Source of the DNA: Flavobacteriales bacterium | GTDB taxonomy: Bacteria; Bacteroidota; Bacteroidia; Flavobacteriales_D; Sanyastnellaceae | Length of the DNA stretch: 64,000 bases | Direction of reading: 5' to 3' | Assembly (NCBI GenBank): GCA_018402085.1 | Contig: JAGYJM010000002.1 | Span: 930,001-994,000, forward strand | Shown: positions 1 to 64,000 of the stretch, in pieces | Layout: each line of letters starts with the position of its first letter | Numbering within the stretch: position 1 is the first letter of the stretch | Translations under genes and position numbers: made by a program | Notes under the pieces: model-generated | The model's database searches: none | Seen by the model: only the letters and a program-made list of their open reading frames with translations | Told to the model about the DNA's origin: nothing

Positions 1-52
1 TAGTTTCGGGCCCTTTTTGTAGTTTTGAACAATTGTGAATAACCTTGGCCGA

Positions 53-3000
53 ATGGGGGAAACACTCCTTAAAATTGTGCGTTGGGAAAGGTACAGGAAC
101 GTTATGTTGAGCGCATGGTTTGCTGCCGCTGTATTTTCGCAGGTTTCTGCGAATGTTCAGCCGGTTTTCAGCAGCGACTGCGCCTCGTGTGACGGAATGG
201 CCACGGTGACCACCCTGCTCCCAGGCGATGTCACTTTTCAATGGTTCGATCAAAACGGCAACCTTCTTTTCTCTGAAATTTCAGGTACAGGAATTTCTCA
301 GATCAATGACCTTTGTGCCGGGCTCTATCAGGTTCAGTTAACAAACGGACTCGAAGGTGAGCAGCATTGGTTTGCCATTGCAACATCCTTCGCAGATGCA
401 GGAGCGGTAGGCCAACTTACCGCATGCGAGAGCACCGGATCATATCAACTCTATAACAGCCTGGTGAATCCTATGCCGGGAGGCGATTGGTTTGACCCTG
501 CCGGTCAGCCGCACAACGGAACATTCATTTCGGCTCAGCAGCCCGGAGGCACCTACGTATATCAGGTGAATTCCGGCGGATGTACCCTCACTACGGCAGT
601 AGCGGTCAACCTCATCCAGAATGCAGATCCCGGTCTTTCAGCAACTTACCTCATATGTGAAACATACGATCCTTTTGAACTGATCGACGTACTGGCTGGC
701 GTTCCTGATGAGGGGGGGCAATGGTATAATGCCGCAGCTGAACCCATAGACGGCTTTTATTATCCGGATAGCTATGAAACCAGTTTGTTCACCTACGAGT
801 TGAACATCGTTGATGGCTGTCCACCCGTTTTCAGCACCCTCTTTGTCATCGAGAACCAACTGCCTGACCCTGGTATTGACACTGAACTCGCCGTCTGTCC
901 AAATGCCATCAGTTTTGACATGACTGAGCAACTCTTTGGTACACCTGACGGGGGAGGCAACTGGTTCGATGAGAATGGCGATGAGATCAGTAACATATTT
1001 GATCCGCTGCTGATGGATGAAGGTGCTTACACCTATGTTGTTTCAGGAGCAACACCTTGTCCGAACCGCGAAGCAGACCTCACCATTACCTTCACCGAGG
1101 GAATTTCATCGGGCGAAGATGCCGTGCTCGAACTTTGTGAAAATGACCCTCCGGTAAACCTTACAGATGCGCTCGGAGGAACGCCAACACTAGGTGGAGT
1201 ATGGACAAACCCACAAGGTGAATTTATTGATGCTACGATCGATCCATCCAATGCAATATCGGGGCAGTATACCTACACGGTAAGTGCGGTGGGTTGTCAG
1301 CCCGAATTTTCTGTGATCGCGGTCAACATCGCATCGATACCCAACCCCGGAGCAGGCGGGGTAACATCGGTGTGCGAGACTCAGGGTAGCATCAATCCGG
1401 CCGATCTGCTTGATGCGGATACAGGCCTGAATGGTGTATGGTTACTCAATGGCGAAGAGGTGCAAGGTGCGCTGGTGTTGGAAAGCAATCAAACCTATAC
1501 ACTTACATACTTTATAGATGGTGGTGGTTGTCCGGATGCACAATCCAATTACCAGGTGCAAGTTGACGCTCAGCCGGAAGCTATGTTGCCCCCACAACTT
1601 AACTTTTGTGCAAATGATCCGCTCGCTGATCTCTCGGAGCAGGCAGAGATGACAGCTGGGTTTCCGATTGAATGGACCGATTCACAAGGAATGATCACAG
1701 ATGGGCTATTTGACCCGTCATCAGATGCCGAGGGAAGCTACACGCTAACCCTTTTCTCCGAAAATAACTGTCCGGATGCCTCCACCGGCGTAATGATATC
1801 TGTAGAAGAATCGGCATTTCTGTCTGAAGCGGTTACCATCGATGATTGCCTTGGAGGCCAGACATACGACCTGAACGATCTACTGCCTCCAGACTTCCCT
1901 GAAAGCGGGCAGTGGAGCTTCGAGGGAAACGAAGTCAATACGGTCATTCCTGCTAATGTAGCCGCCAACGGCATTTACGAATACACCATTGACAACGGCA
2001 ATGCCTGCGGCTTGTCTGTTTTCACTGTGCAACTGGAGTTCACTGAGCCGCTGGAAGCCGGTGTCGGAGAAGATTTGGTCATTTGCAGTACTGAGCCGCC
2101 TTTTTCGCTTGAAAATCAACTTCAGGGCGCATCTTCACAAGGCGAATGGGTCAATGAAGTTCATCAACCGGTTGACCCTTTACTTGATCCCGGACAAACC
2201 GATTCAGGAACCTACATTTACACCGTACCCGCCGTCGGACCTTGTCCGGCTGATTCTGCCTTTATCCAGATTGAAATTCAGCAGGGTCTGGTCTTTTCAG
2301 CAGGACCTGATCTGACAGTTTGCGAAGACGAAGGACCAGTGACTTTCGAGACTATCCCATGCGCAGATTGCGTGTATAACTGGGAAGGTTTCGGATTGGA
2401 TGATGCCGCATCGTCACAGCCATCTTTTGTACTGCCTGATGTCATTGACACAGATAACTTTAGCTTCACGGTAACCGCCGAAAACGGAGCTTGTGTGGCC
2501 GTAGATCAGGTGAATGTGACAGTTCATCCCGTGCCTGACTTAGCGGCGGATGGACCTGCGGTTCTGTGCGCAGGAGAGGCGGGATTTTGGACTGCCGAGG
2601 GGGCTGCAGATTACCTGTGGTCAACAGAAGGTGGTGAGGAGATTTCCGGGAATTCAATAGAAGCCACCTTCTTTGAATCAACCGAGATTATTGTTAACGG
2701 AACGAATGCTACCGCATGTTCATCTACCTTGATTTTGCCTGTCAACGTGCTGCCGCTTCCTGACCTGCAGGTGAGCATTGCACCCGCTGAAGGATGCGAG
2801 CCACTGACTGTCGAGCTTCCTGTTCAGTTTCCGGATGCTGAAGCCGATTACTGGTGGGAAATTGACGGAGAAGTCATTCCTGCCGGAACAGCAGCGATCA
2901 CGTTCGAAGAGCCCGGTTTACACGATATTCAGCTTTACGCAGAAGGTGCAAACGCTTGTGTCGGACAAACCGATTTCATTGAAATTGCAGAGGTATTTGC

Positions 3001-3541
3001 TTTGCCGGATGCGAGTTTTACATTTGATCGCACTGCATTTACAGTCTTACAGCCTGAGGTCTTCTTTGAGAATACAACAACAGGTGCAGAATTCTATTTA
3101 TGGGACTTTTCGGGTCTCGGTGTATCCGAAGAAGCAAGCCCATCCTTCAGCTTTCCTGATACTGAGGGGCAGGGCTATCGTGTCTGTCTTGAAGCGAACA
3201 GCAGCGAAGGTTGCATTGCAACCCATTGCGAAGAGCTGTTCATCGGCGGTCAAACGCTGGTATATGTGCCAAATGCCTTTACGCCTGACATGGACGGCGT
3301 GAATGATGTCTTCTTCCCGATTATAAGTGGCTTTTCACCTGAAGAATATCGTTTCGCTATTTTCAATCGCTGGGGCGAAGAAATCTTTGCAACCTCTGAA
3401 CCCGGAGCCTGGTGGAATGGATCGGTTAACGGTGGGGCCTATTTCGCGCAGAATGGCGTGTATACGTGGTTGCTCGAGTTCCGCGATCGTTTTTCGGCGC
3501 AAAAGCGCCGGATGACAGGCAGTGTGGTTCTCATCAGGTGA
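53..3541 (+). CDS. Giant T9SS-exported protein with tandem Ig-like repeats and CHU_C sorting domain
   Basis: Probable cell-surface or secreted adhesin-like protein carried across the outer membrane by the type IX secretion system. The N-terminus has a hydrophobic export signal (LSAWFAAAVF). About eight tandem repeats of roughly 80 residues follow (approximately residues 110-750); each has a conserved Cys near the start, a GG-W or G-W core, a G-Y-Y beta strand and a second Cys. Then come an Ig-like domain, two PKD-like domains (one with W-DFSGLG) and a C-terminal domain with VPNAFTPDMDGVNDVF, FNRWGEEIF and a W-NGSVNGG-Y turn, the hallmark of gliding-motility-associated C-terminal (CHU_C) domains. 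An in-frame GTG lies at 35 and an ATG at 104; I chose the ATG at 53 because it keeps basic residues before the hydrophobic stretch, but the start is uncertain. The ligand is unknown. Confidence 0.85.
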   Translation: MGETLLKIVRWERYRNVMLSAWFAAAVFSQVSANVQPVFSSDCASCDGMATVTTLLPGDVTFQWFDQNGNLLFSEISGTGISQINDLCAGLYQVQLTNGLEGEQHWFAIATSFADAGAVGQLTACESTGSYQLYNSLVNPMPGGDWFDPAGQPHNGTFISAQQPGGTYVYQVNSGGCTLTTAVAVNLIQNADPGLSATYLICETYDPFELIDVLAGVPDEGGQWYNAAAEPIDGFYYPDSYETSLFTYELNIVDGCPPVFSTLFVIENQLPDPGIDTELAVCPNAISFDMTEQLFGTPDGGGNWFDENGDEISNIFDPLLMDEGAYTYVVSGATPCPNREADLTITFTEGISSGEDAVLELCENDPPVNLTDALGGTPTLGGVWTNPQGEFIDATIDPSNAISGQYTYTVSAVGCQPEFSVIAVNIASIPNPGAGGVTSVCETQGSINPADLLDADTGLNGVWLLNGEEVQGALVLESNQTYTLTYFIDGGGCPDAQSNYQVQVDAQPEAMLPPQLNFCANDPLADLSEQAEMTAGFPIEWTDSQGMITDGLFDPSSDAEGSYTLTLFSENNCPDASTGVMISVEESAFLSEAVTIDDCLGGQTYDLNDLLPPDFPESGQWSFEGNEVNTVIPANVAANGIYEYTIDNGNACGLSVFTVQLEFTEPLEAGVGEDLVICSTEPPFSLENQLQGASSQGEWVNEVHQPVDPLLDPGQTDSGTYIYTVPAVGPCPADSAFIQIEIQQGLVFSAGPDLTVCEDEGPVTFETIPCADCVYNWEGFGLDDAASSQPSFVLPDVIDTDNFSFTVTAENGACVAVDQVNVTVHPVPDLAADGPAVLCAGEAGFWTAEGAADYLWSTEGGEEISGNSIEATFFESTEIIVNGTNATACSSTLILPVNVLPLPDLQVSIAPAEGCEPLTVELPVQFPDAEADYWWEIDGEVIPAGTAAITFEEPGLHDIQLYAEGANACVGQTDFIEIAEVFALPDASFTFDRTAFTVLQPEVFFENTTTGAEFYLWDFSGLGVSEEASPSFSFPDTEGQGYRVCLEANSSEGCIATHCEELFIGGQTLVYVPNAFTPDMDGVNDVFFPIISGFSPEEYRFAIFNRWGEEIFATSEPGAWWNGSVNGGAYFAQNGVYTWLLEFRDRFSAQKRRMTGSVVLIR

Positions 3542-3664
3542 GTTTCCAATGGTGAAAGGATATCGATGCAACTTCTTGGCGATGCATGGAGTCATACGAG
3601 GGAGTGACGCCTGACGGTTTTCTTATCTTTAGGCGCCTTATTAACCGGTTGTAGAGTAGAATTG

Positions 3665-6600
3665 ATGCAGAAGACTTTATTTACACTTCTTATTTCTTTT
3701 GGTTTGTTTGTTCCCCAGATCAGGGCGCAAGTGCTGATTTCTGACGGTTTTGCTGAAGCGTGCAGTGGTGCCTTTCTCGATAGCGGCGGACAGGGTGGAG
3801 GCGGATATCAGGATAATGAGTACCACGTACTTACGATCTGCCCGGAGACGGAAGGGGATGTCGTTGGTGTAGACTTCATTAACTTTTTACTTGACACCAG
3901 CGGTCCGCAGAATTCTTGGGATTACCTCGCCATCTATGACGGTGACAATGCTAATGCCGGCACCCTCGGCGTATATACCGGCAATGATTTGCAAGGCGTA
4001 TTTGTGCAGGCATCAGACCTGAATACGAGCGGCTGCCTCACTTTTGTTTTCGATTCCAATGGTGAAGGAACCGGGAGTTTTGCCGGCACAATCACTTGCG
4101 AAACTCCCTGCGACCGTCCGGTTGCGGTGGCTTCTGATGATGCGCCGGAGAACCGGCGGATATGCGTAGGTGACGAAATTACCTTTGACGGGAGCGCCTC
4201 GTTCGCGGCAGATGGATTTGAAATTGTGGAGTACCTATGGGACTTTGCAGATGGTACAACTGACAACAGTGGAGCAGTCGTTACGCATACCTTCAACGAC
4301 CCGGGTGAGTACGTGGTGGAACTCTATTTACAAGATGATAATGGATGTGCATCTACTAATGTGGTAAGCTTGCAGCTTCTCGTAGCGACACCTCCAAGCT
4401 GGTCGCCTTTTCCCGGTGATCAAAACCTCTGCATTGGTGAAGAATTTTGCAGCGAGGTCGATCCTGAGTCTTTTGAAGTAACATGGTCTGGCCCCGAGCA
4501 AGTGTATGAAAACCCAGAAGACCTTTTCATTGAGGATCAGGTGGGAGAAAGTTTTGATTCGGAAGTTAATGTCACGGGTTTTGCACCGGGGCAAACCCTT
4601 CTGAATGTGAACGATCTGCTCAACATCAACGTTTCTATTGAACACAGCTTTCTCTTTGACCTTGTGGTGATCATCACTTGTCCGAGCGGTGAATCGGCCA
4701 TATTACATAATCAATGGAACTTAACGGGAGGGAATGAAACCGGTACCAACGGCACCAACCTGGGTATACCTGAACAAGAGTTTTTTGACTACTCATGGTC
4801 GCCTAATCCGGATAATCCAACCTGGGCTGAGATGGCTGAAGGTGGAGCATTCACTGAACTTCCTGAAGGCAGTTATGCTAGTGTTGAACCTCTTGAACAA
4901 CTGGTTGGCTGTGATCTGAATGGCACATGGACCATCTCTTTCGCTGACTTCTGGGGCGGTGATGACGGTAACCTGAGTGCCTGGGGTCTTGAATTTGATC
5001 CTTCGATCATTCCGGATGTGACCGAGTTTACCCCCGATATTGGTGAGTTTGCTGACAGTTCTTACTGGACTTACCCTGATGACGGTCCTGAACTGGTTTT
5101 CCAGACAGATGATGGTAACGCATTTTGTATTCAGCCTGAGGAAGAGGGCTCATGGCCGTTTACCTACACCGTATTCAACAACCATGGATGCACCTACGAC
5201 TCCACTTTCATTGTAACAGCAGAATTTGCAGCTCAGGCAGATGCGGGCGAGGATGTGATTTATTGCGACGAAAACACAACGCTTGAAGGAGGTCTTGAGG
5301 GTATACCTACTCCCTTGTGCTCTTCTGCTGCCGGTGATTATGAGTACTGCTACCCTGATAACGCGAATGATGTCTTTACCTATTGCCCTGACAATCCCGG
5401 CGACGGTACCACTTTTATGGACATTACCTTCAATAGTGGAGAAATAGAAAATTTTTTCGACGAATTATGGGTCTATGACGGAGATAATACCAACGCGCCT
5501 TTACTGGCAGGTCCGCTTGAGGGAGACCTCACAGGATTGTCTTTTGTGGCAACCAACCCTGACGGATGCATCACGTTTGCAGTAAACTCAGACTTTACCG
5601 TGTCTTGTGGGGGAGGGAGTTTTAATCCGATCAGTTACACCGTTGGATGCAGCCAGGGTGGACCTGAATACGTCTACGAGTGGTCTCCGGCTGATGGCCT
5701 TGCAGCAACGGATATTCCGAATCCGGTTATTGAAGGACCCATCAACGAACCTGTTTCGTACACGCTCACAACCTATCCGGCAGGACGACCTGAATGTGCC
5801 TCTACCGATGAGGTAAGTGTATTCCCGGCCTATGCCTACGACGTCAGTTTTGTACAGCCGGCATGCTTCGGCCCGAATGCAGAAATCGAAGTATTTATTG
5901 ACAACAGCGAAGGCGGTGGTCCGTGGACGATCCGACTCATTGATGGCGGAATAGTCGTTGAAGAAATCGAAACGGATGGCGGAATCACATTGATGGAAGG
6001 GCTGAATCCTTCGGAGTACATTGTAGAGATCGAGGGAGGCGGATGTACAGTGGAAGAGGAAGTGTTTATGACCACGCCACCGGAATATGAGATCACCGTT
6101 TCGCAAGACACAACCATTTGCCAGACCGGAACGGCTCTGCTTGAAGCTTTGGTTGATCCGGAAGATCCTGGTGATCTCTCTTATGTGTGGCTTGATGGCG
6201 TGAATGGTCAGACGAGAGAGGTTTCACCTGACGATACAACAACGTATAGTGTTTACGGCCTTTATGGCGAAGGATGTTATACAGATACGGCGGAAGTAAC
6301 GATCAACTTGCTCGCACCTCTATCGATACTGGTTACAGGTACTGATACGATTTGCCAGGGAGACAGCGCCTTCATATACGTATCTGATGTATCCGGCGGT
6401 TTACCGCCGTACAATTATGACTGGACAACTCCGATGGGAAACTTTTTAACGGATTCAGCCGCCTGGGTAACACCTACTGTAGACGGGGTATGGTGCGCTG
6501 AAGTCACGGATGTATGTGAAACACCGGCTAACTACCACTGCCTCTCACTTATCTTGTCGCCGGTGGTTGACCCCTCTTTCACCGCAGATACGCTAGAAGG

Positions 6601-7357
6601 ATGTGTGCCTTTTATTGTGAATTTTACAGGAAATGCGACAAATCCTGAGATTATTGAAGAAGCGCTGTGGGACTTTGGCGACGGCTCGGTCAGTACACAG
6701 GTTCAGAATGCGGTAAATACCTTTGACAGTCAAGGCAATTACGACATCTCTTATAGTGTGGTCACTGAAGATGGTTGTTTCTTCGCCGATACCATTCCGT
6801 CAATGATTTCGCTTTTGAACGACCCTATTGCAGGCTTCAATTTTGAACCGCAAACGGTTGTGTTGCCTGACACCCTGGTTGACCTGAACAACTTGTCACT
6901 GGGGGCAGACGATTACCTTTGGGTGATCAACGAAACGGACACGCTGACGGATGCTTTCCCAGACGTCGGACTGCCGCCCGTACCGGGTGTATATCCTATT
7001 CAGCTCTTTGCTTACAATGCATTTGGTTGTGCAGATTCAACCTCCCGGTTTGCTTTTGTGGTGGATGAGTTCGAGATGTACGTTCCGAACGCATTCACAC
7101 CGGATAACGATGGAGTTAATGAGCTCTTCCATTTTGAAGGAATAGATGTGGACACTAGTGATTTCAAAATCCAGATCTTCAACCGTTGGGGTGAAGTGGT
7201 GTTTGAGTCAACAGATTTTACCCAAGGCTGGAATGGTTCGGTACAAGGTGGGGGCTATTACGCTCCTGACGGTATGTACATCTATCGAATTGAGACAAGG
7301 TCTTTGACTACACTCGAGCGCAAAGAGATCGTGGGTACGGTAACGCTGCTCCGATAA
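3665..7357 (+). CDS. Giant T9SS-exported protein: CUB-like, PKD, P-domain-like and CHU_C domains (paralogue A)
   Basis: Secreted or surface protein of about 1230 residues. Order: signal peptide (residues 1-21, ending IRAQ); a CUB-like domain (about 25-150, with IYDGDN and a Cys near its end); a PKD domain (about 160-240, LWDFADGTTDNSG); a proprotein-convertase P-domain-like beta sandwich (about 310-445, with IEHSFLFDLVVIITCPSGES and GCDLNGTWTISFADFWGGDDG); a second CUB-like domain (about 555-680, WVYDGDNTNAP); Ig and PKD domains; and a C-terminal CHU_C domain (VPNAFTPDNDGVNELF, IFNRWGE). CUB and P domains usually mediate protein or glycan contact, so adhesion is an inference. A TTG lies one codon upstream; the ATG is preferred. 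The protein is co-linear with the gene two positions downstream, indicating tandem duplication. Confidence 0.87.
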   Translation: MQKTLFTLLISFGLFVPQIRAQVLISDGFAEACSGAFLDSGGQGGGGYQDNEYHVLTICPETEGDVVGVDFINFLLDTSGPQNSWDYLAIYDGDNANAGTLGVYTGNDLQGVFVQASDLNTSGCLTFVFDSNGEGTGSFAGTITCETPCDRPVAVASDDAPENRRICVGDEITFDGSASFAADGFEIVEYLWDFADGTTDNSGAVVTHTFNDPGEYVVELYLQDDNGCASTNVVSLQLLVATPPSWSPFPGDQNLCIGEEFCSEVDPESFEVTWSGPEQVYENPEDLFIEDQVGESFDSEVNVTGFAPGQTLLNVNDLLNINVSIEHSFLFDLVVIITCPSGESAILHNQWNLTGGNETGTNGTNLGIPEQEFFDYSWSPNPDNPTWAEMAEGGAFTELPEGSYASVEPLEQLVGCDLNGTWTISFADFWGGDDGNLSAWGLEFDPSIIPDVTEFTPDIGEFADSSYWTYPDDGPELVFQTDDGNAFCIQPEEEGSWPFTYTVFNNHGCTYDSTFIVTAEFAAQADAGEDVIYCDENTTLEGGLEGIPTPLCSSAAGDYEYCYPDNANDVFTYCPDNPGDGTTFMDITFNSGEIENFFDELWVYDGDNTNAPLLAGPLEGDLTGLSFVATNPDGCITFAVNSDFTVSCGGGSFNPISYTVGCSQGGPEYVYEWSPADGLAATDIPNPVIEGPINEPVSYTLTTYPAGRPECASTDEVSVFPAYAYDVSFVQPACFGPNAEIEVFIDNSEGGGPWTIRLIDGGIVVEEIETDGGITLMEGLNPSEYIVEIEGGGCTVEEEVFMTTPPEYEITVSQDTTICQTGTALLEALVDPEDPGDLSYVWLDGVNGQTREVSPDDTTTYSVYGLYGEGCYTDTAEVTINLLAPLSILVTGTDTICQGDSAFIYVSDVSGGLPPYNYDWTTPMGNFLTDSAAWVTPTVDGVWCAEVTDVCETPANYHCLSLILSPVVDPSFTADTLEGCVPFIVNFTGNATNPEIIEEALWDFGDGSVSTQVQNAVNTFDSQGNYDISYSVVTEDGCFFADTIPSMISLLNDPIAGFNFEPQTVVLPDTLVDLNNLSLGADDYLWVINETDTLTDAFPDVGLPPVPGVYPIQLFAYNAFGCADSTSRFAFVVDEFEMYVPNAFTPDNDGVNELFHFEGIDVDTSDFKIQIFNRWGEVVFESTDFTQGWNGSVQGGGYYAPDGMYIYRIETRSLTTLERKEIVGTVTLLR

Positions 7358-7408
7358 GCAACTATTTGGTTGTTTCAACCGTCTTATCTGCGAAGGCTCA
7401 AGAATTGT

Positions 7409-7416
7409 TATTTTTG
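7409..7416 (+). promoter_or_regulatory. Putative Bacteroidota -7 box (TATTTTTG)
   Basis: An exact TAnnTTTG match lies 18 bases before the ATG of the small secreted protein. I found no TTG at the expected -33 spacing, so the call rests on the -7 box and its position alone. Confidence 0.35.
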
Positions 7417-7433
7417 AGCTGAAACCATTTTTT

Positions 7434-7844
7434 ATGAAGTACATTTTACTTTTTGTTGCCTTTGCTTTTGCAAAGCAGGCATCTTGCCAGGATCATGCAT
7501 GGCTCGGGCAAGTTTTTGGCGAGGAGGCTTATGCCACCATGCTAGAGGCTTCCCCGGAGAAACTTGAGTTTTACGCCTTCCTTGACGAGCATGGTCATCA
7601 GGTAGAAGACGTTGCTCCGAAGTCTGTTGATCAGTATCCGGATGCGTTGTTGGTAGAGTCTAAATCAGAAGGGGCTCCTGAGCTCTCGCTTGAGCTTATC
7701 CTGAGTGATGATTTCCATCCCATGATGTACAGCTTTGATCGCGAAGCCAGCGAGACCATTTGGTATCGGGTGGGCGATACTACCTACCTCATTACATTTC
7801 TGCCTTTACAAAAAGTAAGGGCATCCTTTCTAAATGCTCAATGA
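7434..7844 (+). CDS. Small exported protein of unknown function between two giant paralogues
   Basis: A 136-residue protein with an N-terminal signal peptide (KYILLFVAFAFA, cleavage likely after ASC or SCQ). The mature part is acidic, with alternating hydrophobic residues suggesting beta strands (YRVGDTTYLITFLPL near the C-terminus). I recognise no family. Its stop codon overlaps the start of the downstream giant protein by four bases (ATGA), which implies translational coupling. The two are therefore probably made together, and this protein could be a periplasmic or surface partner of its neighbour. That functional link is inferred only from coupling. Confidence 0.75.
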   Translation: MKYILLFVAFAFAKQASCQDHAWLGQVFGEEAYATMLEASPEKLEFYAFLDEHGHQVEDVAPKSVDQYPDALLVESKSEGAPELSLELILSDDFHPMMYSFDREASETIWYRVGDTTYLITFLPLQKVRASFLNAQ

Positions 7845-10800
7845 ACCAATTCTACGTGCATAGTATTCGAATATTTATTCTCTTTAGCGTACTTTTTTTC
7901 TCTGTAGGCGAAGGATTCGCGCAAACGAATGTCGTCATCGGTAATGGTGTGTTTGAGTCATGTGGTGGTGCTTTTCTTGACAGTGGTGGTCAGGGAGGTC
8001 CCGGTTATTCAAATGGTGAATACTTTACCTGTACCATCTGCCCGGATACGCCGGGTGATGTTGTAACGGTTGATTTTATCACTTTCGACCTTGATGAAAG
8101 CGGTCCGCAGAATTCATGGGACTCCATGAGTATCTACGATGGCGACAACACCGGAGCAGGAACACTTGGTACATATTCAGGAACTGCGTTGCAAGGCCTG
8201 TTCGTTACTGCTACGCCATTAAATACCACAGGTTGCCTCACATTTGTTTTTCAGTCAAACGGCGTCGGAACTGGTAATTTCGGGGGCACCATCACGTGCG
8301 ACACTCCCTGTGACCGTCCCGTCGCAGAGGCCTCTTACAATGCCCCTGAAAACAAGCGTATTTGCGTTGGGGATGTGATAAATTTTGATGGTACGGCGTC
8401 AACTGCCGCTCCGGGTTTTCAAATCGAAGAATGGCTCTGGGATTTTGGCGATGGCACTACAGATGAAAGCGGCCCTGTTGTATCTCATTCCTGGGATGAA
8501 CCGGGCGAGTATATCGTTGAGCTTTACCTGATCGATGATAATGGATGTGCATCAACCAACAGAATTAGCCTGCAGGTGCTCGTGGCTACGTATCCAAGTT
8601 GGGAACCTTTCTACGGGGACACCAATCTTTGCCTCGGAGAAGAGCTTTGCCTTGAAGTAGACCCGGATGACTACGAAGTCACATGGACAGGCCCGGATGT
8701 GGCTTACGAAAACCTCACCAATACGCCTCTACCAGACAATGTGGGAGAGTGTTTTGAGTCTGAAATTGAGGTGTCAGGTTTTGCACCCGGACAGACCCTT
8801 ACAAACATCAATGATCTTCAGAGTATCAATATTTCTATTGAGCACAGTTGGTTGTTCGACCTGGTAGTCACCGTAACCTGCCCGAGTGGTGAATCGGTGA
8901 TCCTGCACCAGCAAATGGCGGCACCAGGTGGTGGTAATGTAGGATCCAACGGCACAGACCTTGGAATTCCGAATACTGAGTATTATGATTACTCCTGGTC
9001 TTCGAATGCCACTCAGGGCACCTGGTCAGAAGTGGCTACGAACGAAACTTCCGGAACACTGCCGCAAGGAGATTACAACTCCCTTGAGCCGCTTGAACAA
9101 TTAGAAGGCTGCGATTTGAATGGGACATGGTCATTTCAGGTTTGTGACCTGTGGGGTGGAGACGATGGAGAGCTAAGTAGCTGGGGATTGCAATTTAACC
9201 CGGCTATTATTCCGGATGTCACTGAATTCACTCCTGATATTGGAGGTGGAGCCGATAGTTCATTTTGGGCATATGATACCAATGGATTAGACGTCACTTT
9301 CGAGTCTGACAACGGCAACGATATTTGTGTACTGCCAACTGAGGAAGGTGTATGGCCATTCACTTTCTCCGTTACCAATAACCATGGGTGCCAGCATGAC
9401 AGTACATTCACAGTGACTGTAGAAGAAGCGGCGCAGGCTGATGCAGGACCAGATGTCACCTTCTGTGGAGAGGATGTGCAACTTTTGGGTACCCTTGATG
9501 GCGTGCCTCCTGAGCTCTGCGGTGATGAGAGTGGCAATTACACCTATTGCTACGGCGAAGCCGAAAATACAACATGGACTTATTGTCCTGATAACCCCGG
9601 TGACGGAACCACTTTTATGACGATAGCCTTTAACGCAGGTACCATAGAAAACTTCTTCGATGAGCTGATCATCTATGATGGAGACAACACCGGAGCGCCC
9701 GTACTTGGTACTTATGAGGGAGACCTCAGTGGCATATCCGTTACCGCTACGAATGCTACGGGATGCCTGACCATGGCCTTTACCAGCGACTTCTCTGTAA
9801 GCTGCCAGAGTGGTTCTCAGACTGAGTGGGACTATGATGTAAGCTGTGGCAACAGCGGTCCGGCGTTTGAATTTGAATGGTCTCCGTCTGAAGGTTTGTC
9901 TGACCCGAACATTCCCACACCAACGGTAGAGAGTATCAACGGTGAGACGACGTATACATTGACCGCATGGCCGACCGGCTCTCCTGAGTGCTCATCTACA
10001 GATGAGGTTACTGTTTTTCCTGCTTTTCAGTTTGAGATAGATTCAAGCGATCCTTCATGTCTGGGTAATGACGGAGAAATCGAAGTAGATATTGATGCGG
10101 GTACAGGACAGGCACCTTGGGATATCGAGCTGCTTGAAGGAGGTGTGGCAGTTGAAACCGTCAATACTGATGGCGGTCTCTCTGTCTTTGATAATCTTTT
10201 GCCGGGTGATTACACGGTGGTTGTCTCAGATCAGGGTGGATGCTCATATGAGAACGAGATTATTATCAATGACACCCCTCCGCTCATCTTTGAAGTTTCA
10301 CCTGTAGACACTACGATTTGTATTGATGGTACCGCAGAGCTCGTAGCTTTTTCAGACATGGATGATGACAATAGCTTTACCTATACGTGGGATCAGGGCG
10401 TTGGCATAGGTTCGATTGTGCAATTGAGCCCGGTTGAAACCACCACCTATTCGGTTTACGTTACGGATGATGCAGGGTGCGATTCAGAGCCCATTGATGT
10501 GATCGTAAGTGTCTACGATAGTCTCGATGTCACTGTTATCGGTGACGAACTTATTTGTGGTGGCAACACAGCCACGTTGGAGATAGATACCTACGGAGGT
10601 GGTAGTGGTGAGGGCTACGCTTTTGAGTGGAGTTTCAATGGAAATGCAGTTGGCGACGGAGAAGATATCAGTAACACACAGGTTCAAAGCGGCATTTACT
10701 GTGTTGACCTTTCTGATGATTGTGAAACACCGGTCGTAACTGCTTGTCGAGAGGTAATGGTGGAAGAACCGATCGAAGTTCTTTTTGAAGCTGATACTAC

Positions 10801-11572
10801 CCGAGGGTGCTTTCCTGCTGCAATTAACTTTGTGAATTTGGTAGACCCCGCGCTTTTTGAAGACGTCACCTGGGATTTCGGAGACGGCGCCTTCTCTAAC
10901 GAAGCCAACCCAGCTCATTTATATGTAAATCCGGGTGTCTATGATGTTTCTCTCTCGATCACCTCGCTGATTGGTTGTGATTATACGGGCTCAGCCCAAA
11001 ACTTCATCACGGTTTACAATAACCCGGATGCAGGTTTCTTTGCAACACCACAGCCTACAACGATGCCCGATACGGAAATATCTTTCGAAGACCTCTCAAG
11101 TGGCAGTGTTCAGGAGTGGTTTTGGGTCTTCGATACCCTGCAGGTTCAGGGAACCGCTGTAGAGCCCAACCCGACGTTTGAGTTCCCTATATCCACAGGA
11201 GGAGCCTATCCTGTTACGCTGCAGGTTACCGATGCAAACGGTTGTACGGATCAGATCACGAGGATTATCGTAATTAATGATCTGCTGAATATTTACGTGC
11301 CAAACGCCTTTACACCGAACAATGATGGAGTGAATGAAGTGTTTATGCTCGAGGGTACTGACATTGACCCCGCGCGCTTCATGCTCCAGGTATTTGACCG
11401 TTGGGGGGAGAAGATATTCGAGACCAATGAGCTTGAAGGGTTTTGGAACGGGAGCGTAAACAATGGTGCCTATTACGCTCCAGATGGTCTGTATACCTGG
11501 AGGGCAGTTGTATACTCGCAATCAACTGCCGAACGTCTGGAGCTGACCGGAACCGTCACCTTATTGCGATGA
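7841..11572 (+). CDS. Giant T9SS-exported protein: CUB-like, PKD, P-domain-like and CHU_C domains (paralogue B)
   Basis: A 1243-residue paralogue of the protein encoded at 3665-7357, with the same domain order: signal peptide (IRIFILFSVLFFSVGEGFAQ); CUB-like domain with SIYDGDNTGAG; PKD domain (LWDFGDGTTDESG); P-domain-like module (ISIEHSWLFDLVVTVTCPSG, GCDLNGTWSFQVCDLWGGDDG); second CUB-like domain (IIYDGDNTGAP); Ig and PKD modules (TWDFGDGAFSNEANP); and the CHU_C domain (VPNAFTPNNDGVNEVF, VFDRWGEKIF). The frame stays open upstream of the chosen ATG, but that ATG forms the ATGA overlap with the preceding gene and begins a proper signal peptide, so it is preferred. A strong intrinsic terminator follows. 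Function is probably cell-surface binding. Confidence 0.87.
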   Translation: MNQFYVHSIRIFILFSVLFFSVGEGFAQTNVVIGNGVFESCGGAFLDSGGQGGPGYSNGEYFTCTICPDTPGDVVTVDFITFDLDESGPQNSWDSMSIYDGDNTGAGTLGTYSGTALQGLFVTATPLNTTGCLTFVFQSNGVGTGNFGGTITCDTPCDRPVAEASYNAPENKRICVGDVINFDGTASTAAPGFQIEEWLWDFGDGTTDESGPVVSHSWDEPGEYIVELYLIDDNGCASTNRISLQVLVATYPSWEPFYGDTNLCLGEELCLEVDPDDYEVTWTGPDVAYENLTNTPLPDNVGECFESEIEVSGFAPGQTLTNINDLQSINISIEHSWLFDLVVTVTCPSGESVILHQQMAAPGGGNVGSNGTDLGIPNTEYYDYSWSSNATQGTWSEVATNETSGTLPQGDYNSLEPLEQLEGCDLNGTWSFQVCDLWGGDDGELSSWGLQFNPAIIPDVTEFTPDIGGGADSSFWAYDTNGLDVTFESDNGNDICVLPTEEGVWPFTFSVTNNHGCQHDSTFTVTVEEAAQADAGPDVTFCGEDVQLLGTLDGVPPELCGDESGNYTYCYGEAENTTWTYCPDNPGDGTTFMTIAFNAGTIENFFDELIIYDGDNTGAPVLGTYEGDLSGISVTATNATGCLTMAFTSDFSVSCQSGSQTEWDYDVSCGNSGPAFEFEWSPSEGLSDPNIPTPTVESINGETTYTLTAWPTGSPECSSTDEVTVFPAFQFEIDSSDPSCLGNDGEIEVDIDAGTGQAPWDIELLEGGVAVETVNTDGGLSVFDNLLPGDYTVVVSDQGGCSYENEIIINDTPPLIFEVSPVDTTICIDGTAELVAFSDMDDDNSFTYTWDQGVGIGSIVQLSPVETTTYSVYVTDDAGCDSEPIDVIVSVYDSLDVTVIGDELICGGNTATLEIDTYGGGSGEGYAFEWSFNGNAVGDGEDISNTQVQSGIYCVDLSDDCETPVVTACREVMVEEPIEVLFEADTTRGCFPAAINFVNLVDPALFEDVTWDFGDGAFSNEANPAHLYVNPGVYDVSLSITSLIGCDYTGSAQNFITVYNNPDAGFFATPQPTTMPDTEISFEDLSSGSVQEWFWVFDTLQVQGTAVEPNPTFEFPISTGGAYPVTLQVTDANGCTDQITRIIVINDLLNIYVPNAFTPNNDGVNEVFMLEGTDIDPARFMLQVFDRWGEKIFETNELEGFWNGSVNNGAYYAPDGLYTWRAVVYSQSTAERLELTGTVTLLR

Positions 11573-11597
11573 GCACTTTGCAAATTTGCTACTCTAC

Positions 11598-11630
11598 AAA
11601 AAAGCCTCTCCAAATGGAAGAGGCTTTTTT
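11598..11630. terminator. Bidirectional intrinsic terminator
   Basis: A perfect 12-bp inverted repeat (AAAAAAGCCTCT and its complement) with a short loop gives an A-run on one side and a T-run on the other. It sits between the convergent giant adhesin gene and the metallopeptidase gene and can stop transcription from both. Confidence 0.9.
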
Positions 11631-11649
11631 AGTGGGTTATGTTGGGGGC

Positions 11650-13560
11650 TTAGCTTTCCTTCTCAGGGATGTAGCCAAGCAAGGCATCCATGGTGTTCGT
11701 GCTTACCGCATGGTAATCCGCACGCGCCTTTCGATAGATATTTAATGCCATTTCTTCTTTCCCCGTTTCTTTCATCTCCCGGTAGAGAGGGGTAAGGAAC
11801 TTGCGACGGCCAACCTCAATTAAAAATTGCTCAGCGCGCGAAAAGGCGGGTTCATAATCGTGTCTTATAGCCTGTTGGAGCCAGGCGAAAAGCACTTCAT
11901 TATTGCCGGTTGAATTAATGTCGTAAGCCTCGTTCAGCTCTGCAAGCTGCGCTGTCTTTACAGTTGCAGGAAGGCGGGTCAGAAAGCGATAGCGTTCCTG
12001 GTACACCCAGTCATTCCATGCCAGTTCAGCAGTGGCGAGTTCTCCATTGCTCCATGCGTTTACCGCAAGGTCTACCGCTGCAATGCGTTCTGATTGAACA
12101 GAAGGCGTATTTTCTGGTAGTCCGGGACCATAAATCCATTCTTCGATTTTCAGAGCCTCAAACTGACCCTCTGCCAGGAGGTTCTTCTTAAGGTAATCCA
12201 CAAAGCGCTCAGTGTCCATCACTTCAAAAGCATGCGTCTGGAAATAGGTCTTCAGAAATTGATCGAATTCTACGCGGCCAATTTTTTCCTCCAGCATACG
12301 CAAGAAGAAATAGCCTTTATCGTATGCAATAGCCGTCATACCGTCATCAGGATTCCGATCTCTCAGGTGCAGCTTCAGGTGTGTGTCATCAGGGTTCGTA
12401 TCCATGATTTCTTCTACTTCACGCTCAAGGCTCTGGTAACTGAGCGTAGCCAACATCTCAGAGATCTCTCTGCCATACACGGCTTCCATGATGCGCTGTT
12501 CAAAGTATACCGTGAAGCCTTCATTCAGCCAAAAGTCGTCCCACGTTGCATTCGTGACCAGGTTACCTGACCAACTGTGAGCGAGCTCATGAGCCACAAG
12601 TGCCGTAAGCGAGCGATCTCCGGCAATGATGGTTGGGGTAGCGAAGGTGAGGCGCGGGTTTTCCATCCCCCCGAAAGGGAATGCCGCCGGAAGGATGAGC
12701 AGATCATATCGCCCCCATGCATAGGTTCCGTAGAGTTCTTCAGCTTCCTTAAGCATGTCATCCATTTCTTGAAATTCATACGCAGCAGCTTCAATTACGT
12801 CAGGAGTAGCGTAAACTCCAGTGCGCTCTCCTATGGGGCGGAATTCAACATTGCCAACCGCCAGGGCCATGAGATATGACGGAATGGGCTGCTCCATTTT
12901 GAAAGTGTAAGTATTGCTTTCGTTCACTTTCTGCGGATTTTCAGCACTCATAAGTGCCATAAGTCCTTGCGGCACAGAAACCTCAGCATGGTAAGTGAAG
13001 CGAATACCGGGACTATCCTGGCAAGGCAGCCATGTGCGGGCCAGAATGGCCTGTGATTGTGTAAACAGAAAAGGGTTCTCACCTTCAACCCATAATAAGG
13101 CTTCAGCGCCGGGAGCGGAGGCATAGCTTATGCTTACGGTTTCCGTTTCTGAAGTTATGGGAATGTTGAGGGGCTGACCGAGAAATTCGTCATCTGGGCC
13201 CAGTTCAAATGAGACAGCCCCACCATCGTTGGTTACTACTGAGTCTATCCGTAATTCACGCACGTCGAACACGATACGTTCAGCATTTTCACCCTTTTTA
13301 ATAGAATATGTGGCTGTTCCTGTGATTTCCCGCGACTCGAAGTCAACAGAGGCTTTCCAGTTAAGGTGGGTCACTTTCGCTTCATTTGGACGCGCATAAG
13401 AGTGATAATCATTGACCATTTTCATTTGGGCGACTTTCTGGGCTTTCGCGCTGCCGGGGTCTCCCTCGGTGCGCTTGTTCGGATCTTTGTCAGAAGATGG
13501 GCCGCCGCAAGCAAGCATCAAGCTTGCCAAAGCAGGTAAAAGTATTCTGGTACTTCGCAT
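11650..13560 (-). CDS. M1-family aminopeptidase, leukotriene A4 hydrolase-like, lipoprotein
   Basis: Zinc metallopeptidase expected to remove N-terminal residues from peptides in the cell envelope. The signal sequence ends in a lipobox-like stretch (SLMLACGG), so the protein is probably anchored to a membrane as a lipoprotein. The substrate-binding GGMEN motif is near residues 297-301. The zinc site HELAH is at 324-328, with the third ligand Glu near 347 in LNEGFTVYFE. A helical C-terminal part (about residues 470-620) matches the leukotriene-A4-hydrolase C-terminal domain, and 636 residues is typical of that subgroup. A second, only distantly similar M1 peptidase is encoded about 1.3 kb upstream on the same strand. 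A TATCTTTA box about 20 bases before the start may be its promoter. Confidence 0.9.
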   Translation of the reverse strand: MRSTRILLPALASLMLACGGPSSDKDPNKRTEGDPGSAKAQKVAQMKMVNDYHSYARPNEAKVTHLNWKASVDFESREITGTATYSIKKGENAERIVFDVRELRIDSVVTNDGGAVSFELGPDDEFLGQPLNIPITSETETVSISYASAPGAEALLWVEGENPFLFTQSQAILARTWLPCQDSPGIRFTYHAEVSVPQGLMALMSAENPQKVNESNTYTFKMEQPIPSYLMALAVGNVEFRPIGERTGVYATPDVIEAAAYEFQEMDDMLKEAEELYGTYAWGRYDLLILPAAFPFGGMENPRLTFATPTIIAGDRSLTALVAHELAHSWSGNLVTNATWDDFWLNEGFTVYFEQRIMEAVYGREISEMLATLSYQSLEREVEEIMDTNPDDTHLKLHLRDRNPDDGMTAIAYDKGYFFLRMLEEKIGRVEFDQFLKTYFQTHAFEVMDTERFVDYLKKNLLAEGQFEALKIEEWIYGPGLPENTPSVQSERIAAVDLAVNAWSNGELATAELAWNDWVYQERYRFLTRLPATVKTAQLAELNEAYDINSTGNNEVLFAWLQQAIRHDYEPAFSRAEQFLIEVGRRKFLTPLYREMKETGKEEMALNIYRKARADYHAVSTNTMDALLGYIPEKES

Positions 13561-13636
13561 GGTAGAATATTTAGATGGCTAAAGATACATATCCCACTTC
13601 AGCTTAAGACGACCTCACGAAATCGTCTTCTTTTGA

Positions 13637-13657
13637 CACCGCGAAAGCGGCGGATGC
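13637..13657 (-). repeat. CATC/GATG-hairpin repeat (imperfect copy)
   Basis: CCGC-GAAA-GCGG core followed by CGGATGC. This copy has one mismatch in the outer stem and lies in the spacer upstream of the metallopeptidase gene. Confidence 0.55.
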
Positions 13658-13703
13658 TCATTTGCAGTGATTCAAAGGCATATCGGATTTTGGATATTGT
13701 TCT

Positions 13704-13723
13704 CCTCCAATGCTTTTGCATTG
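13704..13723 (+). repeat. CATC/GATG-hairpin repeat (CAATGC stem)
   Basis: CAATGC-TTTT-GCATTG hairpin preceded by CTC instead of ATC. The same stem occurs at 14292, at the other edge of this spacer. Confidence 0.5.
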
Positions 13724-13799
13724 CATTGAAAAGAGCGCAAAACCAAGCTATGAGTATTACACTAATGGGGATATCGGGGTGAGAGGCATGGATGTTCGC

Positions 13800-13908
13800 A
13801 TTCGTAAAACAATATGTGTCATAGGTGAAGTATCCCTTTCGCCGTGTTGGTCTGCTTCCGAACTTAGCCACGTGGTGGCGGCGGGGGCGGGCCCGCCATC
13901 GGACGGGG
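13800..13908 (+). repeat. 109-bp direct repeat, copy 1
   Basis: Begins ATTCGTAAAACAATA and ends GGACGGGG. Identical to the copy at 14124-14232 except for one base (ATATGTGTC against ATACGTGTC). It includes a GC-rich block with a GGCGGG/CCCGCC self-complementary segment. The two copies are 324 bases apart, a multiple of three. Confidence 0.9.
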
Positions 13909-13922
13909 CGGAGTGGTTTATT

Positions 13923-13982
13923 GAGTATTGCAGCTCGAATAGTTCGTTCGTCGAGTATTGCGGCTCGAATAGTTTGTTCGTC
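13923..13982 (+). repeat. 30-bp tandem repeat, two copies
   Basis: Two adjacent 30-bp units starting GAGTATTGC and ending GTTCGTC, differing at two positions (CAG/CGG and TTC/TTT). They lie between the two copies of the 109-bp repeat. Confidence 0.85.
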
Positions 13983-14123
13983 ACCGCTCCAAAAATCGAT
14001 GGTTCACTTCATCGTCTAGATTCAGTTAATGATGATATCCACACCTCCAGAAAGGTTATTGGTCTTATGCTGCATGAAAGCATTTGTATTAGATGCGGTC
14101 ATTGGTATAAGCGTTTAACGGCG

Positions 14124-14232
14124 ATTCGTAAAACAATACGTGTCATAGGTGAAGTATCCCTTTCGCCGTGTTGGTCTGCTTCCGAACTTAGCCACGTGGT
14201 GGCGGCGGGGGCGGGCCCGCCATCGGACGGGG
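14124..14232 (+). repeat. 109-bp direct repeat, copy 2
   Basis: Second copy of the repeat at 13800-13908, with 108 of 109 bases identical by eye. The flanks differ: copy 1 continues CGGAGTGG and copy 2 continues AGTGG. Confidence 0.9.
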
Positions 14233-14291
14233 AGTGGTGCTGAAAGGCCGGAGTTTACGCCCAGCGCTCCATTTCAGCGCCGGTCTACGTC

Positions 14292-14312
14292 GCATCCAAT
14301 GCTTTTGCATTG
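14292..14312 (+). repeat. CATC/GATG-hairpin repeat (CAATGC stem)
   Basis: GCATC followed by CAATGC-TTTT-GCATTG, with an A-run after it. It lies 8 bases beyond the stop codon of the bioY-like gene. Confidence 0.65.
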
Positions 14313-14319
14313 AAAAAAA

Positions 14320-14877
14320 TCAAACTTTCTCGCTACCAAAAATACGGTCAAGCACTACAAAGATGACCGTTCCTAGTCCGGCTTTGACCGCCAGACCCGG
14401 GGCGAATTCCCGCAGTTGCGCAATAAAAGAGAGGGGTTCATGCGTGATTTGTTCCATCCAGAACAGGCCAAGCAGGAGGATGAGAAACTGACCGAGTAAG
14501 AGGTAGAGTAAAGCCATCAAGGCCGGAAATCGAAAGCGCTGTTCAGAGGCAAAACCGACGATCAAGGCGGCAATCGGGAAAGCCAGCAGAAAGCCACCGG
14601 TCACGCCGGTGAAGCGATCAATACCCGAAGTCCCCTCCGCAAATACCGGTAAACCACAACCGCCGGCAAGAAGATATAAAACCACGGTTGTTGTTCCGAT
14701 TTTCCACCCGAACACGACCGGTATGAGCACCACCAGCAGTGATTGTGGGGTGATAGGTACCGGGTCACCACCGAATTCATGTGGAGAAAGGAGTCCGAGC
14801 AGAACCAGTCCAATGAGTACTTTAAGGGCAGCATCCACGCCGCTCTTATCGTGAAGGCGAATAGCATGGTTCAGCAT
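14320..14877 (-). CDS. bioY: BioY-family biotin transporter substrate-binding subunit
   Basis: Integral membrane S-component of an ECF-type vitamin transporter that captures biotin. The protein is about 185 residues with five to six hydrophobic segments. It carries the BioY core pattern: PVPITPQSLLVVLIPVVFGWKIG, then LYLLAGGCGLPVFAEG and FTGVTGGFLLAFPIAALIVG. I give its position from those blocks (about residues 38-115). The frame is open further upstream, but the ATG chosen lies one base past the stop codon of the upstream peptidase gene, so the two are almost certainly co-transcribed. No EcfA or EcfT gene is visible here; BioY can act alone or share an energising module encoded elsewhere. 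Confidence 0.85.
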   Translation of the reverse strand: MLNHAIRLHDKSGVDAALKVLIGLVLLGLLSPHEFGGDPVPITPQSLLVVLIPVVFGWKIGTTTVVLYLLAGGCGLPVFAEGTSGIDRFTGVTGGFLLAFPIAALIVGFASEQRFRFPALMALLYLLLGQFLILLLGLFWMEQITHEPLSFIAQLREFAPGLAVKAGLGTVIFVVLDRIFGSEKV

Positions 14878-14878
14878 A

Positions 14879-16747
14879 TCAACGTCTGAAGAGGTAACCC
14901 ATACCCTCATCGATGGTGAGGCGGTTGTTTTCACGATCCGTATCTGCCATTCGGTTATATGGGTCAATTTCGATCGACGCTATATCTTCGAGAGGTATTT
15001 CGATGGCGAGCTGGTAAAAAGGGTTTGTCCATGGCCAGTCAGGCCCTATTACCCACTTGTCTGCTTCAGCTTCTATCGGTGGTTTCTCTCCGCGCATGAT
15101 CACCAGTGGAATGTTGTGCATGACTCGGCTTCCGTCAGTGAGGGTGAGCATGACATCAAGCGGCATAGGCATTTTCCCTTTTCGTTCCAGGGTCAGGTAG
15201 GTCATTCCATCGCGTTCACGAACTTCAGCTATGCTGTAGTCAATGGTGTGAATCGTATGAACAAAGTACTCAAAATACCAGTCAAGCTCGATGCCACTTA
15301 CCTTTTCCATCACCCGCTTGAAGTCATTGGGTGTGGGGTGCTTGAACTTCCATTCATTGAAATATTGCAAGAGTCCTTTATCGCGGTTCTCCGCGCCGAT
15401 AATGTATCCTAGTTGTTCAAGAAGCACTTGTCCTTTACTGTAAGCCGCTACACCGTAGGCGTAATTTGTTTCGTAATGATCAGCGTGAGTACTGAGCGGA
15501 TTTTCTTTACCTGCGCGAACGATGCCAAGGTATCCCTGGTACGCGTAATCATGGGGCTGGCGATCCGGATTGGGGAACAATTCATGCATGGTAAGTGAAG
15601 TGGCATAGGAGGTGAAACCTTCATCCATCCATTCATACAAAGCTTCATTGGTGGCGAGTGCTGCCTGATACCAGCTATGCGCGGCTTCGTGCACTGTTAC
15701 CCCAACCAGGCTGCGGAGGTTGCGTTCTCCCGTTATCAGGGTTGCCATCGGGTATTCCATGCCGCCGTCGCCGCCCTGAATGATGCTGTAAATGGGGTAT
15801 GGATATGCACCAAAACGTTCGCTCATATACTCGAATGCCTTTACGGCATATTCTGAGAGCTGTTCCCAGTTCTCATTGAATTCGGGGTTGTTCTGATAGA
15901 AAAAATGAATTTTGGGTCCGTCAGGTACCTGGGCAGTCGTATGCAAATAATCAGGATCTGCGGCCCAAACGAAGTCGTGCACGTCTTCAGCAAGAAACTC
16001 CCAGGTGAGTTTACCGTTCACTGATTTCTTTTTAACCTGTTCTTCTGAGACGTAGCCGAAACCGATTTCTTCAGGATTCTGAAGAACTCCGGTAGCACCA
16101 ATGATATAATTTTCATCAATGGTAATATTGACCTCAAAGTCACCCCAAACCCCGTGAAATTCTCGTCCGACATAAGGATTTGCGTGCCATCCCATTTCGT
16201 CATATTCGCACATTTTCGGGTACCACTGAGACATCGAAAACTTGATGCCTTCTTTATTGTCGCGTCCTGACCGACGTATTTGTAGCGGGACTTGTGCATC
16301 CCACACCATTTCAAAAATGGCTTTTTTACCCGGTTTAATTGGTTCGTCGAGCTTCACCTCAAGGATGGTGCCTTCGATATCATAGCTGAGTTCTTGACCA
16401 TTCATTTTTAGGCTTTTTACCCGCATCCAGCCTTCTTCATCAGGTTGAAGTTGCGAGATACGGTCGCTCACCCTCGGGTCGGGGTCTTCTATAGTTAGCG
16501 AGCGTACATCCATCATGCTGCCCGGCTGAAAGGCATTGAAATAAAGATGGTAGAAGACCTTTTCTAATTGGTCAGGGGAATTGTTGTAATAAACCAATTT
16601 CTGAGAACCAGAGTATTGATTGGTCTCTACATTCATGTTGATATCCATCTCGTACTCTGCACGTTGCTGCCAATAAGCGTCATCTGCGAGCGCAGAAAGC
16701 GAAAAGCCCATGAGTAAGGCTGTCAGTATGTAGTAATGCTTCATCAT
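14879..16747 (-). CDS. M1-family metallopeptidase, exported
   Basis: Secreted or periplasmic zinc peptidase of the gluzincin M1 type, 622 residues. It has a signal peptide (YYILTALLMGFSLSALA), an N-terminal beta domain, the GGMEYP substrate motif (about residues 328-333), the zinc motif HEAAH at 353-357, and Glu near 376 in WMDEGFTSYATS. A helical region and a C-terminal beta region follow (LTLERKGKMPMPLDVMLTL), as in the larger Bacteroidota M1 subgroup. It lacks the leukotriene-hydrolase C-terminal domain seen in the other M1 gene of this window. It is followed after one base by bioY. Two adjacent ATG codons open the gene; either could be used. Confidence 0.9.
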   Translation of the reverse strand: MMKHYYILTALLMGFSLSALADDAYWQQRAEYEMDINMNVETNQYSGSQKLVYYNNSPDQLEKVFYHLYFNAFQPGSMMDVRSLTIEDPDPRVSDRISQLQPDEEGWMRVKSLKMNGQELSYDIEGTILEVKLDEPIKPGKKAIFEMVWDAQVPLQIRRSGRDNKEGIKFSMSQWYPKMCEYDEMGWHANPYVGREFHGVWGDFEVNITIDENYIIGATGVLQNPEEIGFGYVSEEQVKKKSVNGKLTWEFLAEDVHDFVWAADPDYLHTTAQVPDGPKIHFFYQNNPEFNENWEQLSEYAVKAFEYMSERFGAYPYPIYSIIQGGDGGMEYPMATLITGERNLRSLVGVTVHEAAHSWYQAALATNEALYEWMDEGFTSYATSLTMHELFPNPDRQPHDYAYQGYLGIVRAGKENPLSTHADHYETNYAYGVAAYSKGQVLLEQLGYIIGAENRDKGLLQYFNEWKFKHPTPNDFKRVMEKVSGIELDWYFEYFVHTIHTIDYSIAEVRERDGMTYLTLERKGKMPMPLDVMLTLTDGSRVMHNIPLVIMRGEKPPIEAEADKWVIGPDWPWTNPFYQLAIEIPLEDIASIEIDPYNRMADTDRENNRLTIDEGMGYLFRR

Positions 16748-16784
16748 TGTCTTTGAGCTGCTAAAATAGGCAACTGTTTGCGAT

Positions 16785-16804
16785 CGCCCTGAAAAGGGCG
16801 GATG
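16785..16804 (+). repeat. CATC/GATG-hairpin repeat, intergenic copy
   Basis: CGCCCTGAAAAGGGCGGATG, a perfect 6-bp stem with a GAAA loop and GATG flank. The identical 20-mer occurs inside tsaD at 31293. The remaining roughly 150 bases of this spacer show no other clear feature. Confidence 0.8.
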
Positions 16805-16978
16805 GGATGGTGATTGATTATTGATGGGGATCGGTGCACATCAACGCTTCTTTTTCATAAATGGGGGGCACCGAATGAGCACCATGCACAATACATTGTG
16901 CGCCCTTTATGACCGGCGAAAACCGCAGACCGTTTACCGCTCACTGAACAAAGAGCGGCGAAAGTGACTTTTAAGGGT

Positions 16979-17875
16979 ATGCCTAAAGCCGATTTTTTCT
17001 TTTATGGGTTTACCCTGGTGATGCTTTCGTGCTTTCCTATGATTGAACTGCTCGGAGGAGACTGGCAGAATTACATTGCCCTGGGTACCATTCTTTTATT
17101 GGGTATTCCGCACGGAGCCATTGACAACTCGATTTTTTTATCGGGATCCGGCATGCCGGTGCCAAGGTTTTTTGCATTATACATTGGAGTAATCGCAGCG
17201 AACGTGCTTTTGTGGTTCATGCTGCCAGAACTCGCTTACGCCGCTTTCATTCTACTTTCTGCCTACCACTTTGGTCAATCGCAATTGACTGACGTGTCGA
17301 TTCTACGCGGACGAAAATTCGTGTTCTTGTTGTGGGGACTGGCGGTCATGAGCACCTATTTATATAGCAACCGTGTTGAATTACTCAACCTGATCGCGGC
17401 CTATGAAGATCTGGCTGCTTTCAGCATCTTTTTCAACGGCTCCTTTTTACTCATTTCTCTCACTACGTCGGTTTCAGCCAGTTTGGGCTTGCTGATCTAC
17501 CTGACTGCAACTGGCACCATGCGGCTTGAACGCTTTCTGCGCGAGCTCTTTGTTTTTGGGATCGTGGCGACCACAGCTTATCTGTTCAGCTTCCTCCTTG
17601 GTTTCGCCCTTTTCTTTGTGACGGTGCACGCTTTTAAAGTGCTGCAATCCGAGTATGGCTACCTTCTTGAAACCAATAAGTTGAAGGATGTCAAGCAGTT
17701 CATTAAGGCACTGCTGCCACTCAGTCTGCTTTCCATAGCAGGCATATCTATGCTCACTGCGGCCGTATATTTTGAGCTTTTCAGTATTTCGTATCCACTC
17801 TTATTTATGGTGATCATCTCTTCGATCACGGTTCCGCATGCCTATGTCATGGAGCGGTTTTATCGGAAAGTCTGA
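16979..17875 (+). CDS. blh: Brp/Blh-family beta-carotene 15,15'-dioxygenase-like membrane protein
   Basis: Polytopic membrane enzyme of the Brp/Blh family, whose characterised members cleave beta-carotene into two retinal molecules for rhodopsins. The protein is about 298 residues with seven to eight hydrophobic helices. It shows the family's two His motifs: GIPHGAIDN (His about residue 45) and SAYHFGQSQ (His about residue 97). Further His residues lie in VTVHAFKVLQSE and TVPHAYVMERF. A GTG five codons upstream could also be the start. It stands alone: no rhodopsin or carotenoid synthesis gene is in the window, so retinal supply to a distant rhodopsin is an inference. A perfect 32-bp palindrome follows the stop. 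Confidence 0.85.
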   Translation: MPKADFFFYGFTLVMLSCFPMIELLGGDWQNYIALGTILLLGIPHGAIDNSIFLSGSGMPVPRFFALYIGVIAANVLLWFMLPELAYAAFILLSAYHFGQSQLTDVSILRGRKFVFLLWGLAVMSTYLYSNRVELLNLIAAYEDLAAFSIFFNGSFLLISLTTSVSASLGLLIYLTATGTMRLERFLRELFVFGIVATTAYLFSFLLGFALFFVTVHAFKVLQSEYGYLLETNKLKDVKQFIKALLPLSLLSIAGISMLTAAVYFELFSISYPLLFMVIISSITVPHAYVMERFYRKV

Positions 17876-17882
17876 TGGGGCA

Positions 17883-17914
17883 TTGTAGGTTTGGATTGCA
17901 ATCCAAACCTACAA
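17883..17914. repeat. Perfect 32-bp palindrome
   Basis: Arms of 16 bases (TTGTAGGTTTGGATTG and its exact complement) with no loop, starting 8 bases past the stop of the Blh-like gene. No T-run follows, so it is not a typical intrinsic terminator. Confidence 0.8.
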
Positions 17915-18013
17915 GGGGAATCGAGGCAGGTTGACAGCAGGGATTTCAGATCCCTTTAGTTTCCGAATTCCGAGAAGCAAAACCCATTGCGCTAAAGCGC
18001 ATGGCTTTTTTCA

Positions 18014-18051
18014 TACCCAAAGGCTTTCAAGCAAGCTTGAGTCTTTGGGTA
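18014..18051. repeat. Long imperfect inverted repeat
   Basis: Outer arms TACCCAAAG/CTTTGGGTA and an inner perfect TCAAGC-AA-GCTTGA, separated by small mismatched bulges. It lies directly downstream of the tRNA terminator and may be a second terminator hairpin or a repeat element. Confidence 0.6.
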
Positions 18052-18053
18052 CG

Positions 18054-18086
18054 AAAAAACCCACCGACCTTCGGTCGATGGGTTTT
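18054..18086 (-). terminator. Intrinsic terminator of tRNA-Arg
   Basis: On the minus strand a 10-bp stem with one mismatch (CCCATCGACC against GGTCGGTGGG) is followed by a run of six Ts, 12 bases past the 3' end of the tRNA. Confidence 0.8.
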
Positions 18087-18097
18087 GGTTCTCTTAG

Positions 18098-18171
18098 TGA
18101 CCCCGCAGGGATTCGAACCCCGAACCTCCGCATCCGTAGTGCGGTGCTCTATCCAGTTAAGCTACGGAGCC
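18098..18171 (-). tRNA. tRNA-Arg (anticodon ACG)
   Basis: A complete cloverleaf can be drawn. The acceptor stem GGCTCCG pairs with CGGGGTC using two G-U pairs. The D-arm is AGCTTAACTGGATAGAGC, the anticodon stem is CCGCA/TGCGG with loop CTACGGA, and the T-arm is CGGGG-TTCGAAT-CCCTG. Discriminator A; no CCA is encoded. The anticodon ACG reads CGN arginine codons after A34 deamination by TadA. Confidence 0.96.
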
Positions 18172-18195
18172 AACTTATTTCCCCGAAAGGGGGTG

Positions 18196-18203
18196 CAAAT
18201 ATA
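18196..18203 (-). promoter_or_regulatory. Putative -7 box for tRNA-Arg (TATATTTG on minus)
   Basis: An exact TAnnTTTG match on the minus strand, 24 bases before the tRNA 5' end. The -33 TTG is not at ideal spacing. Confidence 0.5.
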
Positions 18204-18217
18204 GAAAAAGTCTGAAC

Positions 18218-19753
18218 TCAATCCACTTTTTCAAAATTCAATTCTGTGAAATCAAAATCAGGGTTTGGTACGTCGATAGCAACCCCCTTAACGGTAGCAT
18301 CCGGCGAGAGCGTAAATTGGACGGTTCCTGAAGGTAGCATCATTTGTGTACCCCAATTTAACTGAAAAGTGTCATAATGCCAATGACGGAGGCTCCCTCT
18401 GAAGAGGGAGGTGTGCACGAACTGAAAGGCCAATTGGTCGCCAATTACTCGGATTTTCAGGTCGCCGTATATTTTATCGCGATAGGTGCCGGCGTATTTT
18501 TCGAGATCGAGGCTTGGTGAGGTACCCGTCACGCGGGCCTCTTCTGCTATTGCACGCTGCCTGGTCTTATTTTCTTCACGCGACTTGCTGAAATCCAAAA
18601 AGAGCGATGACCAGTCTTCACCTTTATCGATGCCATGCAGCACATCTAGCCATTTGTAGGTAGCGGCATAACTCAGTGAGGTCAGGCTGTTGGTCAGTAC
18701 AACGATCCCCGCCTTCATCCCAGGCACCATAACAGTTCTGGAGATCATACCATCATATCCACCACCGTGCGCCACAACCTTGCTACCGTGCATGTTCATC
18801 AGCTCCCAGCCGAGTCCGTAGCCCTTGAAGGTCTGTGTTGGCCAAAGGTCGAGGCTTCCTTGCGAAACGGCTTCAGGAGTCTGAACGCTCCACATTTCAT
18901 GGCTCTGCGCGGAGCTCCATAGGGTGTCGCCCTGATAAACACCTTTGCCGAGTTGCACCTCAATCCACTTGCTCCAGTCGTGCACAGAGGAGATCATAGC
19001 ACCGGCAGGGGCGATATTGTCCCAGTTCACCCATTCGATGGCGACATTATTTCCGTTGACTTCATTGTGGGGTGCTGCAAGGTTGGTTTCTGCTTTGAAT
19101 TGCTTGATCGAGTAGAGGGTATTGTCCATTTTCAGAGGAGTGAGAATACGTTCGCTTACAAAGTCTTCCCAGCTTTGTCCGGTCACCACCGGAATGATCT
19201 CACCGGCAGCAAGAAACATAATGTTCTGGTAGCCGTAGTGTTCGCGGAATCCATACTTCGGTTCAAGATGCCGCGCCCTCCGCAGCACTTCTTCGCGCGA
19301 ATGGTCGCTTCCGTACCAGATGAGGTCACCACTGAAGGTAGCGAGTCCGCTGCGGTGACAGAGAAGATCCCGAATGGTGAGGTTATCGCTGACATAGGGA
19401 TCATAGAGTTCAAACCAGGGGAGGTACTTCTGCACTTTATCATCCCAGCCGATTTTCTTTTCATCTACCAGTATAGCGAGTGCGGCGGCTGTCATGCTTT
19501 TGGTATTCGAGGCGACGGCAAAGAGCGTGTTCGCATCCACCGCTTCTGCGGTGTTGACATCTTTCAAGCCATAACCCTTCTCGAATATGACCTGACCATC
19601 TTGCACGATAGCCACAGCCATTCCGGGCACATTCCACTCTATTAAGGCTTCTGCGAAATAAGCGTCAAGGTTTCGCAGGTCAGCTTTACTCAACTGGGCT
19701 GAAGCGGATAAGAGGCTAAAGAAAGCCGCCGCGAACAGAATCATCTTCTTCAT
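18218..19753 (-). CDS. Serine hydrolase of the class C beta-lactamase / penicillin-binding family
   Basis: Exported hydrolase of 511 residues resembling esterases and D-Ala-D-Ala peptidases of the AmpC fold. The signal peptide is residues 1-19 (FAAAFFSLLSASAQ). The catalytic SxxK motif is Ser82-Lys85 (ASNTKSMTA), the YxN motif is Y174-Q-N176 (HYGYQNIMF), and a C-terminal HGGGYDG replaces the KTG box. After about residue 395 a lipocalin-like DUF3471-type domain follows (KYAGTYRDKIYGDLKIRVIG). The true substrate cannot be told. A CATC/GATG hairpin repeat sits in frame at residues 68-75 and encodes TAEAVDAN. A TACCTTTA box about 20 bases upstream may be the -7 element. Confidence 0.88.
   Translation of the reverse strand: MKKMILFAAAFFSLLSASAQLSKADLRNLDAYFAEALIEWNVPGMAVAIVQDGQVIFEKGYGLKDVNTAEAVDANTLFAVASNTKSMTAAALAILVDEKKIGWDDKVQKYLPWFELYDPYVSDNLTIRDLLCHRSGLATFSGDLIWYGSDHSREEVLRRARHLEPKYGFREHYGYQNIMFLAAGEIIPVVTGQSWEDFVSERILTPLKMDNTLYSIKQFKAETNLAAPHNEVNGNNVAIEWVNWDNIAPAGAMISSVHDWSKWIEVQLGKGVYQGDTLWSSAQSHEMWSVQTPEAVSQGSLDLWPTQTFKGYGLGWELMNMHGSKVVAHGGGYDGMISRTVMVPGMKAGIVVLTNSLTSLSYAATYKWLDVLHGIDKGEDWSSLFLDFSKSREENKTRQRAIAEEARVTGTSPSLDLEKYAGTYRDKIYGDLKIRVIGDQLAFQFVHTSLFRGSLRHWHYDTFQLNWGTQMMLPSGTVQFTLSPDATVKGVAIDVPNPDFDFTELNFEKVD
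19533..19553 (-). repeat. CATC/GATG-hairpin repeat inside serine hydrolase gene
   Basis: GCATC then CACCGC-TTCT-GCGGTG. The copy at 63688 in the E1 dehydrogenase gene has the same 21 bases plus matching flanks (25 identical in total), although the host genes are unrelated. Confidence 0.85.
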
Positions 19754-19836
19754 TGTTCCATGTTTGGTAGCGTTAAAGGTATCAACTCTTCAACTTTGCT
19801 GCGCTTTCTGCCATCTTTGCATTAAAATTGACCGCT

Positions 19837-20424
19837 ATGTTTCGTCCGGGTGACCGCGTACGCTTTCTGAATGATACAGGTGAAGCTACTGTTATTCAAA
19901 TGATTGATGCCACACAGGTACTCATTGAAGATGAAACCGGGTTTGATTATCCGTATCCGGCCAATGAGTTGATAAAAATTGAGAATCCCGCGAACGAACA
20001 TCAGGCATATAAGGCGAAGTCACCTGATTTTAGGGAGGTGATTGCGCGCAACGTAGATGAACGCGAGCTTGATGGTGCAAGCAAAGACTTTAAAACAAAG
20101 TACAAAGATGACAAGGCGGGGGGCGGACGTTACGGCGAAAAGCTCGAGGTAGACCTCCATATTCACGAGCTGATTGATCGTGATACGGGCTTAGATCCGC
20201 ATGATAAGCTGCAGATCCAGATGGAGCATTTCGAGCGCATGATGAAGCGTGCCGAGCAGCAGCGTATCGGCAAGGTGATTTTCATTCATGGGATCGGACA
20301 GGGTATTTTACGTAATGAGATTCGCAAAAACCTGGAAATGTATTATCCAAATGCGGAGTATTTCGATGCGAATTATCAGGAATATGGCTACGGTGCCACG
20401 GAGGTAAGGTTGCGGTTTAATTAG
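19837..20424 (+). CDS. DUF2027/Smr-domain protein
   Basis: Cytoplasmic protein of 195 residues. The N-terminal part is a small SH3-like barrel (FRPGDRVRFLNDTGEATVIQM); a charged linker leads to a C-terminal Smr domain (about residues 105-195) with the conserved VDLHIHEL and IFIHGIGQGILRNEI motifs. Smr domains bind or nick branched nucleic acids or cleave RNA. The MutS2 of this window lacks an Smr domain, so this separate protein could supply such a function; that is inference. The ATG was preferred over a TTG three codons upstream. The gene stands alone, followed by a repeat array. Confidence 0.85.
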   Translation: MFRPGDRVRFLNDTGEATVIQMIDATQVLIEDETGFDYPYPANELIKIENPANEHQAYKAKSPDFREVIARNVDERELDGASKDFKTKYKDDKAGGGRYGEKLEVDLHIHELIDRDTGLDPHDKLQIQMEHFERMMKRAEQQRIGKVIFIHGIGQGILRNEIRKNLEMYYPNAEYFDANYQEYGYGATEVRLRFN

Positions 20425-20427
20425 TTA

Positions 20428-20451
20428 GTCTGGAGTCGGGTGTCTGGAGTC
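20428..20451 (+). repeat. Short direct repeat GTCTGGAGTC, two copies
   Basis: Two copies of GTCTGGAGTC separated by four bases, just after the stop of the Smr-domain gene and before the hairpin-bounded tandem array. Confidence 0.6.
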
Positions 20452-20458
20452 AGGGGTG

Positions 20459-20778
20459 CAGCGCATATTTGCGCTGCTATACTCGAATAGGTGGCTCTTG
20501 TGTGGCGGCGGCTACTGCCGCCGGTCTGTTTTAGGCGCATACTGGAGTGTGCGCGAACTGGTAACAGCTACAGCCGCCGGTCTGTTGAAGGCGCACACTG
20601 GAGTGTGCGCGAACTGGTAACGGCTACCGCCGCCGGTCTGCTGAAGGCGCACACTGGAGTGTGCGCGAACTGGTAACGGCTACTGCCGCCGGTCTGTTTT
20701 AGGCGCACACTGGAGTGTGCGCGAACTGGTAACAGCTACTGCCGCCGGTCTGTTGAAGCGCAGCGCATACTTGCGCTG
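20459..20778. repeat. 56-bp tandem repeat array bracketed by matching hairpins
   Basis: The core CCGGTCTG recurs at 20521, 20577, 20633, 20689 and 20745, exactly 56 bases apart each time, giving four full units plus partial ends. Each unit carries the hairpin GCGCACACTGGAGTGTGCGC (one base varies in the first) followed by GAACTGGTAAC and a CCGCCGG segment. The array is bounded on the left by CAGCGCA-TATT-TGCGCTG (20459-20476) and on the right by CAGCGCA-TACT-TGCGCTG (20761-20778). Because 56 is not a multiple of three and units hit stops in each frame, it is not coding. There are no unique spacers, so it is not a CRISPR array. Confidence 0.9.
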
Positions 20779-20811
20779 CTTTGATGAAAATGACGGTTCA
20801 AGTGTGGCGGT

Positions 20812-21684
20812 TCAGCGCTCTCTCGGATCCACATAAGGTTTGCGCTTGCCTTCTTTGCCCATGGTCACATACACGTCGCTCTCGAAGGTCCACTTGTTTT
20901 TATCAAGTACGAAGGCATCGAAGGTGAGGTCGGGGCCCATGAAGGCCGGATTACGGCCCATGCCTGAGGTGCGCGGTGAAAGATGGTCGAATACAAAACG
21001 GTTATCTTTTTTGAAGTAGCGGAGTGAGGCGCTGACTTCTTCGGCATATTCAAAGATGAACCGTTTTAAACGTTCTTCAGGATGTTCGAATACATTGCCT
21101 CCCAGGCGGATGCCCTTGCGGGTGAACTCCATCACTTCAAGCACCTTCCGGTTGATGAGTCCATTCGCGCCATCCCAACCCAGCAGCATATAATAAGGTT
21201 TACGGCGATGCTTGACGTAGACAATATCGTAATAGAGAGCACCGAACCATTCATCCGGACGCAGGTAGCGGTTTTTGACATATTGCACGTCATCCGAATG
21301 GTCACGAAGTTCTTCCCAGTTGTAAATACCTTTTTTCTCATCTTCTTTCCAGAGAATGAAGCAGCCGTAGGCATGGGTCTGGTCTTCGAAAGGAACATTC
21401 CAGTTGAAGATGCGGAACTGCTCATCAGGTGAGGTCAGAATAGCCATGTACTTCACCTTATCAAAGGGGTAGTCGAAACAGCCGGCAGAGTTGACGGCCT
21501 CCTGAACGGTTTGCCGAAGTGAGTCGTGGCAGGCCCTTCTGATGTCGTCAGTAGCTGCAGTTCGTATTTGCTCCTGCAGGCCGATGATCCGCTTTTCAAG
21601 GGGCGCAAATTCAGACTGAGCAGTGGCAAAGGTGTTCCAGAACCACAAGGGAAGGGTGAGCAATGCAATGCAGTTTCTCATCAT
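20812..21684 (-). CDS. Exported protein of unknown function
   Basis: About 290 residues with a signal peptide (NCIALLTLPLWFWNTFATAQ), so secreted or periplasmic. The mature part opens with a helical segment (LEKRIIGLQEQIRTAATDDIRRACHDSL) and continues with a beta-rich region containing many aromatic residues (FRIFNWNVPFEDQTHAYG, YYMLLGWDGANG). The pattern resembles Bacteroidota proteins of unknown function that look like beta propeller fragments, but I cannot assign a family. The reading frame is open far upstream, but the tandem ATG codons chosen start the signal peptide. It is 25 bases downstream of the NTF2-like gene and probably co-transcribed with it. Confidence 0.75.
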   Translation of the reverse strand: MMRNCIALLTLPLWFWNTFATAQSEFAPLEKRIIGLQEQIRTAATDDIRRACHDSLRQTVQEAVNSAGCFDYPFDKVKYMAILTSPDEQFRIFNWNVPFEDQTHAYGCFILWKEDEKKGIYNWEELRDHSDDVQYVKNRYLRPDEWFGALYYDIVYVKHRRKPYYMLLGWDGANGLINRKVLEVMEFTRKGIRLGGNVFEHPEERLKRFIFEYAEEVSASLRYFKKDNRFVFDHLSPRTSGMGRNPAFMGPDLTFDAFVLDKNKWTFESDVYVTMGKEGKRKPYVDPRER

Positions 21685-21709
21685 GAAAGAAAACGCAGGG
21701 CCGTCAGAT

Positions 21710-22204
21710 TTAGTCTTCCGGGAGGTAACGATAGGGGATCGGTACGCCGTTGGTATCATTTGACCAGATAACGTTGCATATCCACCACCGGTCATTGTGC
21801 CATACAAGTTGATACGAATTGATTCCTCTATTGGTGGAGTTGCCGACCGTGGCCTCATAGGTTTGCCAAACATGGGCGATCCCGTTGTACTCGTCAATTT
21901 CTTTGCGCAGCTCTACTTCCACAATGGTGCGGTCAGCGCTATTGAGAAACAGGCGAATAAAGTCTTCCATGGCAAAATTCGTGGCACGTAGTCCCATGTT
22001 GTTGGCATCGCCCACTACGGTGAAATCGGCAGAAGCCATGAAAAGCCCGCGAAAGGTTTCCCAATCTTCGGTAGGAGCACTGATACAGCGGAGAACCTCT
22101 GAAACGCAACCCTCAACGGTGGTGGTATTGGAGTTCCACTCCTGGGCGAGTCCGTGGCTTACTGCCCAAAAGGGCAGGATGGCTGTGAGGATCCATTTTT
22201 TCAT
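21710..22204 (-). CDS. Exported NTF2/SnoaL-like protein
   Basis: A 164-residue protein with a signal peptide (KKWILTAILPFWAVSHGLAQ). The remainder has the length and pattern of an NTF2/SnoaL-fold domain: a helical start with W-ETFRGLF, then ADFTVVG, AMEDFIRLF, and long strands ending W-VYQLVWHNDRWWICNVIW-like. Such domains bind small ligands or catalyse simple reactions, but no catalytic residue set stands out. The chosen ATG begins the signal peptide; the frame is open upstream without a better start. Likely co-transcribed with the following exported protein. Confidence 0.75.
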   Translation of the reverse strand: MKKWILTAILPFWAVSHGLAQEWNSNTTTVEGCVSEVLRCISAPTEDWETFRGLFMASADFTVVGDANNMGLRATNFAMEDFIRLFLNSADRTIVEVELRKEIDEYNGIAHVWQTYEATVGNSTNRGINSYQLVWHNDRWWICNVIWSNDTNGVPIPYRYLPED

Positions 22205-22269
22205 GGGGTGAAGATACCGAAATGATCGAGGATCGGTGATGGTGGTGAGTTCACGATTTCTACTTAACG

Positions 22270-22289
22270 GCACACACTGCAGTGTGTGC
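22270..22289. repeat. Solitary copy of the tandem-array hairpin
   Basis: GCACACACTGCAGTGTGTGC, a perfect palindrome. It matches the hairpin of the 56-bp array at 17 of 20 bases, and two of the three differences form a compensating pair (G-C to A-T). Confidence 0.6.
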
Positions 22290-22356
22290 TTACAATTCCA
22301 TGTTACCGAGGTGTTCGTGACTTGACGGTTCACGGAAGGCTGGGAGGCCATCCCTT

Positions 22357-22704
22357 TCAGAGGTGCATGAACTCTTTCTTCGCCAGGAGTTGTTCTTCTG
22401 TTTCACGGTGATCCGGATCATCTACGCAGCAGTCTACCGGGCAAACGGCGGCACATTGGGGTTCATCGTGAAAACCGACACATTCAGTGCATTTATCCGT
22501 TACGATGTAGTAAACATCCATGTCTACCGGCTCCTGTTCAGCTTCGGCGTCAGCTTCAGTGCCACTCAAAAGTTTGATCTGGCCTTCGAGACCTGTACCA
22601 TCGGCGTAGCGCCACTCGGCGCCACCTTCGTAAATTGCATTATTAGGACATTCAGGTTCGCATGCACCGCAATTGATGCATTCGTCTGTGATCATGATAG
22701 CCAT
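22357..22704 (-). CDS. 4Fe-4S dicluster ferredoxin
   Basis: Small electron carrier of 115 residues with two 4Fe-4S sites. The N-terminal motif [12 protein letters not shown] binds three ligands of one cluster and one of the other. The C-terminal set ([21 protein letters not shown]) has the extended spacing of the Azotobacter/YfhL-type ferredoxins. A variable acidic loop lies between ([19 protein letters not shown]). It is divergent from the LuxC-type reductase gene, an arrangement common in Bacteroidota that may reflect joint regulation, although a direct redox partnership has not been shown. The ATG is preceded by a good TATATTTG box. Confidence 0.92.
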
Positions 22705-22727
22705 ACTTCCAACCGTCTAATGATTTG

Positions 22728-22735
22728 TAATTTTG
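22728..22735 (+). promoter_or_regulatory. Putative -7 box for the LuxC-type gene (TAATTTTG)
   Basis: An exact TAnnTTTG match 46 bases before the reductase start. It lies in the same spacer as the divergent ferredoxin promoter. Confidence 0.4.
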
Positions 22736-22740
22736 CGCTA

Positions 22741-22748
22741 CAAATATA
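22741..22748 (-). promoter_or_regulatory. Putative -7 box for the ferredoxin gene (TATATTTG on minus)
   Basis: An exact minus-strand TAnnTTTG match 36 bases before the ferredoxin ATG. It lies only 5 bases from the divergent -7 box, so the two promoters probably interfere. Confidence 0.5.
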
Positions 22749-22781
22749 GCCATTCAAAGGCCTTAAAGCAGCATTATACCC

Positions 22782-23819
22782 ATGGATCTGAAACAACGAA
22801 TGTCTGATTTTGTTCGTCTCGGCGCGCTGATGCGGACGGTCGGTGATGTGCACCTGATGGAGGCCGATAAGTCTGCGAACAGGCGTTTCAAAACGCTTAT
22901 TGAGCGTGAGCGACATCACAATGGCTGGTTCACGCCGAAGAATGTGCAAAGTGCATTCAGGTCAATGGGTGAATCAATGACTGAGAAAAAAATGAAGCGG
23001 TGGCTTGCGGCGTATCCCTCACTTGAAGAAACTCGGTCAGAGCGAAACGTAGGCCTCGTGCTGGCAGGTAACATCCCGCTTGTAGGGTTTCATGATGTTT
23101 TGTGTACGCTGCTCAGCGGTCATCACGCCCTCATCAAGTGTTCACGCGACGATAACCGGCTGCTTCCCGTGCTGCTCGAAGCACTCGTTGAAATCAATCA
23201 GGCGTGGGCTTCACGCTTCACTTTCATACCGCATCGATTAGAGCAATTTGATGCGGTCATTGCTACCGGAAGCAACAACACAGCGCGCTATTTTGAGCAG
23301 TATTTCAGCAGTGTATCGCATATAATCAGGAAGAATCGCAGCAGTGTGGCTGTTTTAAACGGCGAAGAATCGCCGGATGAGCTTGAAGCCCTCGGCGAAG
23401 ATGTGTTTGCTTATTTCGGGCTTGGTTGCCGCAATGTGACGAAGGTGTTTTTGCCCCAAGATTTCGATATAGACCGATTGTTTGCCGGGTTCTACCCATA
23501 CCGCGACATCATCAACCATGCGAAGTATGCGAACAATTACGATTACCACAAAGCCCTTTGGTTACTGAATCGAGATGAGCTCATCGAGAATGGATTCTTG
23601 CTTGTAAAAGAAGACGAGCAGCTCGTGAGTCCGGTCGGTAGCTTATTTCTCCACCGCTATGAAAACGAAGCTGAAGTAAGTAAGTGGCTGGAGGCTCATC
23701 GCGATGAGGTGCAATGTGTGGTCGGACGAAAGTATATTTTGTTTGGAGAGGCTCAGCAGCCCGAACTCTGGGATTATGCAGACGCCGTGGATACCATGGC
23801 CTTTTTGAGCAAACTCTGA
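22782..23819 (+). CDS. LuxC-type acyl-CoA reductase
   Basis: NAD(P)H-dependent reductase of the LuxC family, which converts acyl-CoA or acyl thioesters to aldehydes. At 345 residues it is a little shorter than LuxC proper. Visible are the nucleotide-binding region (NVGLVLAGNIPLVGFHDVLC, about residues 89-108, and ALIKCSRDD) and the catalytic-type Cys216 in FGLGCRNVTKVFLP. There is no bioluminescence gene nearby. In Bacteroidota such a gene commonly sits next to a ferredoxin gene, as here, and its physiological substrate is unclear. Confidence 0.87.
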   Translation: MDLKQRMSDFVRLGALMRTVGDVHLMEADKSANRRFKTLIERERHHNGWFTPKNVQSAFRSMGESMTEKKMKRWLAAYPSLEETRSERNVGLVLAGNIPLVGFHDVLCTLLSGHHALIKCSRDDNRLLPVLLEALVEINQAWASRFTFIPHRLEQFDAVIATGSNNTARYFEQYFSSVSHIIRKNRSSVAVLNGEESPDELEALGEDVFAYFGLGCRNVTKVFLPQDFDIDRLFAGFYPYRDIINHAKYANNYDYHKALWLLNRDELIENGFLLVKEDEQLVSPVGSLFLHRYENEAEVSKWLEAHRDEVQCVVGRKYILFGEAQQPELWDYADAVDTMAFLSKL

Positions 23820-23891
23820 AATGCAAGAATTCGCATTGAATGGCAGGGTGGTCAGACAATGAACTCACGGGAAAATCCTACTTTTACGGCA

Positions 23892-25013
23892 ATGCAAGGA
23901 AAAGTGACGATTGGAGCGGTCTCTCTGTTGGCCGCAGTACTGTTCGGATGCTCTACGGAAGTAGAGCTGAACGCCCCGTATGAATCCGAGACGGTAGTTT
24001 TCGGACTGCTGGATCCTCGTCAGGATACACAGTGGGTGAAGATCAACCGAACCTGGCTCGGAGAAAGCAATAACCTTTTGGTCGCCGGCATTCAAGATAG
24101 TTCTGAATACCCTGAAGAGGCCTTTACTGCCTACATCGAGCGCTGGCAAAACGGCAACATGACACAGGTGTATGAATTGCAGGATACGCTGCTTGATAAC
24201 AAAGAACCCGGGCTGTTTTTTGCGCCGCAGCATACGGCTTATTACACCGCTACGCCCGGTGGTGTCGATCCAAACTCTACCTATCGGCTGAATATTGATT
24301 TTACCGAAAAAGAAGATGTAGAAGCTTCTACCAACGTAATCGATATTCCTGTTGGGTTTATCAGTTCGCCTATCAGTCCCGAACAATCTACCCAGTATCC
24401 GGGTGTGGGTTTTGCAGCGGTAACTCCCAACGGCACTGTTTACTACGATCAGAATTTCGAGTGGTTATCAAGTCCGAATGCTACCCGCTACGATGCTTCC
24501 ATGGTCATTTATGTCACGGAGTATGTTTACAGTGATGAGAGCTGGACAGAACTGGTAGAAGTAAGAGACCGCCAGCTCGAATGGTTTTTAGGAACCCGAA
24601 GTATTGCTGCCGGAGCGCCAGTGCAGGAGGTGAACCTCGAAGTAGGCGGACAAGCGTTCTTCAATTTCCTCAGGAGTCGCCTTGAAGTGGATCCGCGCGT
24701 ACGCAGGGCGTTGGGCTATTACGATGAGAACTTTCAGGTGCAGCGTGTTTTTGACTTTACAGTGGCTATGGCGAACGAAGAGTTTGACACATACCTTGAC
24801 GTCAACGAGCCCATTACCAACATTGTACAGGAGCGTCCGGATTACACCAATGTCGTGAACGGACTTGGTCTTTTTGCTTCTCGTACCAGCGAACGGGTAA
24901 ATGGTGTGCGTCTTTCTACCGGCAGCCAGGTGGCGGCCTATGAAGGTGACATTACTGAAGGCCTTAACCTCTGTTCACCCAGTCCTTTTAGCGATTACTA
25001 CTGTGGCGAGTAA
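23892..25013 (+). CDS. DUF4249-like lipoprotein
   Basis: Predicted outer-membrane or periplasmic lipoprotein of about 373 residues. The signal sequence ends in a lipobox (LAAVLFGC) with Cys20. The mature part is beta-rich with the pattern of DUF4249 proteins: TEVELNAPYESETVVFGLLDPRQDTQWVKI at the start and YRLNI, FDFTVAMANEEFDTYLDVNEP later. Such lipoproteins often accompany TonB receptors, but none is adjacent here, so this is an orphan copy. An ATG 11 codons upstream is also possible; the downstream one gives a normal-length lipoprotein signal. Confidence 0.75.
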   Translation: MQGKVTIGAVSLLAAVLFGCSTEVELNAPYESETVVFGLLDPRQDTQWVKINRTWLGESNNLLVAGIQDSSEYPEEAFTAYIERWQNGNMTQVYELQDTLLDNKEPGLFFAPQHTAYYTATPGGVDPNSTYRLNIDFTEKEDVEASTNVIDIPVGFISSPISPEQSTQYPGVGFAAVTPNGTVYYDQNFEWLSSPNATRYDASMVIYVTEYVYSDESWTELVEVRDRQLEWFLGTRSIAAGAPVQEVNLEVGGQAFFNFLRSRLEVDPRVRRALGYYDENFQVQRVFDFTVAMANEEFDTYLDVNEPITNIVQERPDYTNVVNGLGLFASRTSERVNGVRLSTGSQVAAYEGDITEGLNLCSPSPFSDYYCGE

Positions 25014-25028
25014 TTTTAGCTTCAGCTT

Positions 25029-25048
25029 ATCCAACGCTTTGCGTTGAT
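25029..25048 (+). repeat. Possible degenerate CATC/GATG-hairpin repeat
   Basis: TATC followed by CAACGC-TTT-GCGTTG, a perfect 6-bp stem with a 3-base loop, in the spacer after the lipoprotein gene. The flank and loop deviate from the consensus. Confidence 0.4.
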
Positions 25049-25101
25049 ATTTAAAGCTTTCCTGACGATATTCAGCAGCCTTATCCAGCTACTTTTACTT
25101 C

Positions 25102-25527
25102 ATGACCGGAGACCGTGCTGAAGAACTGGATGATTTCAGGAGCGAAACGCCACAGGCGTATTATCGCTATCAAGACGGTATTCTCACCATTGAACTTAAG
25201 CCTGACCTGATTATTGACCTGCGCACGGCAGAGCGGATTGAGCGCTTTCGTCTCGAAATGACCCATGATATTCGGGTTCCGGTGCTGTTGGTGATCCCCT
25301 CTAGCTACCTTTTGCTTGATAGAGAGGCCTTCCATTTTTTTGGCAGTGCGACTGGCGTCCACGGCTGTTTAGCGAAGGCCATCGTTCTTCACGCTCCCTT
25401 AAGGGTTATCTTGCGAAATTTCTCGCTTGCATTCTACCGCCACGAAAGTCCGCTTCGCCTCTTCACGTCTCGAAGTGATGCAAAGATGTGGTTGTTCGAT
25501 CAACTGGGTGTCGAAATCACCGGGTGA
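25102..25527 (+). CDS. STAS/SpoIIAA-like protein of unknown function
   Basis: A 141-residue soluble protein without a signal sequence. Its pattern (YYRYQDGILTIELKPD, then IIDLRTAERIERFRLEMT, PVLLVIPSSYLLLD, and a C-terminal SRSDAKMWLFDQLG helix) resembles the STAS/SpoIIAA-like small proteins common in Bacteroidota, in which an LFTS-R-SDA-WL ending is typical. Function is unknown. Its 3' end overlaps the 3' end of the convergent T9SS gene by 11 bases. Confidence 0.7.
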   Translation: MTGDRAEELDDFRSETPQAYYRYQDGILTIELKPDLIIDLRTAERIERFRLEMTHDIRVPVLLVIPSSYLLLDREAFHFFGSATGVHGCLAKAIVLHAPLRVILRNFSLAFYRHESPLRLFTSRSDAKMWLFDQLGVEITG

Positions 25528-26576
25528 TAAAGATCCTGTGGTGGGCGATGGCACCCGGGGTTTGAATCTCCACAAAATACATTCCGGCGGGATGATCAGA
25601 GAGGTTAAATGTTGACTGGTTTGGCAGCTCTTGCGCGAGTTTGCCATTGCCGTCGAGCAGTCGAAGCCTTGCGTCCGATGACAAGCCGCTAACATTCACC
25701 ATACCTGAAGTTACGGTAGGATAGACCCTCATCGCATCCGCCGTTTTCACGGCGATACCAACCGGATCTTCCTCGAGCTCATCAATTTTGTAGGTAATCG
25801 AACTGACCTGATCGAAATTCACGCTGACCGAAAGCACAGGAATGCCTTCTTCTTCAGCAAGCCAGAGGTATTGCACCATTTCGCGATCGAAAGTAAGTCC
25901 CTGCTGAATGAAATCAACATAAACGGAGTCAGTCATTTCGCAGGTTCATGCGCACTCGCAAGGCGTTGTAAGTGCCGGTTGGAGTGGTCACTTCACCCCA
26001 TCCGTCAACTTCATAGGTACGATTTTGCTGCAAACGATAATAACCTAGAGTAGGGATTTCGATCTGCCATTCGCTATACGAACTGTGCGTATTTCCGAAA
26101 TCGAGCGGTAGATCATACACCACATCAATCGGATCGGTTTGAGCGGGCACCGGAAGATCATTTACGGTAGCTCCCTGCCCAACGATCTCATAAGCCGATT
26201 CATCTTTCTGAATGAACTGGTAGAAGTTAGAGAACTCGACAGGTCCTGCAGAAAAGCCTTCTGTATTTAGGGCGAAATCAGCGAGGTAGTCTTCATCAAA
26301 AGGGTTATTGAAGAATACCTGGTACGTAAATGGAGCATCACCTACAGGTATGTAGGCTTGTTCTGCTTCATTGAAGCTTTCAAGATCACTGAAATCCCAG
26401 GTGAAATCTGCGCCTGTTTCCTCAAAATCGTAGTCTGTCAGCAAATTAGCATTGGTAAGGGCGTACACAGAATCTAGCGCCGGGAGATCTTCTTGTGTAA
26501 TGGAAACCTGAGCAGAGAGTAGGCCTGTCAAAAGGAAAAGCGCTGCAAAAGCGAGCGATGTGATATGCTTAGTCAT
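25517..26576 (-). pseudogene. T9SS type A-sorted exported protein, disrupted by a +1 frameshift
   Basis: The first part (about 215 codons) has a signal peptide (ITSLAFAALFLLTGLLSAQ) and a beta-rich body ending in TPTGTYNALRVRMNLRND, then a stop at about 25929. The rest continues in another frame from DSVYVDFIQQG through LAEEEGIPVLSVSVNF to a C-terminal T9SS type A sorting domain (VYPTVTSG, HPAGMYFVEIQTPG, IFITR). In intact Bacteroidota proteins a TYNVLRV segment runs straight into TDSVYV and a W-A-EGIPLL block, so this is one gene with one extra base near 25930-25940 (an AAA run is nearby). The second part alone lacks a signal peptide. It may be an assembly error or real decay. A TATATTTG box abuts the start. 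Confidence 0.75.
25734..25754 (-). repeat. CATC/GATG-hairpin repeat in T9SS protein gene
   Basis: GCATC then CGCCGT-TTTC-ACGGCG, a perfect 6-bp stem. On the coding strand it encodes AVKTADA, just before the sorting domain. Confidence 0.75.
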
Positions 26577-26621
26577 GTTCAAATATACTTTATTTCTCTA
26601 CTTACAGAGCCAGGCGAGATG

Positions 26622-29600
26622 CTACGGATTGAGCTTGAACAATTCGCCGAGGCTGTCAAACTCTTCTTCATAAACGATGCCAACTCCTTGTGTATAATTG
26701 CTTTGCTGGGTGTTGGCAAGTTCAAACTGGTTTGAGGCATTATAGACGATGAGTCGGATTTTGCCTTCGGGGGTAACCATATACTCAAGGCGCAGGTCAC
26801 CGATCAGGTTGTTCGGGTTTTCTCCACTGCCTGGATTTTGCGCCTGAGAAACACCAAAGTTGCCAGTCACGAGCAGGCGATCATTGAAAAGCTGCGTAGA
26901 GAGCGCCACTGCGAGTTCTTCATTAGTCAGCTGGTCTCCGGGTGAGTAGTTCACACCGATGTCAAAATCGTCGCTGATTTGGGAGAGCCAGTTGCTGAGC
27001 TGAGACGAAAGCACCTCTGTGCTGTTTTCGGCAAGACCGATGCTGGTATTGGTTTTTGAGATATCAGGAGGGGATATGAAGCGTCTGAGCACCAATAGAG
27101 CAAAGGCCTGGCGATTCATTTCCTGCTCGTTACTGATTACGCTTTGTACGCGCCCCCTGGTCAGCTCATCCGCTGTCGGTAAATCAATATCGAATTGAAT
27201 CCCCGGATTCATCAGGTTACCATCGAGGTTCATGATGAGGTTGACCGGTATGCGCTGCGCATAGCGTTGTGATTCACCGGGCATCAGTTCATTCACGGAG
27301 GTGTTCACCCGATAGAGCGCCTGCAGGTCAATGTCTGCGGCCAGCGGGTCGCCATACCAGGAGATTCGTCCGCCCGGAACAACTTCAAACGCCTTATTGA
27401 TCAGGTTTTTGAGGGTGAACAGATAGCGGCCTTCAGTGAGCTCAACATCGCCGTACATATTGAAGGTGCTGAGGTTGTTGATCCCCATGGTGATATGTCC
27501 CTTGCCCCGGCCATTAATTTCATCCCCGACAAGTTCATCAAAGACAATCCTGAAGCGCGCATCGGTAGTAATGTCTAGCTCGAAATTGAGCGAAATTCCA
27601 GAGAGGTCAATTTTTTCTTCTTCGGGTTCTGTATTGCTGCGGTTTACGAAGGTGATGAATTCTTCAAAAGAGATCTCTTCGGTGCCGCCAAGAGGAAGTA
27701 CAAACTGGGTGTTAGGACCGGTAGCGGCATTGATATCGATTTCGAGGTTGTCTTCAGTTCCAAAAACGCTGATATAACCACGAGCGTATGCTTTTCCGTA
27801 ATAGAGGCTATTGTCTTCTTCAGTGGTATTGAGGCACAAGAACGGCTGCGTCTCCATGTCGAGGTACACATCGAAGTTCCAGTCGGTGAAGTTGTTATGT
27901 ACGATGGTGCCTGCGGCGAATGCCTCATTGCCGTCTTCGTCACGTACCGGGAAATCAAGCCAAAAGGCATCCGGGAAGATCTCTGCTTCTTCTTCAAAAT
28001 AGTAGCGGGTATTCAGGTATTCTACGAGTAAGCTGGCCTCAGTAAACTGTGTCACTCCTTCAAGGCGGGGTTTGCCGGGGGTGCCCGTGATGGCAATTTC
28101 ACCCGACATGAGGCCGGTGATGTCTGATATTCCTTCGTCTATGAAGGCGTTAACGAAGGCAAGGGGGAGCTCATCCAGAGAACACAGCAGGTCAAGGGGT
28201 GAACGCTCTCGGTCAGGGTAGTAGTAGCCGGAGAACACAGCGTTTTTCTCTTTTTCACGTTCGATCTCTCCGCCAATGCGTAACCTGCGCTCCTCATCGA
28301 GCCAGACGCTCTCTGCGCAGATGTCACCAATATAGTATTCGTTTAGTCCGTAATCGAGAACCGTAATATCGCTGCTGATTAAGGGGTCAGCGTAAGCATT
28401 CTGCAAGGTTACCCGCCCCGTCATCATCCCTTCTTGTTTCAGTCCGGATGTCGCAAGAAGGGTGTTGAGAAATGCCAGATTGAAGCCTTCGGCATCGATG
28501 TTGAGCGCAGAGCGCGGACGTTCATTTACATCGCCATCTACTTTTAGAAAGGCATTGTTATACCCGAGATGGAAACGATCTACGCTGAAATTTCGTCCGT
28601 CAACGGATACGAATGCGGTGTCTTGAAGTGTCCACGGACGATCATCAAACCATAAGGTAGCATTGCTCAGAACGTTGTCAAAGCTTGTGTTTCCTTTCAC
28701 GATTGACCGGGCAGCGAGGTCACCGCGAATGAGGTCTTGCGCACGACCCCATGCCAGGTTGGTGTATACGGTATCTGATTCATTGCGGGCATCGAGGCTG
28801 ACGGATCGAAAAGAGCTTTGTTTTTTTTGTTGCCCAAGCGCTAAGTTCTCGACCAGAAGGGTGAGGTACAAAGATTCATCCGGGTGGCTGATGTCAAGTA
28901 AGACCGTGTCAAGGGCAACTTCGCCCCAGGCAATGTGGTCACTTGTGAAGAGCATTTCGAAGTCTTCCGTTTGGTCATTCATCGTCAGCTCGAAGCGTGA
29001 TCCGCTGCTTAGCTCCATGTCTGGCAAGAATACTTTCGATACCAGCTCAAAGTTGTGCACTTTGAGTACAAGGGAGAAGTCTTCACGCGCATACTGCTTT
29101 TGATCAGGCGTTTCATATTGAGGAATGATATCGGCAACGATCTGACGAACGGCAGATTCAATACCCTTGAAATTGAACTTTCCTTCAAGCCGCCCGGAAG
29201 CCACGTCTGACTCCAGGATGAACAGTTTTCTTCCATCGATCTGATTGAGCTCCAGAGACAAGGTATCCACGGGATATTCAGCTTTTGACGTGCAAAAAAG
29301 CAGGTCGCTTGCAGTGATATTGCCATTAATGGTATTCAGGTCAAGGCCGGTAGCTTGCATGTTGAAGTCTCCGCTGATCGCTGTATAGTCATTGAGTTCG
29401 GCAAGGTTCAGCGCCATAGGGTTCAGATGGCTAACCGACGCGAAAAAGTCGAGTTCAGGAAGTTCATGGCGAAAGTCAATCAGCCCGTCAAAGAACAATT
29501 GCACGTTCTCGTCATTGAGGTTGATCTCACCACTGAAATAATTTTCGCGGAAGGCACCGTTGGCGTTCATGTCGGTGTAAGTATAGTTTTGTAGCTCAAG

Positions 29601-31043
29601 CGAGGTGACTTGCCCTTCAATAGTCGCATTGAGTTCATCACGCGTCAGACCTCGACCGTCTATCACTACGTTTGAACTGACTTTCCCTACCGCCGTGGTG
29701 AGGTAAAAGGCTCCAAGGTCAAAGCCGATCGTTTCGAGCTCGCCCCGATATTCATACGTGGAAGAGCTCTCGCTGAGTTGAATATCTGAGCGCACATCAC
29801 CTATGTCAGTGCGAAGGGTTCCGAAGGCTACGAAGTCATTAAGGAAGCCGGTGAACTTGCCGCTAAACTCCATATCACCCAACTGGTAAAAATTTTTCGG
29901 TGTCTGAAGCAGGTTCTGCTGATCGAAAGGAGGCAGAGGAATGCGGTCAAGCTCACTTTTGACCCCGTGGAGCTCCTGTACGTTGAGGTCAATGAAGGTC
30001 TGTTCAATGTTGGGCAACCCCGCCATGTCAATGCGCCCTCTGAACCAGGTGTGATCGTCAATACCAATGAAAAGCCTTCGGCCCTTCAAATTGCTGACTG
30101 TGCCACGAACGCTTCCGTCAACCGAGATCTTGCGGTTGAGCCCGTTGAGTTCTCTGCTGAAGAGTGCTATGTCTCTGAAGTCTACCACTGAGCTGTCAAA
30201 CACGGCTTCCATGTTGACTTTACTGATGAAACTGTTGTAGTCTCGCCATCCCGAGCTGCGCAATCCGAACATCCCGTTCAACTCGGTTCCGGGAGTGCGA
30301 AGGGTCATGCCTTCGAGGGTCAGGCTGTCGTTCTTCATCGTGAAGGCACCTGAGAGTTCTTTCAAATCGAATCCTGCAGACGCTCTGAAGTGCAGCTTCT
30401 CGATGGTTGCCCGTATATTTTCTCCCGATAGCTGCAGGTCGCTCACCGAGAGTCCGATACTGTCAAGGTCAATATGATTGAAATCGACCAGATCCTCAAC
30501 CGGTTTTTTATTGCCATCATGAAAGCGGAATGCGCCATTGTGGATTTCGGTGCGGTAGAAAAAGATTTCGGGCTGCGAACCTTCACTTGAGTTGCTGTCA
30601 GCTGCAAAATGCTTCAGCAGCCGATCAAGGTTGGTCAGCGAATCTCCCTCTGCCACACGCAAACGAAAGTCCGGCTCTCTCAATAAAAGCTTACGTCCGT
30701 GAATGGCTCCCTCAAGCCATGATTGCCCTATGCCGCTCATCGAAATTTCGCGGCTGGTGAGCAGCGTATCGCCTTCAGGAGCGATGGCATGTACCTTTTC
30801 AAGCACCACTTCAAGCGGAAAGCGCAAGTCTACTTTCCCGATACCGAGGTCATAGCCGGTTTGCTGCTCCACGGGCACAATGAGGCGATTGATGAGATAG
30901 GTTTGCACAGGGGGCAGTTGCAGCACAATCCATAGTGCAATCAGCACCAGTATTGCATAGGTCATCACTCGCAAGAGTATCCGGCCTGTTTTTCTTAAGA
31001 TATGCGTAAACTGCTTCAAATAGCGCGGGTTCTGCTTAAGCAA
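26622..31043 (-). CDS. tamB: TamB-like translocation and assembly module protein
   Basis: Large envelope protein of about 1470 residues that, by analogy with TamB/YtfN, is anchored in the inner membrane and spans the periplasm to help insert outer-membrane proteins or move lipids. It has one N-terminal hydrophobic helix (about residues 28-45, TYAILVLIALWIVLQLPPVQTYL), a long series of beta-strand repeats, and a C-terminal DUF490 domain (from about residue 1080) with LTEGRYLFTLKNLINKAFEVVPGG, TRGRVQSVISNEQEMNRQAFALLVL and a conserved closing strand block. No ATG lies upstream of the helix: the only options are TTG at 31043 or 31019, or an ATG at 30965 inside the helix region. I list the longest. 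It is divergent from tsaD, an arrangement common in Bacteroidota. Confidence 0.88.
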   Translation of the reverse strand: MLKQNPRYLKQFTHILRKTGRILLRVMTYAILVLIALWIVLQLPPVQTYLINRLIVPVEQQTGYDLGIGKVDLRFPLEVVLEKVHAIAPEGDTLLTSREISMSGIGQSWLEGAIHGRKLLLREPDFRLRVAEGDSLTNLDRLLKHFAADSNSSEGSQPEIFFYRTEIHNGAFRFHDGNKKPVEDLVDFNHIDLDSIGLSVSDLQLSGENIRATIEKLHFRASAGFDLKELSGAFTMKNDSLTLEGMTLRTPGTELNGMFGLRSSGWRDYNSFISKVNMEAVFDSSVVDFRDIALFSRELNGLNRKISVDGSVRGTVSNLKGRRLFIGIDDHTWFRGRIDMAGLPNIEQTFIDLNVQELHGVKSELDRIPLPPFDQQNLLQTPKNFYQLGDMEFSGKFTGFLNDFVAFGTLRTDIGDVRSDIQLSESSSTYEYRGELETIGFDLGAFYLTTAVGKVSSNVVIDGRGLTRDELNATIEGQVTSLELQNYTYTDMNANGAFRENYFSGEINLNDENVQLFFDGLIDFRHELPELDFFASVSHLNPMALNLAELNDYTAISGDFNMQATGLDLNTINGNITASDLLFCTSKAEYPVDTLSLELNQIDGRKLFILESDVASGRLEGKFNFKGIESAVRQIVADIIPQYETPDQKQYAREDFSLVLKVHNFELVSKVFLPDMELSSGSRFELTMNDQTEDFEMLFTSDHIAWGEVALDTVLLDISHPDESLYLTLLVENLALGQQKKQSSFRSVSLDARNESDTVYTNLAWGRAQDLIRGDLAARSIVKGNTSFDNVLSNATLWFDDRPWTLQDTAFVSVDGRNFSVDRFHLGYNNAFLKVDGDVNERPRSALNIDAEGFNLAFLNTLLATSGLKQEGMMTGRVTLQNAYADPLISSDITVLDYGLNEYYIGDICAESVWLDEERRLRIGGEIEREKEKNAVFSGYYYPDRERSPLDLLCSLDELPLAFVNAFIDEGISDITGLMSGEIAITGTPGKPRLEGVTQFTEASLLVEYLNTRYYFEEEAEIFPDAFWLDFPVRDEDGNEAFAAGTIVHNNFTDWNFDVYLDMETQPFLCLNTTEEDNSLYYGKAYARGYISVFGTEDNLEIDINAATGPNTQFVLPLGGTEEISFEEFITFVNRSNTEPEEEKIDLSGISLNFELDITTDARFRIVFDELVGDEINGRGKGHITMGINNLSTFNMYGDVELTEGRYLFTLKNLINKAFEVVPGGRISWYGDPLAADIDLQALYRVNTSVNELMPGESQRYAQRIPVNLIMNLDGNLMNPGIQFDIDLPTADELTRGRVQSVISNEQEMNRQAFALLVLRRFISPPDISKTNTSIGLAENSTEVLSSQLSNWLSQISDDFDIGVNYSPGDQLTNEELAVALSTQLFNDRLLVTGNFGVSQAQNPGSGENPNNLIGDLRLEYMVTPEGKIRLIVYNASNQFELANTQQSNYTQGVGIVYEEEFDSLGELFKLNP

Positions 31044-31061
31044 CGTAATTTAGCAACGCAA

Positions 31062-32132
31062 ATGTCGTACCATCCATCCAGATCCGAAAAGAACGAGTCA
31101 TTTCATGTTGATGACCGGCTGATGCTCGCTGTAGAGTCGAGTTGTGATGACACTTCGGCAGCGGTATTACGTGGCAATCGTGTCTTGAGCAACGTAACGG
31201 CGGGCCAACAGGTGCACGAAGAATATGGCGGGGTGGTTCCTGAACTTGCAAGCAGAGCGCATCAGTCTCATATTTTGCCGGTTGTTTTAAGCGCCCTGAA
31301 AAGGGCGGATGCGAACAAACACGACCTTGAAGCGATTGCCTACACGCGCGGCCCGGGCTTGCTCGGATCATTGCTCGTTGGCGCCTCTTTTGCTAAATCA
31401 CTTGCGCTCAGTTTACGGGTACCTCTGGTGGAGGTGCATCACATGCGTGCGCACATACTTGCGCATTTCATTGATGATGACCGTCAGCGTATTCCGGCAC
31501 TGCCGTTCTTATGCCTTACAGTTTCTGGGGGCCATACCCAGTTGGTGGTGGTTAAATCACCACTTGACATGGAGGTCATCGGCCAGACGCGCGACGACGC
31601 TGCCGGAGAGGCTTTTGATAAAATTGCCAAGATCATGGGGATGCCTTATCCGGGTGGACCGCTTATCGATCAGTATGCGCGCTCTGGAAATCCGGAGGCT
31701 TTCACTTTCGGTAAACCCAGGCTTGACGGCTTGGATTTTAGTTTCAGCGGACTAAAGACCTCGGTACTATATACCTTACAAAAGGCTGTAAGAGAGCATC
31801 CTGCTTTTGTAGAGGAGCATCGTGACGATCTGGCAGCATCCGTTCAGGCAACCATCATTGACATCCTGATGGATAAACTAGTACAGGCGGCTGAGCAGAC
31901 CGGTATTCGCCACATTGCCCTCGCCGGCGGAGTCAGTGCCAACAGTGGTTTACGTCAGGCACTGCGAATGGCAGGCGCGGCGAATGATTGGGAAGTGTAC
32001 ATCCCTGATTTCTCCTACTGTACGGATAATGCGGCGATGATTGGCATGGCCGGACAGCTTCAACTGGCCGTGGGAATGACATCAGGTTTGGGTAATGCGC
32101 CCGATGCCCGTTGGCCTTTTGCAATGGGCTGA
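31062..32132 (+). CDS. tsaD: tRNA N6-adenosine threonylcarbamoyltransferase TsaD
   Basis: Transfers the threonylcarbamoyl group to A37 of ANN-decoding tRNAs, with TsaB and TsaE. The protein is about 356 residues in the ASKHA/Kae1 fold. Motifs: LAVESSCDDTSAAVLRG at the start, the metal-binding HHMRAHILAHF, LCLTVSGGHTQLVVV, GRTRDDAAGEAFDK-like GQTRDDAAGEAFDKIAK, FSFSGLKTSV and IALAGGVSANSGLR. Another ATG lies 20 codons on, right before LAVESSC, and could be the true start. A CATC/GATG hairpin repeat lies in frame and encodes ALKRADA in a segment that varies between TsaD proteins. The gene is divergent from tamB. Confidence 0.95.
   Translation: MSYHPSRSEKNESFHVDDRLMLAVESSCDDTSAAVLRGNRVLSNVTAGQQVHEEYGGVVPELASRAHQSHILPVVLSALKRADANKHDLEAIAYTRGPGLLGSLLVGASFAKSLALSLRVPLVEVHHMRAHILAHFIDDDRQRIPALPFLCLTVSGGHTQLVVVKSPLDMEVIGQTRDDAAGEAFDKIAKIMGMPYPGGPLIDQYARSGNPEAFTFGKPRLDGLDFSFSGLKTSVLYTLQKAVREHPAFVEEHRDDLAASVQATIIDILMDKLVQAAEQTGIRHIALAGGVSANSGLRQALRMAGAANDWEVYIPDFSYCTDNAAMIGMAGQLQLAVGMTSGLGNAPDARWPFAMG
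31293..31313 (+). repeat. CATC/GATG-hairpin repeat inside tsaD
   Basis: CGCCCTGAAAAGGGCGGATG followed by C; the same 20-mer is present in the spacer at 16785. In frame it encodes ALKRADA. Confidence 0.85.
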
Positions 32133-32139
32133 GCCTTGC

Positions 32140-32559
32140 TCAGGCCTCTTGCAGTGCTTCTTCTTCGACGTAATTTTCGAGGGGTTCCCAATAGGTTTTT
32201 CTCCAGGCATCTGTGAGCCATCCATCATGGCTTTCGGGCACGCCGAGATGATTCAGGCTGAGTCGTGTTCCTCCGTCTTCTGTTTTTTCAAGCCGGATAT
32301 CAACCGTGGTGAAGTGGTTGCGGGGCAGCTTACGGTGCGTCCATGCCAATACAATTCGCTTGTGCTTGATCAATCGAAGAAAATATCCTTTATGCCCGTT
32401 ATTGCAGAAGGCAAACTCGCCACCTTCTACCGGATCAATCGTTGCCGACTTCTGTGTGAAAGCCGCGTGCTTTTGTTGGTCAAGCAGCAGGTTGTACACG
32501 TCAGACGGACGAGCTTTGATCTGCACGACTTGAAAGATATTGGCAGTTCTTAGCATCAT
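32140..32559 (-). CDS. SRPBCC/AHSA1-like protein
   Basis: A 139-residue START-like helix-grip protein expected to bind a hydrophobic ligand or a chaperone. The pattern fits AHSA1-type members: VVQIKARPSDVYNLLLDQQKHAAFTQ at the start, EGGEFAFCNNGHKGYFLRLIKHKRIVLAW in the middle and GWLTDAWRKTYWEPLENYV at the end. The ligand is unknown. It ends 8 bases from the convergent tsaD. Two adjacent ATG codons open the gene. Confidence 0.87.
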   Translation of the reverse strand: MMLRTANIFQVVQIKARPSDVYNLLLDQQKHAAFTQKSATIDPVEGGEFAFCNNGHKGYFLRLIKHKRIVLAWTHRKLPRNHFTTVDIRLEKTEDGGTRLSLNHLGVPESHDGWLTDAWRKTYWEPLENYVEEEALQEA

Positions 32560-32723
32560 AATTCCGGTGTTTGATATGTCGAATGTAGAAAGTTCATTCC
32601 TGAATACCCAACATCAAATGTTAAGATTCGAATCCGGTGAAAAGTGAGTTCACACCTTGAAAATTCGACCAATCTGTTGTGTTAGTCGATTGATGAATAG
32701 GCACTAAAGACCAAGGGGGGAAA

Positions 32724-34244
32724 TCAGTAGCCGAAGTGCCGGCGTACTTTCGTTTCGAGTTTTCGTCTGTACTCCTGCTGCAGCCAGGTGAGATAGCTTT
32801 CGGTGGTCTTGGAGATACAGTATGAATAGTGCTTGACCCGGTATTCAATGTCTTTTTCTAGAATACTGATAAGCTCAAGGCCGTCCCAGAGTTCTTCTGA
32901 ATTATCAGTGATCATTTTGACATGGTCATCAATGCACGCATCGATGACAGCACGCGGACGCTCGCCTTCGCGGGTTAGTCTGACGTAGGTTTCTTTGACA
33001 TTGAACTCTCCAAGATTGGTGTTGGGGAAGAGCTGCTTGACATCGTCAGGCATTTCGTAAACGAACTCCTTCTCGATCTCCTCGTCACTGTAAAGCCCAT
33101 CAATGTATGCATTCGGAGCCTTGAAGATTTCCTGCCAATCGACGTGTGAGTCCCACAACCCAAACCGGCGTGCATTGTTGCCAAGGTCAATGACGTTAAA
33201 GTTTTTCTTACTCGGCAAAACACGAGAGCCACGCCCGATCATCTGATGGTAGAGCGTCAGTGATTTGGTGGCGCGGTTCAGAATAATGGTGCGCACGTCG
33301 GGTTCGTCGAACCCCGTGGTCAGAATAGAGACCGAAGTGAGAATCGCATCCGATTTTTCGTGAAACCAGGTCAGGATATCTTCACGTTCTTTCTCGCTGT
33401 GTGTGTTGTCGAGGTGACGGATCTCATAGCCGGCATCTTTGAAAAGGTGAAAGACCTGCAGACTGGTATTGATCCCATTGTTGAAGATCAGTGTTTTCGT
33501 TCCTTTCGCCTTTTCTTCATAAGCATAGAGCAACTTCTCCTGCATGAAGTAATTTCCGTACAGGCGCTCCGATGAGCTGACGGTGTAGTCGCCATTGATG
33601 CCTACTTTTAGTGAGCGCAGGCTGACGTCATAGCTGTACGAGTTGGCCTTTGCCAGAAAACCACGACTGACCAGGCTCTTGATAGATTCGCCCACGATCA
33701 GCTCCCGGTAATTGTCTTTCAGCGGAAGCTTGATGTTTGAACTAAGCGGCGTGGCAGTGACTCCGAGAATAATCTGTTCTTCAAAAAACTTGAACAGCTT
33801 ACGGAATGAATTGTAGTGTGCTTCGTCAATAACAATCAACCCGAGATCTTTGAAATCTATGCGCTCGTCGTTTAGGCGGTTGTTCAACGTCTCGACCATG
33901 GCCACGAAACAGAGGTGCTCTTTTTCATCAGGTAGGTCTTTGACCTTGCTGTTGATGATTTTATTACTCACCCCGATGTCATCAAGCATCCGGCTCGTTT
34001 GTCCGAGAAGCTCCACGCGGTGAGTAAGAATGAGCACTTTTTTACGAGTCTCAAGGATATAGCGCTTTGCGATTTCAGAAAAAATCACAGTTTTTCCTCC
34101 TCCGGTTGGCAGTTGGAAGAGCAGGTTGTAGCTTGTAGGGAACTTTCGAATGCGCTCGAAGATGCTGTCAATCGCATCTACTTGATAGTCATACAGCTTC
34201 TTTCCTTCGCTTTTCTCGAGCTTTTCGATGAGGGGTTTGATCAT
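32724..34244 (-). CDS. Superfamily 2 DEAD/DEAH helicase
   Basis: ATP-dependent nucleic-acid helicase or translocase of 506 residues, cytoplasmic. Visible motifs: Walker A in LFQLPTGGGKTVIFSEIA, Ia-like ILTHRVELLGQT, Walker B LIVIDEAHYNSFR, motif III GVTATPLSS, motif V-like SILTTGFDEPDV, and motif VI LYHQMIGRGSRVLP. It resembles the helicase half of type I/III restriction systems and UvrB-like helicases but has no nuclease or methylase partner here. The C-terminal 140 residues are not a domain I recognise. A TTG 10 codons upstream is possible; the ATG fits a good promoter 28 bases upstream. It may be a housekeeping helicase; a defence role is only speculative. Confidence 0.88.
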   Translation of the reverse strand: MIKPLIEKLEKSEGKKLYDYQVDAIDSIFERIRKFPTSYNLLFQLPTGGGKTVIFSEIAKRYILETRKKVLILTHRVELLGQTSRMLDDIGVSNKIINSKVKDLPDEKEHLCFVAMVETLNNRLNDERIDFKDLGLIVIDEAHYNSFRKLFKFFEEQIILGVTATPLSSNIKLPLKDNYRELIVGESIKSLVSRGFLAKANSYSYDVSLRSLKVGINGDYTVSSSERLYGNYFMQEKLLYAYEEKAKGTKTLIFNNGINTSLQVFHLFKDAGYEIRHLDNTHSEKEREDILTWFHEKSDAILTSVSILTTGFDEPDVRTIILNRATKSLTLYHQMIGRGSRVLPSKKNFNVIDLGNNARRFGLWDSHVDWQEIFKAPNAYIDGLYSDEEIEKEFVYEMPDDVKQLFPNTNLGEFNVKETYVRLTREGERPRAVIDACIDDHVKMITDNSEELWDGLELISILEKDIEYRVKHYSYCISKTTESYLTWLQQEYRRKLETKVRRHFGY

Positions 34245-34271
34245 TGAGATGACTCCACTTGGGTTGATTTG

Positions 34272-34302
34272 CAAAAGTACCCACTATAAAAGGTTATTGC
34301 AA
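34272..34302 (-). promoter_or_regulatory. Promoter of the helicase gene (TTG-N20-TACTTTTG)
   Basis: On the minus strand a TTG at 34302-34300 is followed after 20 bases by TACTTTTG (34279-34272), matching the Bacteroidota consensus at both elements. The box lies 27 bases before the helicase ATG. Confidence 0.7.
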
Positions 34303-34329
34303 AGTTCACCGCTGCGATTGCTACCTTCG
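34297..34329 (+). promoter_or_regulatory. Promoter of ung (TTG-N22-TACCTTCG)
   Basis: TTG at 34297-34299 and TACCTTCG at 34322-34329, 22 bases apart and 15 bases before the ung ATG. It directly abuts the -33 element of the divergent helicase promoter (shared TTGCAA). Confidence 0.5.
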
Positions 34330-34344
34330 CCTAAACGCCTGAAG

Positions 34345-35007
34345 ATGGATATTCGCATAGAATCAGGCTGGAAAGCCCAGTTATCGCGTGAGTTTGAAAA
34401 AGAGTACTTTCTGCAACTATCCAAATTTGTACGACAGGAATACGAGACTTATCACTGTTTTCCACCTCCGGCGGATATCTTCGCTGCCTTTAATCGATGC
34501 CCGTTTGACCAGACCCGCGTGGTGATCATTGGACAAGATCCGTACATCCGTCCGGATCAGGCTCACGGACTGTCTTTCTCGGTGCGAGACGGTATGGTTT
34601 TTCCACCTTCGTTAAGAAATATTCTAAAGGAGGTTGCTGAAGACACGGGCACAGAGTTACCGTTGTCAGGTGATCTATCGCGTTGGGCCGAGCAAGGAGT
34701 GTTGCTGCTCAATGCAACACTCACCGTGCGCGAAGGAGCGTCGGGCTCTCACCAGGGCAAAGGGTGGGAGACCTTCACCGATGCGGCCATACGGGCCATA
34801 AACGCGAAGGAAGAGCCGGTGGCCTTTTTACTTTGGGGGAGTTTTGCACAGAAAAAGGCCTCTTTCGTTGACACTGCTCGTCACCTCGTGTTGAAAGCAC
34901 CCCACCCATCACCTTTGTCTGCGCACCGCGGCTTTTTTGGGTCACGGCATTTCAGTATGACCAATCACTGGTTAAGCAAGCAAGGATTAACACCTGTTGT
35001 GTGGTAG
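34345..35007 (+). CDS. ung: Uracil-DNA glycosylase
   Basis: Removes uracil from DNA, opening base excision repair. At 220 residues it is standard family 1 length. The catalytic motif is GQDPY at residues 63-67 (VVIIGQDPYIRPDQAHGLSF), with LLNATLTVREG and the C-terminal HPSPLSAHRGFFGSRHF motif containing the second catalytic His. The reading frame is open further upstream through the helicase promoter, but the chosen ATG begins the conserved domain and follows a promoter-like pair. It is divergent from the helicase gene. Confidence 0.95.
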   Translation: MDIRIESGWKAQLSREFEKEYFLQLSKFVRQEYETYHCFPPPADIFAAFNRCPFDQTRVVIIGQDPYIRPDQAHGLSFSVRDGMVFPPSLRNILKEVAEDTGTELPLSGDLSRWAEQGVLLLNATLTVREGASGSHQGKGWETFTDAAIRAINAKEEPVAFLLWGSFAQKKASFVDTARHLVLKAPHPSPLSAHRGFFGSRHFSMTNHWLSKQGLTPVVW

Positions 35008-35012
35008 ATGTG

Positions 35013-35357
35013 ATGCTTAGCAATTACATTTGCAACGTGAAGCAGCAGTTCCGCACATATCTGGCGACAATGCTCGGATTGGTGGTATTCTCACTGAATG
35101 CCTATCTCACTGTGCATTACTTTGCGGAGCACTCGCATGATCATGAGCACGGTGATTACGCCCATGATCATGCGCACCATGATCATGAAGATTGTCCGGT
35201 ATGCGAATATGATTTCGCCGCATTCCTGCCTACGGGAAGCTTGTTGATTTATAACCTTCCGCTGTATGAAGGTATTCCTCAGAACGAAACACTTCCTGTG
35301 TTCATCCCGCGCTTTCGCGCGGATCTCCCAGACCTTCGCGGTCCGCCGGTGAGCTGA
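35013..35357 (+). CDS. Small His-rich exported or membrane-anchored protein
   Basis: About 114 residues. A hydrophobic segment (LATMLGLVVFSLNAYLTVHYF) is followed by a dense His/Asp cluster (EHSHDHEHGDYAHDHAHHDH) and a CPVC motif, then a hydrophobic stretch. Such clusters bind Zn, Ni or Cu ions. It directly precedes a TonB receptor and a His-rich lipoprotein, so a role in handling a transition metal, most likely zinc, is inferred. Possible starts: GTG at 35001, ATG at 35013, GTG at 35037 (gives KQQFR before the helix) or ATG at 35070; a TACATTTG box at 35025-35032 would favour one of the latter two. A CATC/GATG hairpin repeat lies near its end. Confidence 0.7.
   Translation: MLSNYICNVKQQFRTYLATMLGLVVFSLNAYLTVHYFAEHSHDHEHGDYAHDHAHHDHEDCPVCEYDFAAFLPTGSLLIYNLPLYEGIPQNETLPVFIPRFRADLPDLRGPPVS
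35303..35322 (+). repeat. CATC/GATG-hairpin repeat in the His-rich protein gene
   Basis: CATC then CCGCGC-TTTC-GCGCGG, a perfect 6-bp stem, encoding FIPRFRAD in frame. Confidence 0.7.
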
Positions 35358-35394
35358 ATACCCGACGTATTCACTCATTTCTTTTTCACATTCC

Positions 35395-37734
35395 ATGAGA
35401 AAATTAGCGCTGTGGTGCGCATTGGTGGTGATGCCGCTGATGGCTCAGGCGCAGTTTGTACTCTCAGGTCATGTGCACGACGATGCAAGCGGAGAAGCAG
35501 TTCCGGGTGCGGTCGTTCACGCAAATGATCAGTGGGCCACTGTAACGGATGCAGATGGCAGGTACGAACTGGCCGTTAAGTCAGGCATTTACCGCTTTGA
35601 GGTGCGGCACCTCGCATACCATACGGATTCGTTTACGGTGGAGGTCTCTGAAGACCGCCACGTAGACCGCAGGTTACGTCCGAAAAACGTGACCATCCGG
35701 GCGGTGGCTGTGCATGGGGCAATGGCTCCTGACATGCAGCAGCCTGCCGTTCGGGTGGATGCGCTCGAGCGGCGTATGACAGACGGGGTAAATTACCACC
35801 TCGGTGCCATGCTTAGTGGCATTGCGGGCGTGTCTTCAGTGACTACCGGCAGCAATGCCGGACAACCTGTGGTGCGTGGACTTTTCGGCTCGCGGGTGGC
35901 GGTGATCGTGAATGGTATTCCGCAGCAAACGCAGCAGTGGGGGGCTGATCATGGCAGCGACCTCGATCCGTGGATGGCCGAACGTGTGAGCGTGCAGAAG
36001 GGTCCTGCTGTACTTCAATACGGACCGAATGCCTCTGCAGGTGCCATTATCGTAGAGCCCTCTGCGATGATGAAATCCGGAAATCTATCGGTAGGTGCCT
36101 TTATGCGCGGACAGTCAGTGAACGACGGTATTGACGGAGGCTTACGCATTCGCAAGCGTTGGGAGCGCCTGCAGCTGGAGGCGCTGGCAACCGTTCGCGA
36201 TTATGCGGATCTGCGTGTTCCTGCGGATACCTTCGTGCACCTGAATCGTTTTCTTCCGCTTTATGATGAGCGGATGGTGAATACATCAGGACGAGCAGAT
36301 GGTCAACAGTTGCGCCTGCGTTACATCGGGCAGCGAAGCAGTCATCGGCTTGAATTGCGACGCACTTTCAATCGCTATGGTTTGTTTCCGGGTATTTTCG
36401 GTATTCCGAGTGTGCCTGCTCTTGCGGGTGATGGCGCGCCTCGTGAAACAGGCCTGCCTTACGTCACGAGTGAGCACCGTTCGGCTTCGTACCACCTTCA
36501 CACAAGAATCGCAGGTGGTGAGCTGGATGTGGATGCCGGTTGGCAGCAGAATGTGCGCACCGAGAACGGTCCACCTCATGGGCACGGTAATGCGCCGGTT
36601 CCGACGAGCACTACGGCACTTGACCTCGATTTGCATTCATTTTTCGCAAATACCCGCTACCTGCGAGGCTTCAACGGCGATAAAGAAGCTTTTTTTACGG
36701 TGCAGATTGAGCACCGTGACAGTCGCTCGGCAGGTTGGGAGTTTCTGGTGAACGATTACCGTGTGACTGCCGGTGGGGTGGCGATGGGAGCAGAAGGTTG
36801 GAAATTTGCCGGGGGGGCGCTCAGTGTAGGTATGCGTATTGATTTCGCCGCGATAGCGGCGGATGAGTACCGTGAGAACCTCTATGATGCTGAACAAGAC
36901 ATCATCGGCACACGGGTTCGCAGCCCCGGTGTGCGAACCCCGATGCAGAATTGGAGTGCCAATTTGCTTTGGGAACGTGAAGTGAATGTACACCATTCGT
37001 GGAGTGTTCAGTTATCGCGCACAGCACGCTTTCCATCAGCGTTTGAGCTGTCAGCCAATGGTATTCACCACGGTACCTTCAGGCATGAACAAGGCAATCC
37101 GGAACTTCTGCCCGAAAGTGGTTATCAGATAGATGTTCAGTGGGCGCTGCGCTATGGTAAATTCTCAGCGGCTTTGAGTCCGTTTTATGGCTACTACAAC
37201 AACTTCATTTACCTCGATCCTTCGGGGCGCTTTTCACCTTTGCCGGATGCCGGACAGATATACCTGTTCAGGCAAGACGAAGTGTTGCGAGGCGGTGGAG
37301 AGGCCGTGATGCAATGGCAAGCCCATCCAAAAGCGGTCATTGATGCGAGCGTTGAGTACGTGCTGAGTTACAATGTAGAAGACGGTACTTATCTGCCATG
37401 GACCCCTCCTCTGCGAACGGAGGCCGCCCTTGACTATATCTTATGGAATAAGCGACGTGCGAACCTGAGCTTGCGTCCATCCGCCGTTTTTACGGCGCAA
37501 CAAAAACGCACCGCAAGAAACGAATCTGCTACCGAAGGCTATGCACTGGCGAATATCAGTTTGCGCATGGTAGTGCCCTTCGGCCGTCACGAATTGCACT
37601 TCAGTGCTTTCGTCCACAACCTCCTCGACCAACGGTACATAGACCACATGAGTCGGTACAAGTTGATCAACCTGCCTGAAGCCGGCAGGAACTTCGGCTT
37701 CGCTTTACGGTATGAATTTAATTCGAAATCTTAA
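35395..37734 (+). CDS. TonB-dependent outer-membrane receptor, ZnuD-like
   Basis: Outer-membrane channel that takes up a bound substrate using TonB energy. Signal peptide (LALWCALVVMPLMAQA), then an N-terminal carboxypeptidase-like regulatory domain (about residues 22-100), a plug domain (LGAMLSGIAGVSSVTTGSNAGQ, PVVRGLFGSRVAVIVNGI) and a 22-strand barrel ending in YIDHMSRYKLINLPEAGRNF and an aromatic C-terminus. His-rich loops (GPPHGHGNAP) and FELSANGIHHGTFRHEQGNPEL resemble the zinc receptor ZnuD. Together with the His-rich proteins on both sides this points to zinc (or another soft metal). Two hairpin repeats lie inside it (36846 and 37478). It overlaps the stop of the next frame, implying one operon. 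Confidence 0.85.
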   Translation: MRKLALWCALVVMPLMAQAQFVLSGHVHDDASGEAVPGAVVHANDQWATVTDADGRYELAVKSGIYRFEVRHLAYHTDSFTVEVSEDRHVDRRLRPKNVTIRAVAVHGAMAPDMQQPAVRVDALERRMTDGVNYHLGAMLSGIAGVSSVTTGSNAGQPVVRGLFGSRVAVIVNGIPQQTQQWGADHGSDLDPWMAERVSVQKGPAVLQYGPNASAGAIIVEPSAMMKSGNLSVGAFMRGQSVNDGIDGGLRIRKRWERLQLEALATVRDYADLRVPADTFVHLNRFLPLYDERMVNTSGRADGQQLRLRYIGQRSSHRLELRRTFNRYGLFPGIFGIPSVPALAGDGAPRETGLPYVTSEHRSASYHLHTRIAGGELDVDAGWQQNVRTENGPPHGHGNAPVPTSTTALDLDLHSFFANTRYLRGFNGDKEAFFTVQIEHRDSRSAGWEFLVNDYRVTAGGVAMGAEGWKFAGGALSVGMRIDFAAIAADEYRENLYDAEQDIIGTRVRSPGVRTPMQNWSANLLWEREVNVHHSWSVQLSRTARFPSAFELSANGIHHGTFRHEQGNPELLPESGYQIDVQWALRYGKFSAALSPFYGYYNNFIYLDPSGRFSPLPDAGQIYLFRQDEVLRGGGEAVMQWQAHPKAVIDASVEYVLSYNVEDGTYLPWTPPLRTEAALDYILWNKRRANLSLRPSAVFTAQQKRTARNESATEGYALANISLRMVVPFGRHELHFSAFVHNLLDQRYIDHMSRYKLINLPEAGRNFGFALRYEFNSKS
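36846..36865 (+). repeat. CATC/GATG-hairpin repeat in TonB receptor gene
   Basis: CGCCGCGATAGCGGCGGATG, with a perfect 6-bp stem and a GATA loop, encoding FAAIAADE. Confidence 0.75.
37478..37497 (+). repeat. CATC/GATG-hairpin repeat in TonB receptor gene
   Basis: CATC then CGCCGT-TTTT-ACGGCG, encoding PSAVFTA. Confidence 0.75.
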
Positions 37735-37745
37735 TGTTTAATCAA

Positions 37746-38528
37746 ATGAAAACGAACAAGTTAATTCTACTTTTTGCAGTGTTCGCACTCGTTGCAGGTC
37801 TCACATCATGTTCAAAAGACGCTGATGACGAAGCACCGGCCATTACCCAGGTGCGCATCAATGGTGCTGCACCTTCTGATCATATCCATGTTGATGCGGG
37901 TTCAGAGATGACCCTGCAGGTGACCATGACGGATAATGAGGAACTCAATCAATTGAAGATTGATATTCATCCAAATTCAGACGGTCATTCACATGACGGC
38001 GAAGATCACGATCATGGTGGCAGCGCTGAAGGCGATTGGGAAGTACTTGAGGTGATCAACCTTTCAGGTACATCTCAAACAGTGAACCGCAGCTTTGTTT
38101 TGCCCGATGACATTCGCGGTGGGTGGCACCTTGGTATTCTTGTGATCGATAAGGAAGGAAACGAAGCCGAAGAGCGCTACTACGAGCTTGAGGTTGAAAA
38201 CGACATCATTCCGCTCATTACGGTGGATCAGATCAACGGCTCCGAACCGGGTGACGAACTGCATGTGGATGAGGGCGATGTCATTACCTTCGCGGGAAGC
38301 ATCACAGATGACAATGGCCTTGACCACATTCATGTAGAGATCTACGATGAAGATGGTAATGAGGTAATGGAGCAAGAGTATGATGCTGCCGGCGCTTTAA
38401 GTTGGGACTTGTCTCAGATCAGTCTCACATTCCCTGCAATGCCTACAGAGCATGGAGAATTGAAAATTCATGTGCATGACATCGATGATCACCACAGCGA
38501 GTGGGAGATTCATGTTCATGCTCACTAA
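37746..38528 (+). CDS. His-rich DUF4625-like lipoprotein
   Basis: Predicted lipoprotein of about 260 residues. The signal sequence KTNKLILLFAVFALVAGL ends in lipobox LTSC. Two related beta-sandwich domains follow (each with an APSDHIHVDAGSEMTL- or EPGDELHVDEGDVITF-type start, typical of DUF4625). Between and after them are His-rich stretches: HSHDGEDHDHGG and a C-terminal HVHDIDDHHSEWEIHVHAH. This suggests metal binding next to the TonB receptor. An ATG four codons upstream overlaps the receptor stop codon; the downstream ATG gives a more standard lipoprotein signal. Likely last gene of the operon. Confidence 0.8.
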   Translation: MKTNKLILLFAVFALVAGLTSCSKDADDEAPAITQVRINGAAPSDHIHVDAGSEMTLQVTMTDNEELNQLKIDIHPNSDGHSHDGEDHDHGGSAEGDWEVLEVINLSGTSQTVNRSFVLPDDIRGGWHLGILVIDKEGNEAEERYYELEVENDIIPLITVDQINGSEPGDELHVDEGDVITFAGSITDDNGLDHIHVEIYDEDGNEVMEQEYDAAGALSWDLSQISLTFPAMPTEHGELKIHVHDIDDHHSEWEIHVHAH

Positions 38529-38530
38529 GT

Positions 38531-38845
38531 TCAGTCTTCTTCAAGCTCCCAGATGGCTTCTTGCAGTTCTGACCGGGTTTTGAGATTGCGCTTTGCCTCG
38601 GCAAGCTTTTCGCCTTCACGGTAAACCTGCAAAGCTTCATCGAAGCGCTTTTGTGATTCAAAAAACTGTCCGAGCTGATAATACAGCGGGAGGTAGTCAG
38701 GGTGCTCCGATTTTAGTTTGAGTAAAGCCTCCTCGGCATCGCCGGGGAGGTTTTCTTTTATGAGTTCGAGTGCCAGCGCGTAATGAAGAAAAGGATCGTT
38801 GGGCTCTGCAGCGAGCATATCGCGAATGGTATCGAGTCGGTTCAT
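38531..38845 (-). CDS. Small tetratricopeptide-repeat protein
   Basis: A 104-residue helical protein with three TPR-type helical pairs (PNDPFLHYALALELIKENL, DYLPLYYQLGQFFESQKRFDEALQVYREG). TPRs mediate protein contacts. Its start overlaps the end of the fbpC-like gene by four bases (ATGA), so it is translated with the iron ABC operon, although its role there is unknown. It ends only 2 bases from the convergent DUF4625 gene. Confidence 0.85.
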   Translation of the reverse strand: MNRLDTIRDMLAAEPNDPFLHYALALELIKENLPGDAEEALLKLKSEHPDYLPLYYQLGQFFESQKRFDEALQVYREGEKLAEAKRNLKTRSELQEAIWELEED

Positions 38846-39795
38846 CGGTTCTTCACGGTTAAAATGTGCTGTTCATCATAACCAATACCACATCGTACTC
38901 CTCGTTCAATGGATGTGGCTGAACGCACCACCCAATGGGCATCATCTACCTCGAGGTTCGCGAGGTAGTGTCCGCCCTGAAACATGGTTGACCTGGCTAC
39001 GCCCTGCACACGTGCTCCTTCCGGCTCGGTAATTGTGCAGTGCTCAGCGCGAATGATATCGATGTATTCTCCATTGTTACGCACGGTATTGAATGGCGCG
39101 AGGAGACCTGCGACATAGCGATCTGCCGGTCGGAGGTACACGTCTTCAGGTGTGGCGAACTGGCGAACTTCTCCGTCTTTGAGTACCACAATGCGGTCTG
39201 CGACGGCAAGGGCATCTTTGGTGTCGTGCGTAACGAATATGGAAGTCAGTCCGGTGCGCTGGAGCAATTTCTGAAGTTCATAGCGAAAGGTAAATTTCAG
39301 CGACTCATCAATGTTGCTGAAGGGTTCATCAAGCAGCAGAAGCTGCGGATGCGAAGCCAGCGCTCTGACAATAGCAACACGCTGTTGTTGCCCTCCGCTC
39401 AGTTCATAAGGTTTACGTTTTTCGAAGCCGGCGAGGCCTACATTACGAAGCCAGTCTTCAGGCGACTGCTTTGAACGGCCGTTGAGGGCAATGGCAATGT
39501 TATCTCGTACGCTGAGGTGCGGAAAGAGCGCGTAGTCTTGAAATACCAGTCCAACATCCCGTTTTTCGGGAATCACGAACGTTTTGTCATCGGCCAGTAT
39601 TCGGTTGTTCAGGGAAATAGATCCGGAAGCGGGTCGTTCAAACCCGGCAATAAGTCGGAGCAAGGTGGTTTTACCACTGCCGCTCTCACCGAGGAGAGCA
39701 AGCGACTCTCCTTTCTCGATTGCGAAAGAGCATCCGTGCAGCACCTGATTGCTGCCATATTGATGTACGACGTTTTCAACACTCAGAAAGCTCAT
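38842..39795 (-). CDS. fbpC: Iron(III) ABC transporter ATP-binding protein
   Basis: ATPase of an FbpABC-type ferric iron importer, cytoplasmic, 317 residues. Walker A GESGSGKTT (about residues 36-44), Q-loop LVFQDYALFPH, signature LSGGQQQRVAIVRAL, Walker B LLLLDEPFSNID, H-loop FVTHD, and a C-terminal TOBE-like domain. It overlaps the permease gene and the TPR gene by four bases each. CysA/PotA-type ATPases share these motifs; the iron assignment rests on the substrate-binding gene upstream. Confidence 0.88.
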   Translation of the reverse strand: MSFLSVENVVHQYGSNQVLHGCSFAIEKGESLALLGESGSGKTTLLRLIAGFERPASGSISLNNRILADDKTFVIPEKRDVGLVFQDYALFPHLSVRDNIAIALNGRSKQSPEDWLRNVGLAGFEKRKPYELSGGQQQRVAIVRALASHPQLLLLDEPFSNIDESLKFTFRYELQKLLQRTGLTSIFVTHDTKDALAVADRIVVLKDGEVRQFATPEDVYLRPADRYVAGLLAPFNTVRNNGEYIDIIRAEHCTITEPEGARVQGVARSTMFQGGHYLANLEVDDAHWVVRSATSIERGVRCGIGYDEQHILTVKNR

Positions 39796-41429
39796 GTACT
39801 TTTCATGCTTCGGTGCAGTAAAAGTACAGGAATCGTTCCGACAAGGATGACTGACAATGCGGGCAATGCTGCCTGAGCGAGGAGTTCATCATCTGCGTAT
39901 TCGAAGGCTTTCGTAGCGAGGGTATCGAAATTGAAAGGACGCAGGATAAGGGTGAGGGGCAGTTCTTTGAGGATATCGATCAACACGAGTGAGGCCGCCA
40001 TAACGGTTCCTTTTGCCGTGAGCGGAATGAATATACGTCTTAAGAGTGTGCTAGTGTTTTTACCCAATGATTGAGCGGCCTCGAACAAACGACCTGATCG
40101 TTTTTCACTTTCGGCGTTGAGCGGCTGATAAGCGACACCTGCAAACCTTACAGCGTAAGCGAAGGCAAGCAAAGGCAGTGTTCCGCTGATCAGTACGCCC
40201 GTCCAGATATCGCTGACCAACGAAGCGATAATGAGCATACCGATCGCAATAATGGCCCCCGGAATGGTGTACCCGACGCTGATGCTTCGGCTGATAATAA
40301 AGGTCATTTTATTTCGCACAAGCTGACGTACGAACTGTGTGAGCAGCACGAAGAACAGCACTAGTAGGGTACCTGAGAGACCACTGATCATGCTGTTGGA
40401 TGCCAGAGAAAACCATTCTTCGGCAGCGCGAGAACGATTGGCGTAAGAGAAAAGCCAAAGCAAGTAGCTGACCGGTGCAGCGAAGCTGATGGTGAAAATA
40501 CCTACGGCATAGGTTGTTGCGAGGGCGGCTTTCACACCTTTCAGCTTGGTGCGACGGGGGAGGCTGCTGCGGTTGCTCTCTGAGACCTTGTGCTTGCGGT
40601 GGTAAAAACCTTCACCCGCGCTGAGCAGGATAACGATAATGAAAAGTAGAAAGGCGAGCCTTACCGCAGAAACCAGGTCACCCATACTGAACCATGCTTT
40701 GAAGATGCCGGTAGTGAAAGTGGGAATTCCGAAGTATTTCATTGCTCCGTAGTCATTAAGCACCTCCATCATCACAAGAAAAACACCGCCGGCGAGCGCG
40801 GGTTGAAGCAGAGGTAGAATAATCTTGCGCAGCGTACGCATATTCGACATTCCGAGAGACTTTGCACTTTCGATGTAGCTGTTATACCTGCTCTCGAGGG
40901 CTACGCGGGCAGTGGCATACACATATGGATAGAGCACAAGTGCCAGCACGATGATGAGCCCCGGAAGGTGCATAATGTTCGTATGTACGCCCTGCATACC
41001 GAATGCCAGGAAGAGTTGGTGCATGGGACCGCTATACTCAAACATTCCAACAAAAGCGTAGGCAGCGATATAGGAGGGGATAGCGAGTGAAAGCAGGAGG
41101 GAGGGCCTTAGCCATCGTACACCGGGAAAGTCATACAACGACACCAGCACAGCGAGGGATCCACCGAGCAGGAGTGCGAGGCCTCCAACACCGACGATGA
41201 GGATCATTGTATTCTTGCTGTAATCAGCGAGCAGTGTTTCGGTAATGAACTGCCAGGCTGCGCCTCCTTCAATGAAAACACCGCCAAAAAGTGCGATAAG
41301 AGGAGTCAAGAGCAAGACAGCGGCAAAAGCCGCTGCCAATACCCACCCTATTCGGTTGGTCAGAGTATTCAATGCACTCCCGGGATCAATTCCAGTTTGC
41401 TTCGCCGTATGCTTCAACGGCCTTAGCAT
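39792..41429 (-). CDS. fbpB: Iron(III) ABC transporter permease (two fused halves)
   Basis: Inner-membrane permease of 545 residues with about 12 helices in two homologous halves, as in FbpB/SfuB. Each half carries an EAA-type loop: ESAKSLGMSNMRTLRKIILPLLQPALAGG in the first and EAAQSLGKNTSTLLRRIFIPLTAKG in the second, which dock to the ATPase. The ATG overlaps the end of the upstream substrate-binding gene by 44 bases; a TTG about 19 codons further, preceded by GGGAG, lies after that stop codon and is a plausible alternative start. Confidence 0.88.
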   Translation of the reverse strand: MLRPLKHTAKQTGIDPGSALNTLTNRIGWVLAAAFAAVLLLTPLIALFGGVFIEGGAAWQFITETLLADYSKNTMILIVGVGGLALLLGGSLAVLVSLYDFPGVRWLRPSLLLSLAIPSYIAAYAFVGMFEYSGPMHQLFLAFGMQGVHTNIMHLPGLIIVLALVLYPYVYATARVALESRYNSYIESAKSLGMSNMRTLRKIILPLLQPALAGGVFLVMMEVLNDYGAMKYFGIPTFTTGIFKAWFSMGDLVSAVRLAFLLFIIVILLSAGEGFYHRKHKVSESNRSSLPRRTKLKGVKAALATTYAVGIFTISFAAPVSYLLWLFSYANRSRAAEEWFSLASNSMISGLSGTLLVLFFVLLTQFVRQLVRNKMTFIISRSISVGYTIPGAIIAIGMLIIASLVSDIWTGVLISGTLPLLAFAYAVRFAGVAYQPLNAESEKRSGRLFEAAQSLGKNTSTLLRRIFIPLTAKGTVMAASLVLIDILKELPLTLILRPFNFDTLATKAFEYADDELLAQAALPALSVILVGTIPVLLLHRSMKST

Positions 41430-42447
41430 TCAGCAATCCGAGTTGCTCGAGCGGCAGGTCATCTTCTTTGAATTCGCCCCAGCTCTTGAGCAATGCTGAA
41501 GGTTGTGCTTCAGGATTCACCGGGTATTCGTAGTTACCATCTGCAAAACGCTGCTGGATGTCTTTACGGGTAAGAAACTCAAGTAGTTTGATCGCATTCT
41601 CTTTGTTCGGGGCGTTTTTAGTGACTCCACCCCCTGAGATGTTGATGTGTGTACCTCTACCGGCCTGGTTCGGGAAGAAAACCTTCACCATTTCTCCGGC
41701 ATCCTTTTCGATTTGGTTCTCACTGTTCACCATTTTACCGATGTAGTATGTGTTTACGATGGCTACATCACCTTCACCTGCGGCAATGGCTTTCACCTGA
41801 TCACGATCGTTGCCTTTGGGGTCGCGGGCGAGGTTGTTGCGCACATCTGTAGCCCATTCTAGAGCGGTTTCATAGTCGCTGTTTGCGATAATCGCTGCGA
41901 GTAGTGATTGCATATAAATGTTGCTGCTGCTGCGCGCTAACACACGTCCGTTCCAGGTGTCATCGGCGAGTGCCTTGTAGGTTGACAGTTCACTGCTGTC
42001 AACTCGGTCAGGATGATAGACCAGAACTCGCGCTCGTTTGGTGAGTCCGAACCATGCGTTGTCATTGGCTCTGAACTTTTCCGGTACACTTTTCATGAGC
42101 ACTTCAGATTCAACAGCCTGCATCAGCCCTTTCTTGTGGGCGCGCACGAGTCGTCCGGCATCAGAGGTCAGCAGCAGATCAGCCGGCGATTCGGTACCTT
42201 CAGTCTCGAGGCGAACGATGAGTTCGTCAGCGGAAGCATTCACCACATTGACTTTAATTCCGGTTTCAGATTCAAATTCTTTGAAAAGTTGTTGGTCAAT
42301 ATCATAGTGGCGGTGGCTGTAGACGTTGACTTCAGCGGGCCCTTCGTTTATGGGTGCATTTGCCGCATCCGCTGTTTTATCAGCGGAGTCGTTTGTACCA
42401 CATGCAAAAAGGAGAAAAAGGAAAAAAATTGCGCTAGCTGTTCTCAT
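41386..42447 (-). CDS. fbpA: Iron(III) ABC transporter substrate-binding lipoprotein
   Basis: Captures ferric iron in the periplasm and feeds FbpBC. A 353-residue protein of the transferrin-like FbpA class. The signal ends in lipobox LLFAC (Cys16). Motifs: VNVYSHRHYDIDQQLFKEFESETGIKV at the start of the lobe, LLTSDAGRL, and the iron-ligand pair in NTYYIGKM. The disordered linker after the lipid anchor (DSADKTADAANAP) contains a CATC/GATG hairpin repeat. First gene of the operon fbpA-fbpB-fbpC-TPR, with a TATATTTG box 20 bases before the ATG. No Fur box was recognised by eye. Confidence 0.88.
   Translation of the reverse strand: MRTASAIFFLFLLFACGTNDSADKTADAANAPINEGPAEVNVYSHRHYDIDQQLFKEFESETGIKVNVVNASADELIVRLETEGTESPADLLLTSDAGRLVRAHKKGLMQAVESEVLMKSVPEKFRANDNAWFGLTKRARVLVYHPDRVDSSELSTYKALADDTWNGRVLARSSSNIYMQSLLAAIIANSDYETALEWATDVRNNLARDPKGNDRDQVKAIAAGEGDVAIVNTYYIGKMVNSENQIEKDAGEMVKVFFPNQAGRGTHINISGGGVTKNAPNKENAIKLLEFLTRKDIQQRFADGNYEYPVNPEAQPSALLKSWGEFKEDDLPLEQLGLLNAKAVEAYGEANWN
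42365..42386 (-). repeat. CATC/GATG-hairpin repeat in fbpA
   Basis: GCATC then CGCTG with loop TTTTAT and CAGCG, a slightly larger loop than usual. It encodes the linker SADKTADAA. Confidence 0.65.
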
Positions 42448-42466
42448 AATGATTCAAAATTCGCAG

Positions 42467-42474
42467 CAAATATA
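42467..42474 (-). promoter_or_regulatory. Putative -7 box of the iron ABC operon (TATATTTG on minus)
   Basis: An exact minus-strand TAnnTTTG match, 20 bases before the fbpA ATG. The nearest candidate -33 TTG (complement at 42501) is 26 bases off, slightly long. Confidence 0.5.
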
Positions 42475-42526
42475 GACCGAGAAGGGGCTTAAAACCATAC
42501 CAACATCAAGGTAATTTAGAATAGTT

Positions 42527-43453
42527 CTAAGAGTGTTCTTCTCCGGGTTGAGATCGTACGACCTGCCAGGCCATTATTTTTCGGTCATCACCACCACTGA
42601 TCAGCAATCCCTCTGGGTGCCACCATAGCCAGTTGACCGAGTGTGTGTGCATAGGAAAAGCCGGACGAATCAGCCTGGCTAGTGGCTCAAAGATGTCAGT
42701 ATCCCAGATTTTAATCGATTTATCTCTGCTCGCGCTTGCAGCGAAACGTCCGTCAGGAGAAAAAACAATGCTGTAGATGCCATAGTTGTGCGCCGGAATG
42801 GCCAGCACCGGTCTCAAGGCTTCATTGAGGTGCCAGAAGCGGAGGTGACCATCTTTTCCTCCCGACACGAGCAGAGGCTTTTTGGGGTGTTTTGCCATCG
42901 CATAGACTCCTTCATGGTGTGCGTGAAAGCGTTGTGTTTCATTGAGCCAGGGCAGGTCGAAAACACGGATGTATCCGTCGCTTCCACCCACATATATATG
43001 AGCACCGATGCGGGTGATTTCACGCACTTTGGATGTGCTGATCTGAAAATGCCGCACGAGTTTCCATGAACCGGGCTCCCATACGCTGAGAAATCCGTCT
43101 CCACCCGCAACAACGAGCAACTTTTCATCAGGAATGGGCAGGATGTCGAAAATTCCTTTGGTGTGTACTTTAAGATTTTTGATTTCCTTTCCGGCAACGA
43201 GGTCAATGATATGCAAGTGTCCGTTTCCAGTTCCTGCCAGCATCACTTGCTCTTCTATGATGCAATGCACGGTGAACACGGCCTCTTCCATCTTCACAGA
43301 AAAGGGTGAGGCAGTAGCTTGTTCTAGGTCCCATTCAGCAATGAAACGATCACCGCTCGCGGTGAGAAGAGAGCCTTTTTTTCGGCCTTCGCTGAAACCG
43401 TATACCGGACCTGCATGTCCGCTCAGTTCAAATTGCTTTTTCACATGAATCAC
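42527..43453 (-). CDS. WD40-repeat protein
   Basis: Cytoplasmic beta-propeller of about 308 residues with seven WD40-type blades (SGDRFIAEWDLE, GGDGFLSVWEPG, GGSDGYIRVFDL, GGKDGHLRFWHL, SASRDKSIKIWD, GGDDRKIMAWQV and a less regular one), each ending in W-D/F-D-like. Such proteins are scaffolds. No catalytic domain is attached. There is no ATG at the start; GTG at 43453 or, three codons on, GTG at 43444 (MKKQF) are the best options. It is followed by nothing obviously coupled; a response regulator is encoded upstream on the same strand. Confidence 0.85.
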   Translation of the reverse strand: MIHVKKQFELSGHAGPVYGFSEGRKKGSLLTASGDRFIAEWDLEQATASPFSVKMEEAVFTVHCIIEEQVMLAGTGNGHLHIIDLVAGKEIKNLKVHTKGIFDILPIPDEKLLVVAGGDGFLSVWEPGSWKLVRHFQISTSKVREITRIGAHIYVGGSDGYIRVFDLPWLNETQRFHAHHEGVYAMAKHPKKPLLVSGGKDGHLRFWHLNEALRPVLAIPAHNYGIYSIVFSPDGRFAASASRDKSIKIWDTDIFEPLARLIRPAFPMHTHSVNWLWWHPEGLLISGGDDRKIMAWQVVRSQPGEEHS

Positions 43454-43476
43454 CCGACAAAGGTAGTGGGATGAAT

Positions 43477-43881
43477 TCAGATGTTCTGAGCGTCTGTCTT
43501 GATTTTCATGAGGTCTTCACGGCGCAGGGGTTTGGAGATGAAACGCTGCACAATGTCAAACTCTCTGGCTCGTCTCAGATCAACCGGATCAATAGAAGAG
43601 GAGATGATGTGTACGATCATCTGCTTTTTCAGGTCAAGTTGTTGCAGTGCTTCGAGAAATTCCCAACCATCCATCACAGGCATGTTCAGGTCAACGAGAA
43701 TAATGTCGGGAGCTTCGTCGATATTGCTAAGTAAAATCCTTTTGAGTGTATCAAGTGCGAGTTTGCCATTTTCGAAGAAGTGGAGGTCATGGCAGAAGTC
43801 AGCGTGCCTGGCATGTTCTCGTATTCCCATTTGAAAGATGGGGTCATCGTCTACAATATATGCTCTGTGAAGTGCGCGCAT
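43477..43881 (-). CDS. Single-domain response regulator
   Basis: A stand-alone receiver domain of 134 residues that would be phosphorylated by a histidine kinase. The acidic pair is Asp11-Asp12 (YIVDDDP), the phospho-acceptor is Asp64 (IILVDLNMPVMDGWEF), with Ser94-96 (HIISSSID) and Lys117 (FISKPL). No output domain follows, so it signals by protein contact. The gene is 1 base downstream of the broken histidine kinase gene, so the pair forms a two-component unit. Confidence 0.92.
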   Translation of the reverse strand: MRALHRAYIVDDDPIFQMGIREHARHADFCHDLHFFENGKLALDTLKRILLSNIDEAPDIILVDLNMPVMDGWEFLEALQQLDLKKQMIVHIISSSIDPVDLRRAREFDIVQRFISKPLRREDLMKIKTDAQNI

Positions 43882-43882
43882 A

Positions 43883-46427
43883 CTAATTTCCCCTTCTGAA
43901 AATCAGGGTGAAGGTGGCTCCGTCATCCGGTTTGCTTTCAACGTCGATACTGCCCCCCATTTGCTCCATTTGATTTTTTGTGATGAATAAACCAATTCCG
44001 CGCGAGTCTTTTGACTTATGAAAGGTTTGGTACAACTTGAATACTTTACTGCTCACAGCCTTTGAATCAAAGCCCGTGCCGTTATCACGGAATTGAACTT
44101 GCACTTTGTTGGCTTTTTCAACAGCATCTATCGTGATACTTAAGGGGCGGCTATCAGACCGGTATTTAATAGAATTACTGAAGAGATTCGTAAAAACACT
44201 GTCAACAAAGGCTTGAGAGCCTAAAACATGAATAGAGTTGTCAACCAAAATCTTAATGTTTCCTTCAATATTCACAATGGAGCCTCTGAATTGTTCGTGT
44301 AGTTTATGCAGTGCATCAAGTAGACATATAATGTCGTCAGGTTGCGTTGGGTCATTATTGATGGCAGCAATCTGACTCAAGTCTTTTATAGTTGTATCCA
44401 GTCCCTGGGTTGCATTATCTATCATTTTGAAGTACTGTGAGTCATAGATTTCAGGCTCCTGGTCTTTGATTAAATTGAGCAGCAGCAGCAGGTTGCTCGT
44501 ATGTGATCTGAGGTTATGGGATACAATTTGAGCGAAGCTGAGCAAGCGTTCATTTTGTGAACGGGTGATATTCAGAATATCATTCAGTTCTTTCTCTGCG
44601 AGCTTTTGCTTGCTGATATCGGTAGCCACCAGGAAGAACCGCTCATTATGACCCGATTTGAAGTATCGGCTGGTACCTAACAGTGTGGATACTGCTTCAT
44701 TGCGATTATTGATAAAGGCGCATTCTCTGAGGTATTGCGGAGCATTGATAGTCAGTTCACGCAACACATTAGTTGCATTGAACGGACGATCATTTAGCCC
44801 TGTCTCATCACAAAAGGATTTCCAGGTTTCTTCGGGCAATGAGATCAGGGAGTTTCAGCCTTTGCAAAGCTACAGAAGGCTCGTATCCAAGCGCTTTTTG
44901 TGCTCCGATATTGAAGAAAACAACCTTGCTGTCATGATCCGCTTCAATTATGATGACTTGTTCGCTTGAATTAAGTCTGAGAATCTGACTTTCCAATTCA
45001 GATTGTGTCGCCTTGAGCTCAGAAATATCATTGAACTGTACGATGCATTGACTGGGGAGCCCTTCATTGCTTTCTACCGCACTGATTCCTACCATGCAGT
45101 AGCTGAGGTCACCATGTTGATGCACAATATTCACGGTGTTTTTGTACTCTTCTGTTTGTCCGGCCTCAAACTCCTTTAAAGCACGTCTCACTTCGGTTCT
45201 GCTCTGACTTTCGATGAAGTCTGTGATCGGGCTGCCGATAAGCTCAGCTCTTTTACAACCCGTCAGTGCAGCAAGTTTCTCATTGGCATGAATAATCTGA
45301 CCTTGTAAATTGATCAGGGCATTTCCATTGGGTGCATTGTCGAACGTGCTTCTGAATTGTTCTGTACTTTCATGGAGTTTGAGCAACGTTTTTTTCTGTT
45401 TGTCGATATCCTGAAACACTCCGTGCACCGCGACGCATTTTCCATTTTTGATGCTCGGTATGCCGATGGCTCTTACCCAGCGTTCATTGCCCTTCGCCGT
45501 AATGATCTGAAGTTCTTCGTCATAGGGTTCGCCATTGGTCAATGCTCGTTCAAAAACTTCCCTGATCCGGTCTCTGGAGTACCCCGGTTTGTAGAAGTGG
45601 ATACCGTCCTCTACTTTAACCGGTGCTTCAGTTTCTATTTCATGAATCTCACGGGTCAATTCGCTCCATTCGACCATATTGGTTTCGAGGTTGGCTTCCC
45701 ACGAACCGATTCGAGCGACTTTATTGGTTTGTTCAAGGCGCTTTTTATAACTGGCCAGAAGCAGCTCATTGTTTTTGCGTTCGGTAATATCCTGGTGTGA
45801 GCCTGCCATCCATTCGGGTTGGCCATCTTTGGTGTAGGTGATCGTTTTTCCAATATCCACAACCCAAACCCAATGTCCGCTTTTATGCCGCATTCGCGCT
45901 TCACAGACATACTGCTGCGTTTTTCCAGTCCAGTAATCGTTCAGTAATTTACCTGACACTTCAAGGTCGTTCGGGTGTGCGAAGCTCATCCAGGTGTCAA
46001 TGGATATCGGTTGCAGTTCTTCGAGGCTATATCCTATAATCTCTGCCCACCTTTCGTTAAAGACGGTTTCTCCTGTTTGAACGTTCCACTCCCAGGTGCC
46101 AAGCCCCGTTGACCGGGATATATCATCAAGTCGATCAAAGTCGTTATTCAGCTTTCGAAATCGCTGTTCAACCTCTGCCAGGTTGTAAAAGTACACAGTG
46201 AAAACGTCAGCTTTTTCGATGCGATAGGCCAACTTACAGGTATAACCAGATGCGTCAGTAGCTGAAAGAATACCCTCTTGCTCTTTGAGCAGGTCTTGCA
46301 AAGAAAACTCCGAAACGAAGTATGTGTCAGCCTTAGCTGATGATGGTCGGGGTGTGTTAAACACAACACCTTCGGCATCAATAAGTTGGCCGGTAGCCAG
46401 GTCAAATGTAGCTTTAGAAGATACCAA
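43883..46427 (-). pseudogene. Multi-PAS histidine kinase broken by a frameshift (and an upstream in-frame amber)
   Basis: The first part has four PAS regions (among them GTWEWNVQTGETVFNERWAEIIG, GSWEANLETNMVEWSELTREI, FDNAPNGNALINLQGQIIHAN and IIIEADHDSKVVFFNIGAQ). The second part continues the fourth PAS from LPEETWKSFCDETGLN, then a HisKA motif IVSHNLRSHTSNL, the HATPase N-box NLFSNSIKYR, RDNGTGFD and GIGLFITKNQ. The split is at about 44840, where one base too many changes the frame; restoring it gives a seamless PAS (NSLISLPEETW). At the other end the frame stays open upstream of the TTG at 46427 to a TAG at 46523, with protein-like sequence (LLSEAVYYLSSAFDSANG) and no ATG; a membrane-helix peptide in the same frame precedes the TAG. 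Confidence 0.75.
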
Positions 46428-46520
46428 GATGATCGCTTTAATGGCGCCGTTTGCTGAGTCAAAGGCTGATGAAAGATAGTAAACTGCTTCTGAAAGTAGT
46501 GTTGAGGCTGATAAATTCGA

Positions 46521-46610
46521 CTAGTCGTCAGAGCGCTTTGTCAAGTCATAGCGGTATTTGATGAAAAGTATGACAATCAAAATTGCCGCTGCTGCCCAGA
46601 TATATCCCAT
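46521..46610 (-). CDS. 29-codon single-helix peptide in frame with the kinase
   Basis: ATG to TAG, with one strong hydrophobic helix (WAAAAILIVILFIKY) and a basic/acidic tail (RYDLTKRSDD). After the TAG the same frame continues open for 32 codons into the kinase gene. It is either a tiny membrane protein or the lost N-terminal anchor of the kinase, cut off by a nonsense mutation or base-call error. I favour the latter weakly. Confidence 0.5.
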   Translation of the reverse strand: MGYIWAAAAILIVILFIKYRYDLTKRSDD

Positions 46611-46622
46611 TTCGTTCGTTTT

Positions 46623-46646
46623 GGATTCAGATTCTCAGCTGAATCC
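46623..46646. repeat. Inverted repeat upstream of the kinase peptide
   Basis: GGATTCAG and CTGAATCC arms separated by 8 bases, between the kinase region and the protease start. Confidence 0.5.
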
Positions 46647-46708
46647 GTTTCCGGCTTTAGCCTTAAAGCTAAGGGAAAATTCTATTTTTGGCTGAAATCA
46701 AAGCATCA

Positions 46709-48410
46709 ATGAGACTTTTTCTATCTATTGCGGCAACTCTAAGCTGTATCGTTGTTCATTCATCACAGCCCTTATCATGGCAGCTTCAGGGGGTCAGAGG
46801 CGCCGGTAGTTGAAGTTCAAAGCTATGACCACAATGAGTTGATGGAGGAGGCTGACCGCATGGCACAGCTTGAAGGTCGCGCCATGGATGGAAAGCTTCG
46901 TTTTGCTGATCTTGATTTTTTTGATGAAGCACTTACAGAGGAATTGCCAGACGGCACGATGCTTTCCCGGATGACCTTCTACAGTGAAGGTGCACGTGCG
47001 CTTTCGGTTTATTTTGATGATTTCCACCTGCCGGTGGGATGCGAACTTTACATTTATAATCGAGAAGGCACCTATTTCGAAGGCCCTTACACCTACCTTG
47101 AAAACAATGACCACCATCGCTTCATGACGAATGATATCTGGGGCGAATACCTGACCCTTGAGCTGGTCATGCCGCAAGGGGTCGTGGGAACGCCGCGACT
47201 TGATGTTATGGCGGTGGGCTATCTGTTCCAGTACGTAACCGATCCGTTGAACCCATCATCTGAAAGAGGTGGTTCTCAACCCTGTCAGGTCGATGTCAAC
47301 TGTCCGGAGGCACAAGACTGGCTTTGCCAAAAAGATGCGGTGACGCGTCTTCGAGTGACCGATGGGGGAGCATCGTTTGTGTGTTCTGGCGTCATGGTCA
47401 ATAACACTGCAGGAGATTGCCGTCAGTTGTTGTTAAGCGCACTGCACTGCGCAGACGGTGTAAGTGCAGCAGATCTTGCTTTTCTGCAGGTACGTTTTCA
47501 ATACGAGCGCTCGCAAGATGCCGAATGCGGACAAGGAAGTTTCGCCAGCAGTCGCAACCGCACCGGGGTCATTCGACTAGCTGATAGCAATGACAACAAT
47601 GGCGGTGGTTTTGACGGTTCTGATTTTATTCTTTTCGAGGTGGAAGATGATATCCCGGATGCCTGGAATCCTTACTTCGCAGGATGGGATGCACGCAACC
47701 TCAATAGCTCGTCGGGAGTGAGTATTCATCACCCTTCAGGCGACATCAAGAAGATATCAACGTACACCAGCACTCTTAGTAGTATCTCTCTCGGCGCACT
47801 GGGCGGTTCTCACTGGGAAGTTGAATGGGCACCCACAACCACAGATCACGGGGTGACCGAGCCGGGGTCGAGTGGGTCACCCATCTTCAGTAGCGAAAAA
47901 TTGATCATTGGAACATTAAGCGCCGGATTTTCTGCTTGTGAACCGGGAGGCTTGGGGAACGGAACCGGACCCAATGAACCCGATTATTACGGTAAGCTGA
48001 GCTGGCACTGGGACAACAACCCGAATCCGCAAAGTGAAAAATTGAAAAACTTTCTTGATCCGCTGAATGTCTTGGGCTCAGGTGCGGAGTTCTACTTCGG
48101 TGCATACCGTCCGTGCAATTCTGCGGCAAGTTGCGAAGCCGTTACGGTAGAAGAAAATATGTTGAGCCTCAAGACGGTTAAAGTTGCTCCTAACCCTACA
48201 GCCAGTGGCATTTCATTCCTCCGCGTAGATGAGCGCATTCAACTGCAGCAGTTGGAGATCTATGACGCGCAAGGGCGACTACTCTATCAGACGACCGTCA
48301 ATGGGCCGGTTCAGCAACTCGATTTTAGCGCGTACACAGAAGGAACCTACTACATTACAGTGAGAACTGCCCTCGGTGCAAGCTTTACACAGCGGTTGAT
48401 TAAGCTTTAA
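46709..48410 (+). pseudogene. T9SS-sorted trypsin-like serine protease with a frameshift in a G-run
   Basis: ATG at 46709 starts a signal peptide (RLFLSIAATLSCIVVHSSQP) which runs out of frame at GGGGG (46789-46793) and stops soon after. With four Gs the frame joins GSEAPVVEVQSYDHNELMEEAD and continues to the end of the gene. The rest is a pro-region, then a lysyl-endopeptidase-like trypsin domain (numbering from 46752: His232 in SALHCAD, Asp291 in GSDFILFEV, Ser374 in EPGSSGSPIF), and a C-terminal T9SS type A domain (VAPNPTASG, EGTYYITVRT, FTQRLIKL). It could be an indel error, inactivation, or slipped-strand phase variation; as read, no exported product is made. Confidence 0.8.
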
Positions 48411-48489
48411 TGCACCTAACATGCAACCTTTTCGATAGCTCTCACGATATCCTCAGTGAAAGCTTCTGAATACAATGGCAAAACGGGTG

Positions 48490-48497
48490 TACTTTTG
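48490..48497 (+). promoter_or_regulatory. Putative -7 box of the giant PKD protein gene (TACTTTTG)
   Basis: An exact TAnnTTTG match 22 bases before the TTG start. No well-placed TTG at -33. Confidence 0.4.
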
Positions 48498-48507
48498 CAC
48501 TCCTGAA

Positions 48508-48513
48508 AAGGAG
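48508..48513 (+). promoter_or_regulatory. Shine-Dalgarno site deciding a TTG start
   Basis: AAGGAG lies 5 bases upstream of TTG at 48519. Strong SD sites are rare in Bacteroidota, and this one supports the otherwise uncommon TTG start. Confidence 0.6.
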
Positions 48514-48518
48514 TTGCC

Positions 48519-51500
48519 TTGAATTTGATCAAACTACTGAAATACCGAATCATATTCTCCCTCATTTCTCTCTCCTATTGTGCGATCTTGACCGCGCAGT
48601 GTGAGGTAGATGCAGGCGGAAATGTATCAGTTTGTGCGGGGTCCACCGTCAGCCTTGGCGGTAATCCGACTATTGTGGCTGCCGGCAATGGAGCATCTGT
48701 GACGTGGGATAACGGCCTGGGGAACGGACTCAATCCAACAGTGTCGCCGAATTCTACAACCACCTACGTCGTTACGCTTACTGATAATGATGGCTGTCAA
48801 ACCACAGACGAAGTAACCGTTAGCGTTTTCAATCCGCCCGTTGCTGATTTCTCGTTCAACCCCTCCGGAGCATGCGCAGGACTCCCTGTTGATTTTACCA
48901 ATCTTTCATCAGGCACCGGACTGGAATACGACTGGAATTTCGGCAATCCGCAGAGTGGTGCGGCAAATACTTCTACGGAAACCAATCCCTCGCACGAGTT
49001 TGTAGCCCCGGGAAACGGTAACCAGAGTTTTGATGTCACCCTAACGGTAACGGATGCCAACGGATGCACCGATTCTGAGTCGGTCTCCGTGCCCGTCATT
49101 CAGTCTCCCGACCCTACGATCGAAGACGATGATATTTTTTCACCCTTTGTGATGTGCGGTACTTCGGGGCAAACAGCCTTCGATTTGACCATTGAAAACG
49201 CTTCGTCGACCACAGGCAGCAATACGAATTACACAGTCGATTGGGGTGACGGTTCACCTGCTTTCTCCGGCAATGATTTTACGTCACTCGATCACACGTA
49301 CAACTCGGCCGGGTTTTTTGACCTCACAGTTACCGTTGATGGTGACAACGGCTGCAGCAGCAGTGCCACTTACGAAGTATTTTCGGGTAGCAATCCGTCA
49401 ATTGGTTTGGCGAATCCAGGCTCTACTATTAATCTTTGCGCACCGAATGAGCTGACATTTCCGCTGACCAACTACGAAAATAATTCACCGGGCACCGAGT
49501 ATGTTGTGAACTTCTCAGACGGATCTCCACCACAAACTTTTGTGCATCCGCCTCCGCCGTCCATCAGTCATGTTTTTGACATTTCATCTTGTGGGTTTAC
49601 AACTACCGGTGGTATTCAGAATTCGTTTCAGGTACAGATTTCGGCGTCAAACCCTTGTGGACTCTCTTCTGCGACAATTGAGCCGATTCAAACCTCAAGC
49701 GCTCCAACAGCGGCGATGGATGTGTTCCCGGGTACAGAAGGCTGTGCAGGGGTGCCCTTCACTTTCTCGAACGTATCAACCAACGCTAACTTCAACAACA
49801 ACGGAGATTGCATCAGCCTGATGGAGGCCGAATGGAGTATTGCACCTGCTGCCGGCTGGACGGTTACCGGCGGTGCCCTTGATGATCCTGACAGCTTTAG
49901 TGCCGTGTTTGATCCGGGTACTTATACCATTACGATGGTAGGCTCAAACCCATGCGGAGATGATACAGTTGAGGTTGAGATTTGCGTTACTGAGCCCCCG
50001 GTAGCTGATTTTACAGCAGATCCGGTTGAGGGCTGTGCACCGCTGATTGTGCCCACGCAAAATTTCAGCTCTTCGCTTCAGAATTGTGACCAGGAAACGT
50101 ATTTATGGGAGGTAATTCCGAATCAGGGCTGGGGCTTCGTTTCAGGAAATGCATCTTCGATTGCCCCGGAGTTTCAGTTTACTCAGGCGGGCACGTACAC
50201 CATCCAATTATCGGTAACCAATGTGTGCGGCACAGATATCGTAACGCAGCAAATCACCGTCATTGAACCCCCTCAGGTTGATCTTGATCCTATTGCTGAC
50301 GCTTGCCAGGGTACGGTGATTAACCCCTCAGCCTTCGTTGATAATGGGGGAGGAGTCATCAATGATTATTCATGGACATTTCCGGGCGGTAGCCCGGGAA
50401 GTGCTAACGGGCCTGACCCGGGAACCGTTACTTACGACCAGACCGGAAACTTCAATGTTACGCTTGAAGTGACCAATGAGTGCGGAACAGCAACAGCCAC
50501 CGAGAGTTTCCTTGTAGACCCTACACCGCAGGTCAACCTCAATGCAGCTGAGGATGTCATTTGTGCAGGTGCATCGACTGTATTGACAGCATCCGGGGCA
50601 ACTTCTTATGACTGGGATCCTGCACCTGGCCTCCAGAATATCAACGGCAATACGGCTACTGCCGCTCCGGGAGCACAAACCACCTACACAGTCACGGGTT
50701 TTAGTCCTGCCGGATGCTCCAACACCGCACAGGTTACCGTAGACGTTACCCCCCAGCCGATTGTTTCGCCAGACGGGCCTTTCGAGACCTGCGCCGATGA
50801 GTGCGTTGAGCTGAGCGTAACCGTCAGTGGCGGTCAACCTCCTTACACGACCTATAGCTGGACTCCGGCCGGAGATCTCGATGATCCCACGTCTTCAACG
50901 CCAACGGCTTGTCCGGGACAACAGGATCAGGATTATCAGGTCACGGTTACAGACGCGAATGGATGCAGCGGCAGCGCCATTGTTCCGGTTACTGTTAATC
51001 CTCTACCTGTGGTGAATGCGGGTCCTGATGTGGTCTTCTGTGATCAGCCTCAGGGCGAACAGCTCAATCCGGTTACGCCCGGAGGTACGTGGAGCGGACC
51101 GAACGTAGACGCATCCGGCGTTTTCACGCCGAACGGCACCGGAGTATTCGACCTGACATACACCTTCACGGATGCTAACGGTTGCACCAATATCGACAAC
51201 GTTGAAGTGGAAGTCATCGCTCCGATTGTTGCTGATGCAGGACCTGACATTGCGTTCTGCCAGTCTTTGCAAGGTGAGCCACTGGTGGCCGCAACACCGG
51301 GCGGAAGCTGGAGCGGCACTGACGTGACCCCAGACGGCATTTTCACCCCCAACACCCCCGGAATCTACACCCTTACTTACACGCTCGGAGGAGGCTCTTG
51401 TTTATCTGAAGACCAGATAGAAGTGGAGGTTTACGATTTGCCTGTGCCTGATGCCGGAAATGACATCAGTATATGCGAAGGAGATGAGGTGGTGCTGGGT

Positions 51501-54500
51501 GCATCTACCTCGGGCGGTGCGGCTCCGTATGCTGTTGAGGCCTGGTCGAATGACCCGCAGATTGCTGATGTGAACGATCCTCAACCGATGGTGCAACCTG
51601 CAGGAACAACCACCTTTACCTGGAACGTTACCGACGCGAACGGTTGTGAAGCGAGCGATGAGGTTACCGTTGACGTTCTCGGTGCACCAGTGGTAGAAGC
51701 CGGCGACGACATTGCGCTTTGTAATCAGCCTATTCCGGAGCAGCTTGTTGGCTTTTCACCGATAGCGGGTGCCGGCGAAGACGGTACCTGGAGTGGTCCG
51801 AACATCGATGCATCCGGCGTTTTTACGCCGAATACCACCGGTGATTTCACGGTATTCTACACCTTTACCAATGTTGCCGGCTGTGCCAATACGGATTCGC
51901 TGGTCGTGACCGTGACGGATCCGAGCGATGCAGACACGGGCCCGGACTTATCCGCCTGCCTGAACGATGATGCCATTCAGCTGGCGGCAGGAGGGACGTG
52001 GACGGGCGACAACGTGACGCCATCCGGCGTTTTTACGCCGTCAGAAGCAGGAACATTTGACCTTGAATTCAGCATCGGAACGGGCACATGCCTCACGACT
52101 GACGACCTCAGCATCACCGTATTTGAGCTTCCTGATGTGAATGCCGGAGACGAGGCGTTCATCTGCGAAGCGTCAAGCATTCAGCTCAACGCGACGGCGG
52201 GTACACCCAATGGTGTGATCGAAAGCTACGCATGGAGTGGAGTAGCGATCGATGACCTTACACTTGCTGACCCCACCGTAACACCTCCATCTACTGAAGT
52301 GTACACCGTTTTGGTCACTGACAGCGAAGGCTGCACCGCTGAAGATGCGGTGACCGTGAACGTGAATGGCCTGCCTGTGGTAGAGGCGGGTGAAGACCTC
52401 GTTCTTTGTGACCAGCCTATTGCCGAAGTGCTGGAAGGCTTCTCGCCCTTGCCTGACATGAACTCAACAGGAGAGTGGACCGGCACCGGAATCAGTGACC
52501 CTGCCGGCGAATTCATTTCACCGGGAACCGGGAACTACACCTTGTACTACACCTTCACGGATATCGCCGGCTGCACAAATCTGGATTCGATAATGGTGGA
52601 AGTGATTGATCCGGTGATTGCTGATGCAGGTCCCGATCAGGAATACTGCCTCAACGCCGGTGAAGTGCAGCTTGCGGGCTATTCGCCTGTGAACAATGTG
52701 ACCTGGTCAGGTGACGGAATCACAGATCCGGAAGGCGGATTGTTCAGTCCGACTGACGCAGGTACAGGAACCTTCACGCTTACGATTGAATTCGGTAGCG
52801 GCACTTGCTTTACCTCTGACGAGGTGGATGTCACGGTGCTCCCGCTGCCGTTCATCACCACGACGGCTGACCCTGTTTTCTGTGGAAACGACGCTGCCGC
52901 TGACCTGGGGGTGTTCACTCCGGCAGGAGGTATCTGGGAAGGGCCGGGCATTGTTGATCAGGATCAGGGCATCTTTGACCCGGCTCTTGGCGAAGGCAGT
53001 TATGACGTCTTGTACTGGTATACCGATCCGATGACGGGATGCGCAGATACGAGTGAGGTGACCGTATCGGTTTCGCCCGTGCCGGTTGCCGACTTCACGC
53101 TTGCACCTGAAGGATGCACGAATGCGCCGGTGGATATTACCAACAACTCGACAGGGGCAGACAGCTTTGAGTGGGACTGGGGAGATGGCAATACCGACGT
53201 GGGGGAGACTCCTGTGTTCACCTATCCTGATGAGGGTGTCTTTACGGTTGAGCTAGTTGCAGAAAATAGCTTTGGATGTCGTGACAGCATCACACAGAGC
53301 AATGAAATCATTGACCCGCCGGCAGCTGCGCTGACCTTGACACCTGCTGAGGGCTGTGCGCCGCTTGAGGTAGGGTTCACCAATGAGAGTATAGGTCAGT
53401 ACCTGAGCTTCGAGTGGGACCTCGCAATCTCGTCTTCAGATCAGGAGACGCCCGCGGCCGAGATTTACCAGCAGGGAGACAGCATTGTAGAGTATGAGAT
53501 CAGCCTCACCGCAACGAACTACTGTGGGAGCGACATCGCAATAGACACCATAGTGGTTTTCCCGCAGCCGGTTGCCGGATTCGGAACGGATTACGACCAG
53601 TTCTGCAGCCCGTGGGATACGCAGATCAACAATACAAGTGTTGGTTTACCTGACACTTACGAGTGGGATTTCGGTGACGGGATCTTCAGCACTGAAGAAG
53701 AGCCCGGCTCGAACGTTTACACTACCGATGACGAGCCTACCGACTACACGATTACCCTTGTGGCAGAGAATGAGTGTGGGGTGGATACCTTTGCTTACAC
53801 CATTACGGTGCTTCCCAATACCGTGACCAGCTTCTTCAATACAAACGTTACGGAAGGTTGTGAGCCTTTGACGGTCGAGTTTACCGACTTCTCAGAGGGC
53901 GGTACCATTATTGCATACGACTTTGGCGATGATAACGTGAGCAACGAAGATAGTCCGACCCACACCTTTACAGAGGCCGGTACCTACACGATTTTCCAGT
54001 TTGTGAATAATGGCTGCAGCTTTGACACGGCGCAGGCGCAGATTACGGTTTTTGAAACCCCTGAGCTCGACTTTACTACTGACTTGCCGAACGTCTGCCA
54101 GAATCAGCCGGTACAATTCATCAACCTCAGTGAGAACGTCAATAATGTGGAATGGGATTTCGGAGACGGCACTACGACGGATTTGACAAATCCGATGCAC
54201 AACTTCGGTTCCGGAGGCACTTTTGACGTAACAATCAGCGCTACATCAGAGACCAACGAGTGTGAAGCGACGCTCACACAGCCGTTTACGGTATTTGCCG
54301 CTCCTGAAGCGGAATTTTCGATTGAAGAACAGGTGGGATGCAGTCCGTTTGTTGTTGACTTCAGCAATGAAACGACCGGAGGTAATTTCTACCAGTGGGA
54401 TTTCGGTGACGGGGAGACGGGCAACGGGCAAAACGAGAACCACACGTTCTTCAATGATACGGCTGAGCCCGTGTTGTACACCGTGACGATGGTCGCAGAA

Positions 54501-55577
54501 AACCTCCAGCTTTGCGCTGATACCTTTCAGTTTGATGTGATCGTATCACCGACACCCGTAAGTGACTTTACGCTGTCAGATACCGAGAGCTGCACCTTCC
54601 CGATCGAGGTGTCAACGACCAATAACTCACTGTTTGCAGATGGCTATGACTGGGCATTCACACCTTTCGGAGATTCACAGCTTGCCGAGCCGGCCATCAC
54701 CATTGACCAGGTCGGAAGCTGGGATATAACCTTGGTTGCAAGCAATGCTTACGGATGTGAAAATGCAAGTACGCAAACGTTCAATGTTCACCCACTGCCT
54801 GAAATCAGTTTTACACCAACACCTGACTGGGGATGCATTGACTTGCCGGTGCAGTTTGGCAATGCGACCACCGGTTCAGCGTTCTACGAATGGGACTTTG
54901 GAGATGGTTTCAGCAGCAACGAAGTCAATCCGATTCACACGTATACGGAAGCGGGTTATTACGACGTAACCTTGATTGCCACAACAGATCAGGGGTGCAC
55001 TGACACCCTCACCATTGATGCTGCGGTATCGGCATATCCCGTGCCGACGGCTGATTTCAGCTTCACTCCTGAGACCACAGATATTTACTCACCAGAAGTA
55101 GCCTTTACTGATCAGTCTGTAGACGCGAACTCCTGGTTTTGGTCATTCGGTGACGGATATACATCGAATGAGCAAGACCCTGTGCACGGCTATGAAGCGC
55201 CCGGAATTTACCTGATCGATCTGACCGTGGTGAACCTTTACGGATGCGAATCACGCGATGAAGCGGTTGTCACGATTGCCGATCAGTTTGACATTTATGT
55301 GCCAAACGCCTTTACACCTGACAACGATAATATAAATGATGTTTTTCGTCCGGAAATCGGCGGTAAAGACATGGTTGATTACTACCAGTTGCAGATTTAT
55401 GATCGTTGGGGAGTTGTCGTTTTCGAGACCAACGACATAGAGGCTTTCTGGACCGGCAATAACAGGGGAGGAGGGCATTATGCGCAGAATGACGTCTACG
55501 TGTGGCAAGTAAAATTCAGGTTGAAGGGTGCAGAGCGAAGCGAGGTGATGCGCGGACATGTGACATTGATCCGTTGA
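48519..55577 (+). CDS. Giant (2352-residue) T9SS-exported PKD/Ig-repeat protein
   Basis: Surface or secreted adhesin-like protein. Signal peptide (RIIFSLISLSYCAILTAQ, cleavage about residue 27). The N-terminal third has SprB/PKD-like modules (YDWNFGNPQSGAA, VDWGDGSPAFSG); the middle third has a series of about 100-residue Ig-like repeats starting with VNAGPDVVFC- or VADAGPDIAFC-type sequences and containing G-WSGP-DASGVFTP-G; the last third has about ten PKD domains (YEWDFGDGIFST, YQWDFGDGETG, YEWDFGDGFSS). The CHU_C end reads VPNAFTPDNDNINDVF, IYDRWGVVVF. It starts at TTG with a good SD. Three hairpin repeats lie in the Ig-like units. The stop abuts the convergent mutS2 stop with no gap. Confidence 0.85.
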   Translation: MNLIKLLKYRIIFSLISLSYCAILTAQCEVDAGGNVSVCAGSTVSLGGNPTIVAAGNGASVTWDNGLGNGLNPTVSPNSTTTYVVTLTDNDGCQTTDEVTVSVFNPPVADFSFNPSGACAGLPVDFTNLSSGTGLEYDWNFGNPQSGAANTSTETNPSHEFVAPGNGNQSFDVTLTVTDANGCTDSESVSVPVIQSPDPTIEDDDIFSPFVMCGTSGQTAFDLTIENASSTTGSNTNYTVDWGDGSPAFSGNDFTSLDHTYNSAGFFDLTVTVDGDNGCSSSATYEVFSGSNPSIGLANPGSTINLCAPNELTFPLTNYENNSPGTEYVVNFSDGSPPQTFVHPPPPSISHVFDISSCGFTTTGGIQNSFQVQISASNPCGLSSATIEPIQTSSAPTAAMDVFPGTEGCAGVPFTFSNVSTNANFNNNGDCISLMEAEWSIAPAAGWTVTGGALDDPDSFSAVFDPGTYTITMVGSNPCGDDTVEVEICVTEPPVADFTADPVEGCAPLIVPTQNFSSSLQNCDQETYLWEVIPNQGWGFVSGNASSIAPEFQFTQAGTYTIQLSVTNVCGTDIVTQQITVIEPPQVDLDPIADACQGTVINPSAFVDNGGGVINDYSWTFPGGSPGSANGPDPGTVTYDQTGNFNVTLEVTNECGTATATESFLVDPTPQVNLNAAEDVICAGASTVLTASGATSYDWDPAPGLQNINGNTATAAPGAQTTYTVTGFSPAGCSNTAQVTVDVTPQPIVSPDGPFETCADECVELSVTVSGGQPPYTTYSWTPAGDLDDPTSSTPTACPGQQDQDYQVTVTDANGCSGSAIVPVTVNPLPVVNAGPDVVFCDQPQGEQLNPVTPGGTWSGPNVDASGVFTPNGTGVFDLTYTFTDANGCTNIDNVEVEVIAPIVADAGPDIAFCQSLQGEPLVAATPGGSWSGTDVTPDGIFTPNTPGIYTLTYTLGGGSCLSEDQIEVEVYDLPVPDAGNDISICEGDEVVLGASTSGGAAPYAVEAWSNDPQIADVNDPQPMVQPAGTTTFTWNVTDANGCEASDEVTVDVLGAPVVEAGDDIALCNQPIPEQLVGFSPIAGAGEDGTWSGPNIDASGVFTPNTTGDFTVFYTFTNVAGCANTDSLVVTVTDPSDADTGPDLSACLNDDAIQLAAGGTWTGDNVTPSGVFTPSEAGTFDLEFSIGTGTCLTTDDLSITVFELPDVNAGDEAFICEASSIQLNATAGTPNGVIESYAWSGVAIDDLTLADPTVTPPSTEVYTVLVTDSEGCTAEDAVTVNVNGLPVVEAGEDLVLCDQPIAEVLEGFSPLPDMNSTGEWTGTGISDPAGEFISPGTGNYTLYYTFTDIAGCTNLDSIMVEVIDPVIADAGPDQEYCLNAGEVQLAGYSPVNNVTWSGDGITDPEGGLFSPTDAGTGTFTLTIEFGSGTCFTSDEVDVTVLPLPFITTTADPVFCGNDAAADLGVFTPAGGIWEGPGIVDQDQGIFDPALGEGSYDVLYWYTDPMTGCADTSEVTVSVSPVPVADFTLAPEGCTNAPVDITNNSTGADSFEWDWGDGNTDVGETPVFTYPDEGVFTVELVAENSFGCRDSITQSNEIIDPPAAALTLTPAEGCAPLEVGFTNESIGQYLSFEWDLAISSSDQETPAAEIYQQGDSIVEYEISLTATNYCGSDIAIDTIVVFPQPVAGFGTDYDQFCSPWDTQINNTSVGLPDTYEWDFGDGIFSTEEEPGSNVYTTDDEPTDYTITLVAENECGVDTFAYTITVLPNTVTSFFNTNVTEGCEPLTVEFTDFSEGGTIIAYDFGDDNVSNEDSPTHTFTEAGTYTIFQFVNNGCSFDTAQAQITVFETPELDFTTDLPNVCQNQPVQFINLSENVNNVEWDFGDGTTTDLTNPMHNFGSGGTFDVTISATSETNECEATLTQPFTVFAAPEAEFSIEEQVGCSPFVVDFSNETTGGNFYQWDFGDGETGNGQNENHTFFNDTAEPVLYTVTMVAENLQLCADTFQFDVIVSPTPVSDFTLSDTESCTFPIEVSTTNNSLFADGYDWAFTPFGDSQLAEPAITIDQVGSWDITLVASNAYGCENASTQTFNVHPLPEISFTPTPDWGCIDLPVQFGNATTGSAFYEWDFGDGFSSNEVNPIHTYTEAGYYDVTLIATTDQGCTDTLTIDAAVSAYPVPTADFSFTPETTDIYSPEVAFTDQSVDANSWFWSFGDGYTSNEQDPVHGYEAPGIYLIDLTVVNLYGCESRDEAVVTIADQFDIYVPNAFTPDNDNINDVFRPEIGGKDMVDYYQLQIYDRWGVVVFETNDIEAFWTGNNRGGGHYAQNDVYVWQVKFRLKGAERSEVMRGHVTLIR
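51111..51131 (+). repeat. CATC/GATG-hairpin repeat in the giant protein
   Basis: GCATC then CGGCGT-TTTC-ACGCCG, encoding ASGVFTP. Confidence 0.7.
51810..51830 (+). repeat. CATC/GATG-hairpin repeat in the giant protein
   Basis: GCATC then CGGCGT-TTTT-ACGCCG, encoding ASGVFTP. Protein-level duplication of the Ig unit may explain its similarity to the copy at 51111. Confidence 0.7.
52020..52040 (+). repeat. CATC/GATG-hairpin repeat in the giant protein
   Basis: CCATC then CGGCGT-TTTT-ACGCCG, encoding PSGVFTP. Confidence 0.65.
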
Positions 55578-57707
55578 TCAGTGCACAAAGGCGAGCTGGC
55601 TGAGCTCTACAATGGTTTTGAAGTTCCCGAAAGCGACGGTGACCTTTGAGCCATCCATTTCAATTACTTGTCCTCGCTGTTTCCCCTTAATCAGTCTAAC
55701 GGTGCTGCCAACCTCAATTTTCTTTTGGTTGGGCTTGATTTTTCCGGGGTTTTTCTTCGCTTCCGCCCTTCTCTTGAGTTCTTCTTCTCTCAGTTGTTCA
55801 TCGATACGCGTGCGTTCTACCGCGAGGTATTTGCGGATATCTTCCAGTAGTTCTTGATTGGCATTTTTATCAGGGCCTTTTCCCCGGATTTTACCTGTGG
55901 AGTATTTCTCGATGAACTGAGCGAGCTTTCGCCCTTTATTGAGCAGGTCGTTGTTTTTGTCGATGATCTCTTGTTGCGACTTCAGTCGCTCTTCGTACTT
56001 CACGAGCTTATCTTTGAACTTCTGTTCTGCTGATAGTGCACCTTTTTCCGCAGCCCTTGTGTCACGAAGCAAGCGGTCATATTCTGACTTTTCTTTTTGC
56101 AAGTCGGCGATGAGCTTGTCCATCTTTACCTTGCGGTCATCAAGACGTGATTTAGCGTCGTCGATCAAGGCTTTATCGATCCCATTGATTTCAGCCACTT
56201 CAAAGGTGAATGAGCTGCCTGGTTGACCTACATCAAGTTTGTACAGCGGTTTCAGCGTTTCTTTATCGAAGAGCATTGAACCGTTTATGGCGTTGCGAAG
56301 TTCAGCAGCCTTGAGCTTGATATTGGCGTAATGGGTGGTGATTACACCGAAACTTTTGCGATTGTAGAGTTCTTCAAAGAATACTTCAGCGAGCGCACCG
56401 CCGAGTTCAGGGTCTGAACCGGTGCCAAATTCATCAAGTAGCAGCAGCGTTCTTCGGTTGGCGACATTCAGGAAATGTTTCATCCTTTTCAGGCGGTAGC
56501 TGTAAGTACTTAGTTGGTTTTCAATACTTTGATTGTCACCGATATCAGTCAATACAGAGTGAAAGAAGCCCACTTTACTATTGGGATCCGCCGGAATGAG
56601 AAGTCCGCTCTGCAGCATCACCTGCAAGAGTCCCACCATCTTCAGGGTGATCGATTTACCACCTGCATTCGGTCCGCTGATCACCAGCATCCGGCTGAAT
56701 TTATCCAGACGCACAGACTGCGGATGTGTTGAAAGTCCTTCGCGCTTATTGGTCAGAAGCAGAATCGGGTGGTAAGCCCTGATAAGCTCTATTTCTTGTT
56801 CCGGGCAAAAGCCCGGGATGTGAGCGTCCATGTCAAGAGCGAGCTTGGTGCGGGCATTGATGTAGTCAAGTTCAATCAGGAGGCCGTTGTATGCTTCGAT
56901 AAGCGGCAGCGATGATCGGATATCGGCTGTTAACTGATGCAGGATACGCCTGATTTCCCGTCGTTCATCATCCCGAAGCATTTCAAACTCATGGTTCAGC
57001 GGCACATTCTGCTGTGGCTCGATGTATGTAATGCTGCCGGTATTGGATGCACCCATCGCCGTTCCTCCCACTTTGCGCTTATGGGTGCTCATCACCGCCA
57101 AAACACGGCGGTCGCTGATGAAGCCTTCGCGTGTATCAGCCAGCCATCCTTTCTCATTGAGACCTTTCAGTACTTTGTTAAAATTGGCATTGATCTTTCG
57201 GCGAATGGAGGCCATTTGCTGCCGGATACGCTGGAGACCTTCAGAGGCATCGTCTCTGATTTGACCTCTGTTGTCAAAAACGGCATCCACCAGATGGATC
57301 ATTTCGTCGGTATAATGCACTCCGTTAAAGAGCGACCACAAACGTGGAAACTCGTCTTCCTGTGTATCGAAGAATTCAATCATGCGATTGACGAGGTCAG
57401 ATGCGTCGCGAATGCGCAAAAAAGCTTCTTCAGGTAACACGGCATCGCGTATATTCAGCGTACGTATGTCGTGATGCATTTCCTGGAAATCAAGTGCAGG
57501 AAATACATGTCCTTCGGTGCGCAATACCTGAAACTCCCGTGTTTCTTCAAGTGCTTGCACAATATCGCTTTTTCGGCGCATTGGCATCAGCTCAGCTGCT
57601 CGCATCCGCGCGGTATCACTCACGCAGTGGTCATGCAGCATGATCCGGATCAGGTCAAATTCAAGATCTTTCACCACTTGCTCATCAAAATGGAACATGT
57701 ACTGCAT
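55578..57707 (-). CDS. mutS2: MutS2-family endonuclease-like ATPase lacking an Smr domain
   Basis: DNA or ribosome-associated ATPase of the MutS2 family, 709 residues, which in other bacteria acts on recombination intermediates or rescues collided ribosomes. Visible are the MutS core with Walker A GPNAGGKSITLK (about residue 340), the DEFGTGSDPELG Walker B and GVITTHYANIK. A long coiled-coil (about 520-650) follows and then a KOW-like segment (VRLIKGKQRGQVIEMDG). Classical MutS2 proteins end in an Smr domain near 780 residues; here it is absent, while a separate Smr protein is encoded at 19837. It forms an operon with miaA upstream (17-base gap). A hairpin repeat encodes HIPGFCPE. Confidence 0.88.
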   Translation of the reverse strand: MQYMFHFDEQVVKDLEFDLIRIMLHDHCVSDTARMRAAELMPMRRKSDIVQALEETREFQVLRTEGHVFPALDFQEMHHDIRTLNIRDAVLPEEAFLRIRDASDLVNRMIEFFDTQEDEFPRLWSLFNGVHYTDEMIHLVDAVFDNRGQIRDDASEGLQRIRQQMASIRRKINANFNKVLKGLNEKGWLADTREGFISDRRVLAVMSTHKRKVGGTAMGASNTGSITYIEPQQNVPLNHEFEMLRDDERREIRRILHQLTADIRSSLPLIEAYNGLLIELDYINARTKLALDMDAHIPGFCPEQEIELIRAYHPILLLTNKREGLSTHPQSVRLDKFSRMLVISGPNAGGKSITLKMVGLLQVMLQSGLLIPADPNSKVGFFHSVLTDIGDNQSIENQLSTYSYRLKRMKHFLNVANRRTLLLLDEFGTGSDPELGGALAEVFFEELYNRKSFGVITTHYANIKLKAAELRNAINGSMLFDKETLKPLYKLDVGQPGSSFTFEVAEINGIDKALIDDAKSRLDDRKVKMDKLIADLQKEKSEYDRLLRDTRAAEKGALSAEQKFKDKLVKYEERLKSQQEIIDKNNDLLNKGRKLAQFIEKYSTGKIRGKGPDKNANQELLEDIRKYLAVERTRIDEQLREEELKRRAEAKKNPGKIKPNQKKIEVGSTVRLIKGKQRGQVIEMDGSKVTVAFGNFKTIVELSQLAFVH
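56801..56820 (+). repeat. CATC/GATG-hairpin repeat in mutS2
   Basis: CCGGGCAAAAGCCCGGGATG, with a perfect 6-bp stem and an AAAA loop. Confidence 0.75.
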
Positions 57708-57724
57708 AGCCCGTAAATTACAGG

Positions 57725-58633
57725 TTAGGAACGAATTTGTTCCTGCACGTAACGAATCAGTTGGTCTGTATCGCTGTAGTCAAACCACTTAATAGAGGTG
57801 TTCTTTTTGAACCAGGTAAGTTGGCGCTTTGCGAAATTGCGGGTGTGTTGCTTGATTTTTTCAATAGCCGTTTCGCGATCCATTTCACCATCGAAATAGG
57901 CGAAAAGCTCTTTGTATCCGACCGTATTCAAGGCGTTGAGTGAACGGTGGGGGTATACACGACGAGCCTCCGCTTCGAGCCCTTCTGCCATCATCCGGTC
58001 AACACGATGGTTAATTCTTTCGTAGAGTGCTTCGCGCTCTGCCCGGAGACCTACGAAAAGAGTGTTGAACGGTCGCTCACTTGAAGCATCCTGCCGTAAG
58101 GCAGAAAAAGGCTTACCGGCGACTATGCAGACTTCCAATGCCCTCACAAGCCGTTGCGGATTGCAGACATCCATCGTGCGAAACTGTTCGGGGTCTCGGG
58201 TTTTGAGTTCTTTCTGTAAAGGCCCAATGCCATCTTGCTCGAACCGTTGCATAAGTTTTTCCCTAACACCCTTATCCGAGGGTAAATCGTCAAAACCACG
58301 TGTCACCGCTTTGATGAAAAGACCTGAGCCGCCTACCATGACGGCTGTGCGATGTTGTTTGAAAAAGTCTTCGAGAAAAGAGAGCACATCTCGCTCAAAA
58401 TCCCCTGCGCTGTAATCGTCAAAAATGCTGAGCGAGTTAACAAAGTGATGATTGACTTCAGACTGCTCCTCTGCAGTGGGCTTCGCCGTACCGATGGCGA
58501 TCTCGCGGTAGAACTGTCTGCTGTCGCTAGAGATGATTTCGGTTTCGAGTGCTTGCGCCAGTCTTATGGCTGCTTCGGTTTTTCCGATAGATGTAGGACC
58601 TGCGAGTACGACGAGCGTCGGACGCTTGCTCAT
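57725..58633 (-). CDS. miaA: tRNA dimethylallyltransferase MiaA
   Basis: Adds a dimethylallyl group to A37 of tRNAs reading UNN codons. 302 residues, standard length. P-loop LAGPTSIGKTEAA (about 10-22), IISSDSRQFYREIAIGTAKPT, HHFVNSLSIFDDYSAGDFERD, MVGGSGLFIKAVTRGFDDLP, and RQLTWFKKN with W-FDY at the end. It sits 6 bases downstream of a pRiA4b ORF-3-like gene and just upstream of mutS2, so all three are probably co-transcribed. A hairpin repeat is in frame (SALRQDAS). Confidence 0.94.
   Translation of the reverse strand: MSKRPTLVVLAGPTSIGKTEAAIRLAQALETEIISSDSRQFYREIAIGTAKPTAEEQSEVNHHFVNSLSIFDDYSAGDFERDVLSFLEDFFKQHRTAVMVGGSGLFIKAVTRGFDDLPSDKGVREKLMQRFEQDGIGPLQKELKTRDPEQFRTMDVCNPQRLVRALEVCIVAGKPFSALRQDASSERPFNTLFVGLRAEREALYERINHRVDRMMAEGLEAEARRVYPHRSLNALNTVGYKELFAYFDGEMDRETAIEKIKQHTRNFAKRQLTWFKKNTSIKWFDYSDTDQLIRYVQEQIRS
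58086..58104 (-). repeat. CATC/GATG-hairpin repeat in miaA
   Basis: GCATC then CTGCC-GTAA-GGCAG, a perfect 5-bp stem with a 4-base loop. Confidence 0.65.
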
Positions 58634-58639
58634 GGCGAC

Positions 58640-59221
58640 TCAGTATCGATCATCGTCGAGGTCGTCGAGGCTGGTGAACATATCATCGTCGTCTTCGTCA
58701 TCTTCATCGTTGAGGTAAGCATCTAGTTCGGGATCGCCGGTTGAGATCTTCTCTTTGCCTCCGCCTTCATCGGGTTCGCCAATATCTCCGAAGAGGTCAA
58801 CTTCTTTGCTCTCTTGAGCGGGAGCATCACCAAATACAAGTGCCACACGGGGATAAATTGTGCTTGCAGCGGCCTTTTTTACTTCCACCAATTCGATGTA
58901 GAAGCACCACATTCGGAGGAAGTCATAAACGTAAATGACCTTTTCTTCAGGACTTTGGATCATTTGTTCCAGGGCGATTCCAGACATGGTTTTGATGCCG
59001 CCGGGAACAGCGCCTTCTCCCATTTCCATCAGGGTAATTTCTTCACCTCGTTCCCACTGGTCGTCGCTCATGTAAAAAGATGCCATTTCACCTTCTTCAA
59101 AGTCAAAGGCGCTGAGCACGGCATTGTGCAGTGACTTAAAGGTGTCACCGGTTTCAATTTCGATGTCTCGGAAAACATCTTCTTCCGTATCGATGATGAC
59201 TCGAAACTTGAAAATCTTCAT
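58640..59221 (-). CDS. Plasmid pRiA4b ORF-3-like family protein
   Basis: A 193-residue protein with the family's core (KFRVIIDTEEDVFRDIEIETGDTFKSLHNAVLSAFDF, FYMSDDQWERGEEITLM, VYDFLRMWCFYIELVEV) and a very acidic C-terminal tail (DAYLNDEDDEDDDDMF). Despite its naming link to IS1096/plasmid elements, no transposase motif is present; in Bacteroidota such genes often sit beside miaA. Function is unknown. First gene of the operon with miaA and mutS2. Confidence 0.82.
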   Translation of the reverse strand: MKIFKFRVIIDTEEDVFRDIEIETGDTFKSLHNAVLSAFDFEEGEMASFYMSDDQWERGEEITLMEMGEGAVPGGIKTMSGIALEQMIQSPEEKVIYVYDFLRMWCFYIELVEVKKAAASTIYPRVALVFGDAPAQESKEVDLFGDIGEPDEGGGKEKISTGDPELDAYLNDEDDEDDDDMFTSLDDLDDDRY

Positions 59222-59258
59222 AGAGGAGGGGCTTCAGATTCCCTTTCGGGTATTTGTG

Positions 59259-59266
59259 CAAAAGTA
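59259..59266 (-). promoter_or_regulatory. Putative -7 box of the miaA operon (TACTTTTG on minus)
   Basis: An exact minus-strand TAnnTTTG match 37 bases before the pRiA4b ORF-3-like ATG. There is no well-spaced -33 TTG. Confidence 0.45.
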
Positions 59267-59304
59267 CCAAATGGATCATGGAGCTAAAAGCCCTCGAGCT
59301 CAAA

Positions 59305-59901
59305 TCATTTCAAGCGATAAGAAAGAGCTAACTCGAGACGGTAAAGTGTTGAGGCACTGTCGAATGTTCCTGCTCTTTCCCGGGCTTCTGAAGGGCGCGC
59401 CGGTTGCTGCCAGTGGTCAGTTGCCGCCCCATAGCCCGCCAGAATCTCCAGCATGAGCGGCGTTTCACCGCACCCCACAGTGTATCCGAATGCTATGCCT
59501 CCACCGAATGAGTGCCCTCTCCGATAATGACCCGCTGATGGGACACCGTCCATCGTGTACTCGCGCATCCTTCTCAGGTGCCCGAATGCTGACGTGAAAA
59601 GTCCTCGCTGAGGCGAAAGTTGTGATGAAAAGTAATACCGCACTTCCGGAAGCAGTGCGAATCCGCTGATGCTGTACGATTCCCAACTGGCGTTTATGAG
59701 GTCGGTATCATGATGGGCGTACATGCCGCCTTCAAGGTGGAGCCCGTAGGTGAAGCGTGAATCCTCTTCACCATAACTGTAGCCAACGCCAAAAAGCGGT
59801 TGGCCAGTGAGAAAAAAACTGTTTTGCACACGAACTTGGTGCTGCCCTGCAGCGTAAGCGGCAAATCCGCATACGAGCAGTAGCGTGGTAAAGAGTCGCA
59901 T
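59305..59901 (-). CDS. Exported beta-rich (outer-membrane barrel-like) protein
   Basis: A 198-residue protein with a signal peptide (LFTTLLLVCGFAAYAAGQ). The mature part alternates glycine- and aromatic-rich strands (FLTGQPLFGVGYSYGEE, FTYGLHLEGGMYAHH, LLPEVRYYFSSQL, HSFGGGIAFGYTVG, MLEILAGYGAATDHW) and ends in YRLELALSYRLK, typical of small outer-membrane barrels. The family is not recognised. A TATCTTTA box upstream may be its -7 element. Confidence 0.78.
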   Translation of the reverse strand: MRLFTTLLLVCGFAAYAAGQHQVRVQNSFFLTGQPLFGVGYSYGEEDSRFTYGLHLEGGMYAHHDTDLINASWESYSISGFALLPEVRYYFSSQLSPQRGLFTSAFGHLRRMREYTMDGVPSAGHYRRGHSFGGGIAFGYTVGCGETPLMLEILAGYGAATDHWQQPARPSEARERAGTFDSASTLYRLELALSYRLK

Positions 59902-59963
59902 CAGAGCATCAGGTTAGGACTCTAAAGATAAGGAATTCAGGTCAGAGCCTCATAAATTAGTGC

Positions 59964-60305
59964 TCAAAGATGGGCATCTATAGCTGAAGCCTGCACCTGG
60001 TTATGACTCGCATCAAAGACCGCCATCCCATTTCTGATTACAATCATTTGCGGACTCTGATGCTCAACGGCAAGTTCTTGTGCAATTCTGTTGGAAAGCT
60101 GCCTATGTGCAATCAGGTCAAGAAAGTAAGGACGAATCCGCTCCGTATCAAAGCTCCAGTCTCGCTCGAACATGCGCAGAGCCATGGAGCTTACCGGACA
60201 GCGGGTGCTGTGCTTGAAGATGACCACCGCTTGCTGGTGGGACAAGGCAATTGCAGCGTCAATGTCTTCGTCTCTGCGAAGGATGTCCCAGGTAAATTTC
60301 GCCAT
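59964..60305 (-). CDS. ytxJ: YtxJ-like bacillithiol-system protein
   Basis: Small cytoplasmic thioredoxin-fold protein of 113 residues. The line VVIFKHSTRCPVSSMALRMFE matches YtxJ, in which a single Cys (here Cys36) in a CPxS motif replaces the thioredoxin pair, consistent with mixed disulfides with bacillithiol. The rest (PYFLDLIAHRQLSNRIAQELAVEHQSPQMIVIRNG) fits the fold's Pro loop. It implies bacillithiol use in this organism. The frame is open upstream, but the chosen ATG begins the conserved domain. Confidence 0.85.
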   Translation of the reverse strand: MAKFTWDILRRDEDIDAAIALSHQQAVVIFKHSTRCPVSSMALRMFERDWSFDTERIRPYFLDLIAHRQLSNRIAQELAVEHQSPQMIVIRNGMAVFDASHNQVQASAIDAHL

Positions 60306-60323
60306 AAGAAGGGTTGGAATTCG

Positions 60324-60331
60324 TAGCTTTG
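60324..60331 (+). promoter_or_regulatory. Putative -7 box (TAGCTTTG)
   Basis: An exact TAnnTTTG match 20 bases before the ATG at 60352. No -33 TTG at good spacing. Confidence 0.35.
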
Positions 60332-60351
60332 GAGGCCAAATTAGTGAAAGA

Positions 60352-60882
60352 ATGGATACAAGAATCATCAAGGGTATCATCACCCTCGGATCACTCGCTT
60401 TTACCGTATATCTGTACGTTACGGAGTACTGGGGTAGTGCCATAGGGATGACACTCGTAACCATCGTGCTGGGGCTCACCATGTTGCGGAGCATCCGGAT
60501 GATTTTTGTTTTCTTCAACCTGCAGCAGCAGAAGGTTGATAAGGCTAAGAAATGGCTCGGTCGAATCAATCCGAACCACCTTTGGAAGCGCCAACAGGGC
60601 TACTACTATTTTTTGCTTGGCAGCACAACCATGGAAACGAACTTAACGGAGGCTGAACGTCATTTGCGTAAGGCATTGAGCATCGGTTTGCGAAAAGATC
60701 ACGACAAAGCTGCCGTGAAGCTCAACCTTGCCGCGGTGGCATCAGCGAAGCGCCGCACGAAAGAGGCGCGCATGCTGCTGGCCGAGGCTAAGAAACTTGA
60801 TAAAAAGGGAATGCTCAGGAATGATATCAAGATGATCGAAAAAGCCATCAAGAACCCCAGAGTAGTTCACCAACGCCGCTAA
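60352..60882 (+). CDS. Membrane protein with two helices and a TPR-like domain
   Basis: A 176-residue protein. Two hydrophobic segments at the start (IIKGIITLGSLAFTVYLYV and AIGMTLVTIVLGLTMLRSIRMIFVFF) are followed by a basic, helical region with TPR-like spacing (YYYFLLGSTTMETNLTEAERHLRKALSIGL and AAVKLNLAAVASAKRRTKEARMLLAEAKKL). It resembles DUF2892-type membrane proteins joined to TPRs. It is probably an inner-membrane protein with a cytoplasmic TPR tail; partner unknown. Its stop overlaps that of the convergent neighbour by 3 bases. Confidence 0.75.
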   Translation: MDTRIIKGIITLGSLAFTVYLYVTEYWGSAIGMTLVTIVLGLTMLRSIRMIFVFFNLQQQKVDKAKKWLGRINPNHLWKRQQGYYYFLLGSTTMETNLTEAERHLRKALSIGLRKDHDKAAVKLNLAAVASAKRRTKEARMLLAEAKKLDKKGMLRNDIKMIEKAIKNPRVVHQRR

Positions 60883-61364
60883 GCGCGTTCGTTCTGTTGC
60901 ATTTTCTGAACTTTTGACAACAACATCAGGCTTTTGCGCTGTAAATCTTTGGTGATTCCACGGTAGTGCTCCTCGAGGGCAGATGAACCATCAGGGTATG
61001 AGTGGGCATCAATTTTCAATACCTGGTATTGTATTTCATCCGAGGCATCGCGCACGATTTGGTTCAATTGCTCACTAAGATGCGGATGGTTGACCATGCA
61101 GTGAAAACACTGCTCAACCACATCATTCATGATGACGTGAACGGCTCTTTTAAGTTCGTCTCGATGGGCGGGCATACAGTTCGCAGTTAAGGCTTCGTAA
61201 TTGAAGATAACAAAATTATTCTTGAAATCCTGACCTGTCAGTATGGTCGGTTCTTTCTTGGTTCTCGTCGATTTTTTAGGTGTGTTGAACGAAATTGCCT
61301 CCTGGGAGAATTCTAATAGACTTTTGCTCTGCGATCGGTTTTGACGATCCGGGAAAGGCACCAT
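60879..61364 (-). CDS. Protein of unknown function
   Basis: A 161-residue soluble protein with no signal or membrane segment. The first 60 residues are polar and basic (TPKKSTRTKKEP), the remainder mostly helical (AHRDELKRAVHVIMNDVVEQCFHCMVNHPHLSEQLNQIV, LEEHYRGITKDLQRKSLMLLSKVQKMQ). A Cys-His pair (QCFHCMVNH) is visible but no known metal motif. I do not recognise the family. Confidence 0.65.
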   Translation of the reverse strand: MVPFPDRQNRSQSKSLLEFSQEAISFNTPKKSTRTKKEPTILTGQDFKNNFVIFNYEALTANCMPAHRDELKRAVHVIMNDVVEQCFHCMVNHPHLSEQLNQIVRDASDEIQYQVLKIDAHSYPDGSSALEEHYRGITKDLQRKSLMLLSKVQKMQQNERA

Positions 61365-61407
61365 GAGTAAAGCAAGGTCGCACCTTCAATGCTGGCCAGC
61401 AGTGACA

Positions 61408-61830
61408 TTAAAAATCAAAATGCCACCTATTTAGCGAATGGTTCAGGTGGACAAGTAAAAAGTTGAACAGGTCACCCGGCTGCCCTCCGGGAGAGCCATC
61501 CAGCTGAGGCCAGTCATTGCTGCCGTAAGTGCGCGCCTCTTTGCCTCCGTTGTAGAGAATCTTCAACTCCCATTGGATGCCATCCAAGACCCCCGGGTTC
61601 ACGTATTCCGGTAACCAACGCTCCGGATAGAAATGCCTGACATGATTGCTTAAATCATCAGCATCAAAAGCCTGTGTAATGGTTGCTGACTCGCCCTCCT
61701 TATATGGCTCGTTGTGTTCTGACTTCATGGTCTTGACCAGCCCCGTTCTGAAATCAAAGCGGCCCCAGCAATGACTGCTGTGATAACCACCTATACTTAG
61801 CTCAAGAATCTCGTAGTGTATAGTTTCCAT
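61408..61830 (-). CDS. Small protein of unknown function
   Basis: A 140-residue soluble protein (starts ETIHYEILELSIGGYHSSHCWGRFDFRTGLVK) with a beta-rich pattern, LDGIQWELKILYNGGKEARTYGSNDWPQ in the middle and a short C-terminal helix. Similar small proteins of this appearance occur singly in many bacteria; function unknown. No neighbour suggests a role. Confidence 0.65.
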   Translation of the reverse strand: METIHYEILELSIGGYHSSHCWGRFDFRTGLVKTMKSEHNEPYKEGESATITQAFDADDLSNHVRHFYPERWLPEYVNPGVLDGIQWELKILYNGGKEARTYGSNDWPQLDGSPGGQPGDLFNFLLVHLNHSLNRWHFDF

Positions 61831-61870
61831 GCGCCAAAATTCCGGCGCACGTCCGTAATGTATTTACGGA

Positions 61871-62533
61871 CTACTCCATAGCCCAGCGGAGGATGGTCGG
61901 ACGACGGTAGTCGGAGGCATCGATTTCGATCCAGCCTTCCCGGCTGCCTTTGCGGAATCCGAGGTAATGAATGGCTGCAACCTCATACCACGGTCCTTGA
62001 GGGTACATGGAGCCCTCCGGAGATTCGGTCCAGAGGTTACGTCGAACGGTATCGCCTTCAAGCCACGCTCCGTATATCGCAAGGTTCGCATTGACTTCAA
62101 AGCGCGCAGCAAAATGTGCCTCCCCGCTTTGTCCCATTCCGATAGGAAAAGACTCCGTCTCTTCGGCAAGGTCGTACCCGTTGCTGAGCTCAACGCTCAC
62201 TGCAGGGAAGGGGGCAGGCATTTGTGTGTCAAGAATATGAAGACTATCTCCGTTTAAGTCATAGACGCGAATGAAACAGTCAAAAGACAAATCAGCATCA
62301 AAATCGATTGAGTCAATACCAAAGCCGTAAAGATTCTGTTCATCCCACGTCATCTGAATTGACAATGGCGGATCAAACGTCTCCGATGAGAACTCCGAGC
62401 CGATGAGTCCGACAAAAACAGGACTATCTTCAGCGGGTTCGTATTCAGGCTCGTTGTCTTCGGGAAGGCACGACCACATGAAGAAGGTCAGAACAAATGC
62501 GGTGCTGAGGGTTCGGATATCCATATACTTCAT
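61871..62533 (-). CDS. Lipoprotein of unknown function
   Basis: A 220-residue protein with a signal ending in lipobox FMWSC (about residue 22). The mature part is acidic at first (PEDNEPEYEPAEDSP) then beta-rich (PLSIQMTWDEQNLYGFGIDSIDFDADLSFDCFIRVYDLNG). No domain is recognised. Located in the outer or inner membrane by lipid anchor. A second ATG three codons on is equally plausible. Confidence 0.7.
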   Translation of the reverse strand: MKYMDIRTLSTAFVLTFFMWSCLPEDNEPEYEPAEDSPVFVGLIGSEFSSETFDPPLSIQMTWDEQNLYGFGIDSIDFDADLSFDCFIRVYDLNGDSLHILDTQMPAPFPAVSVELSNGYDLAEETESFPIGMGQSGEAHFAARFEVNANLAIYGAWLEGDTVRRNLWTESPEGSMYPQGPWYEVAAIHYLGFRKGSREGWIEIDASDYRRPTILRWAME

Positions 62534-62576
62534 ACAGCAAGGTAGTCAAAGACCCCGCCTGACAAAATGATGATCA

Positions 62577-64000
62577 TCAGTAGTTCAGCAGTTCGTCAAC
62601 GGCGTCATTGAGCTGCGCTGAAGCGAGAAATTGCTGTTCAAGCACTTCAGCGAAAGGTACAGGCGTATCAAGACTCGCACAGCGCTTCACCGGTGCATCG
62701 AGCTCGCTGAAGCAGTTCTCTGTGATCAAAGCGCTCAGCTCGCCACCAATACCTCCGGTAAGGCAGTCTTCATGCAATACCAGGGCGCGACTGGTCTTGC
62801 GCACACTAGTATAAATGGTCTCGGTATCGAGCGGGGCAAGGGTGCGCAAATCAATTACTTCGATCGATGCGTCATGCGTATCTGCCAATTTTATAGCCCA
62901 ATGCACGCCCATACCATAGGTGACAATTGTCATATCCCTGCCTTCGCGCACCACATTTGCCTGACCAAAAGGAATGGAGTAATAACCTTGCGGCACTTCG
63001 CCGGTGATGCTTCGGTAGAGGGCTTTATGCTCGAAAAAGAGCACCGGATTCGGGTCTTCAAAAGCGCGAGTCAACAGACCCTTCGCATCTTCAGGAAAGG
63101 CAGGGTAGGCGATCTTCAATCCGGGTGTATGAAAGAACCAGGCTTCGTTGCTCTGGCTGTGGAACGGACCCGCTGCCACTCCTGCACCCGTTGGCATGCG
63201 CACTACCACGTCGGCATTTTGTCCCCAGCGATAATGTAGTTTTGCCAGGTTATTCACGATCTGGTTGAAGCCTACGGAGACGAAATCGGCGAATTGCATC
63301 TCCACCATGGCTTTCCAGCCTTTTATGGAGAGACCGAGCCCGGCCCCGATGATGGCACTCTCACAGAGCGGGGTGTTGCGCACGCGGTCTTTGCCAAATG
63401 CTTCCACAAAGCCTTCCGTTACTTTGAAAACGCCCCCGTATTCAGCGATGTCTTGTCCCATCAACACAAGTTTTTCGTGCTTGCGCATGGCTTCTTTCAA
63501 TCCGTCGCTGACAGCGTCTATGAAGCGCATTTCTTTTTTTTCCGCTGCGAAAGCAGCGGGATGCGTCGGTGGTAGATCCGTTCGGAAGATATCGTGTATT
63601 TCCTTATCCAGGTCAGGCTCAATGACCGGCAATGAAAGGGCTTCCTTCAGTGCGCGGTTGATGTCTTCTTTGATGCGGGCGCGGTTCGCATCCACCGCTT
63701 CTGCGGTGAGAATACCTTCAGCCAAAAGGTACCGCTCGAAATTATCAACAGGATCTTTTTTCTCCCATTGCTCGATCAGTCCGGCCGGATAATACTTCGT
63801 ACCCGAAGCCTCCTCGTGCCCGCGAATGCGGAAGGTCATGAATTCGATGAGTACCGGACGCGGATGTTTGCGAATCGACGCGGCGACGCGCTTCACCGTT
63901 TCGTAGACCTCCACGATGTTATTGCCGTCAATCTGGATGGCATCTTCCTGCGGGATACCGTAGCCGATGGCTTTATCAGTGAAACTCTCGCAGCGGAACT
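62577..64000 (-). CDS. 2-oxoacid dehydrogenase E1, fused alpha/beta (5' part outside the window)
   Basis: Thiamine-diphosphate-dependent decarboxylase/dehydrogenase component of a 2-oxoacid (probably branched-chain or pyruvate) complex. The visible part begins inside the alpha half (FTDKAIGYGIPQEDAIQIDG, FMTFRIRGHEEASGTKYYP), followed by the beta half (LMGQDIAEYGGVFKVTEGF, CESAIIGAGLGLSIKGWKAMVEMQFADFV, GPFHSQSNEAWFFHTPGLKI, ALVLHEDCLTGGIGGEL). Fusion of E1 alpha and beta in one chain is a Bacteroidota habit. The gene continues past the window edge, so its start is not seen. Two hairpin repeats lie in the linker region (63542 and 63688), encoding HPAAFAAE and TAEAVDAN. Confidence 0.9.
   Translation of the reverse strand, partial: FRCESFTDKAIGYGIPQEDAIQIDGNNIVEVYETVKRVAASIRKHPRPVLIEFMTFRIRGHEEASGTKYYPAGLIEQWEKKDPVDNFERYLLAEGILTAEAVDANRARIKEDINRALKEALSLPVIEPDLDKEIHDIFRTDLPPTHPAAFAAEKKEMRFIDAVSDGLKEAMRKHEKLVLMGQDIAEYGGVFKVTEGFVEAFGKDRVRNTPLCESAIIGAGLGLSIKGWKAMVEMQFADFVSVGFNQIVNNLAKLHYRWGQNADVVVRMPTGAGVAAGPFHSQSNEAWFFHTPGLKIAYPAFPEDAKGLLTRAFEDPNPVLFFEHKALYRSITGEVPQGYYSIPFGQANVVREGRDMTIVTYGMGVHWAIKLADTHDASIEVIDLRTLAPLDTETIYTSVRKTSRALVLHEDCLTGGIGGELSALITENCFSELDAPVKRCASLDTPVPFAEVLEQQFLASAQLNDAVDELLNY
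63542..63564 (+). repeat. CATC/GATG-hairpin repeat in E1 gene
   Basis: CCGCTGC-GAAA-GCAGCGG followed by GATGC; the stem is 7 bp. Confidence 0.8.
63688..63708 (-). repeat. CATC/GATG-hairpin repeat in E1 gene
   Basis: GCATC then CACCGC-TTCT-GCGGTG. Identical over 25 bases with its flanks to the copy in the serine hydrolase gene at 19533. Confidence 0.85.

Follow-up and report, generated by a model that had tools for sequence, protein, structure and literature searches.

The hairpin array at positions 20511–20762 of the window (the whole stretch of DNA analysed, 64,000 nucleotides) is best explained as one site of a non-coding interspersed family resembling REP and REPIN elements, at which an inner unit has been amplified in tandem. 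We put the probability of this reading at roughly 0.7. The family consists of over a hundred scattered two-hairpin repeats in the same genome (G000), and the window array is one locally multiplied copy of them. It is likely a selfish element of the mobile, REP-like type and neither a gene nor a CRISPR. Each module spans ~67 nt and comprises a hairpin with a TNNT loop (H1), a spacer of 22–25 nt and a second hairpin (H2).

The 56-base period with four complete units given in the preliminary description was borne out. Tandem Repeats Finder reported 4.5 copies with 92% matches, 0% indels and a score of 427, and the palindromes of a third hairpin, C, start at 20535, 20591, 20647 and 20703, in steps of exactly 56. 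The features of the locus are as follows.

19828–20424, plus strand: upstream convergent gene, Smr-domain protein (ORF; Pfam PF01713, 39 bits)
20425–20811, no strand: extra block between both stop codons, missing in the relatives G001, G002, G007 and G010
20425–20457, plus strand: G-rich heptad-like tract before H1, read in the sequence
20458–20477, plus strand: H1 hairpin GCAGCGCA-TATT-TGCGCTGC, the 5' hairpin of module 1
20477–20499, plus strand: locus-specific spacer, 23 nt from the first base past the 7-bp stem of H1 to the H2 side
20502–20505, plus strand: GTGG, a foot of the GT[AG]G type immediately 5' of H2 (GT[AG]G criterion from an excerpt of PMC6006769)
20506–20523, plus strand: H2 hairpin CGGCGGC-TACT-GCCGCCG, class B
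20511–20762, plus strand: 56-bp tandem array, hairpin C alternating with a shortened H2 (H2'), from Tandem Repeats Finder
20535–20554, plus strand: hairpin C, copy 1, one mismatch
20591–20610, plus strand: hairpin C, copy 2
20647–20666, plus strand: hairpin C, copy 3
20703–20722, plus strand: hairpin C, copy 4
20760–20779, plus strand: H1 hairpin of the second module, the right-hand bounding hairpin of the preliminary description
20780–20810, plus strand: spacer of the second module and its first H2-side bases (GTGTGGCGG), ending before the H2 loop
20812–21897, minus strand: convergent gene downstream, without a Pfam family at E 0.001 (ORF; Pfam search)

Hairpin C reads GCGCACACTGGAGTGTGCGC in three of its four window copies, and copy 1 differs by one change. 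At loci L009–L012 the spacing is 57, against 56 in the window. The array had been described as enclosed by two matched hairpins. Both are present, with loops TATT at 20458–20477 and TACT at 20760–20779, but the right-hand one opens a second, truncated module, so that what looks like an enclosure is one module with a multiplied inner segment followed by another module. The second module was detected at 20760–20827 (36.5 bits, E 2.4e-7) by a covariance model whose training set excludes this copy; its H2 side breaks off at GTGTGGCGG (20802–20810). That the array is non-coding and not a CRISPR was supported; unlike those of a CRISPR, its units are contiguous and alike and carry no unique spacers between them. 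The accompanying statement that no spacers exist was mistaken, since the variable 23-nt spacer lies at 20477–20499.

Dispersal through the genome was directly observed. A search of the two-contig, 3.78-Mb genome with the 320-bp region turned up 53 matches, one of them the region itself; 39 relatives gave none. A pattern search placed H1 (CAGCGCATNNTTGCGCTG) exactly at 128 places in G000 and nowhere in 59 relatives, two congeners among them; the reversed H1 control pattern gave no matches. With up to one mismatch, hairpin C gave 45 and 50 hits on the two strands of G000, where a perfect palindrome counts on both, and none in the 59 relatives. The class-B H2 core pattern was absent from the GTDB genomes, a set from which the genome's own record may be left out. 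A lone relative of hairpin C (GGCACACACTGCAGTGTGTGC) stands at window position 22272 (C2:952272) without a module, within the ORF 21710–22351 (minus strand) and close to its 5' end.

These copies bear on the suggestion that the array is a local replication-slippage artefact with no further copies and no conservation in related strains. Tandem copying of 56 bp agrees with slippage, which may hold for the array itself, but the 53 matches and 128 H1 copies refute it for the element, and purely local slippage of no wider meaning has next to no chance of being right. As for conservation, none of the 59 relatives has the sequence, whereas both congeners share the architecture.

The order H1, 22–25 nt and H2 recurs in 29 class-B loci, found with a filter that admitted spacers of 18–28 nt. 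Other H2 classes follow H1 elsewhere, GGACGGC-TTAT-AGCCGTCC and GTAG-GGACGCGATTTATCGCGTCC being examples. Column identity (the sum of squared base frequencies) was calculated on an alignment of 40 of the 41 non-redundant modules, which omits 2072311 with its disrupted H2. The mean was 0.87 in the H1 stem, a value raised by the picking of modules with an H1 core, 0.75 for the H2 stem and 0.36 across spacer columns 20–40. Outside the module it was 0.34 over the 10 bases preceding H1, 0.35 over the 10 following H2 and 0.27–0.32 at greater distance (39 of the 41 modules for all flanks). The idea of a mobile cassette with defined ends therefore survives in altered form: the dispersed unit is not the interval between two H1 hairpins but the H1–spacer–H2 module, beyond both ends of which identity drops.

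G-rich tracts precede other copies as well, 9 of 39 upstream 60-mers having at least seven GG runs, against 1.2% of random ones. Repeats of 7–9 bp (GGTTAGG, GGGAAACT, GATCGGG, GACCTATG) were seen beside modules (L009, L010, L034, L097–L100 and others) and elsewhere. G-rich heptads able to form quadruplexes are described for Xanthomonas and Nostoc in an excerpt of PMC4692102.

Structure is kept in the H1 and H2 stems, and sequence less so. A search of 864 kb gave 101 GCA-TNNT-TGC sites. The four outer positions are all complementary in 64 of these, where 0.39 would be expected, and the arms are CAGC in 40, CGCC in 11, GCGC in 10 and GGGC in 3, tandem copies counted. This count demands no outer pairing and partly meets the bias of the covariation analysis, whose 40 modules were selected for complementary stems. 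In those 40, paired cells reached 98.4% (84.3% shuffled), cells changed on both sides numbered 68 (18.6 shuffled) and the covariation score was 0.355 (0.101 shuffled), values that none of 500 shuffles reached. Structures slid along the same alignment pair in only 22–46% of cells. Two of the five measures were weak. Seven pairs were changed on both sides, against 5.6 shuffled (reached by 41 of 500 shuffles), and 12 further pair types occurred, against 10.0 (reached by 36 of 500). For class B alone (RNAalifold, 29 cores) there is hardly any variation in the hairpins, and the covariation term comes close to zero.

Placement was assessed in 864 kb of G000, which gives no unbiased genome estimate, as the block at 1.9–2.3 Mb was chosen as copy-rich. 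The 68 strong matches there (covariance-model score of at least 42 bits, 68 of 89 matches) make up 33 sites, of which 11 hold two or more modules. Thirty-one of the 33 sites lie outside ORFs of at least 150 aa, which cover 88% of the sequence. Neighbouring genes are unidirectional at 16 sites, convergent at 9 and divergent at 8, against 260, 82 and 79 background gaps; this shows no clear departure and speaks against a 3'-UTR role, by comparison of the counts. A corresponding orientation count on the enriched loci was blurred by spurious short ORFs and a false in-gene module (L027 2377198). Further hairpin families occur in the 864 kb (GGACGCCA, stem 42; GGACGCCT, stem 13; GGATGCGC, stem 11; CTCCCCTG, stem 8), among many kinds of palindrome.

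Tandem arrays elsewhere have periods of 83, 100, 130, 117/124 and 211, and periods overall range from 56 to ~280 bp. Because the other arrays differ in period, the 56-bp unit is probably a stretch that happened to be copied and not a defined unit. Thirteen tandem modules with a period near 103 bp were seen at C2:1487617–1488923 of G000.

At the window site the two convergent genes are separated by an intergenic stretch of 387 bases. This extra block is missing in all four relatives compared (G001, G002, G007, G010), where the gene ends lie only a few bases apart. Protein identity of the upstream gene is 60–62% or 48% in the four (61% in G001 and G002), and that of the downstream gene 34–53%.

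Modules are present in both congeners with other stems. The covariance model gave at least 85 matches in G000 (all 85 scored of 1343 candidates), 5 in G001 and 10 in G002; under stricter filters, with at most 85 scored candidates each, it gave none in 57 further genomes from this family and order. A congener copy reads, for example, GCGGCGCA..TGCGCCG followed by GTAG-GGACGCATGAAATGCGTCC. GTAG precedes H2 in all eight congener loci read (L158, L159, L161, L162, L167, L168, L171 and L175). Judged by these sequences, the module plan is common to the genus at least and its sequences are particular to each species, which is the pattern expected of REP families.

Several features liken the module to the repeats associated with RAYT (TnpAREP) enzymes. 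It is a short, mostly intergenic palindrome in high copy number (128 H1 copies; 31 of 33 sites). A partial likeness is the GT[AG]G motif: 19 of the 41 non-redundant modules have it no more than 2 nt from the H2 stem, where ~2% would be expected by chance. That count includes the window copy (GTGG) and 2072311; the other 22 modules lack the foot. Canonical REPs are marked by GT[AG]G at the hairpin foot according to an excerpt of PMC6006769, which also describes Bacteroidetes enzyme subclasses with canonical or atypical hairpins and lists GT[AG]G REPs for an enzyme subclass found in this phylum. For Bacteroidetes repeats an excerpt of PMC3733652 lists CGTC, not GTAG. Clusters repeated in tandem with flanking DNA, a further likeness, are described in PMC3733652. 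Two traits differ: no enzyme gene with adjoining modules was found, and an unrelated H1 stands at a fixed distance before H2.

REPINs of Pseudomonas fluorescens are presented in an excerpt of PMC3116915 as a proposed replicative unit with two conserved ends, a less conserved spacer and compensatory changes, the length and hairpin capacity of the spacer being called critical. The module likewise has a spacer of fixed length and weak conservation. Most REPINs consist of a single REP in two inverted copies, which together form one hairpin, whereas in the module different H1 and H2 each fold separately, and RNAalifold predicted no internal spacer stem on the 29 class-B cores. The family may work like a REPIN but lacks the inverted copies, and no cognate gene flanked by the repeat was found. 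Units described in part of PMC3733652 for P. putida and P. fluorescens come close by description, not by sequence: degenerate GTAG REP units joined to unrelated stem-loops, in hundreds of copies and beside some RAYT genes. No flanked transposase gene was found here.

BIMEs are mosaics of several hairpin types, reiterated in tandem and mostly intergenic, and the modules resemble them in all three respects. They differ in orientation, since REPs alternate in opposite orientations in BIMEs (PMC2817692, in excerpt). REP counts for some Bacteroidota are tabulated by RepRanger (PMC12306157, in excerpt). A literature search confined to open-licence papers, available in part, yielded no description of the two-hairpin plan.

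A single Y1_Tnp gene was found in the genome, at C2:1309048–1309395. It falls short of the curated cut-offs of both NCBIfam models (IS200, 41.2 against 55; REP transposase, 26.3 against 80) and exceeds that of Pfam. No module or tagged hairpin occurs in its 3.3-kb locus, so the adjoining repeat typical of a cognate RAYT was not seen. A module array stands ~2.2 kb from the gene (L056, 28–853) with other genes between, and at one site per ~26 kb in the examined blocks we take this proximity as chance. Relatives gave 44 Y1 matches in 20 genomes; the Y1 loci of 19 (L061–L079, one per genome, that of G002 not among them) contain no module. With neither the 3.3-kb locus nor these 19 carrying a module, a Y1 gene adjoining the family was rejected.

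Other short palindromes were seen at some of these Y1 genes. In G001 (L067, ~1260–2230), CCCCTCTGGGG and TGCCGTAGGCA lie on both sides of the gene, and a CCCCTCTGGGG palindrome turns up in G002 as well, between modules (L175). In G038, from another family of the order, a dense array of GTAG-tagged hairpins (GTAGCCACGGGTTTTAACCCGTGG, GTAGTCCTTGGGC and others) stands at the Y1 gene locus (L068).

Hairpins acting in RNA, as terminators, attenuators or mRNA stabilisers, would also suit some of these observations. The fold of the 351-nt strand beat 100 of 100 dinucleotide shuffles (z −4.3), the paired stem changes fit RNA equally well, and the window site lies between convergent genes. TTTT occurs in the next 12 bases after 20 of 93 H1 copies examined, but not after the other 73. 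The 33 sites show no clear 3'-end bias, judged by the counts. No Rfam family was found: the window contains only a tRNA elsewhere, and 20400–20900 gave two chance matches far below gathering scores. A structured RNA or transcript element is on this evidence unlikely. Somewhat less likely again is a protein-binding chromosomal array serving the nucleoid, gyrase or segregation, such as has been suggested for the BIMEs of E. coli. The near-invariant class-B hairpins, intergenic placement and arrays of many modules would fit such a role, but the H1 sequence is missing from 59 relatives, both congeners included, and is therefore not a shared core site; array periods ranging from 56 to ~280 bp argue against it as well. 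Both kinds of function had been raised in the preliminary description, and the hairpins themselves are the one piece of positive evidence for either. A MITE of a cut-and-paste (DDE) transposon would likewise be dispersed, non-coding and mostly intergenic, with identity dropping at both ends, but in the modules read the two ends do not repeat each other in inverted form, as the terminal repeats of a MITE would, and we consider this origin very improbable.

The spacer raises a different possibility, a guide-like element in which 22–25 variable nucleotides between constant hairpins serve as a functional address. Between loci the spacer keeps its length and has near-random sequence. In eight full H1-H2-C-H2' elements (28 pairs) spacer identity was 61% against 56% shuffled, and the other parts were far more alike (H1 96%, H2 98%, C 89%, H2' 93%, the other two linkers 87% and 92%); this set includes the near-duplicates L010 and L011 and leaves out the window copy, which did not match the pattern used. 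A conserved length with near-random sequence would fit an address, but matches between spacers and their own flanks were near chance on the two strands (of 29 spacers, 0 on one strand and 3 on the other passed the 5% level; flanks of other loci served as control), and the guide hypothesis was rejected on this result. The strongest flank match, at L009, probably reflects a second copy missed by the masking. Spacers are visibly related in several pairs of loci, and drift under a length constraint fits this better than programmed addresses. We hold a guide function to be extremely doubtful, a shade more so than a MITE.

Returning to the reading as a REP-like family, the following course of events would account for the window site. 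A module with an attached C hairpin stands between two convergent genes. Its inner C and H2' segment would then have been copied in tandem to ~4.5 units, presumably by slippage or unequal recombination, with a second, truncated module following the array. Mobilisation of the modules by a Y1 (IS200-like) transposase is what we infer: such an HUH enzyme would recognise single-stranded hairpins in trans, as proposed for RAYTs with REPs. The enzyme might act in trans, have been lost or be of another kind.

A broader and more tentative proposal, which we think could be true but would not bet on, is that the modules form a genus-specific superfamily of mobile two-hairpin elements. Co-varying hairpins would switch stems between species, a near-free spacer would keep a fixed length, and the mover enzyme would read single-strand structure, spacing and foot, not sequence. 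The unit would then be a REP-like hetero-dimer, unlike REPINs. REP-like elements of a Flavobacteriales genus would here have an architecture unlike that of REPINs, with two unlike hairpins at a fixed distance and a hypervariable spacer, and three species carry the one module plan with different stems. If the proposed enzyme exists, recognition by sequence, structure or spacing becomes directly testable, and the arrays of differing periods offer a natural set for studying tandem amplification.

Elsewhere in the window a 30-bp direct duplication was seen at 13923–13982, and the translation of the ORF at 13710–14243 repeats a stretch of ~35 residues.
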